Of a stretch of DNA of 40,689 bases, positions 1 through 40,689 are shown piece after piece. The notes beneath the pieces were generated by a model. It made no database searches and had not been told where the DNA came from. It was given only the letters and a program-made list of their open reading frames with translations. The stretch's first letter is position 1. Each line of letters begins with the position of its first letter. Origin of the DNA: a virus; IMG/VR virus record IMGVR_UViG_3300026367_000092, positions 1-40,689 of that record, one strand, 5' to 3'. A program made the position numbers and the translations under genes.

Positions 1-591
1 CGGCTGCACAAGGATTTCTTCGAGGTCGATCCGCATTTCAAGATCATGCTGTCGGGCAACCACAAGCCGCGCATTGATGATGATTCCGATGGCATCTGGC
101 GCCGGGTGGTGCTGGTGCCCTGGGATGTGCAGATCCCCAAAGAACAGGTTGACCGGATGCTGCCGCAGAAGCTGGCGCGGGAACGCGACGGCATATTCGC
201 CTGGATGATCGAGGGCGCGCTCGAATATCTGACCTTTGGCCTCGACACGCCGGAGGAAATCTCGGCTGCCAGCCAGGCCTATCGCGAGGAAAGCGACCCG
301 ATCGGCCAGTTCATCCGCACCGCTTGCGTGGTCACCGGTGAAGCGGCCGACAGCGAGGCGCCGTTTGACCTGTTCGTGGCCTACGAGAAATTCGCCCGCG
401 CCGAGGGCGCATTCCCCTTCACCCAGGCGACATTCGCCAAGCGTTTCGCCAGCGCCGCACGGCGGCCTTATCAAGGGCCGGAGGGAGACATGCGCCACTT
501 CGCCAAGGCCAAGACCGGCGGCAACACCGTCTATCGCGGCATTCATGTCCGCCCAGAGTGGCTGGCATCCAGGCCGGAGGGAGCGCCATGA
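1..591 (+). CDS. Phage/plasmid primase-helicase (D5/P4 family), C-terminal part
   Basis: The reading frame is open from the first base, so the N-terminal primase and ATPase core lie outside the window. What remains starts 15 codons before an internal Met and contains a GNHKP motif, an acidic stretch (IDDDSDG) and an Arg-Arg pair (IWRRVVLVPW). This is the characteristic sensor and arginine-finger region of superfamily 3 helicases of the D5_N/phage P4 alpha group. The last 100 residues (FDLFVAYEKFARAEG onward) resemble the winged-helix tail of these proteins. The enzyme would unwind and prime phage DNA at replication. Its stop codon overlaps the next gene's ATG. Family is confident; the exact subfamily is not. 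Confidence 0.85.
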   Translation, partial: RLHKDFFEVDPHFKIMLSGNHKPRIDDDSDGIWRRVVLVPWDVQIPKEQVDRMLPQKLARERDGIFAWMIEGALEYLTFGLDTPEEISAASQAYREESDPIGQFIRTACVVTGEAADSEAPFDLFVAYEKFARAEGAFPFTQATFAKRFASAARRPYQGPEGDMRHFAKAKTGGNTVYRGIHVRPEWLASRPEGAP

Positions 592-776
592 CCGATATCG
601 CCACCAGGGGCGGTGCGTTCCTCGATGCGCAGACGGCCATTCGCGTGATCGCGGCATGGCGGCGGGGCATGACGACGACCGCCGAGATCGCCCGAGACAA
701 CGACGCGCCCGAGGATGCGATCTGGCGGTTGATACAGGCAGAGCGCGACATCAGGCTTGGCTATGTTGCGCGCTGA
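588..776 (+). CDS. Small phage protein, helix-turn-helix-like
   Basis: This 62-residue protein starts at an ATG overlapping the primase stop codon (ATGA), and GGAGGGAG lies just upstream as a ribosome binding site. The central part (AWRRGMTTTAEIARDNDAPEDAIWRLI) reads as a helix, a turn and a second helix, as in small DNA-binding proteins that choose responses by a MTTxEIA-type motif. A DNA-binding role next to the replication protein and the repeat cluster downstream is inference. An earlier in-frame ATG at 558 lies inside the primase gene and is less likely to be the start. I do not recognise a named family. Confidence 0.6.
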   Translation: MTDIATRGGAFLDAQTAIRVIAAWRRGMTTTAEIARDNDAPEDAIWRLIQAERDIRLGYVAR

Positions 777-860
777 ACCCCGCACCCCTTTGCCAGCCAG
801 AGGCCGCGAAGGGCAAAGCCTGCCCTGGCATCCCCGAACCGCACGCAAAACGGGGGCGCT

Positions 861-1160
861 GGGGACGCAAACAGGTGTGATGCGCCGCTTGCGTCCCCAT
901 GAAAGGGTGCGGGATTTCAAAGGGTTCGGACGCAAGGGACGATGGGGACGCAAGCCCGCGCCTAAAGTGTGCGCGCGGGATTTCAGGGGTTCGGGGTTAG
1001 AGCGGGCACTCTCTCTATGCGTTATCTCCGGTTTGCGTCCCTATCGTCCCTTGCTTCCCTTTCCTTTCGAATAATCCAGCGAAAACAAAGAGATCAAATC
1101 AATAAGCGAGGGTTGATGTAATGCAAAACAGGGACGCAAACGCCCAAAAGGGGACGCAAA
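861..1160 (+). repeat. Iteron-like GGGGACGCAA repeats, both orientations
   Basis: The decamer GGGGACGCAA or a near copy occurs at 861-870, 944-953, about 928-935 (short form), 1131-1140 and 1150-1159. Inverted copies lie at 889-898 and 1032-1041. A second repeat, gcgggatttca followed by ggggttcgg or aagggttcgg, lies at 909-929 and 975-994. The region 777-1120 has no convincing gene. Repeats of this density beside a replicative helicase are typical of replication origins or of a repressor/replication-protein binding array. The last two copies fall inside the first 14 codons of the next gene. Confidence 0.6.
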
Positions 1161-2134
1161 CCGGTGCCGGGCTCAAAAAGATGACGGTTGACCAGGCTCT
1201 GGCCTGGGCGTGGCGGGATGAGCTGCCCAAGGCGCCGCGCGTGGCTGACGGGCCTGACGGGTTTCTGGCTGCATGGCGCAAGGTCTCCGGCTATGGCGAG
1301 TATCTGACGCTTGTCGACCGGCACGGCATCAACCGCTATGGCGTGGTCCCCGACTTCTCGGCCACCGCCTGGCCACACGCCGATGCGGTGCGGCTGCATG
1401 AGGCGGTTGAAGCACTTGATGGCGCCGAGGTTGATCTGCCCGAAGACTGGCACCCGGCGCCCGAACTCGCCCAATTTGGCGGGCTGGCCATGCGCGCCAT
1501 TGCCCAGGCGGTGCGCGCGGTCTGCCCCGATGGCCGCACATTGCGCATTGTCGCCACTGACCTGGTGTTGCGGCACGTCATTATGGGTGACAGCGAAGCC
1601 TGGCGGATGAACCCCACTGAGCAGAAAATAGAGCGCCATGCCGACGGACGTCCGAAATGGTTTGTCCGCTCAATGATGCCGATGATCACCGGCGTCGACG
1701 GCAAGGGCTCTGACATCGTCGAGATGGTGGAGATCGAAACCAACGGCATGACCGTGGCCGGCAGACTGAAACCCGGCGCGCACCAGAAACACCATCTCGA
1801 CCCAGATCCGCTCGACACCCTGATCGCCCGCGCCCACCGCGAAGTGCTGGCCGACGTGATGGCTTACGTATTCGAAACCTGCGCCGGCCAGCTCGAGACC
1901 ATCGACCTGCAGCAGTCGGAGCTGACAGCGCGGCCATGGGAAGCCGGCGAGGCAAAGCCAGCACGCGTGCTGCCGGATCTGCGGCGGGGCAGGGGTGAAG
2001 CCGTAACCTTCTGGCGCGCCTACCGCGAGAGGTTTCCGCGCGACCATCGGCGGCTGGTGAAGCAGGCGCAGCAGGATGCGGAACGGTTGAGGCGGGGTAG
2101 TGAGACAGTGACGGTTGGAGTGCCGAGGCAGTGA
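1121..2134 (+). CDS. Conserved-looking phage protein, unknown function
   Basis: The 337-residue product is soluble, rich in Asp, Glu, Arg and Trp, with no membrane segment and no motif I can name. It sits downstream of the primase-helicase, as unknown genes often do in rhizobial prophages. The ATG at 1121 has GAGGG eight bases upstream. An alternative ATG at 1181 would exclude two GGGGACGCAA repeats from the coding sequence and remove the low-complexity start (GTQTG), but it has a weaker ribosome binding site. The C-terminal part (LPDLRRGRGEAVTFWRAYRERFP) is strongly basic, which could suit nucleic acid contact. No function is assigned. Confidence 0.65.
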   Translation: MQNRDANAQKGTQTGAGLKKMTVDQALAWAWRDELPKAPRVADGPDGFLAAWRKVSGYGEYLTLVDRHGINRYGVVPDFSATAWPHADAVRLHEAVEALDGAEVDLPEDWHPAPELAQFGGLAMRAIAQAVRAVCPDGRTLRIVATDLVLRHVIMGDSEAWRMNPTEQKIERHADGRPKWFVRSMMPMITGVDGKGSDIVEMVEIETNGMTVAGRLKPGAHQKHHLDPDPLDTLIARAHREVLADVMAYVFETCAGQLETIDLQQSELTARPWEAGEAKPARVLPDLRRGRGEAVTFWRAYRERFPRDHRRLVKQAQQDAERLRRGSETVTVGVPRQ

Positions 2135-2641
2135 GACACGGATACAAAGGGCGGGAATCGGTCATTGATATTGGGTTGCTCGAATAGCAGCTGTGCGGTC
2201 ATCGCGGACGCTGGCCTCGACCCTGTCAATTGCCGCTTTCGGGTGGAAGCGCCCAAAACGGACTTAATATTCAGTTTCGCCGGCCATTGCCGTAGTTCGG
2301 GCGGTTTTGTATTGGAAAACAATAATATAGTCGGATTTGAAGCTATGCGCGGGTATCAACTCCGCCATGCAAGCCCTGATATAGGCGAGTTTGTTAACGT
2401 TGGCGCTTGATAATCTATAGGAAAACGGTCAGAAACTTGCCCCAACGAGCGCAAGGATGCACACTTATACGTGAACACGCCGTGTAGGATATTTGAATTA
2501 TGGTTTTTGCAACATATCTAACGGTCTCGGCTCGGCGATGCGCCGGCGCGCGCGGATGTGTCGCGGACAGAGCATTGTCCGCTCGTCCGCAGCGTGCTCT
2601 ATTAGCGGTTGACAATGTCTCTGGCAGGAAAGGGCAAGCAC
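2135..2641. other. AT-richer intergenic junction before the cargo module
   Basis: No gene in this 500-base stretch is convincing; the only + frame (2165-2410) lacks a good ribosome binding site and protein-like composition. Base composition drops here from GC-rich phage DNA to the AT-richer cargo. A dyad GCGGACA-6 nt-TGTCCGC lies at 2563-2582, about 60 bases before the start of the first cargo gene, where an operator or promoter-proximal hairpin would be expected. No clear promoter hexamers were identified. Confidence 0.4.
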
Positions 2642-3583
2642 ATGTGTAATCTCACCGCTGCCTCTTACCGTCACGGAACTGTCATTGAGGCCTTATACGA
2701 GAGCGGCGAAGTTAAGCCTTTGACAGTTTCAGAGGCGCGCCATGTCGGGATTGCAATCCGTGATCGCCTACCAGAATACATGAGCGCGGCATCAAAGCAC
2801 ATCCTCGATACCACCGGGAAATTTGGCGGAGCGCTTAAATTTGTGGACCCGGAGATTTTTATCGATCCTGACAAAGGTCTTTCATCTCGGTTTGATCCTG
2901 GATTGATCTTGGACCTTCCCAAAATTTCTGTGAGATCCGGTGGTCGTGCAATTGAATTTCGAACTTGCATAACCGTTTGTGTAGGTCCGACAAAAAGCAA
3001 GGTATGGACGCGGGCCAACACGATTGGTGATTGGGGTAAGATCTCGGTTGATGAGCTCAATCACATCCACAAGCTGTTTGACGCAGCTTGCCAAGTGATC
3101 AATTCCGATTTGATCAATAAGTATCAGGAAGATTTCTCGCGCGCGATTGAGGCCAAGGTTCACCTCTCGCTGTATGGTGGAATCCATGTTTTCGCAGCCG
3201 ACTGCACTGGAACTGGAGTTTCGGACGCTCTGGAGCACTTATGCGATACCCTGCATGTGAAACCATCAGATGCTAAAACGATTGAAAACTTTGAATTGGC
3301 AGGCGCGTTGCGCAACGTGACGGATGTTGCTGCTATTGATGAAGCCCGCGATGCAAATAACGGCGAAGAGTTTGCTTTAGGCGAAAAAGCGAAATTTTAT
3401 CCGTACCGCGGATCAAACGGAGCAGGTTCTGTTTTTGTACGGTATGCAAACAATAAAGATGCATATTTCTCAGGCATCGTTAACGGCAGCCATGGCGGGA
3501 GACCTGAAGGTCTGGAGGCTCTTGATTCCAATAGTATTGGAACAACAGCAGAAATTGCAGCTTTCTTTGGGGCGGCATTTTAG
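2642..3583 (+). CDS. Unrecognised cargo protein paired with nitrilase-like gene
   Basis: This 313-residue protein starts at the ATG at 2642, which follows AGGAAAGGG at good spacing. A TTG at 2609 and an ATG at 2615 are in frame upstream but lack such a site. I do not recognise the family. The sequence has no signal peptide or membrane segment. It shows alternating beta and helix stretches: an N-terminal helical part, a central strand-rich part around ITVCVGPTKSKVWTRANT, and a Gly-rich C-terminal third (GGIHVFAADCTGTG, YRGSNGAGSVFVRYANNKD). It lies 28 bases upstream of the nitrilase-like gene and shares its AT-rich, relaxed codon use, unlike the flanking phage genes. Both probably form one transferred two-gene unit. 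The role is unknown. Confidence 0.7.
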   Translation: MCNLTAASYRHGTVIEALYESGEVKPLTVSEARHVGIAIRDRLPEYMSAASKHILDTTGKFGGALKFVDPEIFIDPDKGLSSRFDPGLILDLPKISVRSGGRAIEFRTCITVCVGPTKSKVWTRANTIGDWGKISVDELNHIHKLFDAACQVINSDLINKYQEDFSRAIEAKVHLSLYGGIHVFAADCTGTGVSDALEHLCDTLHVKPSDAKTIENFELAGALRNVTDVAAIDEARDANNGEEFALGEKAKFYPYRGSNGAGSVFVRYANNKDAYFSGIVNGSHGGRPEGLEALDSNSIGTTAEIAAFFGAAF

Positions 3584-3611
3584 CTAACGTCTCCGCACTG
3601 GGGTATATTAA

Positions 3612-4889
3612 GTGCAGGGTGGGGCCGTGAATTCCGATGAAGCTTTGGGTTTTGGAAAAACTATTGACGCACGGGCTGAGAAGGCTTTCTGGCATGCACA
3701 TCTTGTTCTAGATGATTTTAGCAAGCACGGAGATCCTGAGTCGCTAGCAATATCGAGCGGCCAGTTAACGGTAGAGCAGGCCGCCTTGCGTGTGATTGCT
3801 CTGTGCGCTCGTGATACATACCGACTAAAGCCGCAGAAGCTATCAAGTGTCGAAAAAAAAGACGCGCTTGACGATGAAGAGGTGACGATTGCTGCAATAG
3901 CGATGGGTCGCAATGACATCGGTCTTCCAGACAAACACCCGGACGAAAAAACTGCCGATGAGGTTATGCCGCTGCGTTTTGAAGCGGTAGGTGATTTTGT
4001 GTTCACGTCAGTGAACAGGAATGGAGATCCGGAATACGACAAAGACGCGTGGGAAGCTGAGCGGCTCTCATACTTGGACCGATGCCTCAAGGAACGTGCC
4101 AACATTATTTGCTTAGGTGAGTTTGATTTTCCCCCTCAACAGGCCGGTGTTGATGATGACTCGTTCGCAGCCGCTGTGCTGGCAAAAATCAACGGGTATG
4201 ACTTTCCTGTTTTCGTGGTTGCGGGGTCAAGGCATGAATATCATCAAAGTGGACCTTCATGTCACAACGTTGCTAGGATTATTGTAAATAACGCACTTAA
4301 CACGGCGCCGGCTGGTTACAGCAAGCCAAGCGTATACAGGCACAACAAGGTCATTCCTGCAGCAAAAGTTGGTGAGCGGCTGTCAGCTCCAGATGGCATC
4401 GTTGCGCAGTATTATGATACCAAACTTGGTAGGATCGCCGTCCTAATCTGTGTCGACGCCTACAATCCAACATTGATGTTCTCGCTGTTTGATCCCAAGC
4501 TGCGCCAAAGAGGTGGGGCAGACGAAAATGATTCGGATAGGCTCGATTTCATTCTTGTTCCGGCCTACAATTATAGCCCGAAACTTTATTATTCCTGCCA
4601 GGTTCTGAGTCTCCTTTGTAAATGCACAGTTTTGCTTGTCGATGCATGCAGTCACTGGTCAGAAAAAGGCAAACTCAAGTGTCATGAGGTTGAGCTCTTC
4701 TTCAATGGCCGGTCAATTGATGATCGCCTGCGCAAAAGCGCCGAAATCGGGTCATCCGTTGTTAACGACGAACATGTGAAGGTTTGGCGCCTAAAAAGGA
4801 ACTTTCTGCGAGCTGCCGAAACAGAAATTCACGGTAGTAAACCAACCCCGTCCTTTGATGCGCTTGGGGCCTATCTCGACAATCTCTGA
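3612..4889 (+). CDS. Carbon-nitrogen hydrolase (nitrilase superfamily) fold protein
   Basis: A 425-residue protein whose residues from about 160 to 345 match the nitrilase fold. The catalytic Glu is in LGEFDFPP (E170), the Lys in RHNKVIPA (K246) and the nucleophile Cys in AVLICVDAYNP (C280). Family enzymes hydrolyse amide or nitrile bonds through a thioester. About 150 residues precede the core, far more than in ordinary nitrilases, and are mostly helical with no known motif. A tail of about 75 residues follows. The substrate is unknown. A nitrilase domain is also fused to reverse transcriptase in the DRT type 1 anti-phage system, so a defence role is possible but inferred. The start is GTG at 3612 or GTG at 3627; both have purine-rich sites. 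Confidence 0.8.
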   Translation: MQGGAVNSDEALGFGKTIDARAEKAFWHAHLVLDDFSKHGDPESLAISSGQLTVEQAALRVIALCARDTYRLKPQKLSSVEKKDALDDEEVTIAAIAMGRNDIGLPDKHPDEKTADEVMPLRFEAVGDFVFTSVNRNGDPEYDKDAWEAERLSYLDRCLKERANIICLGEFDFPPQQAGVDDDSFAAAVLAKINGYDFPVFVVAGSRHEYHQSGPSCHNVARIIVNNALNTAPAGYSKPSVYRHNKVIPAAKVGERLSAPDGIVAQYYDTKLGRIAVLICVDAYNPTLMFSLFDPKLRQRGGADENDSDRLDFILVPAYNYSPKLYYSCQVLSLLCKCTVLLVDACSHWSEKGKLKCHEVELFFNGRSIDDRLRKSAEIGSSVVNDEHVKVWRLKRNFLRAAETEIHGSKPTPSFDALGAYLDNL

Positions 4890-4930
4890 GTTCCGATGAG
4901 CTTTTTAGTGCGGTTTCGCATGTCCCTGGT

Positions 4931-5068
4931 ATGGATCCAGATGTGGTCCGTGCCGCTCAAGCATTCGAGATCATTACTATGTTTACCGATTTTCTACGTG
5001 ACACATTGGTGCGTGAACCCTACTGGATCTGCCAGTCAAGTGCGGGGGCGAATACACAAGGCCGTTGA
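4931..5068 (+). CDS. Possible short third cargo ORF or shifted nitrilase tail
   Basis: The frame open from 4859 to 5068 overlaps the end of the nitrilase gene in the -1 frame. Past the nitrilase stop it reads as a plausible acidic, helical peptide (SSDELFSAVSHVPGMDPD, then RAAQAFEIITMFTDFLRDTL). Its first ATG is at 4931 and has no obvious ribosome binding site, giving 45 residues. It may be a separate small protein, an alternative-start gene coupled to the nitrilase, or the original C-terminus of the nitrilase lost by a frameshift. The competing frame starting at ATG 4896 looks less protein-like. Confidence 0.25.
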   Translation: MDPDVVRAAQAFEIITMFTDFLRDTLVREPYWICQSSAGANTQGR

Positions 5069-5124
5069 CATGCGCGAGAATTTGGTGGTTACTCAGCCAC
5101 GGTAAAACAGATTGAATTGCTCGA

Positions 5125-5158
5125 TTCGCCCCGACCGGCTTCCCCGAATCGGGGCGAA
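5125..5158. repeat. 10-bp perfect inverted repeat after cargo
   Basis: TTCGCCCCGA at 5125-5134 and its reverse complement TCGGGGCGAA at 5149-5158 are separated by 14 bases. A shorter hairpin, CCCCGAATCGGGG, is nested at the right arm. No T run follows, so it is not a standard intrinsic terminator. It lies where base composition returns to that of the phage and could be a boundary or transcript-end structure. Confidence 0.5.
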
Positions 5159-5257
5159 GTCGTCTCGGAGGGTGTGGAATTGCGGCGGCGGACAATGCGA
5201 GCCGGCGTGACGGACGAAGCGCATCTCACCCTGAAAAGGACAACAGACCATTCACAG

Positions 5258-5285
5258 ACCCGCTGGCAACCCCGGCGGGTTTTTT
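5258..5285 (+). terminator. Intrinsic terminator between cargo and structural operon
   Basis: ACCCGC (5258-5263) pairs with GCGGGT (5275-5280) around an 11-base loop and is followed directly by TTTTT. This insulates the cargo island from the morphogenesis genes that begin at 5302. Confidence 0.75.
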
Positions 5286-5301
5286 CGTGGGAGATCGTCT
5301 T

Positions 5302-5853
5302 GTGACCGGTGCTGCCTTGAAAATCGACGCAAGTGACTTCCGCGCGCTCGGTGCGGCAATGCATCGCCTGCCTGCTGACTTGAAGGCCAAGGCGTTTCGC
5401 TCGGCGGTCAATCACACTGGCAAGAAAGCCCGCACGCAGGTCGCGCGGCTTGCAGCATCCTATTCAGGTCTGCCGTACCGGTTTGTCCGAGGGGCGGCTC
5501 AGATGCGGCTGACCGGCGACGATGTCGAGATCAAACTGCGGTCGCGCTGGATTTCATTGGGGCAACTGGGCGCCCGGCAAACCCGAAAGGGTGTGAGTGT
5601 TCGCGGTCGTGGCTCTTACGCCAGCGCGTTCATTGCATCGTCGAAGATTTCGGGCAGCCAGGCTGTCCTGTCCCGCAAGGGATCATCTCGATTGCCGGTG
5701 CGTGAACTCTATGCCGCCAACCCGGCCCACGCCATGGGTGCTGACCGGCACGGCGAGTTCGAACGGCTCGCTCAATCAATCATGGACCGCGACTTCGCGG
5801 CCCGTCTCATTCACGAGGTCGACCGTCGTCTCGCCCGTCTATCCGCTCGCTAA
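5302..5853 (+). CDS. Phage minor tail protein Z-like (tail completion)
   Basis: The 183-residue product begins with a short strand (LKIDASDFRALGAAM) and then a basic helical section (FRSAVNHTGKKARTQVARLAA), and continues GLPYRFVRG. This pattern is seen in prophage minor tail protein Z (GPZ) and related tail-completion proteins. Such proteins sit at the head-proximal end of the tail. The GTG at 5302 has GGGAG nine bases upstream. An in-frame GTG at 5287 would lie directly on the terminator T-tract and is less likely. Its position ahead of the terminase genes, apart from the other tail genes, is unusual compared with lambda, where Z follows the head genes. Family call is moderate. Confidence 0.6.
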   Translation: MTGAALKIDASDFRALGAAMHRLPADLKAKAFRSAVNHTGKKARTQVARLAASYSGLPYRFVRGAAQMRLTGDDVEIKLRSRWISLGQLGARQTRKGVSVRGRGSYASAFIASSKISGSQAVLSRKGSSRLPVRELYAANPAHAMGADRHGEFERLAQSIMDRDFAARLIHEVDRRLARLSAR

Positions 5854-5914
5854 TCGCGCTGGATGAGTGTGTGGCACAAGACGCTTCGCACGCATCTAGC
5901 TGCCAGAAAAATTA

Positions 5915-6032
5915 GGGACCGTATCCCAGTCCCAACCCAAGCGGGGCGGGACGACCCCGGAATCCTGCCAGTTTTTCAGGGTGTAAGCTTGGGTTGTCAG
6001 GTTGTCAGATGGGCCTTGCGGCTGTTGTCAGG
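5915..6032 (+). other. Repeat-bearing spacer upstream of small terminase
   Basis: The 239-base gap between 5854 and 6092 carries a small dyad (GGGAC-9 nt-GTCCC, 5915-5933). It also holds three or four near-copies of GGTTGTCAG, at 5992-6000, 6000-6008 and about 6024-6036. Repeats just before the small terminase gene are where terminase recognition sites (cos or pac) often lie in lambda-type packaging modules. That assignment is inference. Confidence 0.35.
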
Positions 6033-6092
6033 TTGTTAGGGCGACGCATTGACGGGGAGGACTATTGCAAAGCGGAAACGGAGGGCGAGCGC

Positions 6093-6701
6093 ATGGTTGA
6101 TACCGTGATGATGACGCTGTCCGAAATCGCAGAGCGCGACGGGGTTTCGCGGCAGGCCATTTCGAAGACGGTCCGCGAGCTGATCGAGAAGCATGACATT
6201 CCGGTCGAGCGGGACGGGCGCGGGCGGATCGCCAGGGTGTCGGTTGCGCATATTGATCATTACCGCGAGAGGTTTCAGAACCCGGCCAAGGTGATGGCGT
6301 CGCGAGGGCCGGGGAGCAACGAAAAAGCTGCCCGCGAGATTGCGCCGGCCAACCTGCCGGATGGGGATTCCTTCGAGGAAGCCAAACGCCGGAATGAATG
6401 GCTTCGCTACGGCAGGCAGAAGCTCGAGCACGATGAGGAATGCGGCCGGCTTGTGAGGGTCGACAGTATCGTTGCGGCGCTGGACGCTCTCGGGCGCGAG
6501 ACACAGGCAATAGTGGCCAGGTTACCGAACCACGCGGATGACTTGTCGGTGCCTTTCGCAAAGGAAGGTGTTCATGGATTGCGCACGGCGCTCCGCGACG
6601 TCGCCTTCCAGATCAATACGGCTATTGCCGAAAAACTGGCAGAGATTGCCATATCGGCGCCGGTGAGCGAGATCGTCGAGGATGAAGAGGCCAGCACATG
6701 A
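6093..6701 (+). CDS. Terminase small subunit (Nu1-like)
   Basis: This 202-residue protein would recognise the packaging site and recruit the large terminase. An N-terminal helix-turn-helix is visible (LSEIAERDGVSRQAISKTV, about residues 8-26), followed by a wing-like segment (VERDGRGRIARVSV). The helical C-terminal half (DALGRETQAIVARLPNHADDL) resembles the oligomerisation and large-subunit-contact region of Nu1-type terminases. The ATG at 6093 has GGAGGGCGAG upstream; an ATG-like extension back to 5994 would run into repeats and is rejected. The stop overlaps the large terminase start (ATGA). Confidence 0.8.
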   Translation: MVDTVMMTLSEIAERDGVSRQAISKTVRELIEKHDIPVERDGRGRIARVSVAHIDHYRERFQNPAKVMASRGPGSNEKAAREIAPANLPDGDSFEEAKRRNEWLRYGRQKLEHDEECGRLVRVDSIVAALDALGRETQAIVARLPNHADDLSVPFAKEGVHGLRTALRDVAFQINTAIAEKLAEIAISAPVSEIVEDEEAST

Positions 6702-8707
6702 CGGTGCATCCTGGGGCCTTGCAGCTGGTGGCTTCGCGGCTGGCCGAAGCCATCCGGCCGCGGCCGCCGGTGCCATTCGATGTCTGGCTCACGAAAAACG
6801 TGGTGCTGGTTGACGGACCTCGAAAGGGGGAACTCTGGTCGCCGGCCGATGCGCCTTATCTGGTGGAGATAGCCAAGTGTCTCAGTCAGGAACATCCGGC
6901 CAATCTGGTGACCGTGAGAAAGGCGCAGCAGACAGGGGTGACAATCCTGGCGCTGGCGTGGTGTCTCTACATAGCGGAGATTTGCCCGGACAATATCCTG
7001 TACGGAGTGCCGGGGCTTGATGCCCTGCAGGATATCAACGGGCAGAAGCTACAGCCGCTGATCGACGCCTGGCAGGTCAAGACCGGCAAACGGATCATTC
7101 TGCCGGTGACCAGCCGGTCTGGGCGCAATTCGACAAGTTACGAGAAGCGGTTCCCGGGCGGTTACATATCGCTTGCGAATGCGAACACGGTGATGGACCT
7201 GTCCATGAAGACCTGCCGTTTCGGGGTCAAGGATGAGGTTTCGAAATGGGGTGAACTGGCGAACGGCGCGGATCCAGAGACCTTGTTCTTCGGGCGGTTT
7301 ACGGCGTTCCGCCGTCAGAAGACTTTCAAGATATTCGAGCTGTCGACGCCGGAGGACGATTCTGGCGACGCGCTCGGCGACGATCCTGGACATTGCCGGA
7401 TAGACCGCTCGTTTAAGCGGTCCGACCAGCGTTTCTGGTTTGTCGAATGCGCGGAGTGCAAGGACCATTTCGTGCAATCCGACGATCACTTTCAGGTGGA
7501 CCGGGAGCAGCCGCTCAAGAGCGTGATGGTTTGCCCGCATTGCGGTCACTGGATTACCGAATCCGAACGGGTCCAGATGGTTCGTGCTGGGCATTACCGG
7601 CCAACACAAGCAGGTCCGGACCGGCATCCGGGGTTTCATGTGGACGCTTTCATGAGCCTGCTCATGAGCCTCGGTGATATCGCCGATGACAAGCTCAAGG
7701 CTGAAAAGCGCGGTGAAGCCGGGGCCAAGGACTATCACAATCTGGTGCTGGCACTGCCCTATCAGATGAGGGGCAATGCGCCTGACTGGCAACGGCTCAT
7801 GGAACGCCGCGAGGATTATCCGGACGGTGTCATACCGCCGGAAGGCTTGATCTTTGTCGCGGGCGCTGACGTGCAGCACAGCGGTATCTACGTGGAGTAT
7901 GTGGCTTTCGCGCCGGACCGCCAGTCGTGGTCGGTTCATGCAGAGTTTCTCGAGGGAGAAACTGACGACAAGAATGCCGGGGCATGGGTGAAACTGGACC
8001 GGCTTTATCGAACCGAATGGCCGGATTCGTTCGGGAAGACGCGCCGGGCCGGAGCTACGGCTGTTGACGCCGGCGACGGCAACCGAACCACGCAAGTGCT
8101 GGAGTGGTGCAGGGAACGACCGGATACCTATGCAATCGCAGGCAAGCACGGCCGTGGTGTTCCAGCGATCGGAGTGCCGACAAAAAAATCTGTCCGCAAG
8201 GGCGGCAAGCGCAAGCGGTTTGGCTCAACCATGCTCTGGCCGCTCGGCACATGGTCGCTGAAAGGCGAGTTTTACGGGAATTTGCACAGGCTTGGTCTCA
8301 GATCCGGCGAGCCGGCCGACCCACCGGGGTACTGCCATTTCAACGAGGCCCGCAATGAGGAGTATTTCCGCCAGGTGACGGCTGAGTATTTCGACCAGAA
8401 GATGCTGCGGGGCCGGGTCCTCGAGGAATGGAAAGTTACGCGGCGGGATAACCACTTTCTCGATTGCCGGATCTACGCCATGGCGATGGCGGAACATCTC
8501 GATTTATCTCGCCTGACACCGGCCGGATGGGCGGCATTGAGAGCACAACTTACGCCGCAAGGACAGCAGACGCTGTTCACTCCGCCGTCCAAACAGATCA
8601 CAGCGCGCCTTGCGCAGGAATCACCAGTTGATGTGCTGTCCACAACGGCAGCATCAGGCAAAGAGCCATCGGACAGCGTCCTGGCAAAATGGAAAAGGCG
8701 AAAATGA
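6698..8707 (+). CDS. Terminase large subunit, GpA family
   Basis: The 669-residue motor-nuclease packages phage DNA into the prohead. The N-terminal ATPase shows a variant Walker A (VRKAQQTGVT, residues 73-82) and a Walker B-type acidic pair in GVKDEVSKW (D179, E180). A zinc-ribbon-like pair follows (CAEC at 251-254, CPHC at 279-282), as in lambda-like GpA proteins. The C-terminal nuclease half has the first acidic residue in GADVQH (D391) and further acids in VDAGDGNRT (D457, D460). Length matches the family. It overlaps the small terminase by four bases and the portal gene by four. Confidence 0.93.
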   Translation: MTVHPGALQLVASRLAEAIRPRPPVPFDVWLTKNVVLVDGPRKGELWSPADAPYLVEIAKCLSQEHPANLVTVRKAQQTGVTILALAWCLYIAEICPDNILYGVPGLDALQDINGQKLQPLIDAWQVKTGKRIILPVTSRSGRNSTSYEKRFPGGYISLANANTVMDLSMKTCRFGVKDEVSKWGELANGADPETLFFGRFTAFRRQKTFKIFELSTPEDDSGDALGDDPGHCRIDRSFKRSDQRFWFVECAECKDHFVQSDDHFQVDREQPLKSVMVCPHCGHWITESERVQMVRAGHYRPTQAGPDRHPGFHVDAFMSLLMSLGDIADDKLKAEKRGEAGAKDYHNLVLALPYQMRGNAPDWQRLMERREDYPDGVIPPEGLIFVAGADVQHSGIYVEYVAFAPDRQSWSVHAEFLEGETDDKNAGAWVKLDRLYRTEWPDSFGKTRRAGATAVDAGDGNRTTQVLEWCRERPDTYAIAGKHGRGVPAIGVPTKKSVRKGGKRKRFGSTMLWPLGTWSLKGEFYGNLHRLGLRSGEPADPPGYCHFNEARNEEYFRQVTAEYFDQKMLRGRVLEEWKVTRRDNHFLDCRIYAMAMAEHLDLSRLTPAGWAALRAQLTPQGQQTLFTPPSKQITARLAQESPVDVLSTTAASGKEPSDSVLAKWKRRK

Positions 8708-10311
8708 TGCGGGTTCCCAACGTCGCGCGTGACGGCACAGTGATGCCACGCCGAATGGCGGGAGATATGGCAGGCCAGGCCAGCATGCGTATGCTGCGTG
8801 ACAGCCCGTCGGGCGTGCTTGCAGCGCGGCTGACGCCGGTTGCGGACAGCCGGGAGGAAATTCGCCGGTCGTGGCGGCGTGCGTCTGCGCTGGCGCTTGA
8901 CTTCATCCACAATTCAGGACGCCTCAAGGGTGCCGTCGACCAGGTGATTGCCGATACGGTGGGCTCGGAATTGATCCTGAAACCGGCCCCGGACTATGCG
9001 AAGCTTGGTTGGTCAAAAGACGAAGCGGTTGCCTGGTCGAAGCTCGTCAAGGCTGAGTGGAAGAAGTACGCCTGGAACCCGCGCGAATGCGATCATCGGG
9101 GCAAGTTCACGGTGCCGCAGCTCGTGGCTATTTCGTTGCGCTGGCATATCGCTTTTGGGGAGACGACAGGGATCCTGACGCATTTCGATGCGCAGCAAAG
9201 GGCGCGCTACGGAATCCGGACCGGAGCCAAGACCTTGCTGGTGCCGCCGCCGCGACTGGTGCAGGACACGATTGATGCGCAGCGCCTGTTTCAGGGCGTC
9301 TATCACGATGAGAACGGACGGCCCGACGCGTATTTGTTTGAAGAGAAGCGGAATGGCTTTCCGAAGAAAGTGCGTTATCCGGCCTTTGATGCAAGCGGCC
9401 GCCCGGTGGTTATGCACATCTTTGATCCGCTTGATGCGGACGATGTGCGCGGTATCTCGCAACTGACGCCGATCCTGAAGCAGCATGCGCAGACAGAAGT
9501 CGCGCGCGAAGCGACCTTGCAGACGCTGATCGTGCAGACCTTCTTCGCAGCGGTTCTGACATCCAAGCTTCCGGCGGCGGAGGCGATTGAATCGCTGCAG
9601 GAACTGGCAAAAGGCGGCGGCGACGCCGGAAAGGCAATCTACGATAATGCGCTCGGCTATCTGGCGAGCACTCTCGACAAGGCATCGGAGGGCGGTGTCA
9701 GCCTGACAGGCGGCTCGCGCATTCCGGTTCTTGGCCCTGACGAGGATCTGCAGTTCCGGCAGGCACAGGCGCCTGGTGATAATTACCTGCCGCTGACCCA
9801 GTCGCTTGACCGGGACATGGCGAGGGCAATCGGCGTGACCTATGGCGCCTACACGATGGACCATTCGAACGCGACCTATTCCTCGGTCAGGATGGAGAAC
9901 GCCTCAGTCTGGCCCGTGGTGATCCGGCGGCGCGAGCATGTTGCGGCGCCCGAATACCAGATGATTTACGAGCAGTGGCTAGATGAAAAGATCGAGACCG
10001 GCGGAATTCCGTTCAAGGGTGGGGTTTCGAACTACCGGGCAAACAGGGACTCGGCGAACTGGGCGCAGTGGCAGGGTCCGGAGAAACCCACGGCCGACGA
10101 TCTGAAATCGGAAAAAGCCGCCAGCGAGCGGATAGCCAATGGCACCTCCAGCGTTCCCCGCGAAGCTGAGCTCAAGGGCGCTGACGCGGATGAGCTCTTC
10201 GATGAGCGCAGCACAGACCACAAGCGCTATGTCGATGCCGGCATGCGCTCGCCTTACGACCGCGATGCACCGGCGCCAGCACAACCGGTCGAAGTGCAGC
10301 CCGGCAACTGA
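8704..10311 (+). CDS. Portal protein, lambda gpB family
   Basis: The 535-residue protein forms the dodecameric head vertex through which DNA passes. It shows the family's hallmarks: an N-terminal Arg-rich segment with NSGRLKGAVDQVIADTVG, a central VYHDENGRPDAYLF and MHIFDPLDADDVRGISQLTP (the region shared by lambda portals), and YTMDHSNATYSSVRMEN near residue 390. The start at 8704 gives an ATGA overlap with the terminase; the in-frame ATG at 8689 would lengthen the overlap. A disordered, charged tail ends the protein. Confidence 0.92.
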   Translation: MMRVPNVARDGTVMPRRMAGDMAGQASMRMLRDSPSGVLAARLTPVADSREEIRRSWRRASALALDFIHNSGRLKGAVDQVIADTVGSELILKPAPDYAKLGWSKDEAVAWSKLVKAEWKKYAWNPRECDHRGKFTVPQLVAISLRWHIAFGETTGILTHFDAQQRARYGIRTGAKTLLVPPPRLVQDTIDAQRLFQGVYHDENGRPDAYLFEEKRNGFPKKVRYPAFDASGRPVVMHIFDPLDADDVRGISQLTPILKQHAQTEVAREATLQTLIVQTFFAAVLTSKLPAAEAIESLQELAKGGGDAGKAIYDNALGYLASTLDKASEGGVSLTGGSRIPVLGPDEDLQFRQAQAPGDNYLPLTQSLDRDMARAIGVTYGAYTMDHSNATYSSVRMENASVWPVVIRRREHVAAPEYQMIYEQWLDEKIETGGIPFKGGVSNYRANRDSANWAQWQGPEKPTADDLKSEKAASERIANGTSSVPREAELKGADADELFDERSTDHKRYVDAGMRSPYDRDAPAPAQPVEVQPGN

Positions 10312-10323
10312 TGGATTGAAGAT

Positions 10324-10587
10324 ATGGCGACGGTGAAAATCGACGGAGCAACGGTCGATGCCGATGACCCGTGCGCGCTCTACCAGGCACTTTATGCGGT
10401 CAAGCTCAAGCGACTCGCCGGTGACGCGGTTGAGGAGGGTGAAATCGCTTCACCGGTCACGCGCAGGCGCATGCGCTACGCCGCAGTTTCCCTTTCGGAT
10501 CTCGATGCCGAACTGAGCAGCCTGGCGGCAGTTTGTGACGCGAAGAATGGCAAGCGCCGGCGCGGCGCGGCCAGCTTTCATTTTTGA
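10324..10587 (+). CDS. gpW-like head-tail connector
   Basis: The 87-residue protein has the gpW layout: a helix (ALYQALYAVKLKRLAGD), a short hairpin with a basic turn (SPVTRRRMRYAAVS), a second helix (LSDLDAELSSLAAV) and a basic tail (KRRRGAASF). gpW-type proteins bind the portal ring and complete the head for tail joining. Here the gene follows the portal gene, whereas in lambda W precedes it. The assignment rests on size, secondary structure and position. Confidence 0.6.
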   Translation: MATVKIDGATVDADDPCALYQALYAVKLKRLAGDAVEEGEIASPVTRRRMRYAAVSLSDLDAELSSLAAVCDAKNGKRRRGAASFHF

Positions 10588-10596
10588 GGACACACC

Positions 10597-11646
10597 ATGG
10601 CTACGATACTAGACGGACAGACGCTGACGCTTTCGGGTTTTGTTGGCGACAACTGGTGGGGCGACGGCTTCACCTATGACGAGGTGCTGATTGCACTGGC
10701 CTCGGTCGAGGATGATTCCGAGCTTGAGGTCGTGATCAATTCCGGCGGGGGCTATGCCACCGATGGTGCGGCCATCCATGCGCTGCTATCGCGGCGTACG
10801 GGGGCCACCAATGTGCTGGTCGATGGTGTGGCGGCATCGGCGGCTTCGCTTATCGCCATGGCCGGTGACATCGTCACCATGTCGGCGGGCTCGATCATGA
10901 TGATCCATGATCCCGCAGGCATTTCGTTCGGGACTTCCGCCGATCACCAGAAAGCAGTTGAAGCGCTCGAGGCGCTGGCGACCGCTTATGCGCGGGTCTA
11001 CGCGGTGAAGTGCGGCAAAACAGCAGATGAGTGCCGGGACATCATGAAGGCGGAAACCTGGATGACGCCCGAGCAAGCGATCGCTGAAGGCTTCGCTGAT
11101 GCCGCCAATGACAACGCCGCCCCCGCTGTCGCCGCGTTTGACTACCGTGCGTATGCCTCTGCCCCGGAGGACCTCCGGGCGGTCGCCAGCGCCAATGGCT
11201 GGAGCATGACGCGCGCCACACGAAAACCGCCGATGGCTTCCGCCCCGGCGCCCACTGGTCACCACAAGGAGAAACCCGACATGACCGACAAGTCCAAGGC
11301 GGATGACACTACCGCCACTCTCAACGCCGCGAAAGCGACTGCTGCCAGCGATGCCGTGAAAGCGGACCGCGACCGGCGTGCCGCAATCATGGCCCTTGAC
11401 GAAACCACGGGCCGCGAGCTGCTCGCTGAACACCTGCATTCAACAACCGAGATGACGGTTGATCAGGTCAAGGCATCTCTGGTTGTGGCGCCGTTGGCCG
11501 CCACTGAGGAGAAACCATCTCCCGCAGCTTACGACAAGGTCCGCGCCGCGGCTGGCGCCGGTCTCGCCTCACCTGGCGGTGCGCCTGAAGCGCAGTCCGG
11601 CCTTTCGAAACTCATCACCGCCCGGGTTGAGCGCAAACGCGCCTGA
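10597..11646 (+). CDS. Prohead protease (ClpP/SppA-type) with C-terminal scaffold
   Basis: The first 190 residues are a ClpP-like serine protease. They show INSGGGYATDG, the nucleophile in DGVAASAASLIAMAG (S81) and the His in MMIHDP (H104). The protein then runs through a flexible Pro/Ala linker into a charged helical region (about 228 to 349) with the look of a scaffold (KADRDRRAAIMALDETTGREL). Lambda gpC has the same arrangement, with its C-terminal scaffold part also made alone as Nu3. The protease matures the prohead by cleaving scaffold. A ribosome binding site with ATG begins the scaffold inside this gene (see nested feature). Confidence 0.9.
   Translation: MATILDGQTLTLSGFVGDNWWGDGFTYDEVLIALASVEDDSELEVVINSGGGYATDGAAIHALLSRRTGATNVLVDGVAASAASLIAMAGDIVTMSAGSIMMIHDPAGISFGTSADHQKAVEALEALATAYARVYAVKCGKTADECRDIMKAETWMTPEQAIAEGFADAANDNAAPAVAAFDYRAYASAPEDLRAVASANGWSMTRATRKPPMASAPAPTGHHKEKPDMTDKSKADDTTATLNAAKATAASDAVKADRDRRAAIMALDETTGRELLAEHLHSTTEMTVDQVKASLVVAPLAATEEKPSPAAYDKVRAAAGAGLASPGGAPEAQSGLSKLITARVERKRA
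11281..11646 (+). CDS. Nested in-frame scaffold protein (Nu3-like)
   Basis: Within the protease gene, AAGGAG at 11266-11271 lies nine bases before an in-frame ATG at 11281. Starting there gives a 121-residue, charged, mostly helical protein (MTDKSKADDTT to the shared C-terminus). It would serve as the internal scaffold on which capsid assembles, exactly as Nu3 is made from the 3' part of lambda gene C. The ribosome binding site is as good as those of the independent genes around it. Confidence 0.7.
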   Translation: MTDKSKADDTTATLNAAKATAASDAVKADRDRRAAIMALDETTGRELLAEHLHSTTEMTVDQVKASLVVAPLAATEEKPSPAAYDKVRAAAGAGLASPGGAPEAQSGLSKLITARVERKRA

Positions 11647-11687
11647 CATCTGGTTTGGCCTGACATCGGGCATAAGGAGACACGTTC

Positions 11688-12380
11688 ATGATGCCGTATT
11701 ATTCACATACCGCTCCCAAGCGCGAGAGCGAGCTGGTCAAGATGGAATTTGATCCGCAGTTTTGCCGCGAATCCTACACGCTCAAGGCCGGGTCTGGCTC
11801 CGAGCGCAAGGTCTATCTCGGCACGCCGCTGATGCTCGAAGTCGCCATCGCCAGTCTCGCGGCCGCGGCCGCAACTGTCGCCGGCAACACCGGCAACGGC
11901 ACGATTGCTCTCGCTGATCCGTTCTACACGACCGTCAAGGCGGTTCAGGAAGGCCGCTATTCGGTGCGCTGCACAACCGGCGGCGCCGATGCCACATCGA
12001 AGTTCCAGGTCGAGGGACCGGATGGAAAGACTATCGGCGAAGCAACCGGCGGCTCGGCGTTCGCCAAGCAGGTCAAATTCACGATCAGCGGTGGTGGCAC
12101 AGACTTCATCGCTGGTGACAGCTTCGTGATAGATGTCGCCATCGACCAGGAAGCTTCGACGAACACCCGCGTCGCCTGGGTTCCGGGCGACGGCGAAATC
12201 ACCGGGCTGTCGCTGCGTGACACCACAGCGCCGGACGGCGTCACCATCGACGGGCTTTCTCTTGATCGTGGCCCCGCCATTCTCTCGGCTTCGGGTGTCC
12301 TGTGGCCAGCTGGCATCACTGCCGTTGACACGGCCAAGGGTATCGAAATGCTGAAGGCTCTCGGCATCATCCAGCGCTGA
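11688..12380 (+). CDS. Head decoration protein, lambda gpD-like with insertion
   Basis: The 230-residue protein matches decoration (cementing) proteins that bind the mature capsid surface. The start is ATG 11688 after AAGGAGA. The C-terminal part (LSLRDTTAPDGVTIDGLSLDRGPAILSASGVLWPAG) is the gpD-like beta core. Lambda gpD is only about 110 residues, so about 100 residues of extra sequence (GNTGNGTIALADPFYTTVKA and onward, with a Gly-rich ISGGGTDFIAGDSF turn) lie before it. This insertion is a common variant in larger decoration proteins. It precedes the capsid gene, as D precedes E in lambda. Confidence 0.8.
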   Translation: MMPYYSHTAPKRESELVKMEFDPQFCRESYTLKAGSGSERKVYLGTPLMLEVAIASLAAAAATVAGNTGNGTIALADPFYTTVKAVQEGRYSVRCTTGGADATSKFQVEGPDGKTIGEATGGSAFAKQVKFTISGGGTDFIAGDSFVIDVAIDQEASTNTRVAWVPGDGEITGLSLRDTTAPDGVTIDGLSLDRGPAILSASGVLWPAGITAVDTAKGIEMLKALGIIQR

Positions 12381-12393
12381 CGTGCAAACCACT

Positions 12394-12412
12394 GCGCGGG
12401 CCGGGCCCGCGC
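12394..12412 (+). promoter_or_regulatory. GC-rich hairpin between decoration and capsid genes
   Basis: GCGCGGGC (12394-12401) pairs perfectly with GCCCGCGC (12405-12412) over a three-base loop. No T run follows, so it is more likely a transcript-stability or attenuation hairpin than a strong terminator. It lies just before the most highly expressed gene of the operon. Confidence 0.55.
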
Positions 12413-12474
12413 CTCTTCACCTCATCATCCAGACGAACGGGCGCCGCTGAAACCGCGTCACGAGGAGACCTTCC

Positions 12475-13515
12475 ATGTTCGACTATCTCTATACCAGCAC
12501 GGACCTGACCCAGGAGGTCAACCGTCTGCCGAATGAATTCGGCCTGATCAATGGGCTCGACCTTTTCCCGATCGAGACGCTCGGCTCCCGCTTTGTGCGT
12601 GTTGATTACCGCAACGGCCAGATCTACGTGCTTTCGGCTGAGGAGCCAGGCGCACCGGCCAGTGTTGGCAGCGCGGAAGAGGAGGGTGGTGTCATTCTCC
12701 AGATCCCGCATTTCCCGCATCTTGAAAAGGTCGCGGTCGGCGATGTCGACAGCCTGTTGCAGGTGTTCAATGGCCAGGTGGATGCCCGGTCGGTGGACCG
12801 CGAGACGGCCCGGAAACTTGACATCATCCGGCGCAATCATTCGATCACGCTCGAATATATCCGTCTCGGAGCACTCAATGGCCTGATCAAGGACGGCAAG
12901 GGCCGGACGCTCTACAACCTCTACACCGTCTTCGGAATCACCAAGAAGGAAGTCGACTTCGTGCTGGGCACGGGTGATACCGATGTTCGCACCAAGTGCG
13001 AGGAAGTCATTGATCACGCGATGACCAACCTGAAGGGTGAGACCAACAGCGGCGTCGAGGCGATCGTTGATTCCAAGTTCTTCGGCAAACTCATCACGCA
13101 CGCCAGTGTCGAAAAATTCTGGCTCAATGCCCAGAACTCGAGCGAGCACAAGATGCTCAATCGTGAGAACCGCGCCGGAAACTGGGGCCGGGCTTTCGAG
13201 TTCGGCGACATCGTGTGGCGCGAGTACAAGGGCGGGCTGCCGGTTCGTGCGGCGAACGGTACCATCTCAACCCAGCAGAACGTTGCCGACAATTCAGGCA
13301 CGGCTTACCCGACCGGCACACAGTCGATGATGCGGACCTTCGAAGCTCCGGTCTACCACATCGACCTGACCAACCAGGCACCGGACGCCGATACGATCTA
13401 CATTTCGGTTGAAGAACTGAAGCACGGCCAGGGTGTGGAAATGCTGTCGCAGACCAACCGGCTTGCGGTCAACAAACAGCCGGAATGTGTCGTTCAGGTC
13501 AAGACCTCGAACTGA
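12475..13515 (+). CDS. Major capsid protein, lambda gpE family
   Basis: The 346-residue protein has the gpE signature. This includes NEFGLINGLDLFPIETLGSRFVRVDY near the N-terminus, IIRRNHSITLEYIRLGALNGLIKD around residue 120, and a TKCEEVIDHAMTNLKGET helix after the E-loop region. It would form the HK97-fold icosahedral shell. The ATG at 12475 follows GAGGAGACC. Length is close to lambda gpE (341). Confidence 0.92.
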   Translation: MFDYLYTSTDLTQEVNRLPNEFGLINGLDLFPIETLGSRFVRVDYRNGQIYVLSAEEPGAPASVGSAEEEGGVILQIPHFPHLEKVAVGDVDSLLQVFNGQVDARSVDRETARKLDIIRRNHSITLEYIRLGALNGLIKDGKGRTLYNLYTVFGITKKEVDFVLGTGDTDVRTKCEEVIDHAMTNLKGETNSGVEAIVDSKFFGKLITHASVEKFWLNAQNSSEHKMLNRENRAGNWGRAFEFGDIVWREYKGGLPVRAANGTISTQQNVADNSGTAYPTGTQSMMRTFEAPVYHIDLTNQAPDADTIYISVEELKHGQGVEMLSQTNRLAVNKQPECVVQVKTSN

Positions 13516-13525
13516 CGCGCGAGCA

Positions 13526-13918
13526 ATGAGCAACTGGACAGACATGGAGCGCCGCCTCGAAACCGACGCGGCGGCGCTCTTCGACATTTTCGAGGTGCAA
13601 GCTGTTGCCCGGAAGGGCGGTGCGACAGTCAATCACCGCCGGGAAAGCGATCCGGCCCGGTCAGGCTTTTCCTTTTCCGGATCGATCGAATTCAACCCGC
13701 CGCCGCTTCGCAACGAACAATTCATGCAGGCCGCGAAGAGCGGGCAAGCCAACGTTGCCTTCGACGCGGTGGTCACCGCGCATGATGACGGGACATGGTT
13801 GTGGCAACCGAAGCGCGGCGACCACCTGGTTGCCATGGATGTGACCTACGAAGTTGCCGACATTCACCGCGACGGCTCAGCCCGGCGTGTCTATTACATC
13901 AACAAGGCGAAGCCATGA
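13526..13918 (+). CDS. Small head-tail joining protein, probable
   Basis: This 130-residue protein follows the capsid gene and overlaps the next one by ATGA. It starts at ATG 13526, just after the capsid stop; GAG is a weak ribosome binding site, so coupling to the capsid gene is likely. The sequence is beta-rich, with GSIEFNPPPLRNEQFMQAAKSG and a basic WLWQPKRGDHLVAMDVTYEV stretch. Position and size match FI/FII-type or Mu head-completion proteins, but the family is not certain. Confidence 0.6.
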   Translation: MSNWTDMERRLETDAAALFDIFEVQAVARKGGATVNHRRESDPARSGFSFSGSIEFNPPPLRNEQFMQAAKSGQANVAFDAVVTAHDDGTWLWQPKRGDHLVAMDVTYEVADIHRDGSARRVYYINKAKP

Positions 13919-14634
13919 CCCTGACTGCTGAAGCCGTCCGGCTGGCCGCCATGGAGGTGTTGCGGCCAACAAGTGCTACCGTTCAGTTTCCGACTCTGGC
14001 CAGGGGCAAGGTATTTGACAGCAGGCAGGCCAGCATTGCGGATCTCGATGACTTGCAATCCGGCGATTTGCCATACCTGCCTGTCCTGTCGCTCTACACG
14101 GAAGACTCGACAGTTGAGACGCGGGGCGCCGCCGCCGATGTGACTGACAATTTCTGTCACATGACGCTCGAGATTGTCGGCGAACTGGCGATCATATCCC
14201 GCGACGATGATGCCGGTCTGGATTATGTCGATGCGGTAGCGGGAAGCGATCCGGAGGCACGGCTGGTGCTGTCGGCGATGATGGCGCAGGTCCGCAAGGA
14301 GCTGCTCTATTCCGCGCGAGGATTCCTGTTCCGCCGGGTTGTGACACATTGCGACAAGATCGAACAACAGAGCCACACCGTGCCGGAGTTGGGGCTGCGG
14401 TTTCAGCGCGAGTTCATGCGCCTGACACTGGCGATCGCGGATGATGAGTTGAGCGACGATGGCGGGCTGACCGGGCGGATCAAAACTTTGTTCGATGCGC
14501 TGCCGGATGGTTCCTACGCCAAGGTAAAACTCACAGACCTTGCTGCACATCTGGCAGGCGAGACGCGGACACCGTTGACCGAAATCACCCTCGACCCCGG
14601 CGCCGGGCCGACCGCGGGCACAACACTGGAGTGA
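13915..14634 (+). CDS. Phage protein in head-tail joining position (tail terminator?)
   Basis: The 239-residue protein starts at ATG 13915, overlapping the previous stop. It is acidic, with a beta-alpha pattern (PYLPVLSLYTEDSTVETRGA, then LEIVGELAIISRDDDAG) that fits the tail-terminator or head-tail connector proteins that come before the sheath gene in Mu-like tails. I cannot name a family with certainty. The stop overlaps a GTG of the next gene (GTGA). Confidence 0.55.
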   Translation: MTLTAEAVRLAAMEVLRPTSATVQFPTLARGKVFDSRQASIADLDDLQSGDLPYLPVLSLYTEDSTVETRGAAADVTDNFCHMTLEIVGELAIISRDDDAGLDYVDAVAGSDPEARLVLSAMMAQVRKELLYSARGFLFRRVVTHCDKIEQQSHTVPELGLRFQREFMRLTLAIADDELSDDGGLTGRIKTLFDALPDGSYAKVKLTDLAAHLAGETRTPLTEITLDPGAGPTAGTTLE

Positions 14635-14639
14635 CAAGC

Positions 14640-14855
14640 ATGAAAAGCTACAAACCCGCTGAGGGTGCGCCGCTGTTGCGCACCGCGGAAGGCGAAGCAT
14701 TCCCCGATACGGGCAAGATGATCGACCCGGCCCGCCGTTACTATGCGCGGATGATCGGCGAGGGTTCGCTTGAACTCGTGCCTGACAAGACACCCAAACC
14801 CGAAACCGACAAACCGGCGGCCGTTGCCGCATCCAAGAAGGAGTCGCGGAAATGA
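14640..14855 (+). CDS. DUF2635-type small tail protein
   Basis: The 71-residue protein has the DUF2635 pattern KPAEGAPLLRTAEGEAFPDTG, then a YYARMIGEGSLELVP motif, followed by a Lys/Pro-rich tail. In Mu-like phages the same small protein sits directly before the tail sheath gene, as here (ATGA overlap). Function is unknown. GTG at 14631 is an alternative start overlapping the previous stop; ATG 14640 is preferred. Confidence 0.75.
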   Translation: MKSYKPAEGAPLLRTAEGEAFPDTGKMIDPARRYYARMIGEGSLELVPDKTPKPETDKPAAVAASKKESRK

Positions 14856-16333
14856 ATGTCCCCGCAAATCTCGTTGCACCCCTGTTTGCATTCTCGGTCG
14901 AAAGCGGCGGGCAGTTCGAAGACCTGGCGCCGGTGATCCTTTACGGTCACAAGACTGCCGGCGGCTCCATGTCGGACAACGTCAAGACCTCCTGCGCATC
15001 GCGCAGTCAGGCGCGTGCGCTCGCCGGCAAGGGCTCTATGCTCGAGCAGATGGTGGCGGTGTTCCGCAAGAACGCGCCGACGCATCCGCTTTACATCGTT
15101 TCGATCCCCGCCACCGGCACCGCCGAGATCCGGACCATCACCGTGGGCGCTCCGCCGGCGGCTGGCGGCACCGGTGTGATCAACATCATGGGTGAGCTCG
15201 TCTATATGTCGATTGCGGCTGGTGACAGCGCCGACACGGTGGCCGCCGCGATCAATGCCGCGATCAACGCCTATGACAACGCCCAGACTGGGCATGCGCT
15301 GCCCTACACAGCAACTGTGGCGACCAATGTCGTGACCATCACCGCCCGCCATGCCGGTGCCTATGCGGCGGAGATCGGCGTGACCGTGCCGGTGCTCGAC
15401 GGAGCCAATGCCCTGACCGGCGTGCTGACGATTGCCGAAGCGACCGCCGGGTCTGGAACGCCGGACACCTCGACCGCAAACGCGGCGATCGAGGAGGACG
15501 ACTGGTCTTTCCTGATCTCGGCTTTCGGTGACGCGACCAATGTCGGAAAATACGACACGCTGCTGTCGGAAGTCTCCGGCCGCTGGTCCTATGCCAACCA
15601 GAAATTCGGCATCGCCTATTATCCGAAGCGCGACAGCCAGTCGAACCTGATCTCCTATGGCGAGGGCAAGGACACCTGGAAACTTTGCGCGATCCCGACA
15701 TTTACCTCGGGTGGCCATGCCGAGCCTGGCTATATCTGGGTGACTGCCATGATCGCCCGCGTCGCGCCCTGGCTTGCCGGCGGTGCCACGGGCGATGTCA
15801 ACCGAAACCAGACCGGGCTTGTGGTCGAAGGCATCACCGCGCCGACGGATACGGCCTATTGGCTGGACCTGGCAACGCGCAATGCCTTTCTCGCCGCGGG
15901 CCTTTCATCCTGGCGCATCGACGGCAATGGCCGGGTGGCGGTCGACAAGATCATCACCCATGCCCGGACCACCGCAGGCGTGCCCGACACGACTTTCCGC
16001 GATATTCAGAAGCCGCACGCGCTGATGTATTCGCTGCGCTACATCCTGGCGCAACTGGCATTCGAGCACTCCAACAAGGTGATTGCAGATGACAATCCGG
16101 GCACCGTTGCTTCAATTTCGACGCCGAGGGATATTGAGGCGACATGCTACCACGCCTATGTCGGGCTCGAACTTCGCGGCGTGCTGGAGAATTCCGCCAC
16201 CGCACTCAAGAGCCTGACAGTCACGCGCAACCTGGATAATCCCAACCGGGTCGACGCAGAGATTCCGATGGACTTCACCAATCCGCTCGACATCTTCTCC
16301 GGCCTGGCGCGGGTCTATTCGCAGTTTCGCTGA
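14852..16333 (+). CDS. Tail sheath protein, Mu gpL family
   Basis: The 493-residue protein would form the contractile sheath around the tube. The family signature is visible as VAPLFAFSVESGGQ at the N-terminus, IATPATGTAEIRT-type strands in an inserted domain, and the C-terminal VTRNLDNPNRVDAEIPMDF, which mediates sheath handshake contacts. It begins after AAGGAGTCG. This gene, with the tube and Mu-type baseplate genes, shows the phage is a myovirus despite its lambda-like head. Confidence 0.9.
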   Translation: MNVPANLVAPLFAFSVESGGQFEDLAPVILYGHKTAGGSMSDNVKTSCASRSQARALAGKGSMLEQMVAVFRKNAPTHPLYIVSIPATGTAEIRTITVGAPPAAGGTGVINIMGELVYMSIAAGDSADTVAAAINAAINAYDNAQTGHALPYTATVATNVVTITARHAGAYAAEIGVTVPVLDGANALTGVLTIAEATAGSGTPDTSTANAAIEEDDWSFLISAFGDATNVGKYDTLLSEVSGRWSYANQKFGIAYYPKRDSQSNLISYGEGKDTWKLCAIPTFTSGGHAEPGYIWVTAMIARVAPWLAGGATGDVNRNQTGLVVEGITAPTDTAYWLDLATRNAFLAAGLSSWRIDGNGRVAVDKIITHARTTAGVPDTTFRDIQKPHALMYSLRYILAQLAFEHSNKVIADDNPGTVASISTPRDIEATCYHAYVGLELRGVLENSATALKSLTVTRNLDNPNRVDAEIPMDFTNPLDIFSGLARVYSQFR

Positions 16334-16344
16334 TCTACTTTGAT

Positions 16345-16364
16345 CCGGGCGCTTCTGCGCCCGG
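16345..16364 (+). promoter_or_regulatory. Hairpin between sheath and tube genes
   Basis: CCGGGCGC (16345-16352) and GCGCCCGG (16357-16364) form a perfect 8-bp stem over a TTCT loop, followed by TTGACC. The T content after the stem is low, so it is a weak terminator or a 3'-end stabiliser that could adjust the ratio of sheath to tube. Confidence 0.6.
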
Positions 16365-16395
16365 TTGACCCCATTCAAAACAAAGGAGCCATCCC

Positions 16396-16767
16396 ATGGC
16401 TGGTAAAGATTTTGGCGGGACAGTCCGCCTTCGCCTGTCGAGTGGAGAGACATTCTCGCTGCGCGGTACCATGACACTCAAGACTTCCGGCCGCTCGGTT
16501 GAGGCGGTCATGAACCAGGATGGAACCATCGACCGGGTGGCCACACGAATGCCCTATGCGTTCGAGATGTCATTCGCCGATGCCGGGCAGAACATGGAAG
16601 CGATGATGAAGGCCGACAGGTTCGACGCCACGTTCATCGAGGAAGACAATGGCAAATCGCATTATTATACAAATGCGTTTTTCACCGGCGAGCCCTCGAT
16701 CAACCGGATTAACGGTGAAGTTACCGGGCTGTCCGGTGCTGCCGAGAAATACGTTGCGAAGGGCTGA
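16396..16767 (+). CDS. Tail tube protein, Mu gpM family
   Basis: The 123-residue protein follows the sheath gene after CAAAGGAG. It is beta-rich with the repeated Gly-Thr strands typical of Mu tube proteins (GTVRLRLSSGETFSLRGTMTL), and ends NGEVTGLSGAAEKYVAKG. It would form the inner tube through which DNA passes. Its size and place agree with Mu gpM (118 residues). Confidence 0.85.
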   Translation: MAGKDFGGTVRLRLSSGETFSLRGTMTLKTSGRSVEAVMNQDGTIDRVATRMPYAFEMSFADAGQNMEAMMKADRFDATFIEEDNGKSHYYTNAFFTGEPSINRINGEVTGLSGAAEKYVAKG

Positions 16768-16770
16768 TCC

Positions 16771-17109
16771 ATGTCAGGCGAAAAAACTGTCCGGCTGTCG
16801 CGGCGTTATGAGGCGCATGACCGGACGTTCGATAGCCTCGTTTTTCGCCAGCCGAAAATGGCGGATTTCGAGGAGATCGGCGAGATTGCCGAGCGGCAAC
16901 CGGCGCCGATGGGCGGCGAGATGATCCTTTACCATGACGATCGCGTCTGGAAATACCGCGACCGGCTGCTCAAGCGTGGCGACGATCTGCCATCGGCGGC
17001 GGATCTCGGTGATCTGGACCTTGCTGACGGCATCGCGGTCAAGGAAGCCATCACCGGTTTTTTTTCCCAGGCGCGGGCCAGGCCTGGCGGCGATCTGCCG
17101 ACCTCCTGA
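16771..17109 (+). CDS. Tail assembly chaperone, Mu gp41-like
   Basis: The 112-residue zero-frame product matches tail assembly chaperones: an N-terminal motif (VRLSRRYEAHDRTFDSLVFRQP), a central region containing EIAERQPAPMG, and an acidic end. Chaperones of this group hold the tape measure while the tube polymerises. A T8 slippery run near its 3' end (17058-17065) would allow -1 shifting into an extended form. It starts three bases after the tube stop. Confidence 0.8.
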   Translation: MSGEKTVRLSRRYEAHDRTFDSLVFRQPKMADFEEIGEIAERQPAPMGGEMILYHDDRVWKYRDRLLKRGDDLPSAADLGDLDLADGIAVKEAITGFFSQARARPGGDLPTS

Positions 17110-17204
17110 TTTTCAAATTTGGGTTCAATCCTGACAGCGTCATGCAGATGACGCTGTTGCAATGCATTTCCTGGGCCGTGCGCGGTCAAGAGTTCCGGAG
17201 CTGA
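17058..17204 (+). other. -1 frameshift site and extension of tail chaperone
   Basis: In the zero frame the bases read ggT TTT TTT tcc, a perfect T_TTT_TTT heptamer at 17058-17064 within a run of eight T. The -1 frame then stays open for 46 codons to TGA 17202-17204. It gives PGAGQAWRRSADLLIFKFG, NPDSVMQMTLLQCISWAVRG and a short end, with a helical, conserved-looking composition. The fused product is about 144 residues. Long tails commonly make a long chaperone by this route, for example Mu gp41/42 and lambda G/GT. The extension ends three bases before the tape measure start. Confidence 0.8.
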
Positions 17205-17206
17205 TA

Positions 17207-19099
17207 GTGAACCGCACGATCGAAGCCATTGTCAGATTGTCGGCCAAGCTAGGCCCGATGGCGGCATTCGGCCAGATGGGCGCGAAGCTGGCTGATGTGA
17301 ACAATAAGGCATCTGCGTTCAACCGGACGCAAACGATGATGGCCAAGGGCTCCAACGCTGCGACGGCTGCCTTGATGCGTTTTGCGGCCCCTGCGGCTAT
17401 CGCCTATGGGGCACAGCGGGCAGTGCGCGAATTCGCTGGTGTGGAGCGCACGTTGACCCGCATCGGCATCAATGCGGACGCCAGCCGCGAGCAGATGGCT
17501 GGTGTCTTCAAGGAACTGCAGCAAATCGGGCAGGCCACCTCTACGCCGGTTGATAATATCGTCGCCGGGCTGGATTCGCTGATTGCATCAGGCAAGTCAC
17601 TTGATGAAGCCATGGCATTGATTGGATCGGTGTCGGCCACAGCGCAGGCGGCTGGGGCCAATTTTGGGCAAATGGCAACCACAGCTGATGCGGTGTCGAA
17701 TTCGTTCGGCATTACCGGCGAGAACATGCAGGCTGCCTTTGATATTCTGGCCAAGGGCGGCAAGGCCGGAAAGTTCGAACTTCGCGATATGGCTGCAGAG
17801 TTGCCGTCGCTGGCTCCTGCCTTTGCGGCGCTGGGTTATGAGGGTGAAGACGGGCTCAAAAGATTGACCGCCGCACTGCAGACCGTGCGAATGGAAACCG
17901 GTACGTCAGGTGAGGCTGCGACATCGTTCATGGATGTGCTGACCAAGCTGAATTCAGTCACTGTGTCGAACAGCTTCAAGAAGCAATTCGGCGTCGATCT
18001 GCGCAACGAGATGAAAAAAGCCAAGGCCGCTGGCGAGGACACACTCGAGGCGTTTATCCGGCTTTCGAAAGAAGCTGTTGACGGTGATATGTCGAAGTTG
18101 CCGTTGTTGTTTACCGACAAGCAAATGCTGATCGGCATGCGGGCGCTGATAAACCACACTGGCGAATTCAAGGATTTGCTGGGTGAGCTTGGCAGCGCCG
18201 CCGGCACTGTGGGTGTCGACCTCAAGCGGGTGCTTGAGGATAGCCAGGGCTCGATTGACAGGATGTCAAATTCCTGGGACCGACTGAAGACCAGCTTCGG
18301 CGAAACGATAGCCCCGACGGCTGCGGGCGCGATGGAAGCGGTATCGGGAAGTCTGGACAGGTCTTCGGCTATCAATGCCGGGCTTGAAAAAACAGGTGCC
18401 GCAAAAGGATGGTGGGCGCGGACAGGCTGGGGTGTGACCTCATCCGAGGCTGACAAGGACTCGATGGCCTGGGTTGGTGGATACCGCACAGACGCGCAGC
18501 GCAACACCATTGCTGGCTATGGCGCTTATGCGGCGTCAAGATCTTCGGCGCCATCGGTGCCGGTGGCCCGGACGCCGCCGGTGACTGTTTCCGGAAACGG
18601 TGCCTCTGTTCCTCTCCCGGTGTTCCGTCCAAATGAAACTGACATGGCGATTGATCGAAGAGACGCGGAGCGGATATCCATCAACAGCGATATGCGCCGC
18701 GAGGGCATCGACCCTCTACGCGGCTCGGTTCCGGCGTCTGTAGTGGGGGATGGCATATCGTTGCGGCCAGGGCAGGGCGTGTCTGAATTGCAGGGGCTGT
18801 TGGCTCGGCTGGAGCAGGCAGGCGTTCAATCAGGTTCTGACCTTGCGCAGGGTGGTGATGCTGCTGCCAGTGCGATTTCAAATGCTGCGCCCGAGGCTGG
18901 GAATGGTTTTGGTGACGCTGCGGCCGCGAAAATCAACGCATCTGCGGCGCAGGCAGGCACGGCATTTGGTGATGCTGCTGCGGCCAAAATACGCGCCGCT
19001 GTTGGTATTGTTGGTGGCCACCCGGGTTCAGGGGCTCCGGTTTCGGGCAATCGTGGCCGGACCATGCCGCGGGCCGGGCAAGCAAGTCAGGCGCAATAA
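17207..19099 (+). CDS. Tail tape measure protein
   Basis: The 630-residue protein sets tail length and follows the chaperone. The GTG at 17207 has CGGAG six bases upstream; the earlier ATG at 17162 would be inside the chaperone extension. It shows the tape measure core of the TP901 type (FAGVERTLTRIGINADASREQ and GENMQAAFDILAKGGKAGKFE). The C-terminal part is low-complexity Gly/Ala with two copies of a FGDAAAAKI repeat. The tape is moderate in length, suggesting a tail of medium size if the usual length rule applies. Confidence 0.88.
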   Translation: MNRTIEAIVRLSAKLGPMAAFGQMGAKLADVNNKASAFNRTQTMMAKGSNAATAALMRFAAPAAIAYGAQRAVREFAGVERTLTRIGINADASREQMAGVFKELQQIGQATSTPVDNIVAGLDSLIASGKSLDEAMALIGSVSATAQAAGANFGQMATTADAVSNSFGITGENMQAAFDILAKGGKAGKFELRDMAAELPSLAPAFAALGYEGEDGLKRLTAALQTVRMETGTSGEAATSFMDVLTKLNSVTVSNSFKKQFGVDLRNEMKKAKAAGEDTLEAFIRLSKEAVDGDMSKLPLLFTDKQMLIGMRALINHTGEFKDLLGELGSAAGTVGVDLKRVLEDSQGSIDRMSNSWDRLKTSFGETIAPTAAGAMEAVSGSLDRSSAINAGLEKTGAAKGWWARTGWGVTSSEADKDSMAWVGGYRTDAQRNTIAGYGAYAASRSSAPSVPVARTPPVTVSGNGASVPLPVFRPNETDMAIDRRDAERISINSDMRREGIDPLRGSVPASVVGDGISLRPGQGVSELQGLLARLEQAGVQSGSDLAQGGDAAASAISNAAPEAGNGFGDAAAAKINASAAQAGTAFGDAAAAKIRAAVGIVGGHPGSGAPVSGNRGRTMPRAGQASQAQ

Positions 19100-19102
19100 A
19101 TC

Positions 19103-19570
19103 ATGGCTATGCGGGATTGGACAAAAACACTGCGGCGCGCCTCGTTTCGGGGTGTTCCATTCTGGGTTGAGGGTGAAGAGCCGGATGTTGGCCGTCGCGT
19201 GGTGGTTCATGAGATATCTGGTGGTGAAACAACACTCACCGAGGACATGGGCGCGCGGTCAAAGTCGATTTTTGTCGAGGCTTATGTCACGGGCGATCTG
19301 GCTGATGTAGCCGGTCGTGCGCTGGAAGCGGCTTGCAGCGCGGCTGGCGCGTCGCTGCTGATCCTGCCGATGGACGCGGGTGAGACGGCGCACTGCATTG
19401 CCTGCTCACGCAACCGGAGAAAAGACAAGAACGGTTTCATTTCCTATCGGCTGGAATTTGTTGCTGCCGGCGGTGTGGTCTCGTTCGCAGCCAGTGGCCT
19501 TGGTCAGCTTCGCCAGACATTCACTGCAGGTGTTGCTGCTGTTGCGGCTCAGATTGCCGCGCAGTTTTGA
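19103..19570 (+). CDS. DNA circularisation protein N (Mu gpN-like), N-terminal half
   Basis: The 155-residue protein has the DNA_circ_N start: DWTKTLRRASFRGVPFWVEG, followed by VVVHEISGGETTLTEDMG. In Mu, gpN is about 480 residues and is a baseplate component. Here the frame ends at TGA 19568-19570. The continuation lies in the same frame after only nine bases, so the ancestral gene looks to be split by a single stop codon. The N-terminal half alone would lack the C-terminal contacts. Confidence 0.8.
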   Translation: MAMRDWTKTLRRASFRGVPFWVEGEEPDVGRRVVVHEISGGETTLTEDMGARSKSIFVEAYVTGDLADVAGRALEAACSAAGASLLILPMDAGETAHCIACSRNRRKDKNGFISYRLEFVAAGGVVSFAASGLGQLRQTFTAGVAAVAAQIAAQF

Positions 19571-19579
19571 GAGGTTGAG

Positions 19580-20170
19580 ATGGAACAGGTACGGGCTTTC
19601 CTGACTGGTCTGGCACAGGAACTCATCACCGACATTGACGATCTGGCAAGTGTGGACGCACTTTCCGTATCATCGCAAGCGTGTGGTGAAAGTGGTGCTG
19701 CTGCGCTGTTGCAGATGGCGCAGTTGATAGGTGAAGCGGCGGATGAGCCGGGAGACGTTGCTGCAGCTCTAGACCGCGCGGCTCCGACAGGTGGCCTCTG
19801 GCTTGTCGTGTGCATGGTAGTGGCCTGCTTCGCTGCGATGCGAGCAGACTATCCATCACGGCAAGACGCCCAGGTGGCGCGGAGTGCTATCTCCGCCCGC
19901 GCCGAGACGGTTTACGGCGTTGCGGGTATTTTTGGCGCCGAGACCATCGGCTGGCTGATTTCGCTGACGGGGATCACGGTTGGCCATCTGTCGCGAACCG
20001 CGGCAGAGAGAGCGCCGGCCGTGCGGGTGGAGACTGGCGTGTCGCTGCCGTCGACGTTGCTGGCCTATGATCTGTACGGAAGTGCTGCGCGAGCAGGCGA
20101 GATTGTTGACCGCAACAAGATCAGCACATCGCTGGTGATGCCGGTGTCCTTCGAGGCTGTTGCGCAATGA
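19580..20170 (+). CDS. DNA circularisation protein N-like, C-terminal half
   Basis: The 196-residue protein ends with LPSTLLAYDLYGSAARAGEIVDRNK, which is the conserved C-terminal motif of gpN-family proteins (YRLY-x-DEIVARNR form). It starts with ATG 19580 after GAGAGG, in the same reading frame as the N half. It may be translated as a separate subunit or by read-through of the TGA. It contains one Ala/Val-rich hydrophobic stretch (GGLWLVVCMVVACFAAM). The split is atypical for the family. Confidence 0.7.
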   Translation: MEQVRAFLTGLAQELITDIDDLASVDALSVSSQACGESGAAALLQMAQLIGEAADEPGDVAAALDRAAPTGGLWLVVCMVVACFAAMRADYPSRQDAQVARSAISARAETVYGVAGIFGAETIGWLISLTGITVGHLSRTAAERAPAVRVETGVSLPSTLLAYDLYGSAARAGEIVDRNKISTSLVMPVSFEAVAQ

Positions 20171-21219
20171 CGCTTGAGACGATTGTCTTCGCGGTTGGCG
20201 GTAACCCGTTGCCACATACAAGCGCACAACTGGATGAGTCTGCCGAAGAGGCAGTGCGGACCGCGCAGTTTTCGATTGCCTGGACGGGTGCCGGAATTCC
20301 GTGCGCGCCGGATGAAGTGGCGATAATTACGGTATCTGGCGAGTTGTGGGGCACAGGTTATGTCCGCGACGTGCGGGGCGAACACGGCGAGGAAAACCGC
20401 AATTACACGGTCACGTTTGCCTCACGAACCTGCGATGCGACGGAATGCTCGGTCGACCACCCGACCGGTCTGAAGCGCGATGCGGATCTCGGTGATATTG
20501 CGCGTGAGTTCGATACGCTTGGCATCGGCATTGATATCAAGGCGGAGACGGTGATGAAGGCAGTGCACAAGGTGCGGCCTGGCGAGACGCTTTTCGAGAC
20601 GTTGGAAACCGATGCACGGGCGCAAGGCGTGCTGATCCACGACAGCCCGGAGGGAAAGCTGGTGCTGGCCGACAAGCCGGAAGGCAGGCACGCAGGCAGC
20701 CTCAAGCTCGGCGTCAACATCGAGGAGGCAAGCGGCAGTCTGTCAGGCGCCACAAGTTTTTCGACGGTCAAGGTGCGCGGGCAGGCGTCGATCGGTGTGA
20801 AGGCATCGGCGTTGCGGCCGGAGGCCGAGGCAAAGGGGGCATCACGGCGCAAACGCCCGTTGATTATCCCGTTTGAAGGTGAGGCCACATCGGCGCGGTT
20901 GAAGAAACGTGCCGGCTGGGAAGCGCGCCGCGCAAGCGGCGAGGCCGTGGCCTGTTCTATCACCTCACCGGGCTTCAGGGATCAGGGAGGCGCACGGTGG
21001 AAAAGCAACTGGCTGGTCGAAGTCGATGACGACTGGCTCGGGATCAACCAGGACATGGTGATCGCAGCGGTTTCGCTGGTGCAGGATGGCGGCGGCGGCA
21101 CGGTGGCGCGGCTCACGCTCAAGGACCCGCGTGCGCTTGGCGGCGACAATCCACGCGGAAAATCCAATTCCGCATGGGGTGCGCCAGCAGCAGCAAACAC
21201 GACTTACCGGGAAGGTTGA
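20167..21219 (+). CDS. Baseplate hub protein, Mu gpP family
   Basis: The 350-residue protein overlaps the previous stop by ATGA. It follows gpN as in Mu. The pattern of strands (FSIAWTGAGIPCAPDEVAI), a KVRPGETLFETLETDARAQGV helix-turn like a LysM-type repeat, and the FSTVKVRGQAS strand fit the hub protein that supports the spike. A Lys-rich SRRKRPLIIP segment follows. Confidence 0.8.
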   Translation: MTLETIVFAVGGNPLPHTSAQLDESAEEAVRTAQFSIAWTGAGIPCAPDEVAIITVSGELWGTGYVRDVRGEHGEENRNYTVTFASRTCDATECSVDHPTGLKRDADLGDIAREFDTLGIGIDIKAETVMKAVHKVRPGETLFETLETDARAQGVLIHDSPEGKLVLADKPEGRHAGSLKLGVNIEEASGSLSGATSFSTVKVRGQASIGVKASALRPEAEAKGASRRKRPLIIPFEGEATSARLKKRAGWEARRASGEAVACSITSPGFRDQGGARWKSNWLVEVDDDWLGINQDMVIAAVSLVQDGGGGTVARLTLKDPRALGGDNPRGKSNSAWGAPAAANTTYREG

Positions 21220-21223
21220 CGCG

Positions 21224-21703
21224 ATGTTTGACGGCAATCTGACACGGTTTGAACTCGACGGCACGGTTGAGCATCGCGAGGGCCAGCAATTCGTCAATGG
21301 CAAGGGTTTTGCCGGGGATGCATTCGAGCGGGTGCACCGGGTCGAGCCTCACGGCTTTGCCAGCAACCCTGTCGCGGGCGGCATTGGTGTTGCCATGTCG
21401 GCGCGGGGAAATCGGGATTCGGCCTATGTGTTTGGCGGTGAAAACCCCGACATGCGGCCAAATGTCGATATGGGTGGGGCGGCGATCTATGACCACACCG
21501 GCAACATTGTCTCGGTAGTTCAGAAAGATATGCGGTTTGTGCATTCGGCCAAGATCCACATCATCGCGCCGGAAATCATCCTTGAGGGCAGGGTCCTGCT
21601 TGGTGGCCCTGGTGCGGCGCGGCCTGTCTCTGCGCAAGGTACGGTTGACAGCGAGGGGCATGAAGACATCAGCAACTTCGGTGACGGGGTGTTTGTGACA
21701 TGA
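21224..21703 (+). CDS. Baseplate spike protein, Mu gp45 family
   Basis: The 159-residue protein has the gp45 signature: RVHRVEPHGFASNPVAGGIG, then NRDSAYVFGGENPDMRP, followed by repeated beta strands (IVSVVQKDMRFVHSAKIHI, IILEG). It would form the central membrane-piercing trimer. The ATG at 21224 has GAAGG upstream; longer in-frame starts lie within gpP. It overlaps gp46 by ATGA. Confidence 0.83.
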   Translation: MFDGNLTRFELDGTVEHREGQQFVNGKGFAGDAFERVHRVEPHGFASNPVAGGIGVAMSARGNRDSAYVFGGENPDMRPNVDMGGAAIYDHTGNIVSVVQKDMRFVHSAKIHIIAPEIILEGRVLLGGPGAARPVSAQGTVDSEGHEDISNFGDGVFVT

Positions 21704-22230
21704 AGATCATTCCGCTTGCCCAGGACAGTGAGCCTTTGCTGGATCCTGATCTGGTGTGGAACGGGTGGACCGGTGATCTGGCAACAACGGCAATCAGCGA
21801 CCCGGTCAACCCGGGAGGGCTGCGTGCCACCCAGGCGCTGGCAACCGCCATCCTGATCTGCCTGATGACGGACGCGCGCGCCGATGCAACGGAGCTGCGC
21901 GACGGCGATGTCAACCGCGGCTGGCCGGGCGACAGTTTTGAGCGCGATGCGGATGAGCCTGTGCTTGGTTCCAAATTATGGCTGTTGCGTCGGCGGGCGT
22001 TGACTGACGAAGTCATTGTGCTGGCCGAAGATTACGCGCGGGCGGCGCTCAAGACCCTGACCGATCAGGGCGCTGTGGGGCGGTTTGATGTGAGTGCCGC
22101 GGCAGAAAAGGCGCGATCTATGCTTGTGCTTTCAATCGCGGCTTACGGACGCGATGGCAGCCAGGTCCATGACCAGAAATATGCAGTCTTGTGGGAGCAG
22201 TTGAATGGCGTTTCCGATCCGCTCGCTTGA
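21700..22230 (+). CDS. Baseplate protein, Mu gp46 (GP46) family
   Basis: The 176-residue protein carries the GP46 pattern. It has a WNGWTGDLATTA start, a long helix (GLRATQALATAILICLMTDARA), then RDGDVNRGWPGDSF and GSKLWLLRRR. It is a wedge component of Mu-type baseplates. It overlaps its neighbours at both ends. Confidence 0.82.
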   Translation: MKIIPLAQDSEPLLDPDLVWNGWTGDLATTAISDPVNPGGLRATQALATAILICLMTDARADATELRDGDVNRGWPGDSFERDADEPVLGSKLWLLRRRALTDEVIVLAEDYARAALKTLTDQGAVGRFDVSAAAEKARSMLVLSIAAYGRDGSQVHDQKYAVLWEQLNGVSDPLA

Positions 22231-23296
22231 CGAGGTTTCGGCCTCGGTTCGCGGGGCCATGCGACAATACCTCCCCGGCACCGACGCCAGCCTCAAGCAG
22301 AACGTGCTGCGGGTCATTGGCAAGGTGCAGGCGCTGCTGGCGCATGAATACGAGCTGCGTGTAAAATGGATTTTCAACCAGATTTATTTGTCGACCGCGA
22401 CCAGTGAGGCCATCATCCGGCTGCATGCGGCCGAATACCGGATTCTGCAGAAAGCGGCGTCAGCTGCAAGTGGTGAGATTGCCGGAACCGGTCAGGCCCA
22501 CAAGGTCTATCCGGCGGGCATCAGATTTGTGTCAGCTGGCGTCACCTATGTGACCACAGCAGGTTTTACAGCCAACGCCATCGGTGCCTTCACCGCCAGC
22601 GTACAAGCAGAAAGCTCGGGGGCGCAAACCAACCGGGATGCATCTGCGGAGCTGGTGCTGGCTGACCCGGCTCTTTATCCGACCATATCAGGAACAGTGA
22701 CCGTTTCGAGTGGTGGGCTCGGCGGTGGCGCTGATCTCGAGGCAATCGAGGATCTGCGGTCCCGTGGTCTCAAGCGCAAGGCATCGCCGCCGCAGGGCGG
22801 AGCATTGCCGGATTATGAAAACTGGGCGCTTGAAGTGCCTGGTGTGGTGACGGCGTGGGCGGCAAACTTTGCCAACGGGTATGGCACAATCGGTGTCTGG
22901 ATCCTGTTTGATGGGCGGCCAAACGGCATCCCGGCTCCGGCAGATCTTGCCGCGGTTGATGCCTATATCTCAGATCTGCGGTTGGTGAGGGCTGAATATT
23001 TCACCATGGCGCCGATTGCCAAGCCGGTGGATATTTCCATCAGTCTTTCGCCTGATACTTCGGCCATGCGCACGGCTGTGACAGAGGCGCTGACCACATT
23101 CTTCGATGCAACGCTGAAAGACACGCGGTTGCGGCCGGGGCTGCCGGACAATCCTTTCACGTTGCCAAGAGCATGGCTGTCGGAGGTGATCTCCACTGTT
23201 CCTGGCGAGACCAGCCACATTCTCAACACGCCTTCGGGCGGGTCAGTCTTCCAGCCCGGTGAATTGCCGGTGCTGGGAACGATCAGCTGGACCTGA
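22205..23296 (+). CDS. Baseplate J-like protein, Mu gp47 family
   Basis: The 363-residue protein begins MAFPIRSLDEVSASVRGAM, as baseplate J/gp47 proteins do. It contains the SGGLGGGADLEAIEDLRSRGLKRK segment, then PQGGALPDYENWALEVPGVVTAW, which is strongly characteristic of gp47. It forms the peripheral wedge. Overlap with gp46 is 26 bases. Confidence 0.88.
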   Translation: MAFPIRSLDEVSASVRGAMRQYLPGTDASLKQNVLRVIGKVQALLAHEYELRVKWIFNQIYLSTATSEAIIRLHAAEYRILQKAASAASGEIAGTGQAHKVYPAGIRFVSAGVTYVTTAGFTANAIGAFTASVQAESSGAQTNRDASAELVLADPALYPTISGTVTVSSGGLGGGADLEAIEDLRSRGLKRKASPPQGGALPDYENWALEVPGVVTAWAANFANGYGTIGVWILFDGRPNGIPAPADLAAVDAYISDLRLVRAEYFTMAPIAKPVDISISLSPDTSAMRTAVTEALTTFFDATLKDTRLRPGLPDNPFTLPRAWLSEVISTVPGETSHILNTPSGGSVFQPGELPVLGTISWT

Positions 23297-23301
23297 CCGG
23301 T

Positions 23302-24141
23302 ATGTCGATATGGTATGTCAGCACCGCCTGGTCGGATTTTTTCGCGAGCGACGGCGGCCCTGTCGTCTGGGTTGACCCGGATGATGGTTTTTCTGATCCG
23401 GAGATCGACCCGCGCGATGCGTTGTCCAGCCCGGATGTGGATACACTGCTTTATTCAGGGCTGTCGTTGTGGCCGCGCGGTGCGGCGTGGGGTACGCCTG
23501 ACGGTGAAGCGCCGGCGACCACAACTGTGATTGCCGGGCTGACCCGTGCTCTACTTTCCTCGTTTGTCAGCCTTTACGCGAAGGCGTGGCGGCTGATCGA
23601 GGAGTCCCGCTCCGCCTCTCTGGTCGATAGCCTTGACGAATGGGAAACTGATTTTGGTTTGCCGTCTTCTTGTTCGGGTGATTCCCTCTCATCTGATATG
23701 CGGATCGCGCTCCTGCGTGCCCGGGTGGCACGGCTTGCCACCATAACACCGGTTGATGTGGTTCAACTGGCTGCCCGGCTTGGCTATGTGGTGGCCATCG
23801 AGGAGCCTGAAGCCTTCCGTGTCGGCGAGAGTGAGTTGGGTGGGTTTGGTGAATTGTCTGCCACAGCACTCGAGAGCCAGTGGGTGGTGCTGGTGCGTGA
23901 TGCGCCGGTGACACAGTTCGAGGTTGGCGTCAGCGAGGTCGGTGTCGACCGGTTGCTCGATTTTGATCATGGCATCCTTGAATGCGAGATTCGCCGCATC
24001 AACCCGGCCTGGGCGACAGTGGTTTTCAATTACGCCGAGCAGCCGCTTGGGCTCTATCTCGTGACAGAGACCGGCGCGCGCGTCGTAACAGAAACAGGCA
24101 AGCCGCTGGTCATGCCGGTGCTTGCTTCATCCATAACATGA
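23302..24141 (+). CDS. Baseplate protein, Mu gp48 (DUF2313)-like
   Basis: The 279-residue protein contains the DUF2313 motif LLYSGLSLWPRGAAW, then a helix covering SSFVSLYAKAWRLIEES and DEWETDFGLP, as in the wedge protein that follows gp47. The C-terminal half (VVTETGKPLVM, VVLVRDAP) is strand-rich. Its start has no strong ribosome binding site, so coupling to gp47 (five-base gap) is probable. Confidence 0.8.
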   Translation: MSIWYVSTAWSDFFASDGGPVVWVDPDDGFSDPEIDPRDALSSPDVDTLLYSGLSLWPRGAAWGTPDGEAPATTTVIAGLTRALLSSFVSLYAKAWRLIEESRSASLVDSLDEWETDFGLPSSCSGDSLSSDMRIALLRARVARLATITPVDVVQLAARLGYVVAIEEPEAFRVGESELGGFGELSATALESQWVVLVRDAPVTQFEVGVSEVGVDRLLDFDHGILECEIRRINPAWATVVFNYAEQPLGLYLVTETGARVVTETGKPLVMPVLASSIT

Positions 24142-24154
24142 TGGAGATTCCCCG

Positions 24155-25096
24155 ATGAAATACATTGGTCCTGCCGGCAAAGCCACCGATGCGGCTTATG
24201 TCGATGGCAATCGCAATGCGGGTTTGCGGGGTGATGTGCCGCCCGCGGCTGCAATCGAGCACCCTCAACGCGAGCTGAATCATCTGATCGAGTTCGCTGG
24301 GCTGACGCCTGGAACGGGTGATCTGGAGCAAGTGCGCAAAGCCATAGCAGAGATGATCTCCATCGCGACGGGGGGTGGCGACACATCGAATTTCGTGACG
24401 TTCCCGTTTGCCCGTGCTCAGTTGCCGTTTTTTCCAAATGTGTTGAGCGCGGACGGAAAAATTAATGTGACAAGTCCTTCCGGGGGAACAGTACAGGTGC
24501 CAACCTCGGTGACATTCCAGCATCGTGGTATCTATCCAGTCTCGACAAGTGATTACATCGAGGATGAGCGCACCTTCACGACGCTGGCCAACAAGACCTA
24601 CCACATGCGCTGGAACCCTGTTGATGGTTTCAGCCTCAAGGATCTTGCGAATTCCGGATACAATGCCTCTGTTCTGGCCGAAACCAATTTTGCTTTTGAT
24701 GCGGGCTATGATGACATGCTTTTTTCACGCGTCGTGACCAACGGTTCGAACGTGGCGACGATCACTAATCTAGTGAACAAGGCGGTTCTTGCCGTTGAGG
24801 AAATGATCATCGGCACAAATGTGCGAAGTTCCGGCACAAACAACACGCTGCTTGATTTCGAATCATCTTTCAATTGGGCGAGACGCCCTACCACCTTCAG
24901 CTTTTGCGTGGCCAGGAAAGTCAACAACCAAGGCTCTGATGCTGATTTCAACATACGTCCGATCGGAGAAATAGCGGACGTAGTGGACCCGACAATCAAC
25001 CCGCCACTATTCAACCTGACCCGATACAAGATCGCTCAAACCGTTATGAGCGACTTCGATACTTCTGTGCACTTTCATTTCGCGGCGAGGGCCTGA
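24155..25096 (+). CDS. Tail fibre/collar protein, probable
   Basis: The 313-residue protein starts after GGAGATTC. The N-terminal quarter (ERHPQRELNHLIEFAGLTPG-like stretch, residues 37-60) matches fibre N-termini that attach to the baseplate. The rest is beta-rich and unconserved-looking, as expected for a host-contact region, with codon use a little richer in AT than the wedge genes. No catalytic residue was seen. Confidence 0.65.
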   Translation: MKYIGPAGKATDAAYVDGNRNAGLRGDVPPAAAIEHPQRELNHLIEFAGLTPGTGDLEQVRKAIAEMISIATGGGDTSNFVTFPFARAQLPFFPNVLSADGKINVTSPSGGTVQVPTSVTFQHRGIYPVSTSDYIEDERTFTTLANKTYHMRWNPVDGFSLKDLANSGYNASVLAETNFAFDAGYDDMLFSRVVTNGSNVATITNLVNKAVLAVEEMIIGTNVRSSGTNNTLLDFESSFNWARRPTTFSFCVARKVNNQGSDADFNIRPIGEIADVVDPTINPPLFNLTRYKIAQTVMSDFDTSVHFHFAARA

Positions 25097-25099
25097 CCA

Positions 25100-25810
25100 A
25101 TGGGCATTCAATTCAAGGACCTGCCGCCCGTCGCTTTGGCGGAGGCTGCGGACGTTATCGCGGCGCAGCGGGCGGGCCTGCAAAAGTATCTTACGCTCGA
25201 GCAAGTCTCCGATCTCGTCATCGCCCGGCTGACGACCTCGGCGCCGGAGGCGCTTGACGCATGGCTGGAACTTGTCGCGCAGATCGAAGGCAATCAGGAT
25301 GGACTCGCGGATCTGGTGACGGCTGTCGGGCTCAAGGCCGATGCCGCAGACACGGACATCAACGCGCTGACGGCAAAGGCGACGCCGGTCGACGCAGACG
25401 AATTCCGCATCGCGGACAGCGCGGCATCGTTCGGGTTCAAGAAGCTGACATGGGCAAATCTCAAGGCTGCAATGCTGGTTGCAGTGAAATCTTTTTTCAA
25501 TGCATCTGGCACCGCGCCGGTATATGCGTGCCGAGCGTGGGTCGTCTTTAATGGCAGCGGTGGGGCGACGATACAGGGCTCGGGGAACATCTCTTCGGTC
25601 ACGAAGGTGAGCGCCGGGCTCTATGAGGTCACGATGGCAACCGCGATGCCTGACGCCAACTATTGCGTCAATGTAAGCCCCCGTGATGGAGGATACATGG
25701 GTGGTGTCCAAGAAGCGGGAAAGACCACAACTGCATTCCGCGTTTCCTCGGTGATTGATTCCGGCGCTGCCGCCGACTCGGCCGTAATGAATGTAACTGT
25801 ATTCCGCTAA
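25100..25810 (+). CDS. Tail fibre with receptor-binding C-terminal domain
   Basis: The 236-residue protein has a helical N-terminal segment, then a FKKLTWANLKAAMLVAVKSF helix typical of fibre shafts. It finishes with a beta C-terminal part (CRAWVVFNGSGGATIQGSGN, SSVTKVSAGLYEVTMATAMP). This matches the C-terminal tip domain common in alphaproteobacterial phage fibres. It would recognise the host surface. It sits three bases after the preceding fibre gene. Confidence 0.75.
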   Translation: MGIQFKDLPPVALAEAADVIAAQRAGLQKYLTLEQVSDLVIARLTTSAPEALDAWLELVAQIEGNQDGLADLVTAVGLKADAADTDINALTAKATPVDADEFRIADSAASFGFKKLTWANLKAAMLVAVKSFFNASGTAPVYACRAWVVFNGSGGATIQGSGNISSVTKVSAGLYEVTMATAMPDANYCVNVSPRDGGYMGGVQEAGKTTTAFRVSSVIDSGAAADSAVMNVTVFR

Positions 25811-25825
25811 AGGGAAATCATCAAA

Positions 25826-26992
25826 ATGATCAGATTATTTGCGCTGCTCATCGCGCTATGGGCGGCCCCCGCTTTCGCGTGGACCTCCTACAACGTTCAC
25901 GGCATGTCGTATTTTTATGGAATGGCCGTTGCTGACTTTGACAAGGATGGCCACGTTGATCTGGCGTACGCTGACTCGCTTGCCGCAAGCCGGCTAATAA
26001 GGCCGGCAAATGCGATCGTCTACTTGAACAACATGCATCAAGGATTGAGAGAAATCTATGTTGAGGACTTCTCATGGCATCCCAAAAATCCTTCACCGAG
26101 CCCTCACCATCTGGTCGAAAGGATGGTGGCGGTCGACATCAATAACGATACATGGCTCGATATTGTTGCTGTCGCCAACAGTCATGACGCTGTTGTTGCT
26201 TACCTGAATCCTGGAGCATCAGGCGCATGGACGCGACAAGTTCTTACAACGCAGACCCCTGGCGCGGTCAATCTCGCTATCGGTGATCCTGACGGCGATG
26301 GTGACATCGATCTGTTTGTGACTATGCGAAGTCAGACCGAATCGTGGCCGGCGCGAAAATCCGGTTTGGGATGGTTGGAAAATGATGGGAACGGCGGTTT
26401 CACATATCGAGACATCGATGTGCGATCGACGGTCAGTCTCGATGAACCGAGGACTCTTCTTTCTTTCGATGTGTTCGCCAACGGCAAGGATTGTGCATCT
26501 GTTGGCAACTTGGCGAATGGCATTCTATCGACCTATTGCCTTATCCCTGAAGGTTGGTCTAAAGCCAATGCCTCCGGCGTGGTGATCGGAAGCTATTATT
26601 CTGCTGCAATGGATGTTGTCGGCAGTCCTCTCAAGGAAGTGATATTTGCGCGAGCGGATGGCATCTATTACGCCCAAACGAACTGGTCCGTGACTCATCC
26701 TATCGTCGGGAAGCTGTTCAAAATTTCGCTCGGAAGTGGCGAATACGTCAGCGAAATCTACGTCTCGGATGTGGATGGCGACGGCTCCGAGGACATCGTC
26801 TTCAGTCTTGCCTATGGCGGCATTTATGTTGCCAAGAAAGGTCCGTTTGGCTGGTCATTTTCGACAATTTCAGCGCAGTCGCTCAGATACTTGAATGTCG
26901 CTGCTATGGATTGGAACGACGACGGAAAAATCGACATCCTTGGCGGTGTTGAGTACCCGGAAAATATGCTGCAGGTGTTCATTCAACCCTAA
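25826..26992 (+). CDS. Secreted FG-GAP/VCBS-like beta-propeller protein
   Basis: The 388-residue protein starts with a Sec signal peptide (MIRLFALLIALWAAPAFA, cleaved near residue 18). It has five or more calcium-binding loops: DFDKDGHVDL (37-46), DINNDTWLDI, DPDGDGDIDL, DVDGDGSEDI and DWNDDGKIDI. These belong to FG-GAP/VCBS propellers. No catalytic motif was seen. Phage tail proteins do not normally carry signal peptides, so it is probably a lysogenic-conversion protein exported by the host. The AAAGGGAAATC ribosome binding site is good. Its stop codon abuts the stop of the reverse-strand acetyltransferase. Confidence 0.8.
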   Translation: MIRLFALLIALWAAPAFAWTSYNVHGMSYFYGMAVADFDKDGHVDLAYADSLAASRLIRPANAIVYLNNMHQGLREIYVEDFSWHPKNPSPSPHHLVERMVAVDINNDTWLDIVAVANSHDAVVAYLNPGASGAWTRQVLTTQTPGAVNLAIGDPDGDGDIDLFVTMRSQTESWPARKSGLGWLENDGNGGFTYRDIDVRSTVSLDEPRTLLSFDVFANGKDCASVGNLANGILSTYCLIPEGWSKANASGVVIGSYYSAAMDVVGSPLKEVIFARADGIYYAQTNWSVTHPIVGKLFKISLGSGEYVSEIYVSDVDGDGSEDIVFSLAYGGIYVAKKGPFGWSFSTISAQSLRYLNVAAMDWNDDGKIDILGGVEYPENMLQVFIQP

Positions 26993-27376
26993 TCAAGAGA
27001 GTATAAGTTCTACAATATGCCCGGCCCTTGATGCCGCCGCGATTGAAGCTGGGTTTTCTGGCTTCACCTTGGCGATCTTAGGCCCGAATTCTTCACGGGC
27101 AAGGGTAAGCATCTGTCTTGCTATGCCCTTGCCGCGGTGATTTGGCGCAACGGTATAGCTGATTTCCTCATCATCGATTCGGACAGTGCCGACAGGCTCA
27201 TCAATCTCAGCGATATAAAGGCCTGGGTTGTCTCTGGATAGCCGGGAAGTGAGCCACCGAATATGTCCGCTCCATTCAACAGGTTCCGATGAAACCGACA
27301 TGGCGCGAGTCAGGCCGTCATTGCGCCAGTCAAAAAGAATCTGCGCATCGTCGCTAGTTGCGTTTCTTAGCTTCAT
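26993..27376 (-). CDS. GNAT acetyltransferase, possible glycan modifier
   Basis: The 127-residue protein has the GNAT acetyl-CoA site (VAPNHRGKGIARQMLTLA). The N-terminal half (RNATSDDAQILFDWRNDGLTR) resembles sugar-amine N-acetyltransferases such as those of the PseH type, and a VGTVRID-type strand precedes the site. It is shorter than usual GNATs (about 150), and ends AGHIVELILS. It is the only reverse gene in the phage part and is convergent with the propeller gene. It may alter surface glycans in the lysogen; that role is inference. Confidence 0.75.
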   Translation of the reverse strand: MKLRNATSDDAQILFDWRNDGLTRAMSVSSEPVEWSGHIRWLTSRLSRDNPGLYIAEIDEPVGTVRIDDEEISYTVAPNHRGKGIARQMLTLAREEFGPKIAKVKPENPASIAAASRAGHIVELILS

Positions 27377-27433
27377 GTGTGGACTCCAGCCCTAAGCATA
27401 AGCAGCAGCCACAAAAACTCAACCTGATTTTCG

Positions 27434-27463
27434 CGCTCGGGCCTCACGGCTTCCGGGCGTTTT
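27434..27463 (+). terminator. Terminator before the lysis module
   Basis: CGCTCGG (27434-27440) pairs with CCGGGCG (27453-27459), including one G-T pair, around a 12-base loop and is followed by TTTT. It would stop + strand transcripts of the tail operon that read through the reverse acetyltransferase gene, ahead of the lysis genes. Confidence 0.6.
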
Positions 27464-27500
27464 GCTGTGCCGAACCCAATCAACACACAAGGACATCGTT

Positions 27501-27641
27501 ATGACATTTGAACAGTGGCTTCAGAGCCGGCTGACGGCGCATGGCTATCGGGCCTGCCTCCAACAGCGCGGCGTGGCCCGCGAATTCTACAACACAAGGA
27601 CATTACCATGCAGACGACACGCGATCTTCAGGAGCGCTTGA
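27501..27641 (+). CDS. Small ORF upstream of endolysin
   Basis: The 46-residue ORF starts after an ACACAAGGACAT sequence that is repeated before the endolysin start. It begins MTFEQWLQSRLTAHGY, which resembles the start of peptidoglycan-binding modules, but it leaves that pattern after about 20 residues and runs into the endolysin gene in another frame. It may be a leader peptide with a regulatory effect or a degraded duplicate of the endolysin start. Confidence 0.4.
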   Translation: MTFEQWLQSRLTAHGYRACLQQRGVAREFYNTRTLPCRRHAIFRSA

Positions 27642-28318
27642 AGGCGCTTGGGTATAACCCCGGAACCATTGACGGGTCGATGGGGCCGGACACCCGCAAG
27701 GCGGTGCGCGAGTTCCAGTCATCGAGCGGCCTTGCGATCGACGGCATTGCCGGCCCCCACACATGGTCGGCACTGGACCGGGCATTGACCAAATCCGGTG
27801 CGCCGGCCGGCACGTCGCGCCCGGCGCCGCCATGGGTCGACGAGATGCTGCGCCGCAAGGGCTTGCATGAAGACCGGGATCATTCCGCCCTTTATGCCTG
27901 GCTGCGCTCCGCCGGATCGGCAGTGGACCCGGCGCGTACGCCCTGGTGCGGCGACGCGGTGGAGACGGCGATCCTACGGTCCTTGCCTGATGAGGCGGTT
28001 CCGGCCAACCCGATGGCTTCGATCAACTGGCTGAAGTTCGGGCGCGGGCTCGATTTTCCGGCGCTGGGCGCGGTGCTGGTGTTCTGGCGGGGCAAGAAAT
28101 CCGGATGGCAGGGGCATGTCGGTTTCTATGTCGGCGAGGACGCCACGCACTTCCACGTTCTGGGCGGCAATCAGTCGGACGCCATCACGATCTCCCGGAT
28201 TGCCAGGAACCGCCTGCGCGATGGCGGTGTGCGCTGGCCGTCGGGCTTCCCGTTGCCGACAGGCGGACGCATGATCGCCGATGGCGGGCGGTTGGTCGAA
28301 ACCACGAACGAGGCATGA
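27608..28318 (+). CDS. Endolysin: peptidoglycan-binding plus TIGR02594 domain
   Basis: The 236-residue protein has an N-terminal peptidoglycan-binding domain (residues 1-60, including LGYNPGTIDGSMGPDTRKAV and AIDGIAGPHTW). A TIGR02594-type Cys/His hydrolase follows, with Cys in TPWCGDAVETA (C114), His in WQGHVGFYVG (H170), and the family's LGGNQSDAITI motif. It would cut cell-wall peptides at lysis. There is no signal peptide, so holin release is needed. The ATG at 27608 follows AAGGACATT. A longer in-frame start lacks a site. It overlaps the holin-like gene. Confidence 0.88.
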   Translation: MQTTRDLQERLKALGYNPGTIDGSMGPDTRKAVREFQSSSGLAIDGIAGPHTWSALDRALTKSGAPAGTSRPAPPWVDEMLRRKGLHEDRDHSALYAWLRSAGSAVDPARTPWCGDAVETAILRSLPDEAVPANPMASINWLKFGRGLDFPALGAVLVFWRGKKSGWQGHVGFYVGEDATHFHVLGGNQSDAITISRIARNRLRDGGVRWPSGFPLPTGGRMIADGGRLVETTNEA

Positions 28319-28569
28319 CCATGAAGCGCCCACCCTGGAAGGAGCGCCGACGGCGCATCGATCTAGCACTGGTCTTTTGTGCATCGCTGATCGTCTGGCT
28401 CTTGTGGCGGGACACCGGCAGCGCGCTCGATCAGGCGGCAGTGACCACGGCGTTCGGCGCTGCGGCCGTGCTGCTGTCGGTCTACACCGGCGCGGCCACC
28501 GCCGACGACAACAATGTCATGAAGCACATGGGCGCCAATGCCTATGGGGACGAGGAGCCGCCGGCATGA
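28315..28569 (+). CDS. Holin-like membrane protein
   Basis: The 84-residue protein has a basic N-terminus (MKRPPWKERRRR) and two hydrophobic segments (LALVFCASLIVWLLW and VTTAFGAAAVLLSVY), then an acidic, soluble tail. This layout and the place after the endolysin fit a two-segment holin. The alternative is a non-holin small membrane protein of rhizobial prophages. The start overlaps the endolysin stop (ATGA); a second ATG is at 28321. Confidence 0.6.
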   Translation: MTMKRPPWKERRRRIDLALVFCASLIVWLLWRDTGSALDQAAVTTAFGAAAVLLSVYTGAATADDNNVMKHMGANAYGDEEPPA

Positions 28570-29003
28570 GCGCGTTTTTGGCGGGCTTCCTCGGCAAACG
28601 GGCCGCCGGCATCATCGGCGGCGTTCTCGGATTCATCATTCCGGTTCCGCTGGTTCTGATCCTCGCCGCTTTGGCGTGGGTGCATTTCGACAAATCGAGC
28701 GCGATCCGCAAGGCCATCGACGACAGGGTCACCGAAATGGTCGCTGGCGCTGAAATCGCGGCACTTGAGGCTCAGCTTGCCGCACAGCGCGATATTGCTG
28801 CCCGGCTCGACGAAGTGTCGACCGAAGCGCAACGGCGCACGAACGTCGCTGTGGCCGCCCAACTCATGCTGGCAAATAGGCTGCAGGCAGCGGAACAAAG
28901 GAATGGAGACCTCAATGACGACCTGGACGATCTGCTTTCGCGCCCTGTTGCTGGGGATTGCGCTGTTGATTCTGATCTCATTGGCCGGCTGCGCGGACGA
29001 TAG
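28566..29003 (+). CDS. Inner-membrane spanin (Rz-like)
   Basis: The 145-residue protein has an N-terminal membrane segment (IIGGVLGFIIPVPLVLILAA) and a long helical, coiled-coil region (AALEAQLAAQRDIAARLDEV and onward), as in i-spanins. The 3' end of the gene overlaps the lipoprotein gene in another frame, the typical Rz/Rz1 arrangement. Together these join inner and outer membranes at lysis. Confidence 0.7.
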   Translation: MSAFLAGFLGKRAAGIIGGVLGFIIPVPLVLILAALAWVHFDKSSAIRKAIDDRVTEMVAGAEIAALEAQLAAQRDIAARLDEVSTEAQRRTNVAVAAQLMLANRLQAAEQRNGDLNDDLDDLLSRPVAGDCAVDSDLIGRLRGR

Positions 29004-29277
29004 GTTCATCAAGGCCGCGAGGGACAAGGCAAATGCCGGGCAGGTTTCGCAAGCGCTTGTCGTCGCGGACGAGGAGCGCCGGATCGGGCGCATCTTGCCG
29101 GAGTACCCCGATGCCTGCCGACGAACCTATAGGTCAGGGGTCCGAACAGGAGACCGGCTTGATGCCGCCCTCCTTAAAACCGACAGAGCGCTCGCCAGGG
29201 CAAACGGGCAAATCAGGGAATGTGCCGGATGGTACCAGGAATTGAAGATGGGGATCGAAGGGGCCAGACCGCAATGA
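28915..29277 (+). CDS. Outer-membrane spanin lipoprotein (Rz1-like)
   Basis: The 120-residue protein starts in a different frame inside the i-spanin gene. It has a lipoprotein signal peptide with lipobox LAGC (Cys 26). The mature part is longer than Rz1 (usually 40-60 residues) and includes a Cys pair region (DACRRTYR, RECAGWY). ATG 28903 is an alternative with a weaker case. The length is unusual for an o-spanin, so the name is tentative, but the lipobox and position are clear. Confidence 0.65.
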   Translation: MTTWTICFRALLLGIALLILISLAGCADDRFIKAARDKANAGQVSQALVVADEERRIGRILPEYPDACRRTYRSGVRTGDRLDAALLKTDRALARANGQIRECAGWYQELKMGIEGARPQ

Positions 29278-29657
29278 GTGACGATGAAACTGGCGGAGTT
29301 GAGCGTTCTCTCGGATTACTTTTCGGGCAGATGCAAGGGCTTGGCCAGCAGCTTTCGCAGGTGCAGGCCAACATCAAGGAAGCAGATGAGAAGTCGGACA
29401 AAAGCCGCGCCAATGTTCACCGTCGTCTTGACGACATCAACACGCGCACGAGCCATCTTGAGTCCGGGATGCAAACTCTCGCCAATGAGGTTGGAGATAT
29501 GCGGTCTGTCACCGACGATGTGAAGAAAATGCGTGAGCAGGCTCAAGGTGCCGGCACTCTTGGGCAGTGGCTGATCCGCATCGGGGGCGGAGTGCTCGCT
29601 GTCGCTGGCTGGATGATCGGCGTTTACACCTATCTCACCGGCAAGCCGCCGCCATAG
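29274..29657 (+). CDS. DUF1515-like coiled-coil membrane protein
   Basis: The 127-residue protein overlaps the preceding gene by ATGA. It has an acidic N-terminal segment, a coiled coil (QVQANIKEADEKSDKSRANV, HRRLDDINTRTSHLES) and a C-terminal membrane segment (WLIRIGGGVLAVAGWMIGVY). This is the layout of DUF1515 proteins found in rhizobial prophages. Function is unknown. A role in lysis or superinfection is possible from its place. Confidence 0.65.
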   Translation: MSDDETGGVERSLGLLFGQMQGLGQQLSQVQANIKEADEKSDKSRANVHRRLDDINTRTSHLESGMQTLANEVGDMRSVTDDVKKMREQAQGAGTLGQWLIRIGGGVLAVAGWMIGVYTYLTGKPPP

Positions 29658-29665
29658 ATCCGCTG

Positions 29666-29761
29666 CCGGGGGTGGTTGCGGCGTAATGCCGCCGCTCCCG
29701 GGCGGCCAAAAGCCCTTGCAGGGGCTCATGACAGCGGGCCTATTGGCATAGGAGATCCCGC
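29666..29761 (+). ncRNA. Cluster of stem-loops, candidate structured RNA or terminator
   Basis: Three hairpins lie in the gap before the methyltransferase. CCGGG/CCCGG (29666-29670 and 29697-29701) encloses GCGGC/GCCGC over GTAAT. AGCCC/GGGCT (29711-29726) has a TTGCAG loop plus one base. GCGGG/CCCGC (29734-29738 and 29757-29761) encloses CCTA/TAGG. Another GCCC/GGGC pair is at about 29793-29804. No clear T tract follows. This is either transcript termination after the lysis operon or a small structured RNA. Confidence 0.35.
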
Positions 29762-29823
29762 TCGACAGCACACGAGATACCATCGCACCCGGGCCCTTGC
29801 GGGCGGAAGGGGTGTGTCAGAAA

Positions 29824-30678
29824 ATGGGTCTCACGACAATGACTGATCTTTTTCCGTACACAGAAGTCCGTCCGGTTTCACCGCCGGCAGCTTACATTGG
29901 AGGCAAGAAACAACTCGCGCAGCGCGTCGCGTCTATCATCGAACAGATCCCCCACAGCATCTATGCGGAGCCGTTTGTCGGCATGGGCGGTGTCTTTTTC
30001 CGGCGTCGGCAGGTCCCGCGCTCGGAGGTCATCAATGACCGGTCGGGCGATGTCACGACGCTGTTCCGGATCCTGCAAAGGCACTACCCGCAGTTTATGG
30101 ATGCGCTGAAGTTCCAGATCACCAGTCGGGCGGATTTCGACCGTTTGAGCAGTGCGGATCCTTCGACGCTGACGGACCTCGAACGTGCCGCTCGCTTTCT
30201 CTACCTCCAGCGGCTTGCATTTGGCGGCAAGGTGAGCGGCCGGAACTTCGGCGCTGATTACACCGGTGGCGCCCGTTTCAACGTCAACTTGCTTGGCCCG
30301 GTGCTGGCGGAAGTTCACGAGCGGCTCGCCGGCGTGACCATCGAGAACCTGGACTGGCAAGCATTCATCGAGCGCTACGACCGGCCGGAGACGCTGTTCT
30401 ATCTTGATCCGCCCTATTACGGCAGCGAGAATGATTATGGTCCCGGCGTGTTCAGTCGATCAGATTTTTCCCGAATGGCGAAAACGCTGGCCGGTATCCG
30501 GGGCAGGTTCATCCTGTCGCTGAATGACCGGCCGGAGGTGCGTGATCTGTTTTCGGGGTTCCGGTTTGTGGATGTCGGGCTGACCTACACGCTGCACGGC
30601 GGCGAGGGCACCAAGGTGGGCGAAGTCATCATCCTCGACAATAAGGAGCCTCAGCCCGCGAACTTGCCGCGGGGGTGA
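29824..30678 (+). CDS. DNA adenine methyltransferase, D12 class (orphan)
   Basis: The 284-residue protein shows the D12 (Dam-like) layout: SAM-binding motif EPFVGMGGVFF preceded by AAYIGGKKQLA, and the catalytic motif LDPPYYG (DPPY). A helical target-recognition region lies between. It would methylate adenine N6. No restriction enzyme gene is beside it, so it may protect phage DNA or alter host gene expression. ATG 29824 follows GGAAGGGG; ATG 29839 is an alternative. Confidence 0.88.
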   Translation: MGLTTMTDLFPYTEVRPVSPPAAYIGGKKQLAQRVASIIEQIPHSIYAEPFVGMGGVFFRRRQVPRSEVINDRSGDVTTLFRILQRHYPQFMDALKFQITSRADFDRLSSADPSTLTDLERAARFLYLQRLAFGGKVSGRNFGADYTGGARFNVNLLGPVLAEVHERLAGVTIENLDWQAFIERYDRPETLFYLDPPYYGSENDYGPGVFSRSDFSRMAKTLAGIRGRFILSLNDRPEVRDLFSGFRFVDVGLTYTLHGGEGTKVGEVIILDNKEPQPANLPRG

Positions 30679-30744
30679 GCCCGGCCATCAGGGTATGGTA
30701 CGCGGATATATCAGACCTTCGTTTGATCACCGTTCTTAGCCGGT

Positions 30745-30957
30745 TTGGGCGGGAAGCGGAAGTTTGCTGCAACTGCGAAACTGCCGGGCGATTCTACATG
30801 GAGCGGACATTCAGACGGTTACGAAGTCAGAATGTTTTCTGCACCGCCGCATGACGGCTTCGAGCCCAAAGTGCATGTGGAGAATTCATGTTACGCCTTC
30901 AGATTCAGGTTGCCTCATCCTACTATTAATGGTCCTTTTCTTGATCACTTGAATTAG
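30745..30957 (+). CDS. Possible small ORF, unknown
   Basis: The 70-codon frame starts with TTG and has no strong ribosome binding site, but its composition is protein-like (SGHSDGYEVRMFSAPPHDGF, then RFRLPHPTINGPFLD). It may be the C-terminal remnant of a larger gene. It ends just before the amidase gene in a region where no other feature was seen. Confidence 0.25.
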   Translation: MGGKRKFAATAKLPGDSTWSGHSDGYEVRMFSAPPHDGFEPKVHVENSCYAFRFRLPHPTINGPFLDHLN

Positions 30958-30964
30958 AGAAACC

Positions 30965-32173
30965 ATGCCCCACAACTCCCCTTCCGACCCCTCCGGTTGC
31001 TTTATCGAACGTCTGAACCTCTCTCCTGTAGGAACAGGTGTGCTCGATGGAACAACCTTTACTGTGAAGGACAATATCGACATTGCCGGGTACAAAACCT
31101 CTTATGGCAGCCCGGCTTGGAGAGACGCGCACCCGGCACCCAAGTACAATGCGCTTTGTGTTGACCAGATGTCCGCCGCAGGGGCGCGTTGCGTGGGCAA
31201 GGTTGTCGCGGATGAATATACCTACAGTCTGGATGGCGAAAGCCAGTTTTTCGGCACACCGCGCAACGCGAAAGCGCCGGAACGTATTCCGGGAGGCTCG
31301 TCAAGCGGATCGGCGGCATCGGTTGCCAATGGGGTCGCAGATTTTTCAATTTGCACGGATTCCGGCGGGTCGATCCGTGTTCCTGCCAGCCTTTGCGGAA
31401 TCTGGGGAATACGCCCCTCTTTGCATAGGGTTTCTGAGGCTGGGGTGCTGCCCTTTATGCCAAGTGTCAGCACCGTGGGTATCCTTGCAGAACACTTCGA
31501 GCATTTGGATGCGGCAACTCGTGTTTTATTGCACAGCAGACCTGATCTGAAAGAACCTTTGCAACGCATCTTGGTCTTGTCCGACGCAATGGAGGTCGCG
31601 GACGAAGAGGTGCGAGAACAGGCGTTTGGTGAATTGGAAAAAATTGCGCGCCGCACAGGCCTTTCATTGGAACCCGTCCGCTTTTCGCAGATCGTAGGTG
31701 AAGACATCCCGCTAAGCGATTGCAACACAAAAGCGCTTCGAAATCTGATGACGGCAGAGTTTCAAAACACAGTGGGGTCTTGGATCGAGACGAACAAGCC
31801 AGAGCTTGGTTTTGCATTCTCTATGGCATACGGCAATGTTCAGGACTCTGTCCGCACAGCCAACCTGGAAAGCATTGCGCGTTGCGAACAGTTTTTTAGA
31901 GAAATCAATGACTACCTTACGCCGGGTACCGTCATCTGCTTTCCCACCACCCCTGTCATTGCGCCGTTAAAGGGTTCGCTTACCAACAGCGACGCGGTTC
32001 TGGATTTCTACGACAGGACGATGACGATTACTGCCTTTTCCGGTGTTGGCCGCCTTCCCGAGATTTCAGCGCCGCTACTGACGGTCGACGGATGCCCTGT
32101 CGGCCTGTCCTTCGCGGCCAGACATTATCAGGACGAATTCTTGCTTGAGGCTGTTAGGCAAATGTTAGGGTGA
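30965..32173 (+). CDS. Amidase-signature family enzyme
   Basis: The 402-residue protein has the complete amidase signature: Lys in FTVKDNID (K35), cis-Ser in PGGSSSGSA (S112) and nucleophile Ser in TDSGGSIRVPAS (S136). The enzyme hydrolyses amide bonds. The overall size and the compact TVKDNIDIAGYKTSYGS start resemble AMI1-type amidases. The substrate cannot be read from sequence. It lies outside the phage operons, in the second accessory segment, with weak ribosome binding site AGAGA. It has no signal peptide. Confidence 0.85.
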   Translation: MPHNSPSDPSGCFIERLNLSPVGTGVLDGTTFTVKDNIDIAGYKTSYGSPAWRDAHPAPKYNALCVDQMSAAGARCVGKVVADEYTYSLDGESQFFGTPRNAKAPERIPGGSSSGSAASVANGVADFSICTDSGGSIRVPASLCGIWGIRPSLHRVSEAGVLPFMPSVSTVGILAEHFEHLDAATRVLLHSRPDLKEPLQRILVLSDAMEVADEEVREQAFGELEKIARRTGLSLEPVRFSQIVGEDIPLSDCNTKALRNLMTAEFQNTVGSWIETNKPELGFAFSMAYGNVQDSVRTANLESIARCEQFFREINDYLTPGTVICFPTTPVIAPLKGSLTNSDAVLDFYDRTMTITAFSGVGRLPEISAPLLTVDGCPVGLSFAARHYQDEFLLEAVRQMLG

Positions 32174-32189
32174 CGCGATTGTTGAACGC

Positions 32190-32339
32190 ATGGCGAACGG
32201 CTGCAAAGTCCGCTATGCCGACATTGATACATCAAAAATGCCGCGTGATTGGCGAATGGCAGCAATGCGGAAGTTGGGTGCGGCATTCGACAAGCTGACG
32301 GAGGGCCGCAAAGGGCCGATACTGTTGAAAAACTCCTGA
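32190..32339 (+). pseudogene. Remnant of an unidentified gene, cut by foldback element
   Basis: A protein-like frame (ATG 32190, 49 codons) reads KVRYADIDTSKMPRDWRMAA, then RKLGAAFDKLTEGRKGP, and ends in the left terminal repeat of the adjacent element, whose sequence supplies the last codons and the stop. Past the element, another open stretch (from about 32503, containing RKQTDGYWATGDRERTL) may be related. The parent gene is not recognised. Confidence 0.4.
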
Positions 32340-32509
32340 AAAGTGCCGTCGGCTGATTATCCAGCCAAACCACTGGAATGGAATTCTCACATTTCAATCA
32401 ACGACAAAATGTTTTTCGTCTGTGCAATAGAAAATCCGTTCGGACGCAATTCCATTCTGGGTGACGTGAGCCGAAATCGATCGCGGTGAGTTTTTCAACA
32501 GAATCGGCC
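32314..32509. mobile_element. 196-bp foldback element with 22-nt terminal inverted repeats
   Basis: The ends, 32314-32335 and 32488-32509, are inverted copies with one mismatch in 22, both containing CTGTTGAAAAACTC. A second inverted pair lies inside (GAATGGAATT at 32376-32385 and AATTCCATTC at 32448-32457), so the whole element can fold back. It has no transposase. It looks like a miniature inverted-repeat element or a remnant of an insertion sequence. No target duplication is evident. Confidence 0.65.
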
Positions 32510-32629
32510 GGAAGCAGACCGACGGCTATTGGGCGACGGGTGATCGAGAACGGACTTTGGCATCCGCCCTAGTTTATGTGGCCGGTCGCGCACGCTCCAT
32601 GGCATGCGCCAGCGCTGAGCCCATGTGCT

Positions 32630-35600
32630 TCAGTGCGGAGAGGCCAAATGTGGCCAAGGTCGGCCACTGTAAATGTCAGGGTGTCTCGGCTCATCCTCCG
32701 TGGCCCTATATTCCTGCCGGATCATGTCAATGCGGGTCATGTAGTCCACCGCGAACGCCGCATGGTCCTTGTCGGGAGACACCGTCAAAGCGAACAACTC
32801 CCGCCGAAGCGCGGAAGCGTTGCGCGGCCTGAGCTCATAGGACGTTCCGTCAGGGCTATGCGGCTCTTTGGTGTAGATCATCTCCTGTACACCGCGTTCT
32901 CCCTGCCGGCGGATGACCTGCTGCCCCACAAGGGATCGTGCCGCGGCCAGCAAGCCGTCGACGGAAGAGGTTTTCAGAAGAACGGAGAAGACCAGCGCTT
33001 TCGCTCTGTCGGAGCGAGCTTCGGCCAGTTTTTCGAAGAGGTAGGTTTCATCGTCGTCTGCCATGGCGTAGGCGAGCTGTTCAGTCAGCAGGAAATGGCC
33101 CGAGCTCAGGTCGAAGCCTTTCCCGAGGTCACCCTCGACTCCCTGGAGAAGGAGGTCCATCGCCGCGCGGAAGCCAAGTTTTCGTACTTGGTCGAACCAC
33201 TCATGCTCCGACAGCATGTCAGGAAATTTGAGGGCAAACTCACGCAACATATGCGCCCGTTTTTCGACATCCAGGAGCCTGAGCTGGGGCAGAATATCTC
33301 GGATACGCCACCTCGAAAGGTTATTTTCAGGTACGAGCGCCAAGGCATCAAAAACAGAATCGGGGCGGTCGGTGTTCGGGAACACTTTCAGCCAACTGAA
33401 CATCGCGTACGATGTCTGGTCGTCCCACCACCTGTCCTCCTTCTCGGCCAAGAATTTTCCGAATTCTTGAAGCACTAAGTTGGCCGGAGGCAGCAGACCA
33501 CCCACGATCATTCCGTTGAACAAGTCGAGTTTGGTGTGAGAGGTGACCTCGAACCCCGCAATCTTTGTCATCAACTCTGGTCGGGCTATATGCGGCATGA
33601 CGACGGCAATGGCGGCCATCGCCACGGCACACCCGTGTGGCGGCTCGGCCGAAGCTAGTTCCACCGCTACGTCAAGCATGCTCTCGGCAGCATCAAGCGA
33701 AAGTTCAGGCTGGCTTGACCTTCTTTCACGTGCAGATTGGGCGCGATCCAGATCGGGCCATACATTTGCACGCTTCTCCAAGAGAGCCGGCATAGCGATG
33801 AGGCGAAGTGCGATGGCCGCGTCATGGCCAAACTCGGGATGCCGCAGCAAGGACTTTGCAACCTCGTATGCCTCGTCGGAGCCGATCTCGTAGAGCGCCT
33901 GCCGGTATGACAAGGCATGAGAGGTGCGCCATTCGTTCAGAGCCTCCCGGTCACGGCCCTTCGTGGCCAGCTCCTTGAGTGCACCCCGCTGATTGAGGTC
34001 CTCGTGTAGGAATGCCGAGACCCACTTCATTTCTGACGGGTCCGGCACCCGCCGCATGGCATCCACCACCTCCGCCATGTCGTGCCGTGACGGTGGTCCG
34101 GACGCCATCAGGCAATCCGCCCAGCCGTTCAGCGCTTCAACGAGCTTGCGGCGCGCTTCTGCCGGAATGTCGTCCATGCGCTCGTTCGTGCCGTGCTTGC
34201 CGTGGACGGTGATGAGGTCGGCGAGTGCCTCGATATCGCTCTGGTTCTGGATGGCCGAGAATGACGCGATCGCTTCGACGAACGCCTCGGGCCGCGTAGC
34301 TGATATCTTGTCTCGCAGCAGCTTCAAGGGGGCATATTGCTGCGAGGTCGGCATGCCGTTCGCATAGATTTGGGGCTTGAGCGCCAGGAATTCACGTATC
34401 ATCCGCGAGATGATGCCGGGTCCCGCCAGGAAGAGTGCGCCGCCAGTGCGCTCATCAACCTTCGCGCTACCATCGATGATGTTCGTGAGTTCCGCGGCCT
34501 CGCTGACTGGCTGGGGCGACAGATAACCCTGTACCCGGAAGGGCAATGAGAGGTCGGCCAGAATCCGATCCTGCAACGCCGTTGCAACGACTGCAGGAAA
34601 CGAGCTTGCGGCCTGATGGAACGCGGCCCTTGTATTTTCGGCATGGAGGTCCAACTTTTTGTCGCGCAGGATGCCTTCGAGTTCGGCGGCGTCCCCTGAA
34701 ATCTCGGCCTTGCGGGTACAGCGCGCAAGGCTGCGGGGAACGCTTGGGTTTGCCTTGGCATCCTCCTCCTGCAGCGCTCGTAAACGCCTCAGGACGTGCG
34801 GGGCCGTTAATCCGTCGAAATAGTCCCGTTCGGCGACGCGTTGCCAAACCGCATCCTCCGCGCCATCCAGCACCTCTGTAGCTTGCCGGGGTGCGCCGCG
34901 GAAATGCAACGCCTCGATTGCTTCGGACTTGACCTCGACGCTGAGGTCCCGCTTGGCGAGGTCGAGCGCTGTCTCCAGCGCTTCGATGCCCCCCCCGAAG
35001 ATCAACCCTGACACGAGTCTTTCCCGAACACGCTCCTCCAACTGCTCGTAATCCTTCTTCAGGTGATCTCCGAAAACAGTCGGACGGATACGGTCACCGA
35101 GGTGGAGAGCTTCACCTTGGATTTGGTCACTAGAGTTGGATACGAGCGGCCAAACAAGGTCGGCAAAATCAGCACGGCCCGTCTTCATCATAAAGCCGAC
35201 GGCCAAATCCACCTTATCGGCTTGGTGCCAAGCCCGGGCAAAAGCCTGCACCTCGGCTGAGACCAAGGCCCAAACGGCGTCTCCTGTCCGATATACCATT
35301 TCCGCCGCGAGCATCGGTCCGACCGACATCGTAAGTCTTACCGCCTGGGCGACGATGGCGGCACCAGATGCATCCATCGCAAGACGCTCGCATGCAAAGA
35401 GAATAGCTTCTTCCCACAGCCGATCATTGAGAAGCTCCTGGGCGAAACTGCTCTCGAGGCCAGCGTCCTTGGGAAGGTCACGCATTCTTGCCTCGACATG
35501 ACCGGCGGCGTACCACTCCTGAAATTGCTGGTGCTGGAAGGCGTAGATGTCGCCTTCGCCAAGTACCAGCACATGGGTAGCGACGAGGGTCTCCAAGACG

Positions 35601-37048
35601 CTGGCTGGTTCAGGGGCGTTCTGGACCAGTCCTTCGGCCAACAACTTGGCGTTGGTCGCCCTCAGGGACTGTCGTGCTGCCGTGTCATCCAGCGCTGTAG
35701 TCCGCGCCTGCATCATGGCAACAGCCAGGTCACCCAGATAACGCCGGTGTTGCCCCAGCATGCTTTGTCGGAGTTGCTCGGCGCGTTCGGGAATGTCTTC
35801 ATGCTGTTTCACCAGCAGCGCAATCGTGCCCTCCTTGGACGTGGGGAATGCGCCGGCATCTCCAACCTGCAGGAGGGCCTCAAGATAAAACGGGATTCGG
35901 GCGAGGTCACGGACACCAGAGGTCCTGCGCACGCGGTCCAACAAGTCCTGCCCGACACTTCCGTGCCTTGATGTCATCTCCTCCTGCTGCTCGTCGGAGA
36001 GCGACTCGACGTGAATCGTCCGCGCAACGAACGGCACTGCAGCGGCCTGCGGGCGGGTGGTAATGCAGATAACGAGGAGCGGAAATTCACGCCCGAGCGC
36101 CCGCATGGTCTTGATGAGCGCCAGCCGCGCGGCCGGTGTCACCTCGTTCCATCCATCTAGCAGGAACGCTATTTCGCCGTGCGACGCGAGGAACTTGAGA
36201 TGATCTGACCGGATTCCCGTAAATGCCTGACGAGCGGCAATCCACGCAAAGAGGTCGTCGACGCTATGGCCGACTTCGGCGAGAGGGACCAACAATGGCA
36301 GCGGTCCGCTTTCCAACAGTGTGGCACCGAGCTGTACCAACGTGGTCGACTTGCCCTGACCCGGTTCGGCCACAAGGTCGAGGATGCCACACGACCGGAG
36401 TGCTGCGGCCATTTCGACGTGCGTGAATGACCTGCCCCGGGATGAAGCCGCTGTCAGGTAGAGTGAAACAGCATGGGCGGGACCCTGTTCAGAAAATGTC
36501 TCGATGTGGCGCTGCGCTGCCGAACGCACCCTTTCAAATAAGGCTGGCAGGCCCTCGCTCTCTGGAAGAGCAAACTGCTGGCGGAGATATCCAAGGGCTT
36601 CCGCAAGCTCTGCGCCCATGGGCTCCACGCGAGCGCGACCACCCGTGAGCAGTTGTTCAAACGCCCTTTCCTCCGCGTCCTTCTTCCATTTGTGGAGCAA
36701 TTCCACCGGGAATGCCTTTTCGTCATGGTCGATCTGGTGAGCGTGATCGCTACAGAGCCAGATACCATTTTCCGGCGCTTTCCGTTCTTCCCGGGTCAAC
36801 CGGGCGTCGTAACGCGCAAAGCCCTCCGAGGCAGCCGTGATATGCGCCGCAACGCCGATGTTCATCGTGCCGGAACCGCCCTTTTGCGGGCCGACAGTCG
36901 GTTTGGTACACACCGGGTTGGAGCATAGCCATCCAACACGTTGGGCCATGAGCCGCTTGGTCGGTTCGGTGAAATTGTCGCGCTGACTTTTGCCGGAGGA
37001 CGCAACTGAGGTGGATGTCGTGGTGGTTACTTCGGAACTGATGCTCAT
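32630..37048 (-). CDS. HNH-NACHT STAND protein, candidate anti-phage effector
   Basis: The 1472-residue protein begins at ATG 37048 on the reverse strand. An HNH-like treble-clef module occupies about residues 26-120: Cys pair in WLCSNPVCT, His in AAHIT, then ENGIWLCSDH. A NACHT-type NTPase follows, with Walker A in EPGQGKST (about 228-235), Walker B in FLLDGWNEV (about 295-303), an Arg in ITTRP, and the family's FQHQQFQEWYAAG motif near 515. The remaining 900 or so residues are helical repeats, the usual sensor part. The layout fits bacterial NLR-like (STAND) defence proteins: a nuclease effector, an oligomerising NTPase and a sensor. Antiviral action is inferred, not shown. Confidence 0.82.
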   Translation of the reverse strand: MSISSEVTTTTSTSVASSGKSQRDNFTEPTKRLMAQRVGWLCSNPVCTKPTVGPQKGGSGTMNIGVAAHITAASEGFARYDARLTREERKAPENGIWLCSDHAHQIDHDEKAFPVELLHKWKKDAEERAFEQLLTGGRARVEPMGAELAEALGYLRQQFALPESEGLPALFERVRSAAQRHIETFSEQGPAHAVSLYLTAASSRGRSFTHVEMAAALRSCGILDLVAEPGQGKSTTLVQLGATLLESGPLPLLVPLAEVGHSVDDLFAWIAARQAFTGIRSDHLKFLASHGEIAFLLDGWNEVTPAARLALIKTMRALGREFPLLVICITTRPQAAAVPFVARTIHVESLSDEQQEEMTSRHGSVGQDLLDRVRRTSGVRDLARIPFYLEALLQVGDAGAFPTSKEGTIALLVKQHEDIPERAEQLRQSMLGQHRRYLGDLAVAMMQARTTALDDTAARQSLRATNAKLLAEGLVQNAPEPASVLETLVATHVLVLGEGDIYAFQHQQFQEWYAAGHVEARMRDLPKDAGLESSFAQELLNDRLWEEAILFACERLAMDASGAAIVAQAVRLTMSVGPMLAAEMVYRTGDAVWALVSAEVQAFARAWHQADKVDLAVGFMMKTGRADFADLVWPLVSNSSDQIQGEALHLGDRIRPTVFGDHLKKDYEQLEERVRERLVSGLIFGGGIEALETALDLAKRDLSVEVKSEAIEALHFRGAPRQATEVLDGAEDAVWQRVAERDYFDGLTAPHVLRRLRALQEEDAKANPSVPRSLARCTRKAEISGDAAELEGILRDKKLDLHAENTRAAFHQAASSFPAVVATALQDRILADLSLPFRVQGYLSPQPVSEAAELTNIIDGSAKVDERTGGALFLAGPGIISRMIREFLALKPQIYANGMPTSQQYAPLKLLRDKISATRPEAFVEAIASFSAIQNQSDIEALADLITVHGKHGTNERMDDIPAEARRKLVEALNGWADCLMASGPPSRHDMAEVVDAMRRVPDPSEMKWVSAFLHEDLNQRGALKELATKGRDREALNEWRTSHALSYRQALYEIGSDEAYEVAKSLLRHPEFGHDAAIALRLIAMPALLEKRANVWPDLDRAQSARERRSSQPELSLDAAESMLDVAVELASAEPPHGCAVAMAAIAVVMPHIARPELMTKIAGFEVTSHTKLDLFNGMIVGGLLPPANLVLQEFGKFLAEKEDRWWDDQTSYAMFSWLKVFPNTDRPDSVFDALALVPENNLSRWRIRDILPQLRLLDVEKRAHMLREFALKFPDMLSEHEWFDQVRKLGFRAAMDLLLQGVEGDLGKGFDLSSGHFLLTEQLAYAMADDDETYLFEKLAEARSDRAKALVFSVLLKTSSVDGLLAAARSLVGQQVIRRQGERGVQEMIYTKEPHSPDGTSYELRPRNASALRRELFALTVSPDKDHAAFAVDYMTRIDMIRQEYRATEDEPRHPDIYSGRPWPHLASPH

Positions 37049-37230
37049 GATCAAATCTTAGCGCCGTTCGGGCCAGCGGCAAAGAACAATGAACACACAA
37101 AACACAGGCGCTCCATTCGTCTTGATCACTCTGAGCAAGATTGTGATTTCCGGGGACGGTCATCTCATAGCGTTGGAGAAGTGGCGTTCGATGGCGGGTA
37201 AGTGATAGGAAACTGGATCAGGAGGTGCCT

Positions 37231-37473
37231 ATGAGCCAGCTACCGAGATTGATCGTTGTTCAGGCCTTTGATCTGGACGAAGAGGGAACCTCTCAGCCGT
37301 CGGGGGAGCCGTTGCAGTTTGATTCTGAGGAACGCGCGAGGCGGCACGCTGTCGGGATCGAGGACAAGCACGCTGGTGTGGTCGCATGGTGGCGTGAAGC
37401 AAACCCAACTTTGGGTGAGTACGGAGATCCGACAATTATTTTTCAGGCAGGTGAGGTGGGAGACTTGGATTAG
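37231..37473 (+). CDS. Small conserved-looking protein of rhizobia, unknown
   Basis: The 80-residue protein has an ideal AGGAGG five bases before ATG 37231. It starts SQLPRLIVVQAFDLDEEG, then RARRHAVGIEDKHAGVVAWW and PTIIFQAGEVGDLD. I recall similar short acidic proteins annotated as hypothetical in rhizobia, without an assigned function. It is divergent from the HNH-NACHT gene, with 182 bases between them holding presumably both promoters, though none was identified with certainty. Confidence 0.65.
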   Translation: MSQLPRLIVVQAFDLDEEGTSQPSGEPLQFDSEERARRHAVGIEDKHAGVVAWWREANPTLGEYGDPTIIFQAGEVGDLD

Positions 37474-37613
37474 TCGCAAAAGGGCCATGACGATGAGAAC
37501 GAAGCCAGCTGCTGTCCGGTTATTGTCCGCTTTCAGCCGAACAGACGTGAACATATCATGCTCAAGTCAATCCACCTTGATTGATTCCATTGAGCTTTTG
37601 CGCACATCCCCCC

Positions 37614-37659
37614 GTTCGGGACGACGGGGTCGGAGGTTCGAATCCTCTCACTCCGACCA
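37614..37659 (+). tRNA. 3' half of tRNA-Pro (CGG type), attachment-site remnant
   Basis: The stretch reads as a CGG anticodon loop (TTCGGGA, 37615-37621), its 3' stem, the T arm (GGAGG TTCGAAT CCTCT, 37632-37648) and acceptor 3' strand CACTCCG with ACCA (37649-37659). The bases before it do not form a D arm or 5' acceptor strand, so this is not a working tRNA. A displaced 3' half in this orientation is the mark of an integrase attachment site at the far end of an element. Confidence 0.75.
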
Positions 37660-37775
37660 GTCTTTCCAATTGATATTGCTGGTTAATTCCGCTTTGCGCG
37701 GCGATAGCGAAAGAGCTGCCGCCCCTACCAATTTCCCCAGAAGACGTTTCGCATAGGATAAGAAGTAGGTGGAGC

Positions 37776-37825
37776 CCTGGTTTGGGGCCAGAGGGTCGCA
37801 GGTTCGAATCCTGCCGCTCCGACCA
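37776..37825 (+). tRNA. 3' half of tRNA-Pro (TGG type), second attachment remnant
   Basis: An anticodon arm with loop TTTGGGG (37781-37787) and near-complete stem CCTGG/CCAGA is followed by the T arm (GCAGG TTCGAAT CCTGC, 37798-37814) and acceptor strand CGCTCCG with ACCA (37815-37825). Again the 5' half is absent. The acceptor differs from the first fragment, so it derives from a different tRNA-Pro gene. Confidence 0.7.
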
Positions 37826-38226
37826 ATCAACCCTTTGAGTAATAAGACTTCCCCTCAACGTCACACATTTCAGCAAGGAACCATTCTGCGTCAGCGGCGG
37901 AAATCCCGACAGTAAAGATCAGCGACAATAACGCGGATGCGCAATCTGCGAATAGGTTCCGTCGTTCACGATACTGCTGTCCAGTATGAATTTTTAGACA
38001 AGGTGTATGGCGCTGATTTTAATTGATTTTATGCGTTTTCCGCAGATTAATTATAAGTTCCATTTCGCTATATGAGCTTTAGAAGCCGTTTATGACTACT
38101 GGTAAGCCCCAGCAAAATTACGTTTCATACTCTTCTCTGTCGCCGGGATTCTAAACTAATTTATCCCCCTATGAATATAGTTACATATGATCGTCCTGCT
38201 TATCAACTGATCGTATGAGGCGAACC
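37826..38226. other. AT-rich intergenic region
   Basis: No gene is supported in this 400-base stretch. It becomes clearly AT-rich after about 37980 and would include the promoter of the next gene. Chromosomal sequence probably resumes here, after the tRNA fragments. No repeats or hairpins of note were found. Confidence 0.5.
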
Positions 38227-39315
38227 ATGTCTGACACATCCCCGAATATGTTCCTGCCGTTGCTCATGCCGTCGCAGGCGCAAAAGCATGTGACGCACAA
38301 TGAGGCGCTGCTGGCACTTGATGCGCTGGTCCAACTTTCGCTTGTCTCGCGCGGCCAATCGGCACCGCCAGCGGAACCGGAAGATGGCGCACGCTATCTC
38401 ATTGCCGCCGGTGGCCAAGACGGTTGGTCCGGGCAGGACGGCAAGATTGCCTGTTTCCTGGACGGCGTCTGGGTCTATCATGTGCCGCGTGCTGGCTGGA
38501 TTGCCTGGGTCGCTGACGAGACGCGCGCACTGGTTTTCGACGGAGACGACTGGCGCGATATCGCCGGCGCACTCGACCAGCTCGGCATCAATGCCAGCGC
38601 CGACACGACCAACCGCCTTGCCGTTGGCGGGCCGGCGAGCCTTTTCGACGGAGTGTCCGGCGATCACCAGCTCAAGATCAACAAGGCTGCCCCGACCGAT
38701 ACAGGTGCGGTTCTGTTTCAGACCGGCTATTCCGGCCGGGCGGAATTCGGCCTGCTCGGCAGCGACAACATCGAACTCAAGGTCAGCGACGACAACACGA
38801 CCTGGACCACCGCACTTGCTGTGGACGCTTCGACCGGGCGGATAGGCATCGGCAAGGCGCCGGGAGCCGGGCCACTTGAAGTCGGCGGCGGCATCCGTTC
38901 GACCTCCTCAACCGCCGCTTACATCCAATTGACCAATTCCGGACCGAGCGGATCCCAAGCATGGATCGGCGTGCCGGATTGGAACCGCAGCGGCTTCTAT
39001 ATCTACGGCAGCACCAGTGACATCATGGCAATGTATGACGCTCCAGGCCGGAGCCAAAGGCTTTATGCCGGCGGCAACGAACGGATTCGTCTTTCTGACG
39101 ATGGTAACGTCGGCATCGGCACCACGACGCCGTCGACGCGCCTTCATGTCACCGGGCCGGTTCGCGTCGGAAGCTACGTCAAGACGGCGTTGCCTACAGC
39201 TTCCAGCGTCGGCGCCGGTGCAATTGCTTATGTCAACGACGCTGCGGGCGGCGCTCAACTCGCTTACAGCGACGGCACGCAATGGCTGAAAGTTCGCGAT
39301 GGGCTGGCGGTGTAA
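38227..39315 (+). CDS. DUF2793 protein with fibre-like C-terminus
   Basis: The 362-residue protein has the DUF2793 start: LPLLMPSQAQKHVTHNEAL, then YLIAAGGQDGWSGQDGKIAC and WVADETRALVFDGDDW. The C-terminal part is beta-rich with shaft repeats (GNVGIGTTTPSTRLHVTG, preceded by STGRIGIGKAP), as in tail fibres. DUF2793 genes occur in alphaproteobacterial prophages and gene-transfer-agent-like loci, and at scattered chromosomal sites. The ATG at 38227 has GAGG upstream. It lies beyond the attachment fragments, so it is either chromosomal or from an older element. Confidence 0.8.
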   Translation: MSDTSPNMFLPLLMPSQAQKHVTHNEALLALDALVQLSLVSRGQSAPPAEPEDGARYLIAAGGQDGWSGQDGKIACFLDGVWVYHVPRAGWIAWVADETRALVFDGDDWRDIAGALDQLGINASADTTNRLAVGGPASLFDGVSGDHQLKINKAAPTDTGAVLFQTGYSGRAEFGLLGSDNIELKVSDDNTTWTTALAVDASTGRIGIGKAPGAGPLEVGGGIRSTSSTAAYIQLTNSGPSGSQAWIGVPDWNRSGFYIYGSTSDIMAMYDAPGRSQRLYAGGNERIRLSDDGNVGIGTTTPSTRLHVTGPVRVGSYVKTALPTASSVGAGAIAYVNDAAGGAQLAYSDGTQWLKVRDGLAV

Positions 39316-39381
39316 CCTTTCCCGGGCTCGGAGGCGGGAATATCCATAGGTCCTATTTGGACGATTCAATGAATATTGATA

Positions 39382-39419
39382 CAATACTATGGCCTAAAAA
39401 TATTTAAACCATAGTATTG
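39382..39419. repeat. AT-rich inverted repeat upstream of small ORF
   Basis: CAATACTATGG (39382-39392) and CCATAGTATTG (39409-39419) are perfect inverted copies around a 16-base AT-rich spacer. It lies 67 bases after the DUF2793 gene and 28 bases before the next start. It could be an operator or a two-way terminator. Confidence 0.5.
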
Positions 39420-39446
39420 ATTGCATGACAGATTGGGAGAGATGTC

Positions 39447-39650
39447 ATGCCGACATATTCCGCGACTGGATTTTCGTTAATCCTAAATGAAGGTACGAAT
39501 ACGATAATCAGCTTCTCCTCCGGGACGCAGTTCGATGCGGTGACAAATGAAGCGGTGACAAGCTTCAGCTACGTGCCCACACTGACAACTCCCGGCAGAT
39601 TTGATGAAGTGTATGTCGGCTACGCCGCATATAGTACTCGGATTAGCTGA
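39447..39650 (+). CDS. Short protein of unknown function, possibly truncated
   Basis: The 67-residue protein starts after GGGAGAG at good spacing. The sequence (TYSATGFSLILNEGTNTIIS, FDAVTNEAVTSFSYVPTLTT) is beta-rich and resembles the N-terminus of longer repeat-rich surface proteins, so it may be a cut-down version of one. No function can be given. Confidence 0.5.
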   Translation: MPTYSATGFSLILNEGTNTIISFSSGTQFDAVTNEAVTSFSYVPTLTTPGRFDEVYVGYAAYSTRIS

Positions 39651-39875
39651 ACAGATAGAGAAACATAGTCAGTGATTGCTTCCGTTTGCCGGATCTCTTG
39701 CAAACAGAGGGGAGCATCGCCCTTAATGGAAACAACTGAAATCAGTTCGGATTATTGCTGTGCAAGTGGAGTTTTGCGCATGTTCTACCAAATAACACCA
39801 TAGCTATTTCGCTCAACCATATGTCAGCCAGGCTCTGACAGGATTTGGCTGGCAATTCAGATCGGGACAACAACG

Positions 39876-40689
<814 letters not shown>

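What the first reader, a model, noticed from the sequence alone, without database searches (positions are those of the whole stretch)
2135..5285. Two-gene nitrilase cargo module inside the prophage
An AT-rich unit, with an unknown 313-residue protein and a 425-residue protein with an intact Glu-Lys-Cys nitrilase triad, sits between the replication and packaging genes. This is a place where prophages often carry defence or conversion genes. The nitrilase has an unusual N-terminal extension of about 150 residues. Nitrilase domains occur in DRT type 1 defence proteins, but a stand-alone pair like this is not one I know. It is closed by a terminator, so it looks like an independent unit. The defence role is inferred from place and composition.
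Basis: partly seen in the sequence, partly recalled or inferred. Interest (0 to 1): 0.75.

Follow-up and report, generated by a model that had tools for sequence, protein, structure and literature searches.

The report
Swappable prophage cargo: nitrilase gene pair
A virus of Hoeflea-like marine bacteria carries, in a slot where its relatives carry nothing or quite different genes, a foreign two-gene unit (a nitrilase-type enzyme plus a protein of no known family) that also occurs as the same pair in an unrelated genome, so it is probably a mobile, possibly virus-fighting, module, although what it does has not been tested.

Summary
Window 2135-5285 has two co-directional foreign genes: an orphan 313-aa protein and a nitrilase-superfamily protein with an intact Glu170-Lys246-Glu255-Cys280 tetrad. 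They lie between an early-region gene and the packaging genes of a temperate Rhizobiales (Hoeflea-type) phage. (1) The slot is a real cargo site: empty in at least six related prophages, and holding unrelated cargo (a TPR-repeat protein; a secreted eCIS-core/HExxH-like protein) in two others, behind the same 150-bp right border. (2) The pair is a unit: the only other homologue found is the same pair, same order (52% and 58% identical), in a genome of another bacterial family; DNA similarity starts about 14 bp before gene 1 and none is found beyond gene 2. (3) The prophage also carries an apparent HNH-NACHT defence-type gene (32630-37054). The pair is not DRT1 (no reverse transcriptase) and not CARF-nitrilase (only the nitrilase half matches). 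Function is unproven: anti-phage defence is the best single reading (about 0.45), ahead of lysogenic conversion. The terminator cited as closing the unit belongs to the phage backbone. No published system with this architecture was found.

The parts
1121..2134 (+). Left flank: phage early-region gene (phrog_9306); its DNA is 86% identical to Hoeflea prophage L020 up to about base 2100, where the similarity stops
2135..5061 (+). Inserted cargo segment, 49.6% GC
   Evidence: absent from L008, L010, L011, L012/L018, L019, L021; replaced by other genes in L006/L007 and L020
2642..3583 (+). Gene 1: orphan 313-aa protein (P0001), conserved Met-Cys start and conserved C terminus
   Evidence: no family match in any library; 52% identical partner gene in G113
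3612..4889 (+). Gene 2: nitrilase-superfamily protein, at most 425 aa (start may be 3627 or 3645); N-terminal region about 1-120 of unknown kind, nitrilase domain about 121-425; E170, K246, E255, C280
5062..5212 (+). Right-border segment shared by all three occupied sites and missing from empty ones: promoter-like TTGACA-17-GTTACT and inverted repeat TTCGCCCCGA/TCGGGGCGAA
   Evidence: the promoter role is inferred
5268..5281 (+). Terminator-like hairpin; belongs to the phage backbone, since the empty sites have it too
5287..5853 (+). Right flank: Minor_tail_Z-like gene that opens the terminase/late block
32630..37054 (-). Second likely defence gene of the same prophage: 1474-aa HNH + NACHT (STAND) protein with NCAB2 domain

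Best explanation
The unit is a horizontally acquired two-gene cargo module ('moron') in a swappable slot between the early region and the late operon of a Hoeflea-type temperate phage. SHOWN: it is an insertion, it is foreign in composition, the two genes stay together elsewhere, and both are under purifying selection. INFERRED: in the lysogen the two proteins work as a defence (superinfection exclusion or abortive infection) system. The nitrilase, whose Cys280 thiol would be activated by Glu170/Lys246/Glu255, is the effector: it attacks a C-N bond (amide or nitrile) of a metabolite or cofactor the invading phage needs, or makes a toxic product. The orphan 313-aa protein is its partner (sensor, activator or safety lock). 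This would work like the nitrilase half of DRT1, which is held inactive until infection, but with a different controller.
For: Empty sites in at least six relatives and two unrelated cargoes at the same borders. Pair conserved in order in a genome of another family, with similarity limited to the two genes and the start region. Foreign GC3. Complete nitrilase tetrad conserved and profile-profile support. Best matches in PADLOC are the nitrilase parts of CARF-nitrilase (1.2e-4) and, for the homologue, RT-nitrilase (8.8e-4). The same prophage carries an HNH-NACHT gene. DRT1 shows that a nitrilase can be an abortive-infection effector (PMC13275509), and phage hotspots of variable genes are rich in defence systems (PMC9122126).
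Against: Only one other locus, on a 3,741-bp contig without neighbours. The other cargoes of the slot are not known defence genes. The PADLOC and Pfam matches are weak, and by hhalign the nitrilase is no closer to DRT nitrilases (0.013) than ordinary nitrilases are (0.017). Another RT-nitrilase-type stand-alone nitrilase (L059) sits in a polysaccharide cluster, so such domains are not only defensive. Gene 1 has no assignable function.
Confidence: 0.45

Rival explanations
1. Lysogenic-conversion or metabolic cargo: the pair gives the lysogen a fitness trait unrelated to phages, for example detoxifying or using nitriles or amides, or modifying a small molecule or cell component; gene 1 is an accessory protein.
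For: The other cargoes of the slot (a secreted eCIS-core/HExxH-like protein in L020 and a TPR-like protein in L006/L007) look more like conversion genes than defence genes. The profile is closest to ordinary nitrilases by hhalign. A stand-alone RT-nitrilase-type protein lies in a polysaccharide cluster elsewhere.
Against: No metabolic neighbour, transporter or regulator at either locus; very patchy distribution (1 of 397 Rhizobiales genomes, 0 of 398 in the phylum sample, 0 of 395 in the host family); the partner is an orphan.
Confidence: 0.28
2. Toxin-antitoxin-like stabilisation: the nitrilase is toxic and gene 1 neutralises it, so that the pair holds the prophage or its slot in place; any defence would be a by-product.
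For: Two adjacent co-directional genes kept together across families.
Against: Gene 1 (313 aa) is large for an antitoxin, and no nitrilase toxin-antitoxin pair is known to me; nothing tested here bears on toxicity.
Confidence: 0.12
3. A lytic-cycle gene pair: read through from the early operon and used by the phage itself during infection (host take-over or counter-defence).
For: Same strand as, and directly downstream of, the early/replication genes; no sigma-70-like promoter was found on the + strand upstream.
Against: A 507-bp leader without a supported gene separates it from the early gene; foreign composition; absent from nearly all relatives, so not needed for the lytic cycle.
Confidence: 0.12

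Closest known systems
DRT type 1 and UG5 RT-nitrilase systems (PMC13275509; PMC9122126)
   Same: A nitrilase domain with a Glu-Lys-Cys active site in a mobile or phage-borne accessory locus; the nitrilase would be the effector
   Different: No reverse-transcriptase or alpha-helical repeat domain here: the protein is at most 425 aa against about 1,230 aa, and it has a separate orphan partner. The sequence is no closer to DRT nitrilases than ordinary nitrilases are
CARF_m7 CARF-nitrilase (PADLOC PDLC01989)
   Same: N-terminal region followed by a nitrilase domain; best PADLOC match (E=1.2e-4)
   Different: The match covers only the nitrilase half (profile 213-332 of 457); there is no CARF match, and no CRISPR genes are near it
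N-extended nitrilase of L063/L064 (operon with MarR-like wHTH and KGGVGR ATPase, PADLOC candidate PDC-M28B)
   Same: Stand-alone nitrilase of 460 aa with a long N-terminal region; shared G-S-x-H-E, Lys and Cys motifs (hhalign E=3e-4)
   Different: Different N-terminal region and different partners
Hotspots of antiviral systems in P2-like phages and P4-like satellites (PMC9122126)
   Same: One fixed slot in a temperate element filled by different foreign genes
   Different: Another phage group (GpA-terminase Rhizobiales phages), another site (before the Minor_tail_Z/terminase block), and only two or three cargoes seen, none proved defensive

Membership tests
Nitrilase superfamily | Glu-Lys-(Glu)-Cys catalytic residues in the proper order and context | tested here: met
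   E170, K246, E255, C280 invariant in both members; LGEFDFP, HNK and ICVDAYNP contexts align with ordinary nitrilases around Lys and Cys
Nitrilase superfamily | Significant sequence-profile similarity | tested here: met
   hhalign E=8e-7 to ordinary nitrilases against 0.3-0.8 for controls; Pfam CN_hydrolase alone is below its cut-off
Nitrilase superfamily | alpha-beta-beta-alpha sandwich fold | tested here: inconclusive
   single-sequence AlphaFold model has pLDDT 35
DRT type 1 (RT-nitrilase) | Reverse-transcriptase domain in the same protein or next door | tested here: not met
   no RT match in either protein or the flanks
DRT type 1 (RT-nitrilase) | Nitrilase specifically related to the DRT nitrilase clade | tested here: not met
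   hhalign 0.013, the same as ordinary nitrilases reach (0.017)
CARF-nitrilase | CARF sensor domain before the nitrilase domain | tested here: not met
   only nitrilase positions of PDLC01989 match
Prophage cargo (moron) in a variable slot | Site empty in relatives, other cargo at the same borders, foreign composition | tested here: met
Prophage cargo (moron) in a variable slot | Expressed from its own promoter in the lysogen | not testable with these tools
   needs RNA data; the consensus scan was uninformative
Anti-phage defence system | Reduces phage infection when expressed | not testable with these tools
   needs plaque assays
Anti-phage defence system | Recurs in defence islands or next to known systems | tested here: inconclusive
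   one other locus only, on a 3,741-bp contig without neighbours; the window prophage carries an HNH-NACHT gene 28 kb away

The most novel reading that the evidence does not exclude
An undescribed two-component defence family in which a stand-alone, N-extended nitrilase is the infection-triggered effector and an orphan protein of a new family is its sensor or safety lock, so that nitrilase effectors exist outside reverse-transcriptase and CARF systems.
Probability: 0.35. Interest if true: 0.75.

Novelty: new variant of a known kind. Interest (0 to 1): 0.5.

Why it matters
Nitrilase domains are a rare and unexplained effector in phage defence; even for DRT1 the substrate is unknown (PMC13275509). 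If the defence reading is right, a small module in which the nitrilase is free of the reverse transcriptase would be a simpler system in which to find what such nitrilases cut. The slot itself, with three unrelated cargoes and clean empty-site controls, is a ready place to look for new prophage cargo in Rhizobiales phages.

Tried and rejected
tblastn against 50,697 phages and 72,556 plasmids found no relative of either protein. Viral-contig scans with the single proteins, with the two-member alignments and with degenerate DNA motifs returned only an identical sibling contig of the same phage or, for the Cys motif, stretches that encode no relative; a scan for the right-border sequence also returned only the sibling. 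The genome-collection scan with the nitrilase found nothing. DRT1 and CARF membership were tested and rejected. The idea that the Met-Cys start of gene 1 makes it an N-terminal-nucleophile hydrolase was considered; nothing supports it beyond conservation in two sequences. The 81-aa ORF at 2165-2410 and the 69-aa ORF at 4896-5105 have no match that supports a gene. The right border is not an unusually stable RNA as a whole (z=-1.1).

Full report
WHAT IS THERE. Two genes on the + strand, 2642-3583 (313 aa, P0001) and 3612-4889 (at most 425 aa, P0002), 28 bp apart, fill a 3.15-kb gap between a phage early-region gene (1121-2134, phrog_9306, E=1.5e-33) and a Minor_tail_Z-like gene (5287-5853) that opens the terminase/late block. 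The window is a whole IMG/VR virus record. Its terminase is 66% identical to that of Rhizobium phage PPF1 and 80-90% identical to those of prophages in Hoeflea genomes and a Hyphomicrobiales MAG, so the host is most probably a Hoeflea-like Rhizobiales bacterium. An identical 14.6-kb sibling contig from metagenome 3300022150 supports the assembly.

THE SLOT IS A CARGO SITE. In six related phages or prophages (L008, L010, L011, L012/L018, L019, L021) the same two flanking genes are only about 100-200 bp apart, i.e. the site is empty. In L006/L007 the site holds an unrelated TPR-like tandem-repeat protein. In the Hoeflea prophage L020 it holds a 416-aa protein with a signal-peptide-like start, an HEMHH motif and a marginal eCIS_core match (E=7.5e-4). 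In L020 the left flank is 86% identical to the window up to base 2100, and similarity resumes at window 5062. All three occupied sites share a 150-bp right border (window 5062-5212) that the empty sites lack: a promoter-like TTGACA-17-GTTACT and the inverted repeat TTCGCCCCGA...TCGGGGCGAA. At empty sites a TTGACA box lies just before the CATCTCACCCTGAAAAGGA element; at occupied sites that box is gone. I infer, without test, that the border carries a replacement late promoter. The terminator at 5268-5281 is common to occupied and empty sites, so it is backbone.

THE PAIR IS A UNIT. Of 397 Rhizobiales genomes, one (G113) encodes a relative of P0002 (59%, E=3e-163). Directly before it lies a relative of P0001 (52%), in the same order. 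G113 belongs to a small family distinct from that of Hoeflea. DNA similarity begins about 14 bp before gene 1, and none was found beyond gene 2; changes pile up at third positions (206 of 411 and 253 of 496), dS is saturated and dN is 0.43 and 0.36, so both genes are real and constrained. P0001 was found nowhere without P0002 in samples of 385 and 139 genomes searched with its own profile. The contig in G113 is 3,741 bp long and shows no other clear gene, so its wider context is unknown. GC3 of the pair (0.45-0.48) differs from the other genes of the window (0.56-0.76) and resembles the G113 copies (0.49-0.51). The family is rare: no further hit in 398 genomes of the phylum or 395 of the host family.

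WHAT GENE 2 IS. It is a remote member of the nitrilase superfamily. Direct hmmscan gives sub-threshold CN_hydrolase matches (0.032; 0.0048 for the homologue). hhalign of the two-member profile against two ordinary nitrilases gives E=8e-7, while two unrelated alignments give 0.3 and 0.79. Glu170, Lys246, Glu255 and Cys280 are invariant. The nitrilase domain starts near residue 120 (DFVFTSVN strand, helix, then NIICLGE), leaving an N-terminal region of about 115-120 residues without any match. Against four RT-type nitrilases the score is 0.013, the same as ordinary nitrilases reach against them (0.017), so the protein is not specifically of the DRT clade. The best PADLOC match is the nitrilase half of CARF-nitrilase (1.2e-4). 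A different N-extended nitrilase, L063, shares the G-S-x-H-E, Lys and Cys motifs (3e-4) and lies in an operon with a MarR-like wHTH protein and a KGGVGR ATPase that matches the PADLOC candidate PDC-M28B.

WHAT GENE 1 IS. Unknown: no match above chance in Pfam, PADLOC, NCBIfam, PHROGs or the PDB for either member. Conserved features are a Met-Cys start, RFDPGLILD, a GPxKSKxWTRANT stretch, IHVFAADC, RGSNGAGSxFV and the extreme C terminus GTTAEIAAFFGxAF.

HOW IT MOST LIKELY WORKS. Shown: foreign, paired, constrained, swappable cargo of a temperate phage, with a catalytically complete nitrilase. Inferred: it is made in the lysogen, and on infection by another phage the orphan partner releases or activates the nitrilase, which hydrolyses a C-N bond in an essential small molecule or makes a toxic product and stops the infection. 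This is argued by analogy with DRT1, in which DNA adducts and filaments hold a nitrilase inactive until a phage signal and whose substrate is unknown (PMC13275509), and with hotspots of defence genes in P2-like phages and P4-like satellites, which include an RT-nitrilase with a transmembrane partner (PMC9122126). The same prophage carries at 32630-37054 (-) a 1474-aa protein with an HNH domain (PDC-M68A E=7e-22; PDB 9om4 HNH endonuclease E=9e-6), a P-loop (AEPGQGKST) and a NACHT C-terminal NCAB2 domain (E=8e-26), so it already looks like a carrier of defence genes. Against this stand the non-defence look of the other cargoes of the slot and the single extra locus. I put defence at 0.45, conversion or metabolism at 0.28, TA-like stabilisation at 0.12 and a lytic-cycle role at 0.12.

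NOVELTY. No paper found describes this pair; literature searches for nitrilase in defence returned only RT-nitrilase systems. The library holds open-licence papers only, so absence there is not proof. The pair is best filed as a new variant of prophage cargo with a candidate nitrilase effector; it is not a DRT and not a CARF system.

Noticed in passing
window 32630-37054 (-): 1474-aa HNH + NACHT (NCAB2) STAND-type protein, a likely anti-phage gene near the right end of the prophage.
   Followed up: partly
window 37609-37662 and 37775-37828: Two 78% identical copies of a tRNA 3' half ending in CCGACCA, 166 bp apart, with no whole tRNA found by ARAGORN; probable attachment-site remnants at the prophage's right border, just beyond the NACHT gene.
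   Followed up: partly
window 5062-5212, L006 about 1024-1175, L020 about 8426-8575: Conserved border segment (promoter-like box and strong inverted repeat) present only when the slot is filled; the second TTGACA box of the empty sites is lost there. May show how cargo is swapped.
   Followed up: partly
L020:7145-8395: Alternative cargo in a Hoeflea prophage: 416-aa protein with signal-peptide-like start, HEMHH motif and marginal eCIS_core match, GC3 0.43.
   Followed up: partly
L007:225-1223 and L006:1-820: Alternative cargo: protein of near-identical 132-bp (44-aa) TPR-like tandem repeats; the two contigs suggest copy-number variation.
   Followed up: no
L064:3-3053 (G532): Operon of an N-extended nitrilase, a MarR-like wHTH protein and a KGGVGR ParA-like ATPase (PDC-M28B match): another possible nitrilase-effector defence system.
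   Followed up: partly
L059:1435-2328 (G480): Stand-alone RT-nitrilase-type nitrilase (E=4.5e-104 to the RTasNitrilase profile) between a flippase-like protein and a glycosyltransferase, in a polysaccharide cluster and without a reverse transcriptase next to it.
   Followed up: no
window 30965-32173: Amidase-signature gene (PF01425, E=7e-62) in the same prophage, between a DNA methyltransferase and the NACHT gene; another C-N hydrolase cargo candidate.
   Followed up: no
L022 (JAHREI010000012.1): Contig labelled Bacillus subtilis SK6B4 holds a Rhizobiales-type prophage (terminase 69% identical); probably a contaminated or mislabelled assembly.
   Followed up: no
L049:276-443 and 930-1098: Two diverged (73%) copies of a 170-bp non-coding repeat upstream of the gene pair in G113, plus a 32-bp inverted repeat (845-876 / 1093-1124); possible traces of the element that moved it.
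   Followed up: no
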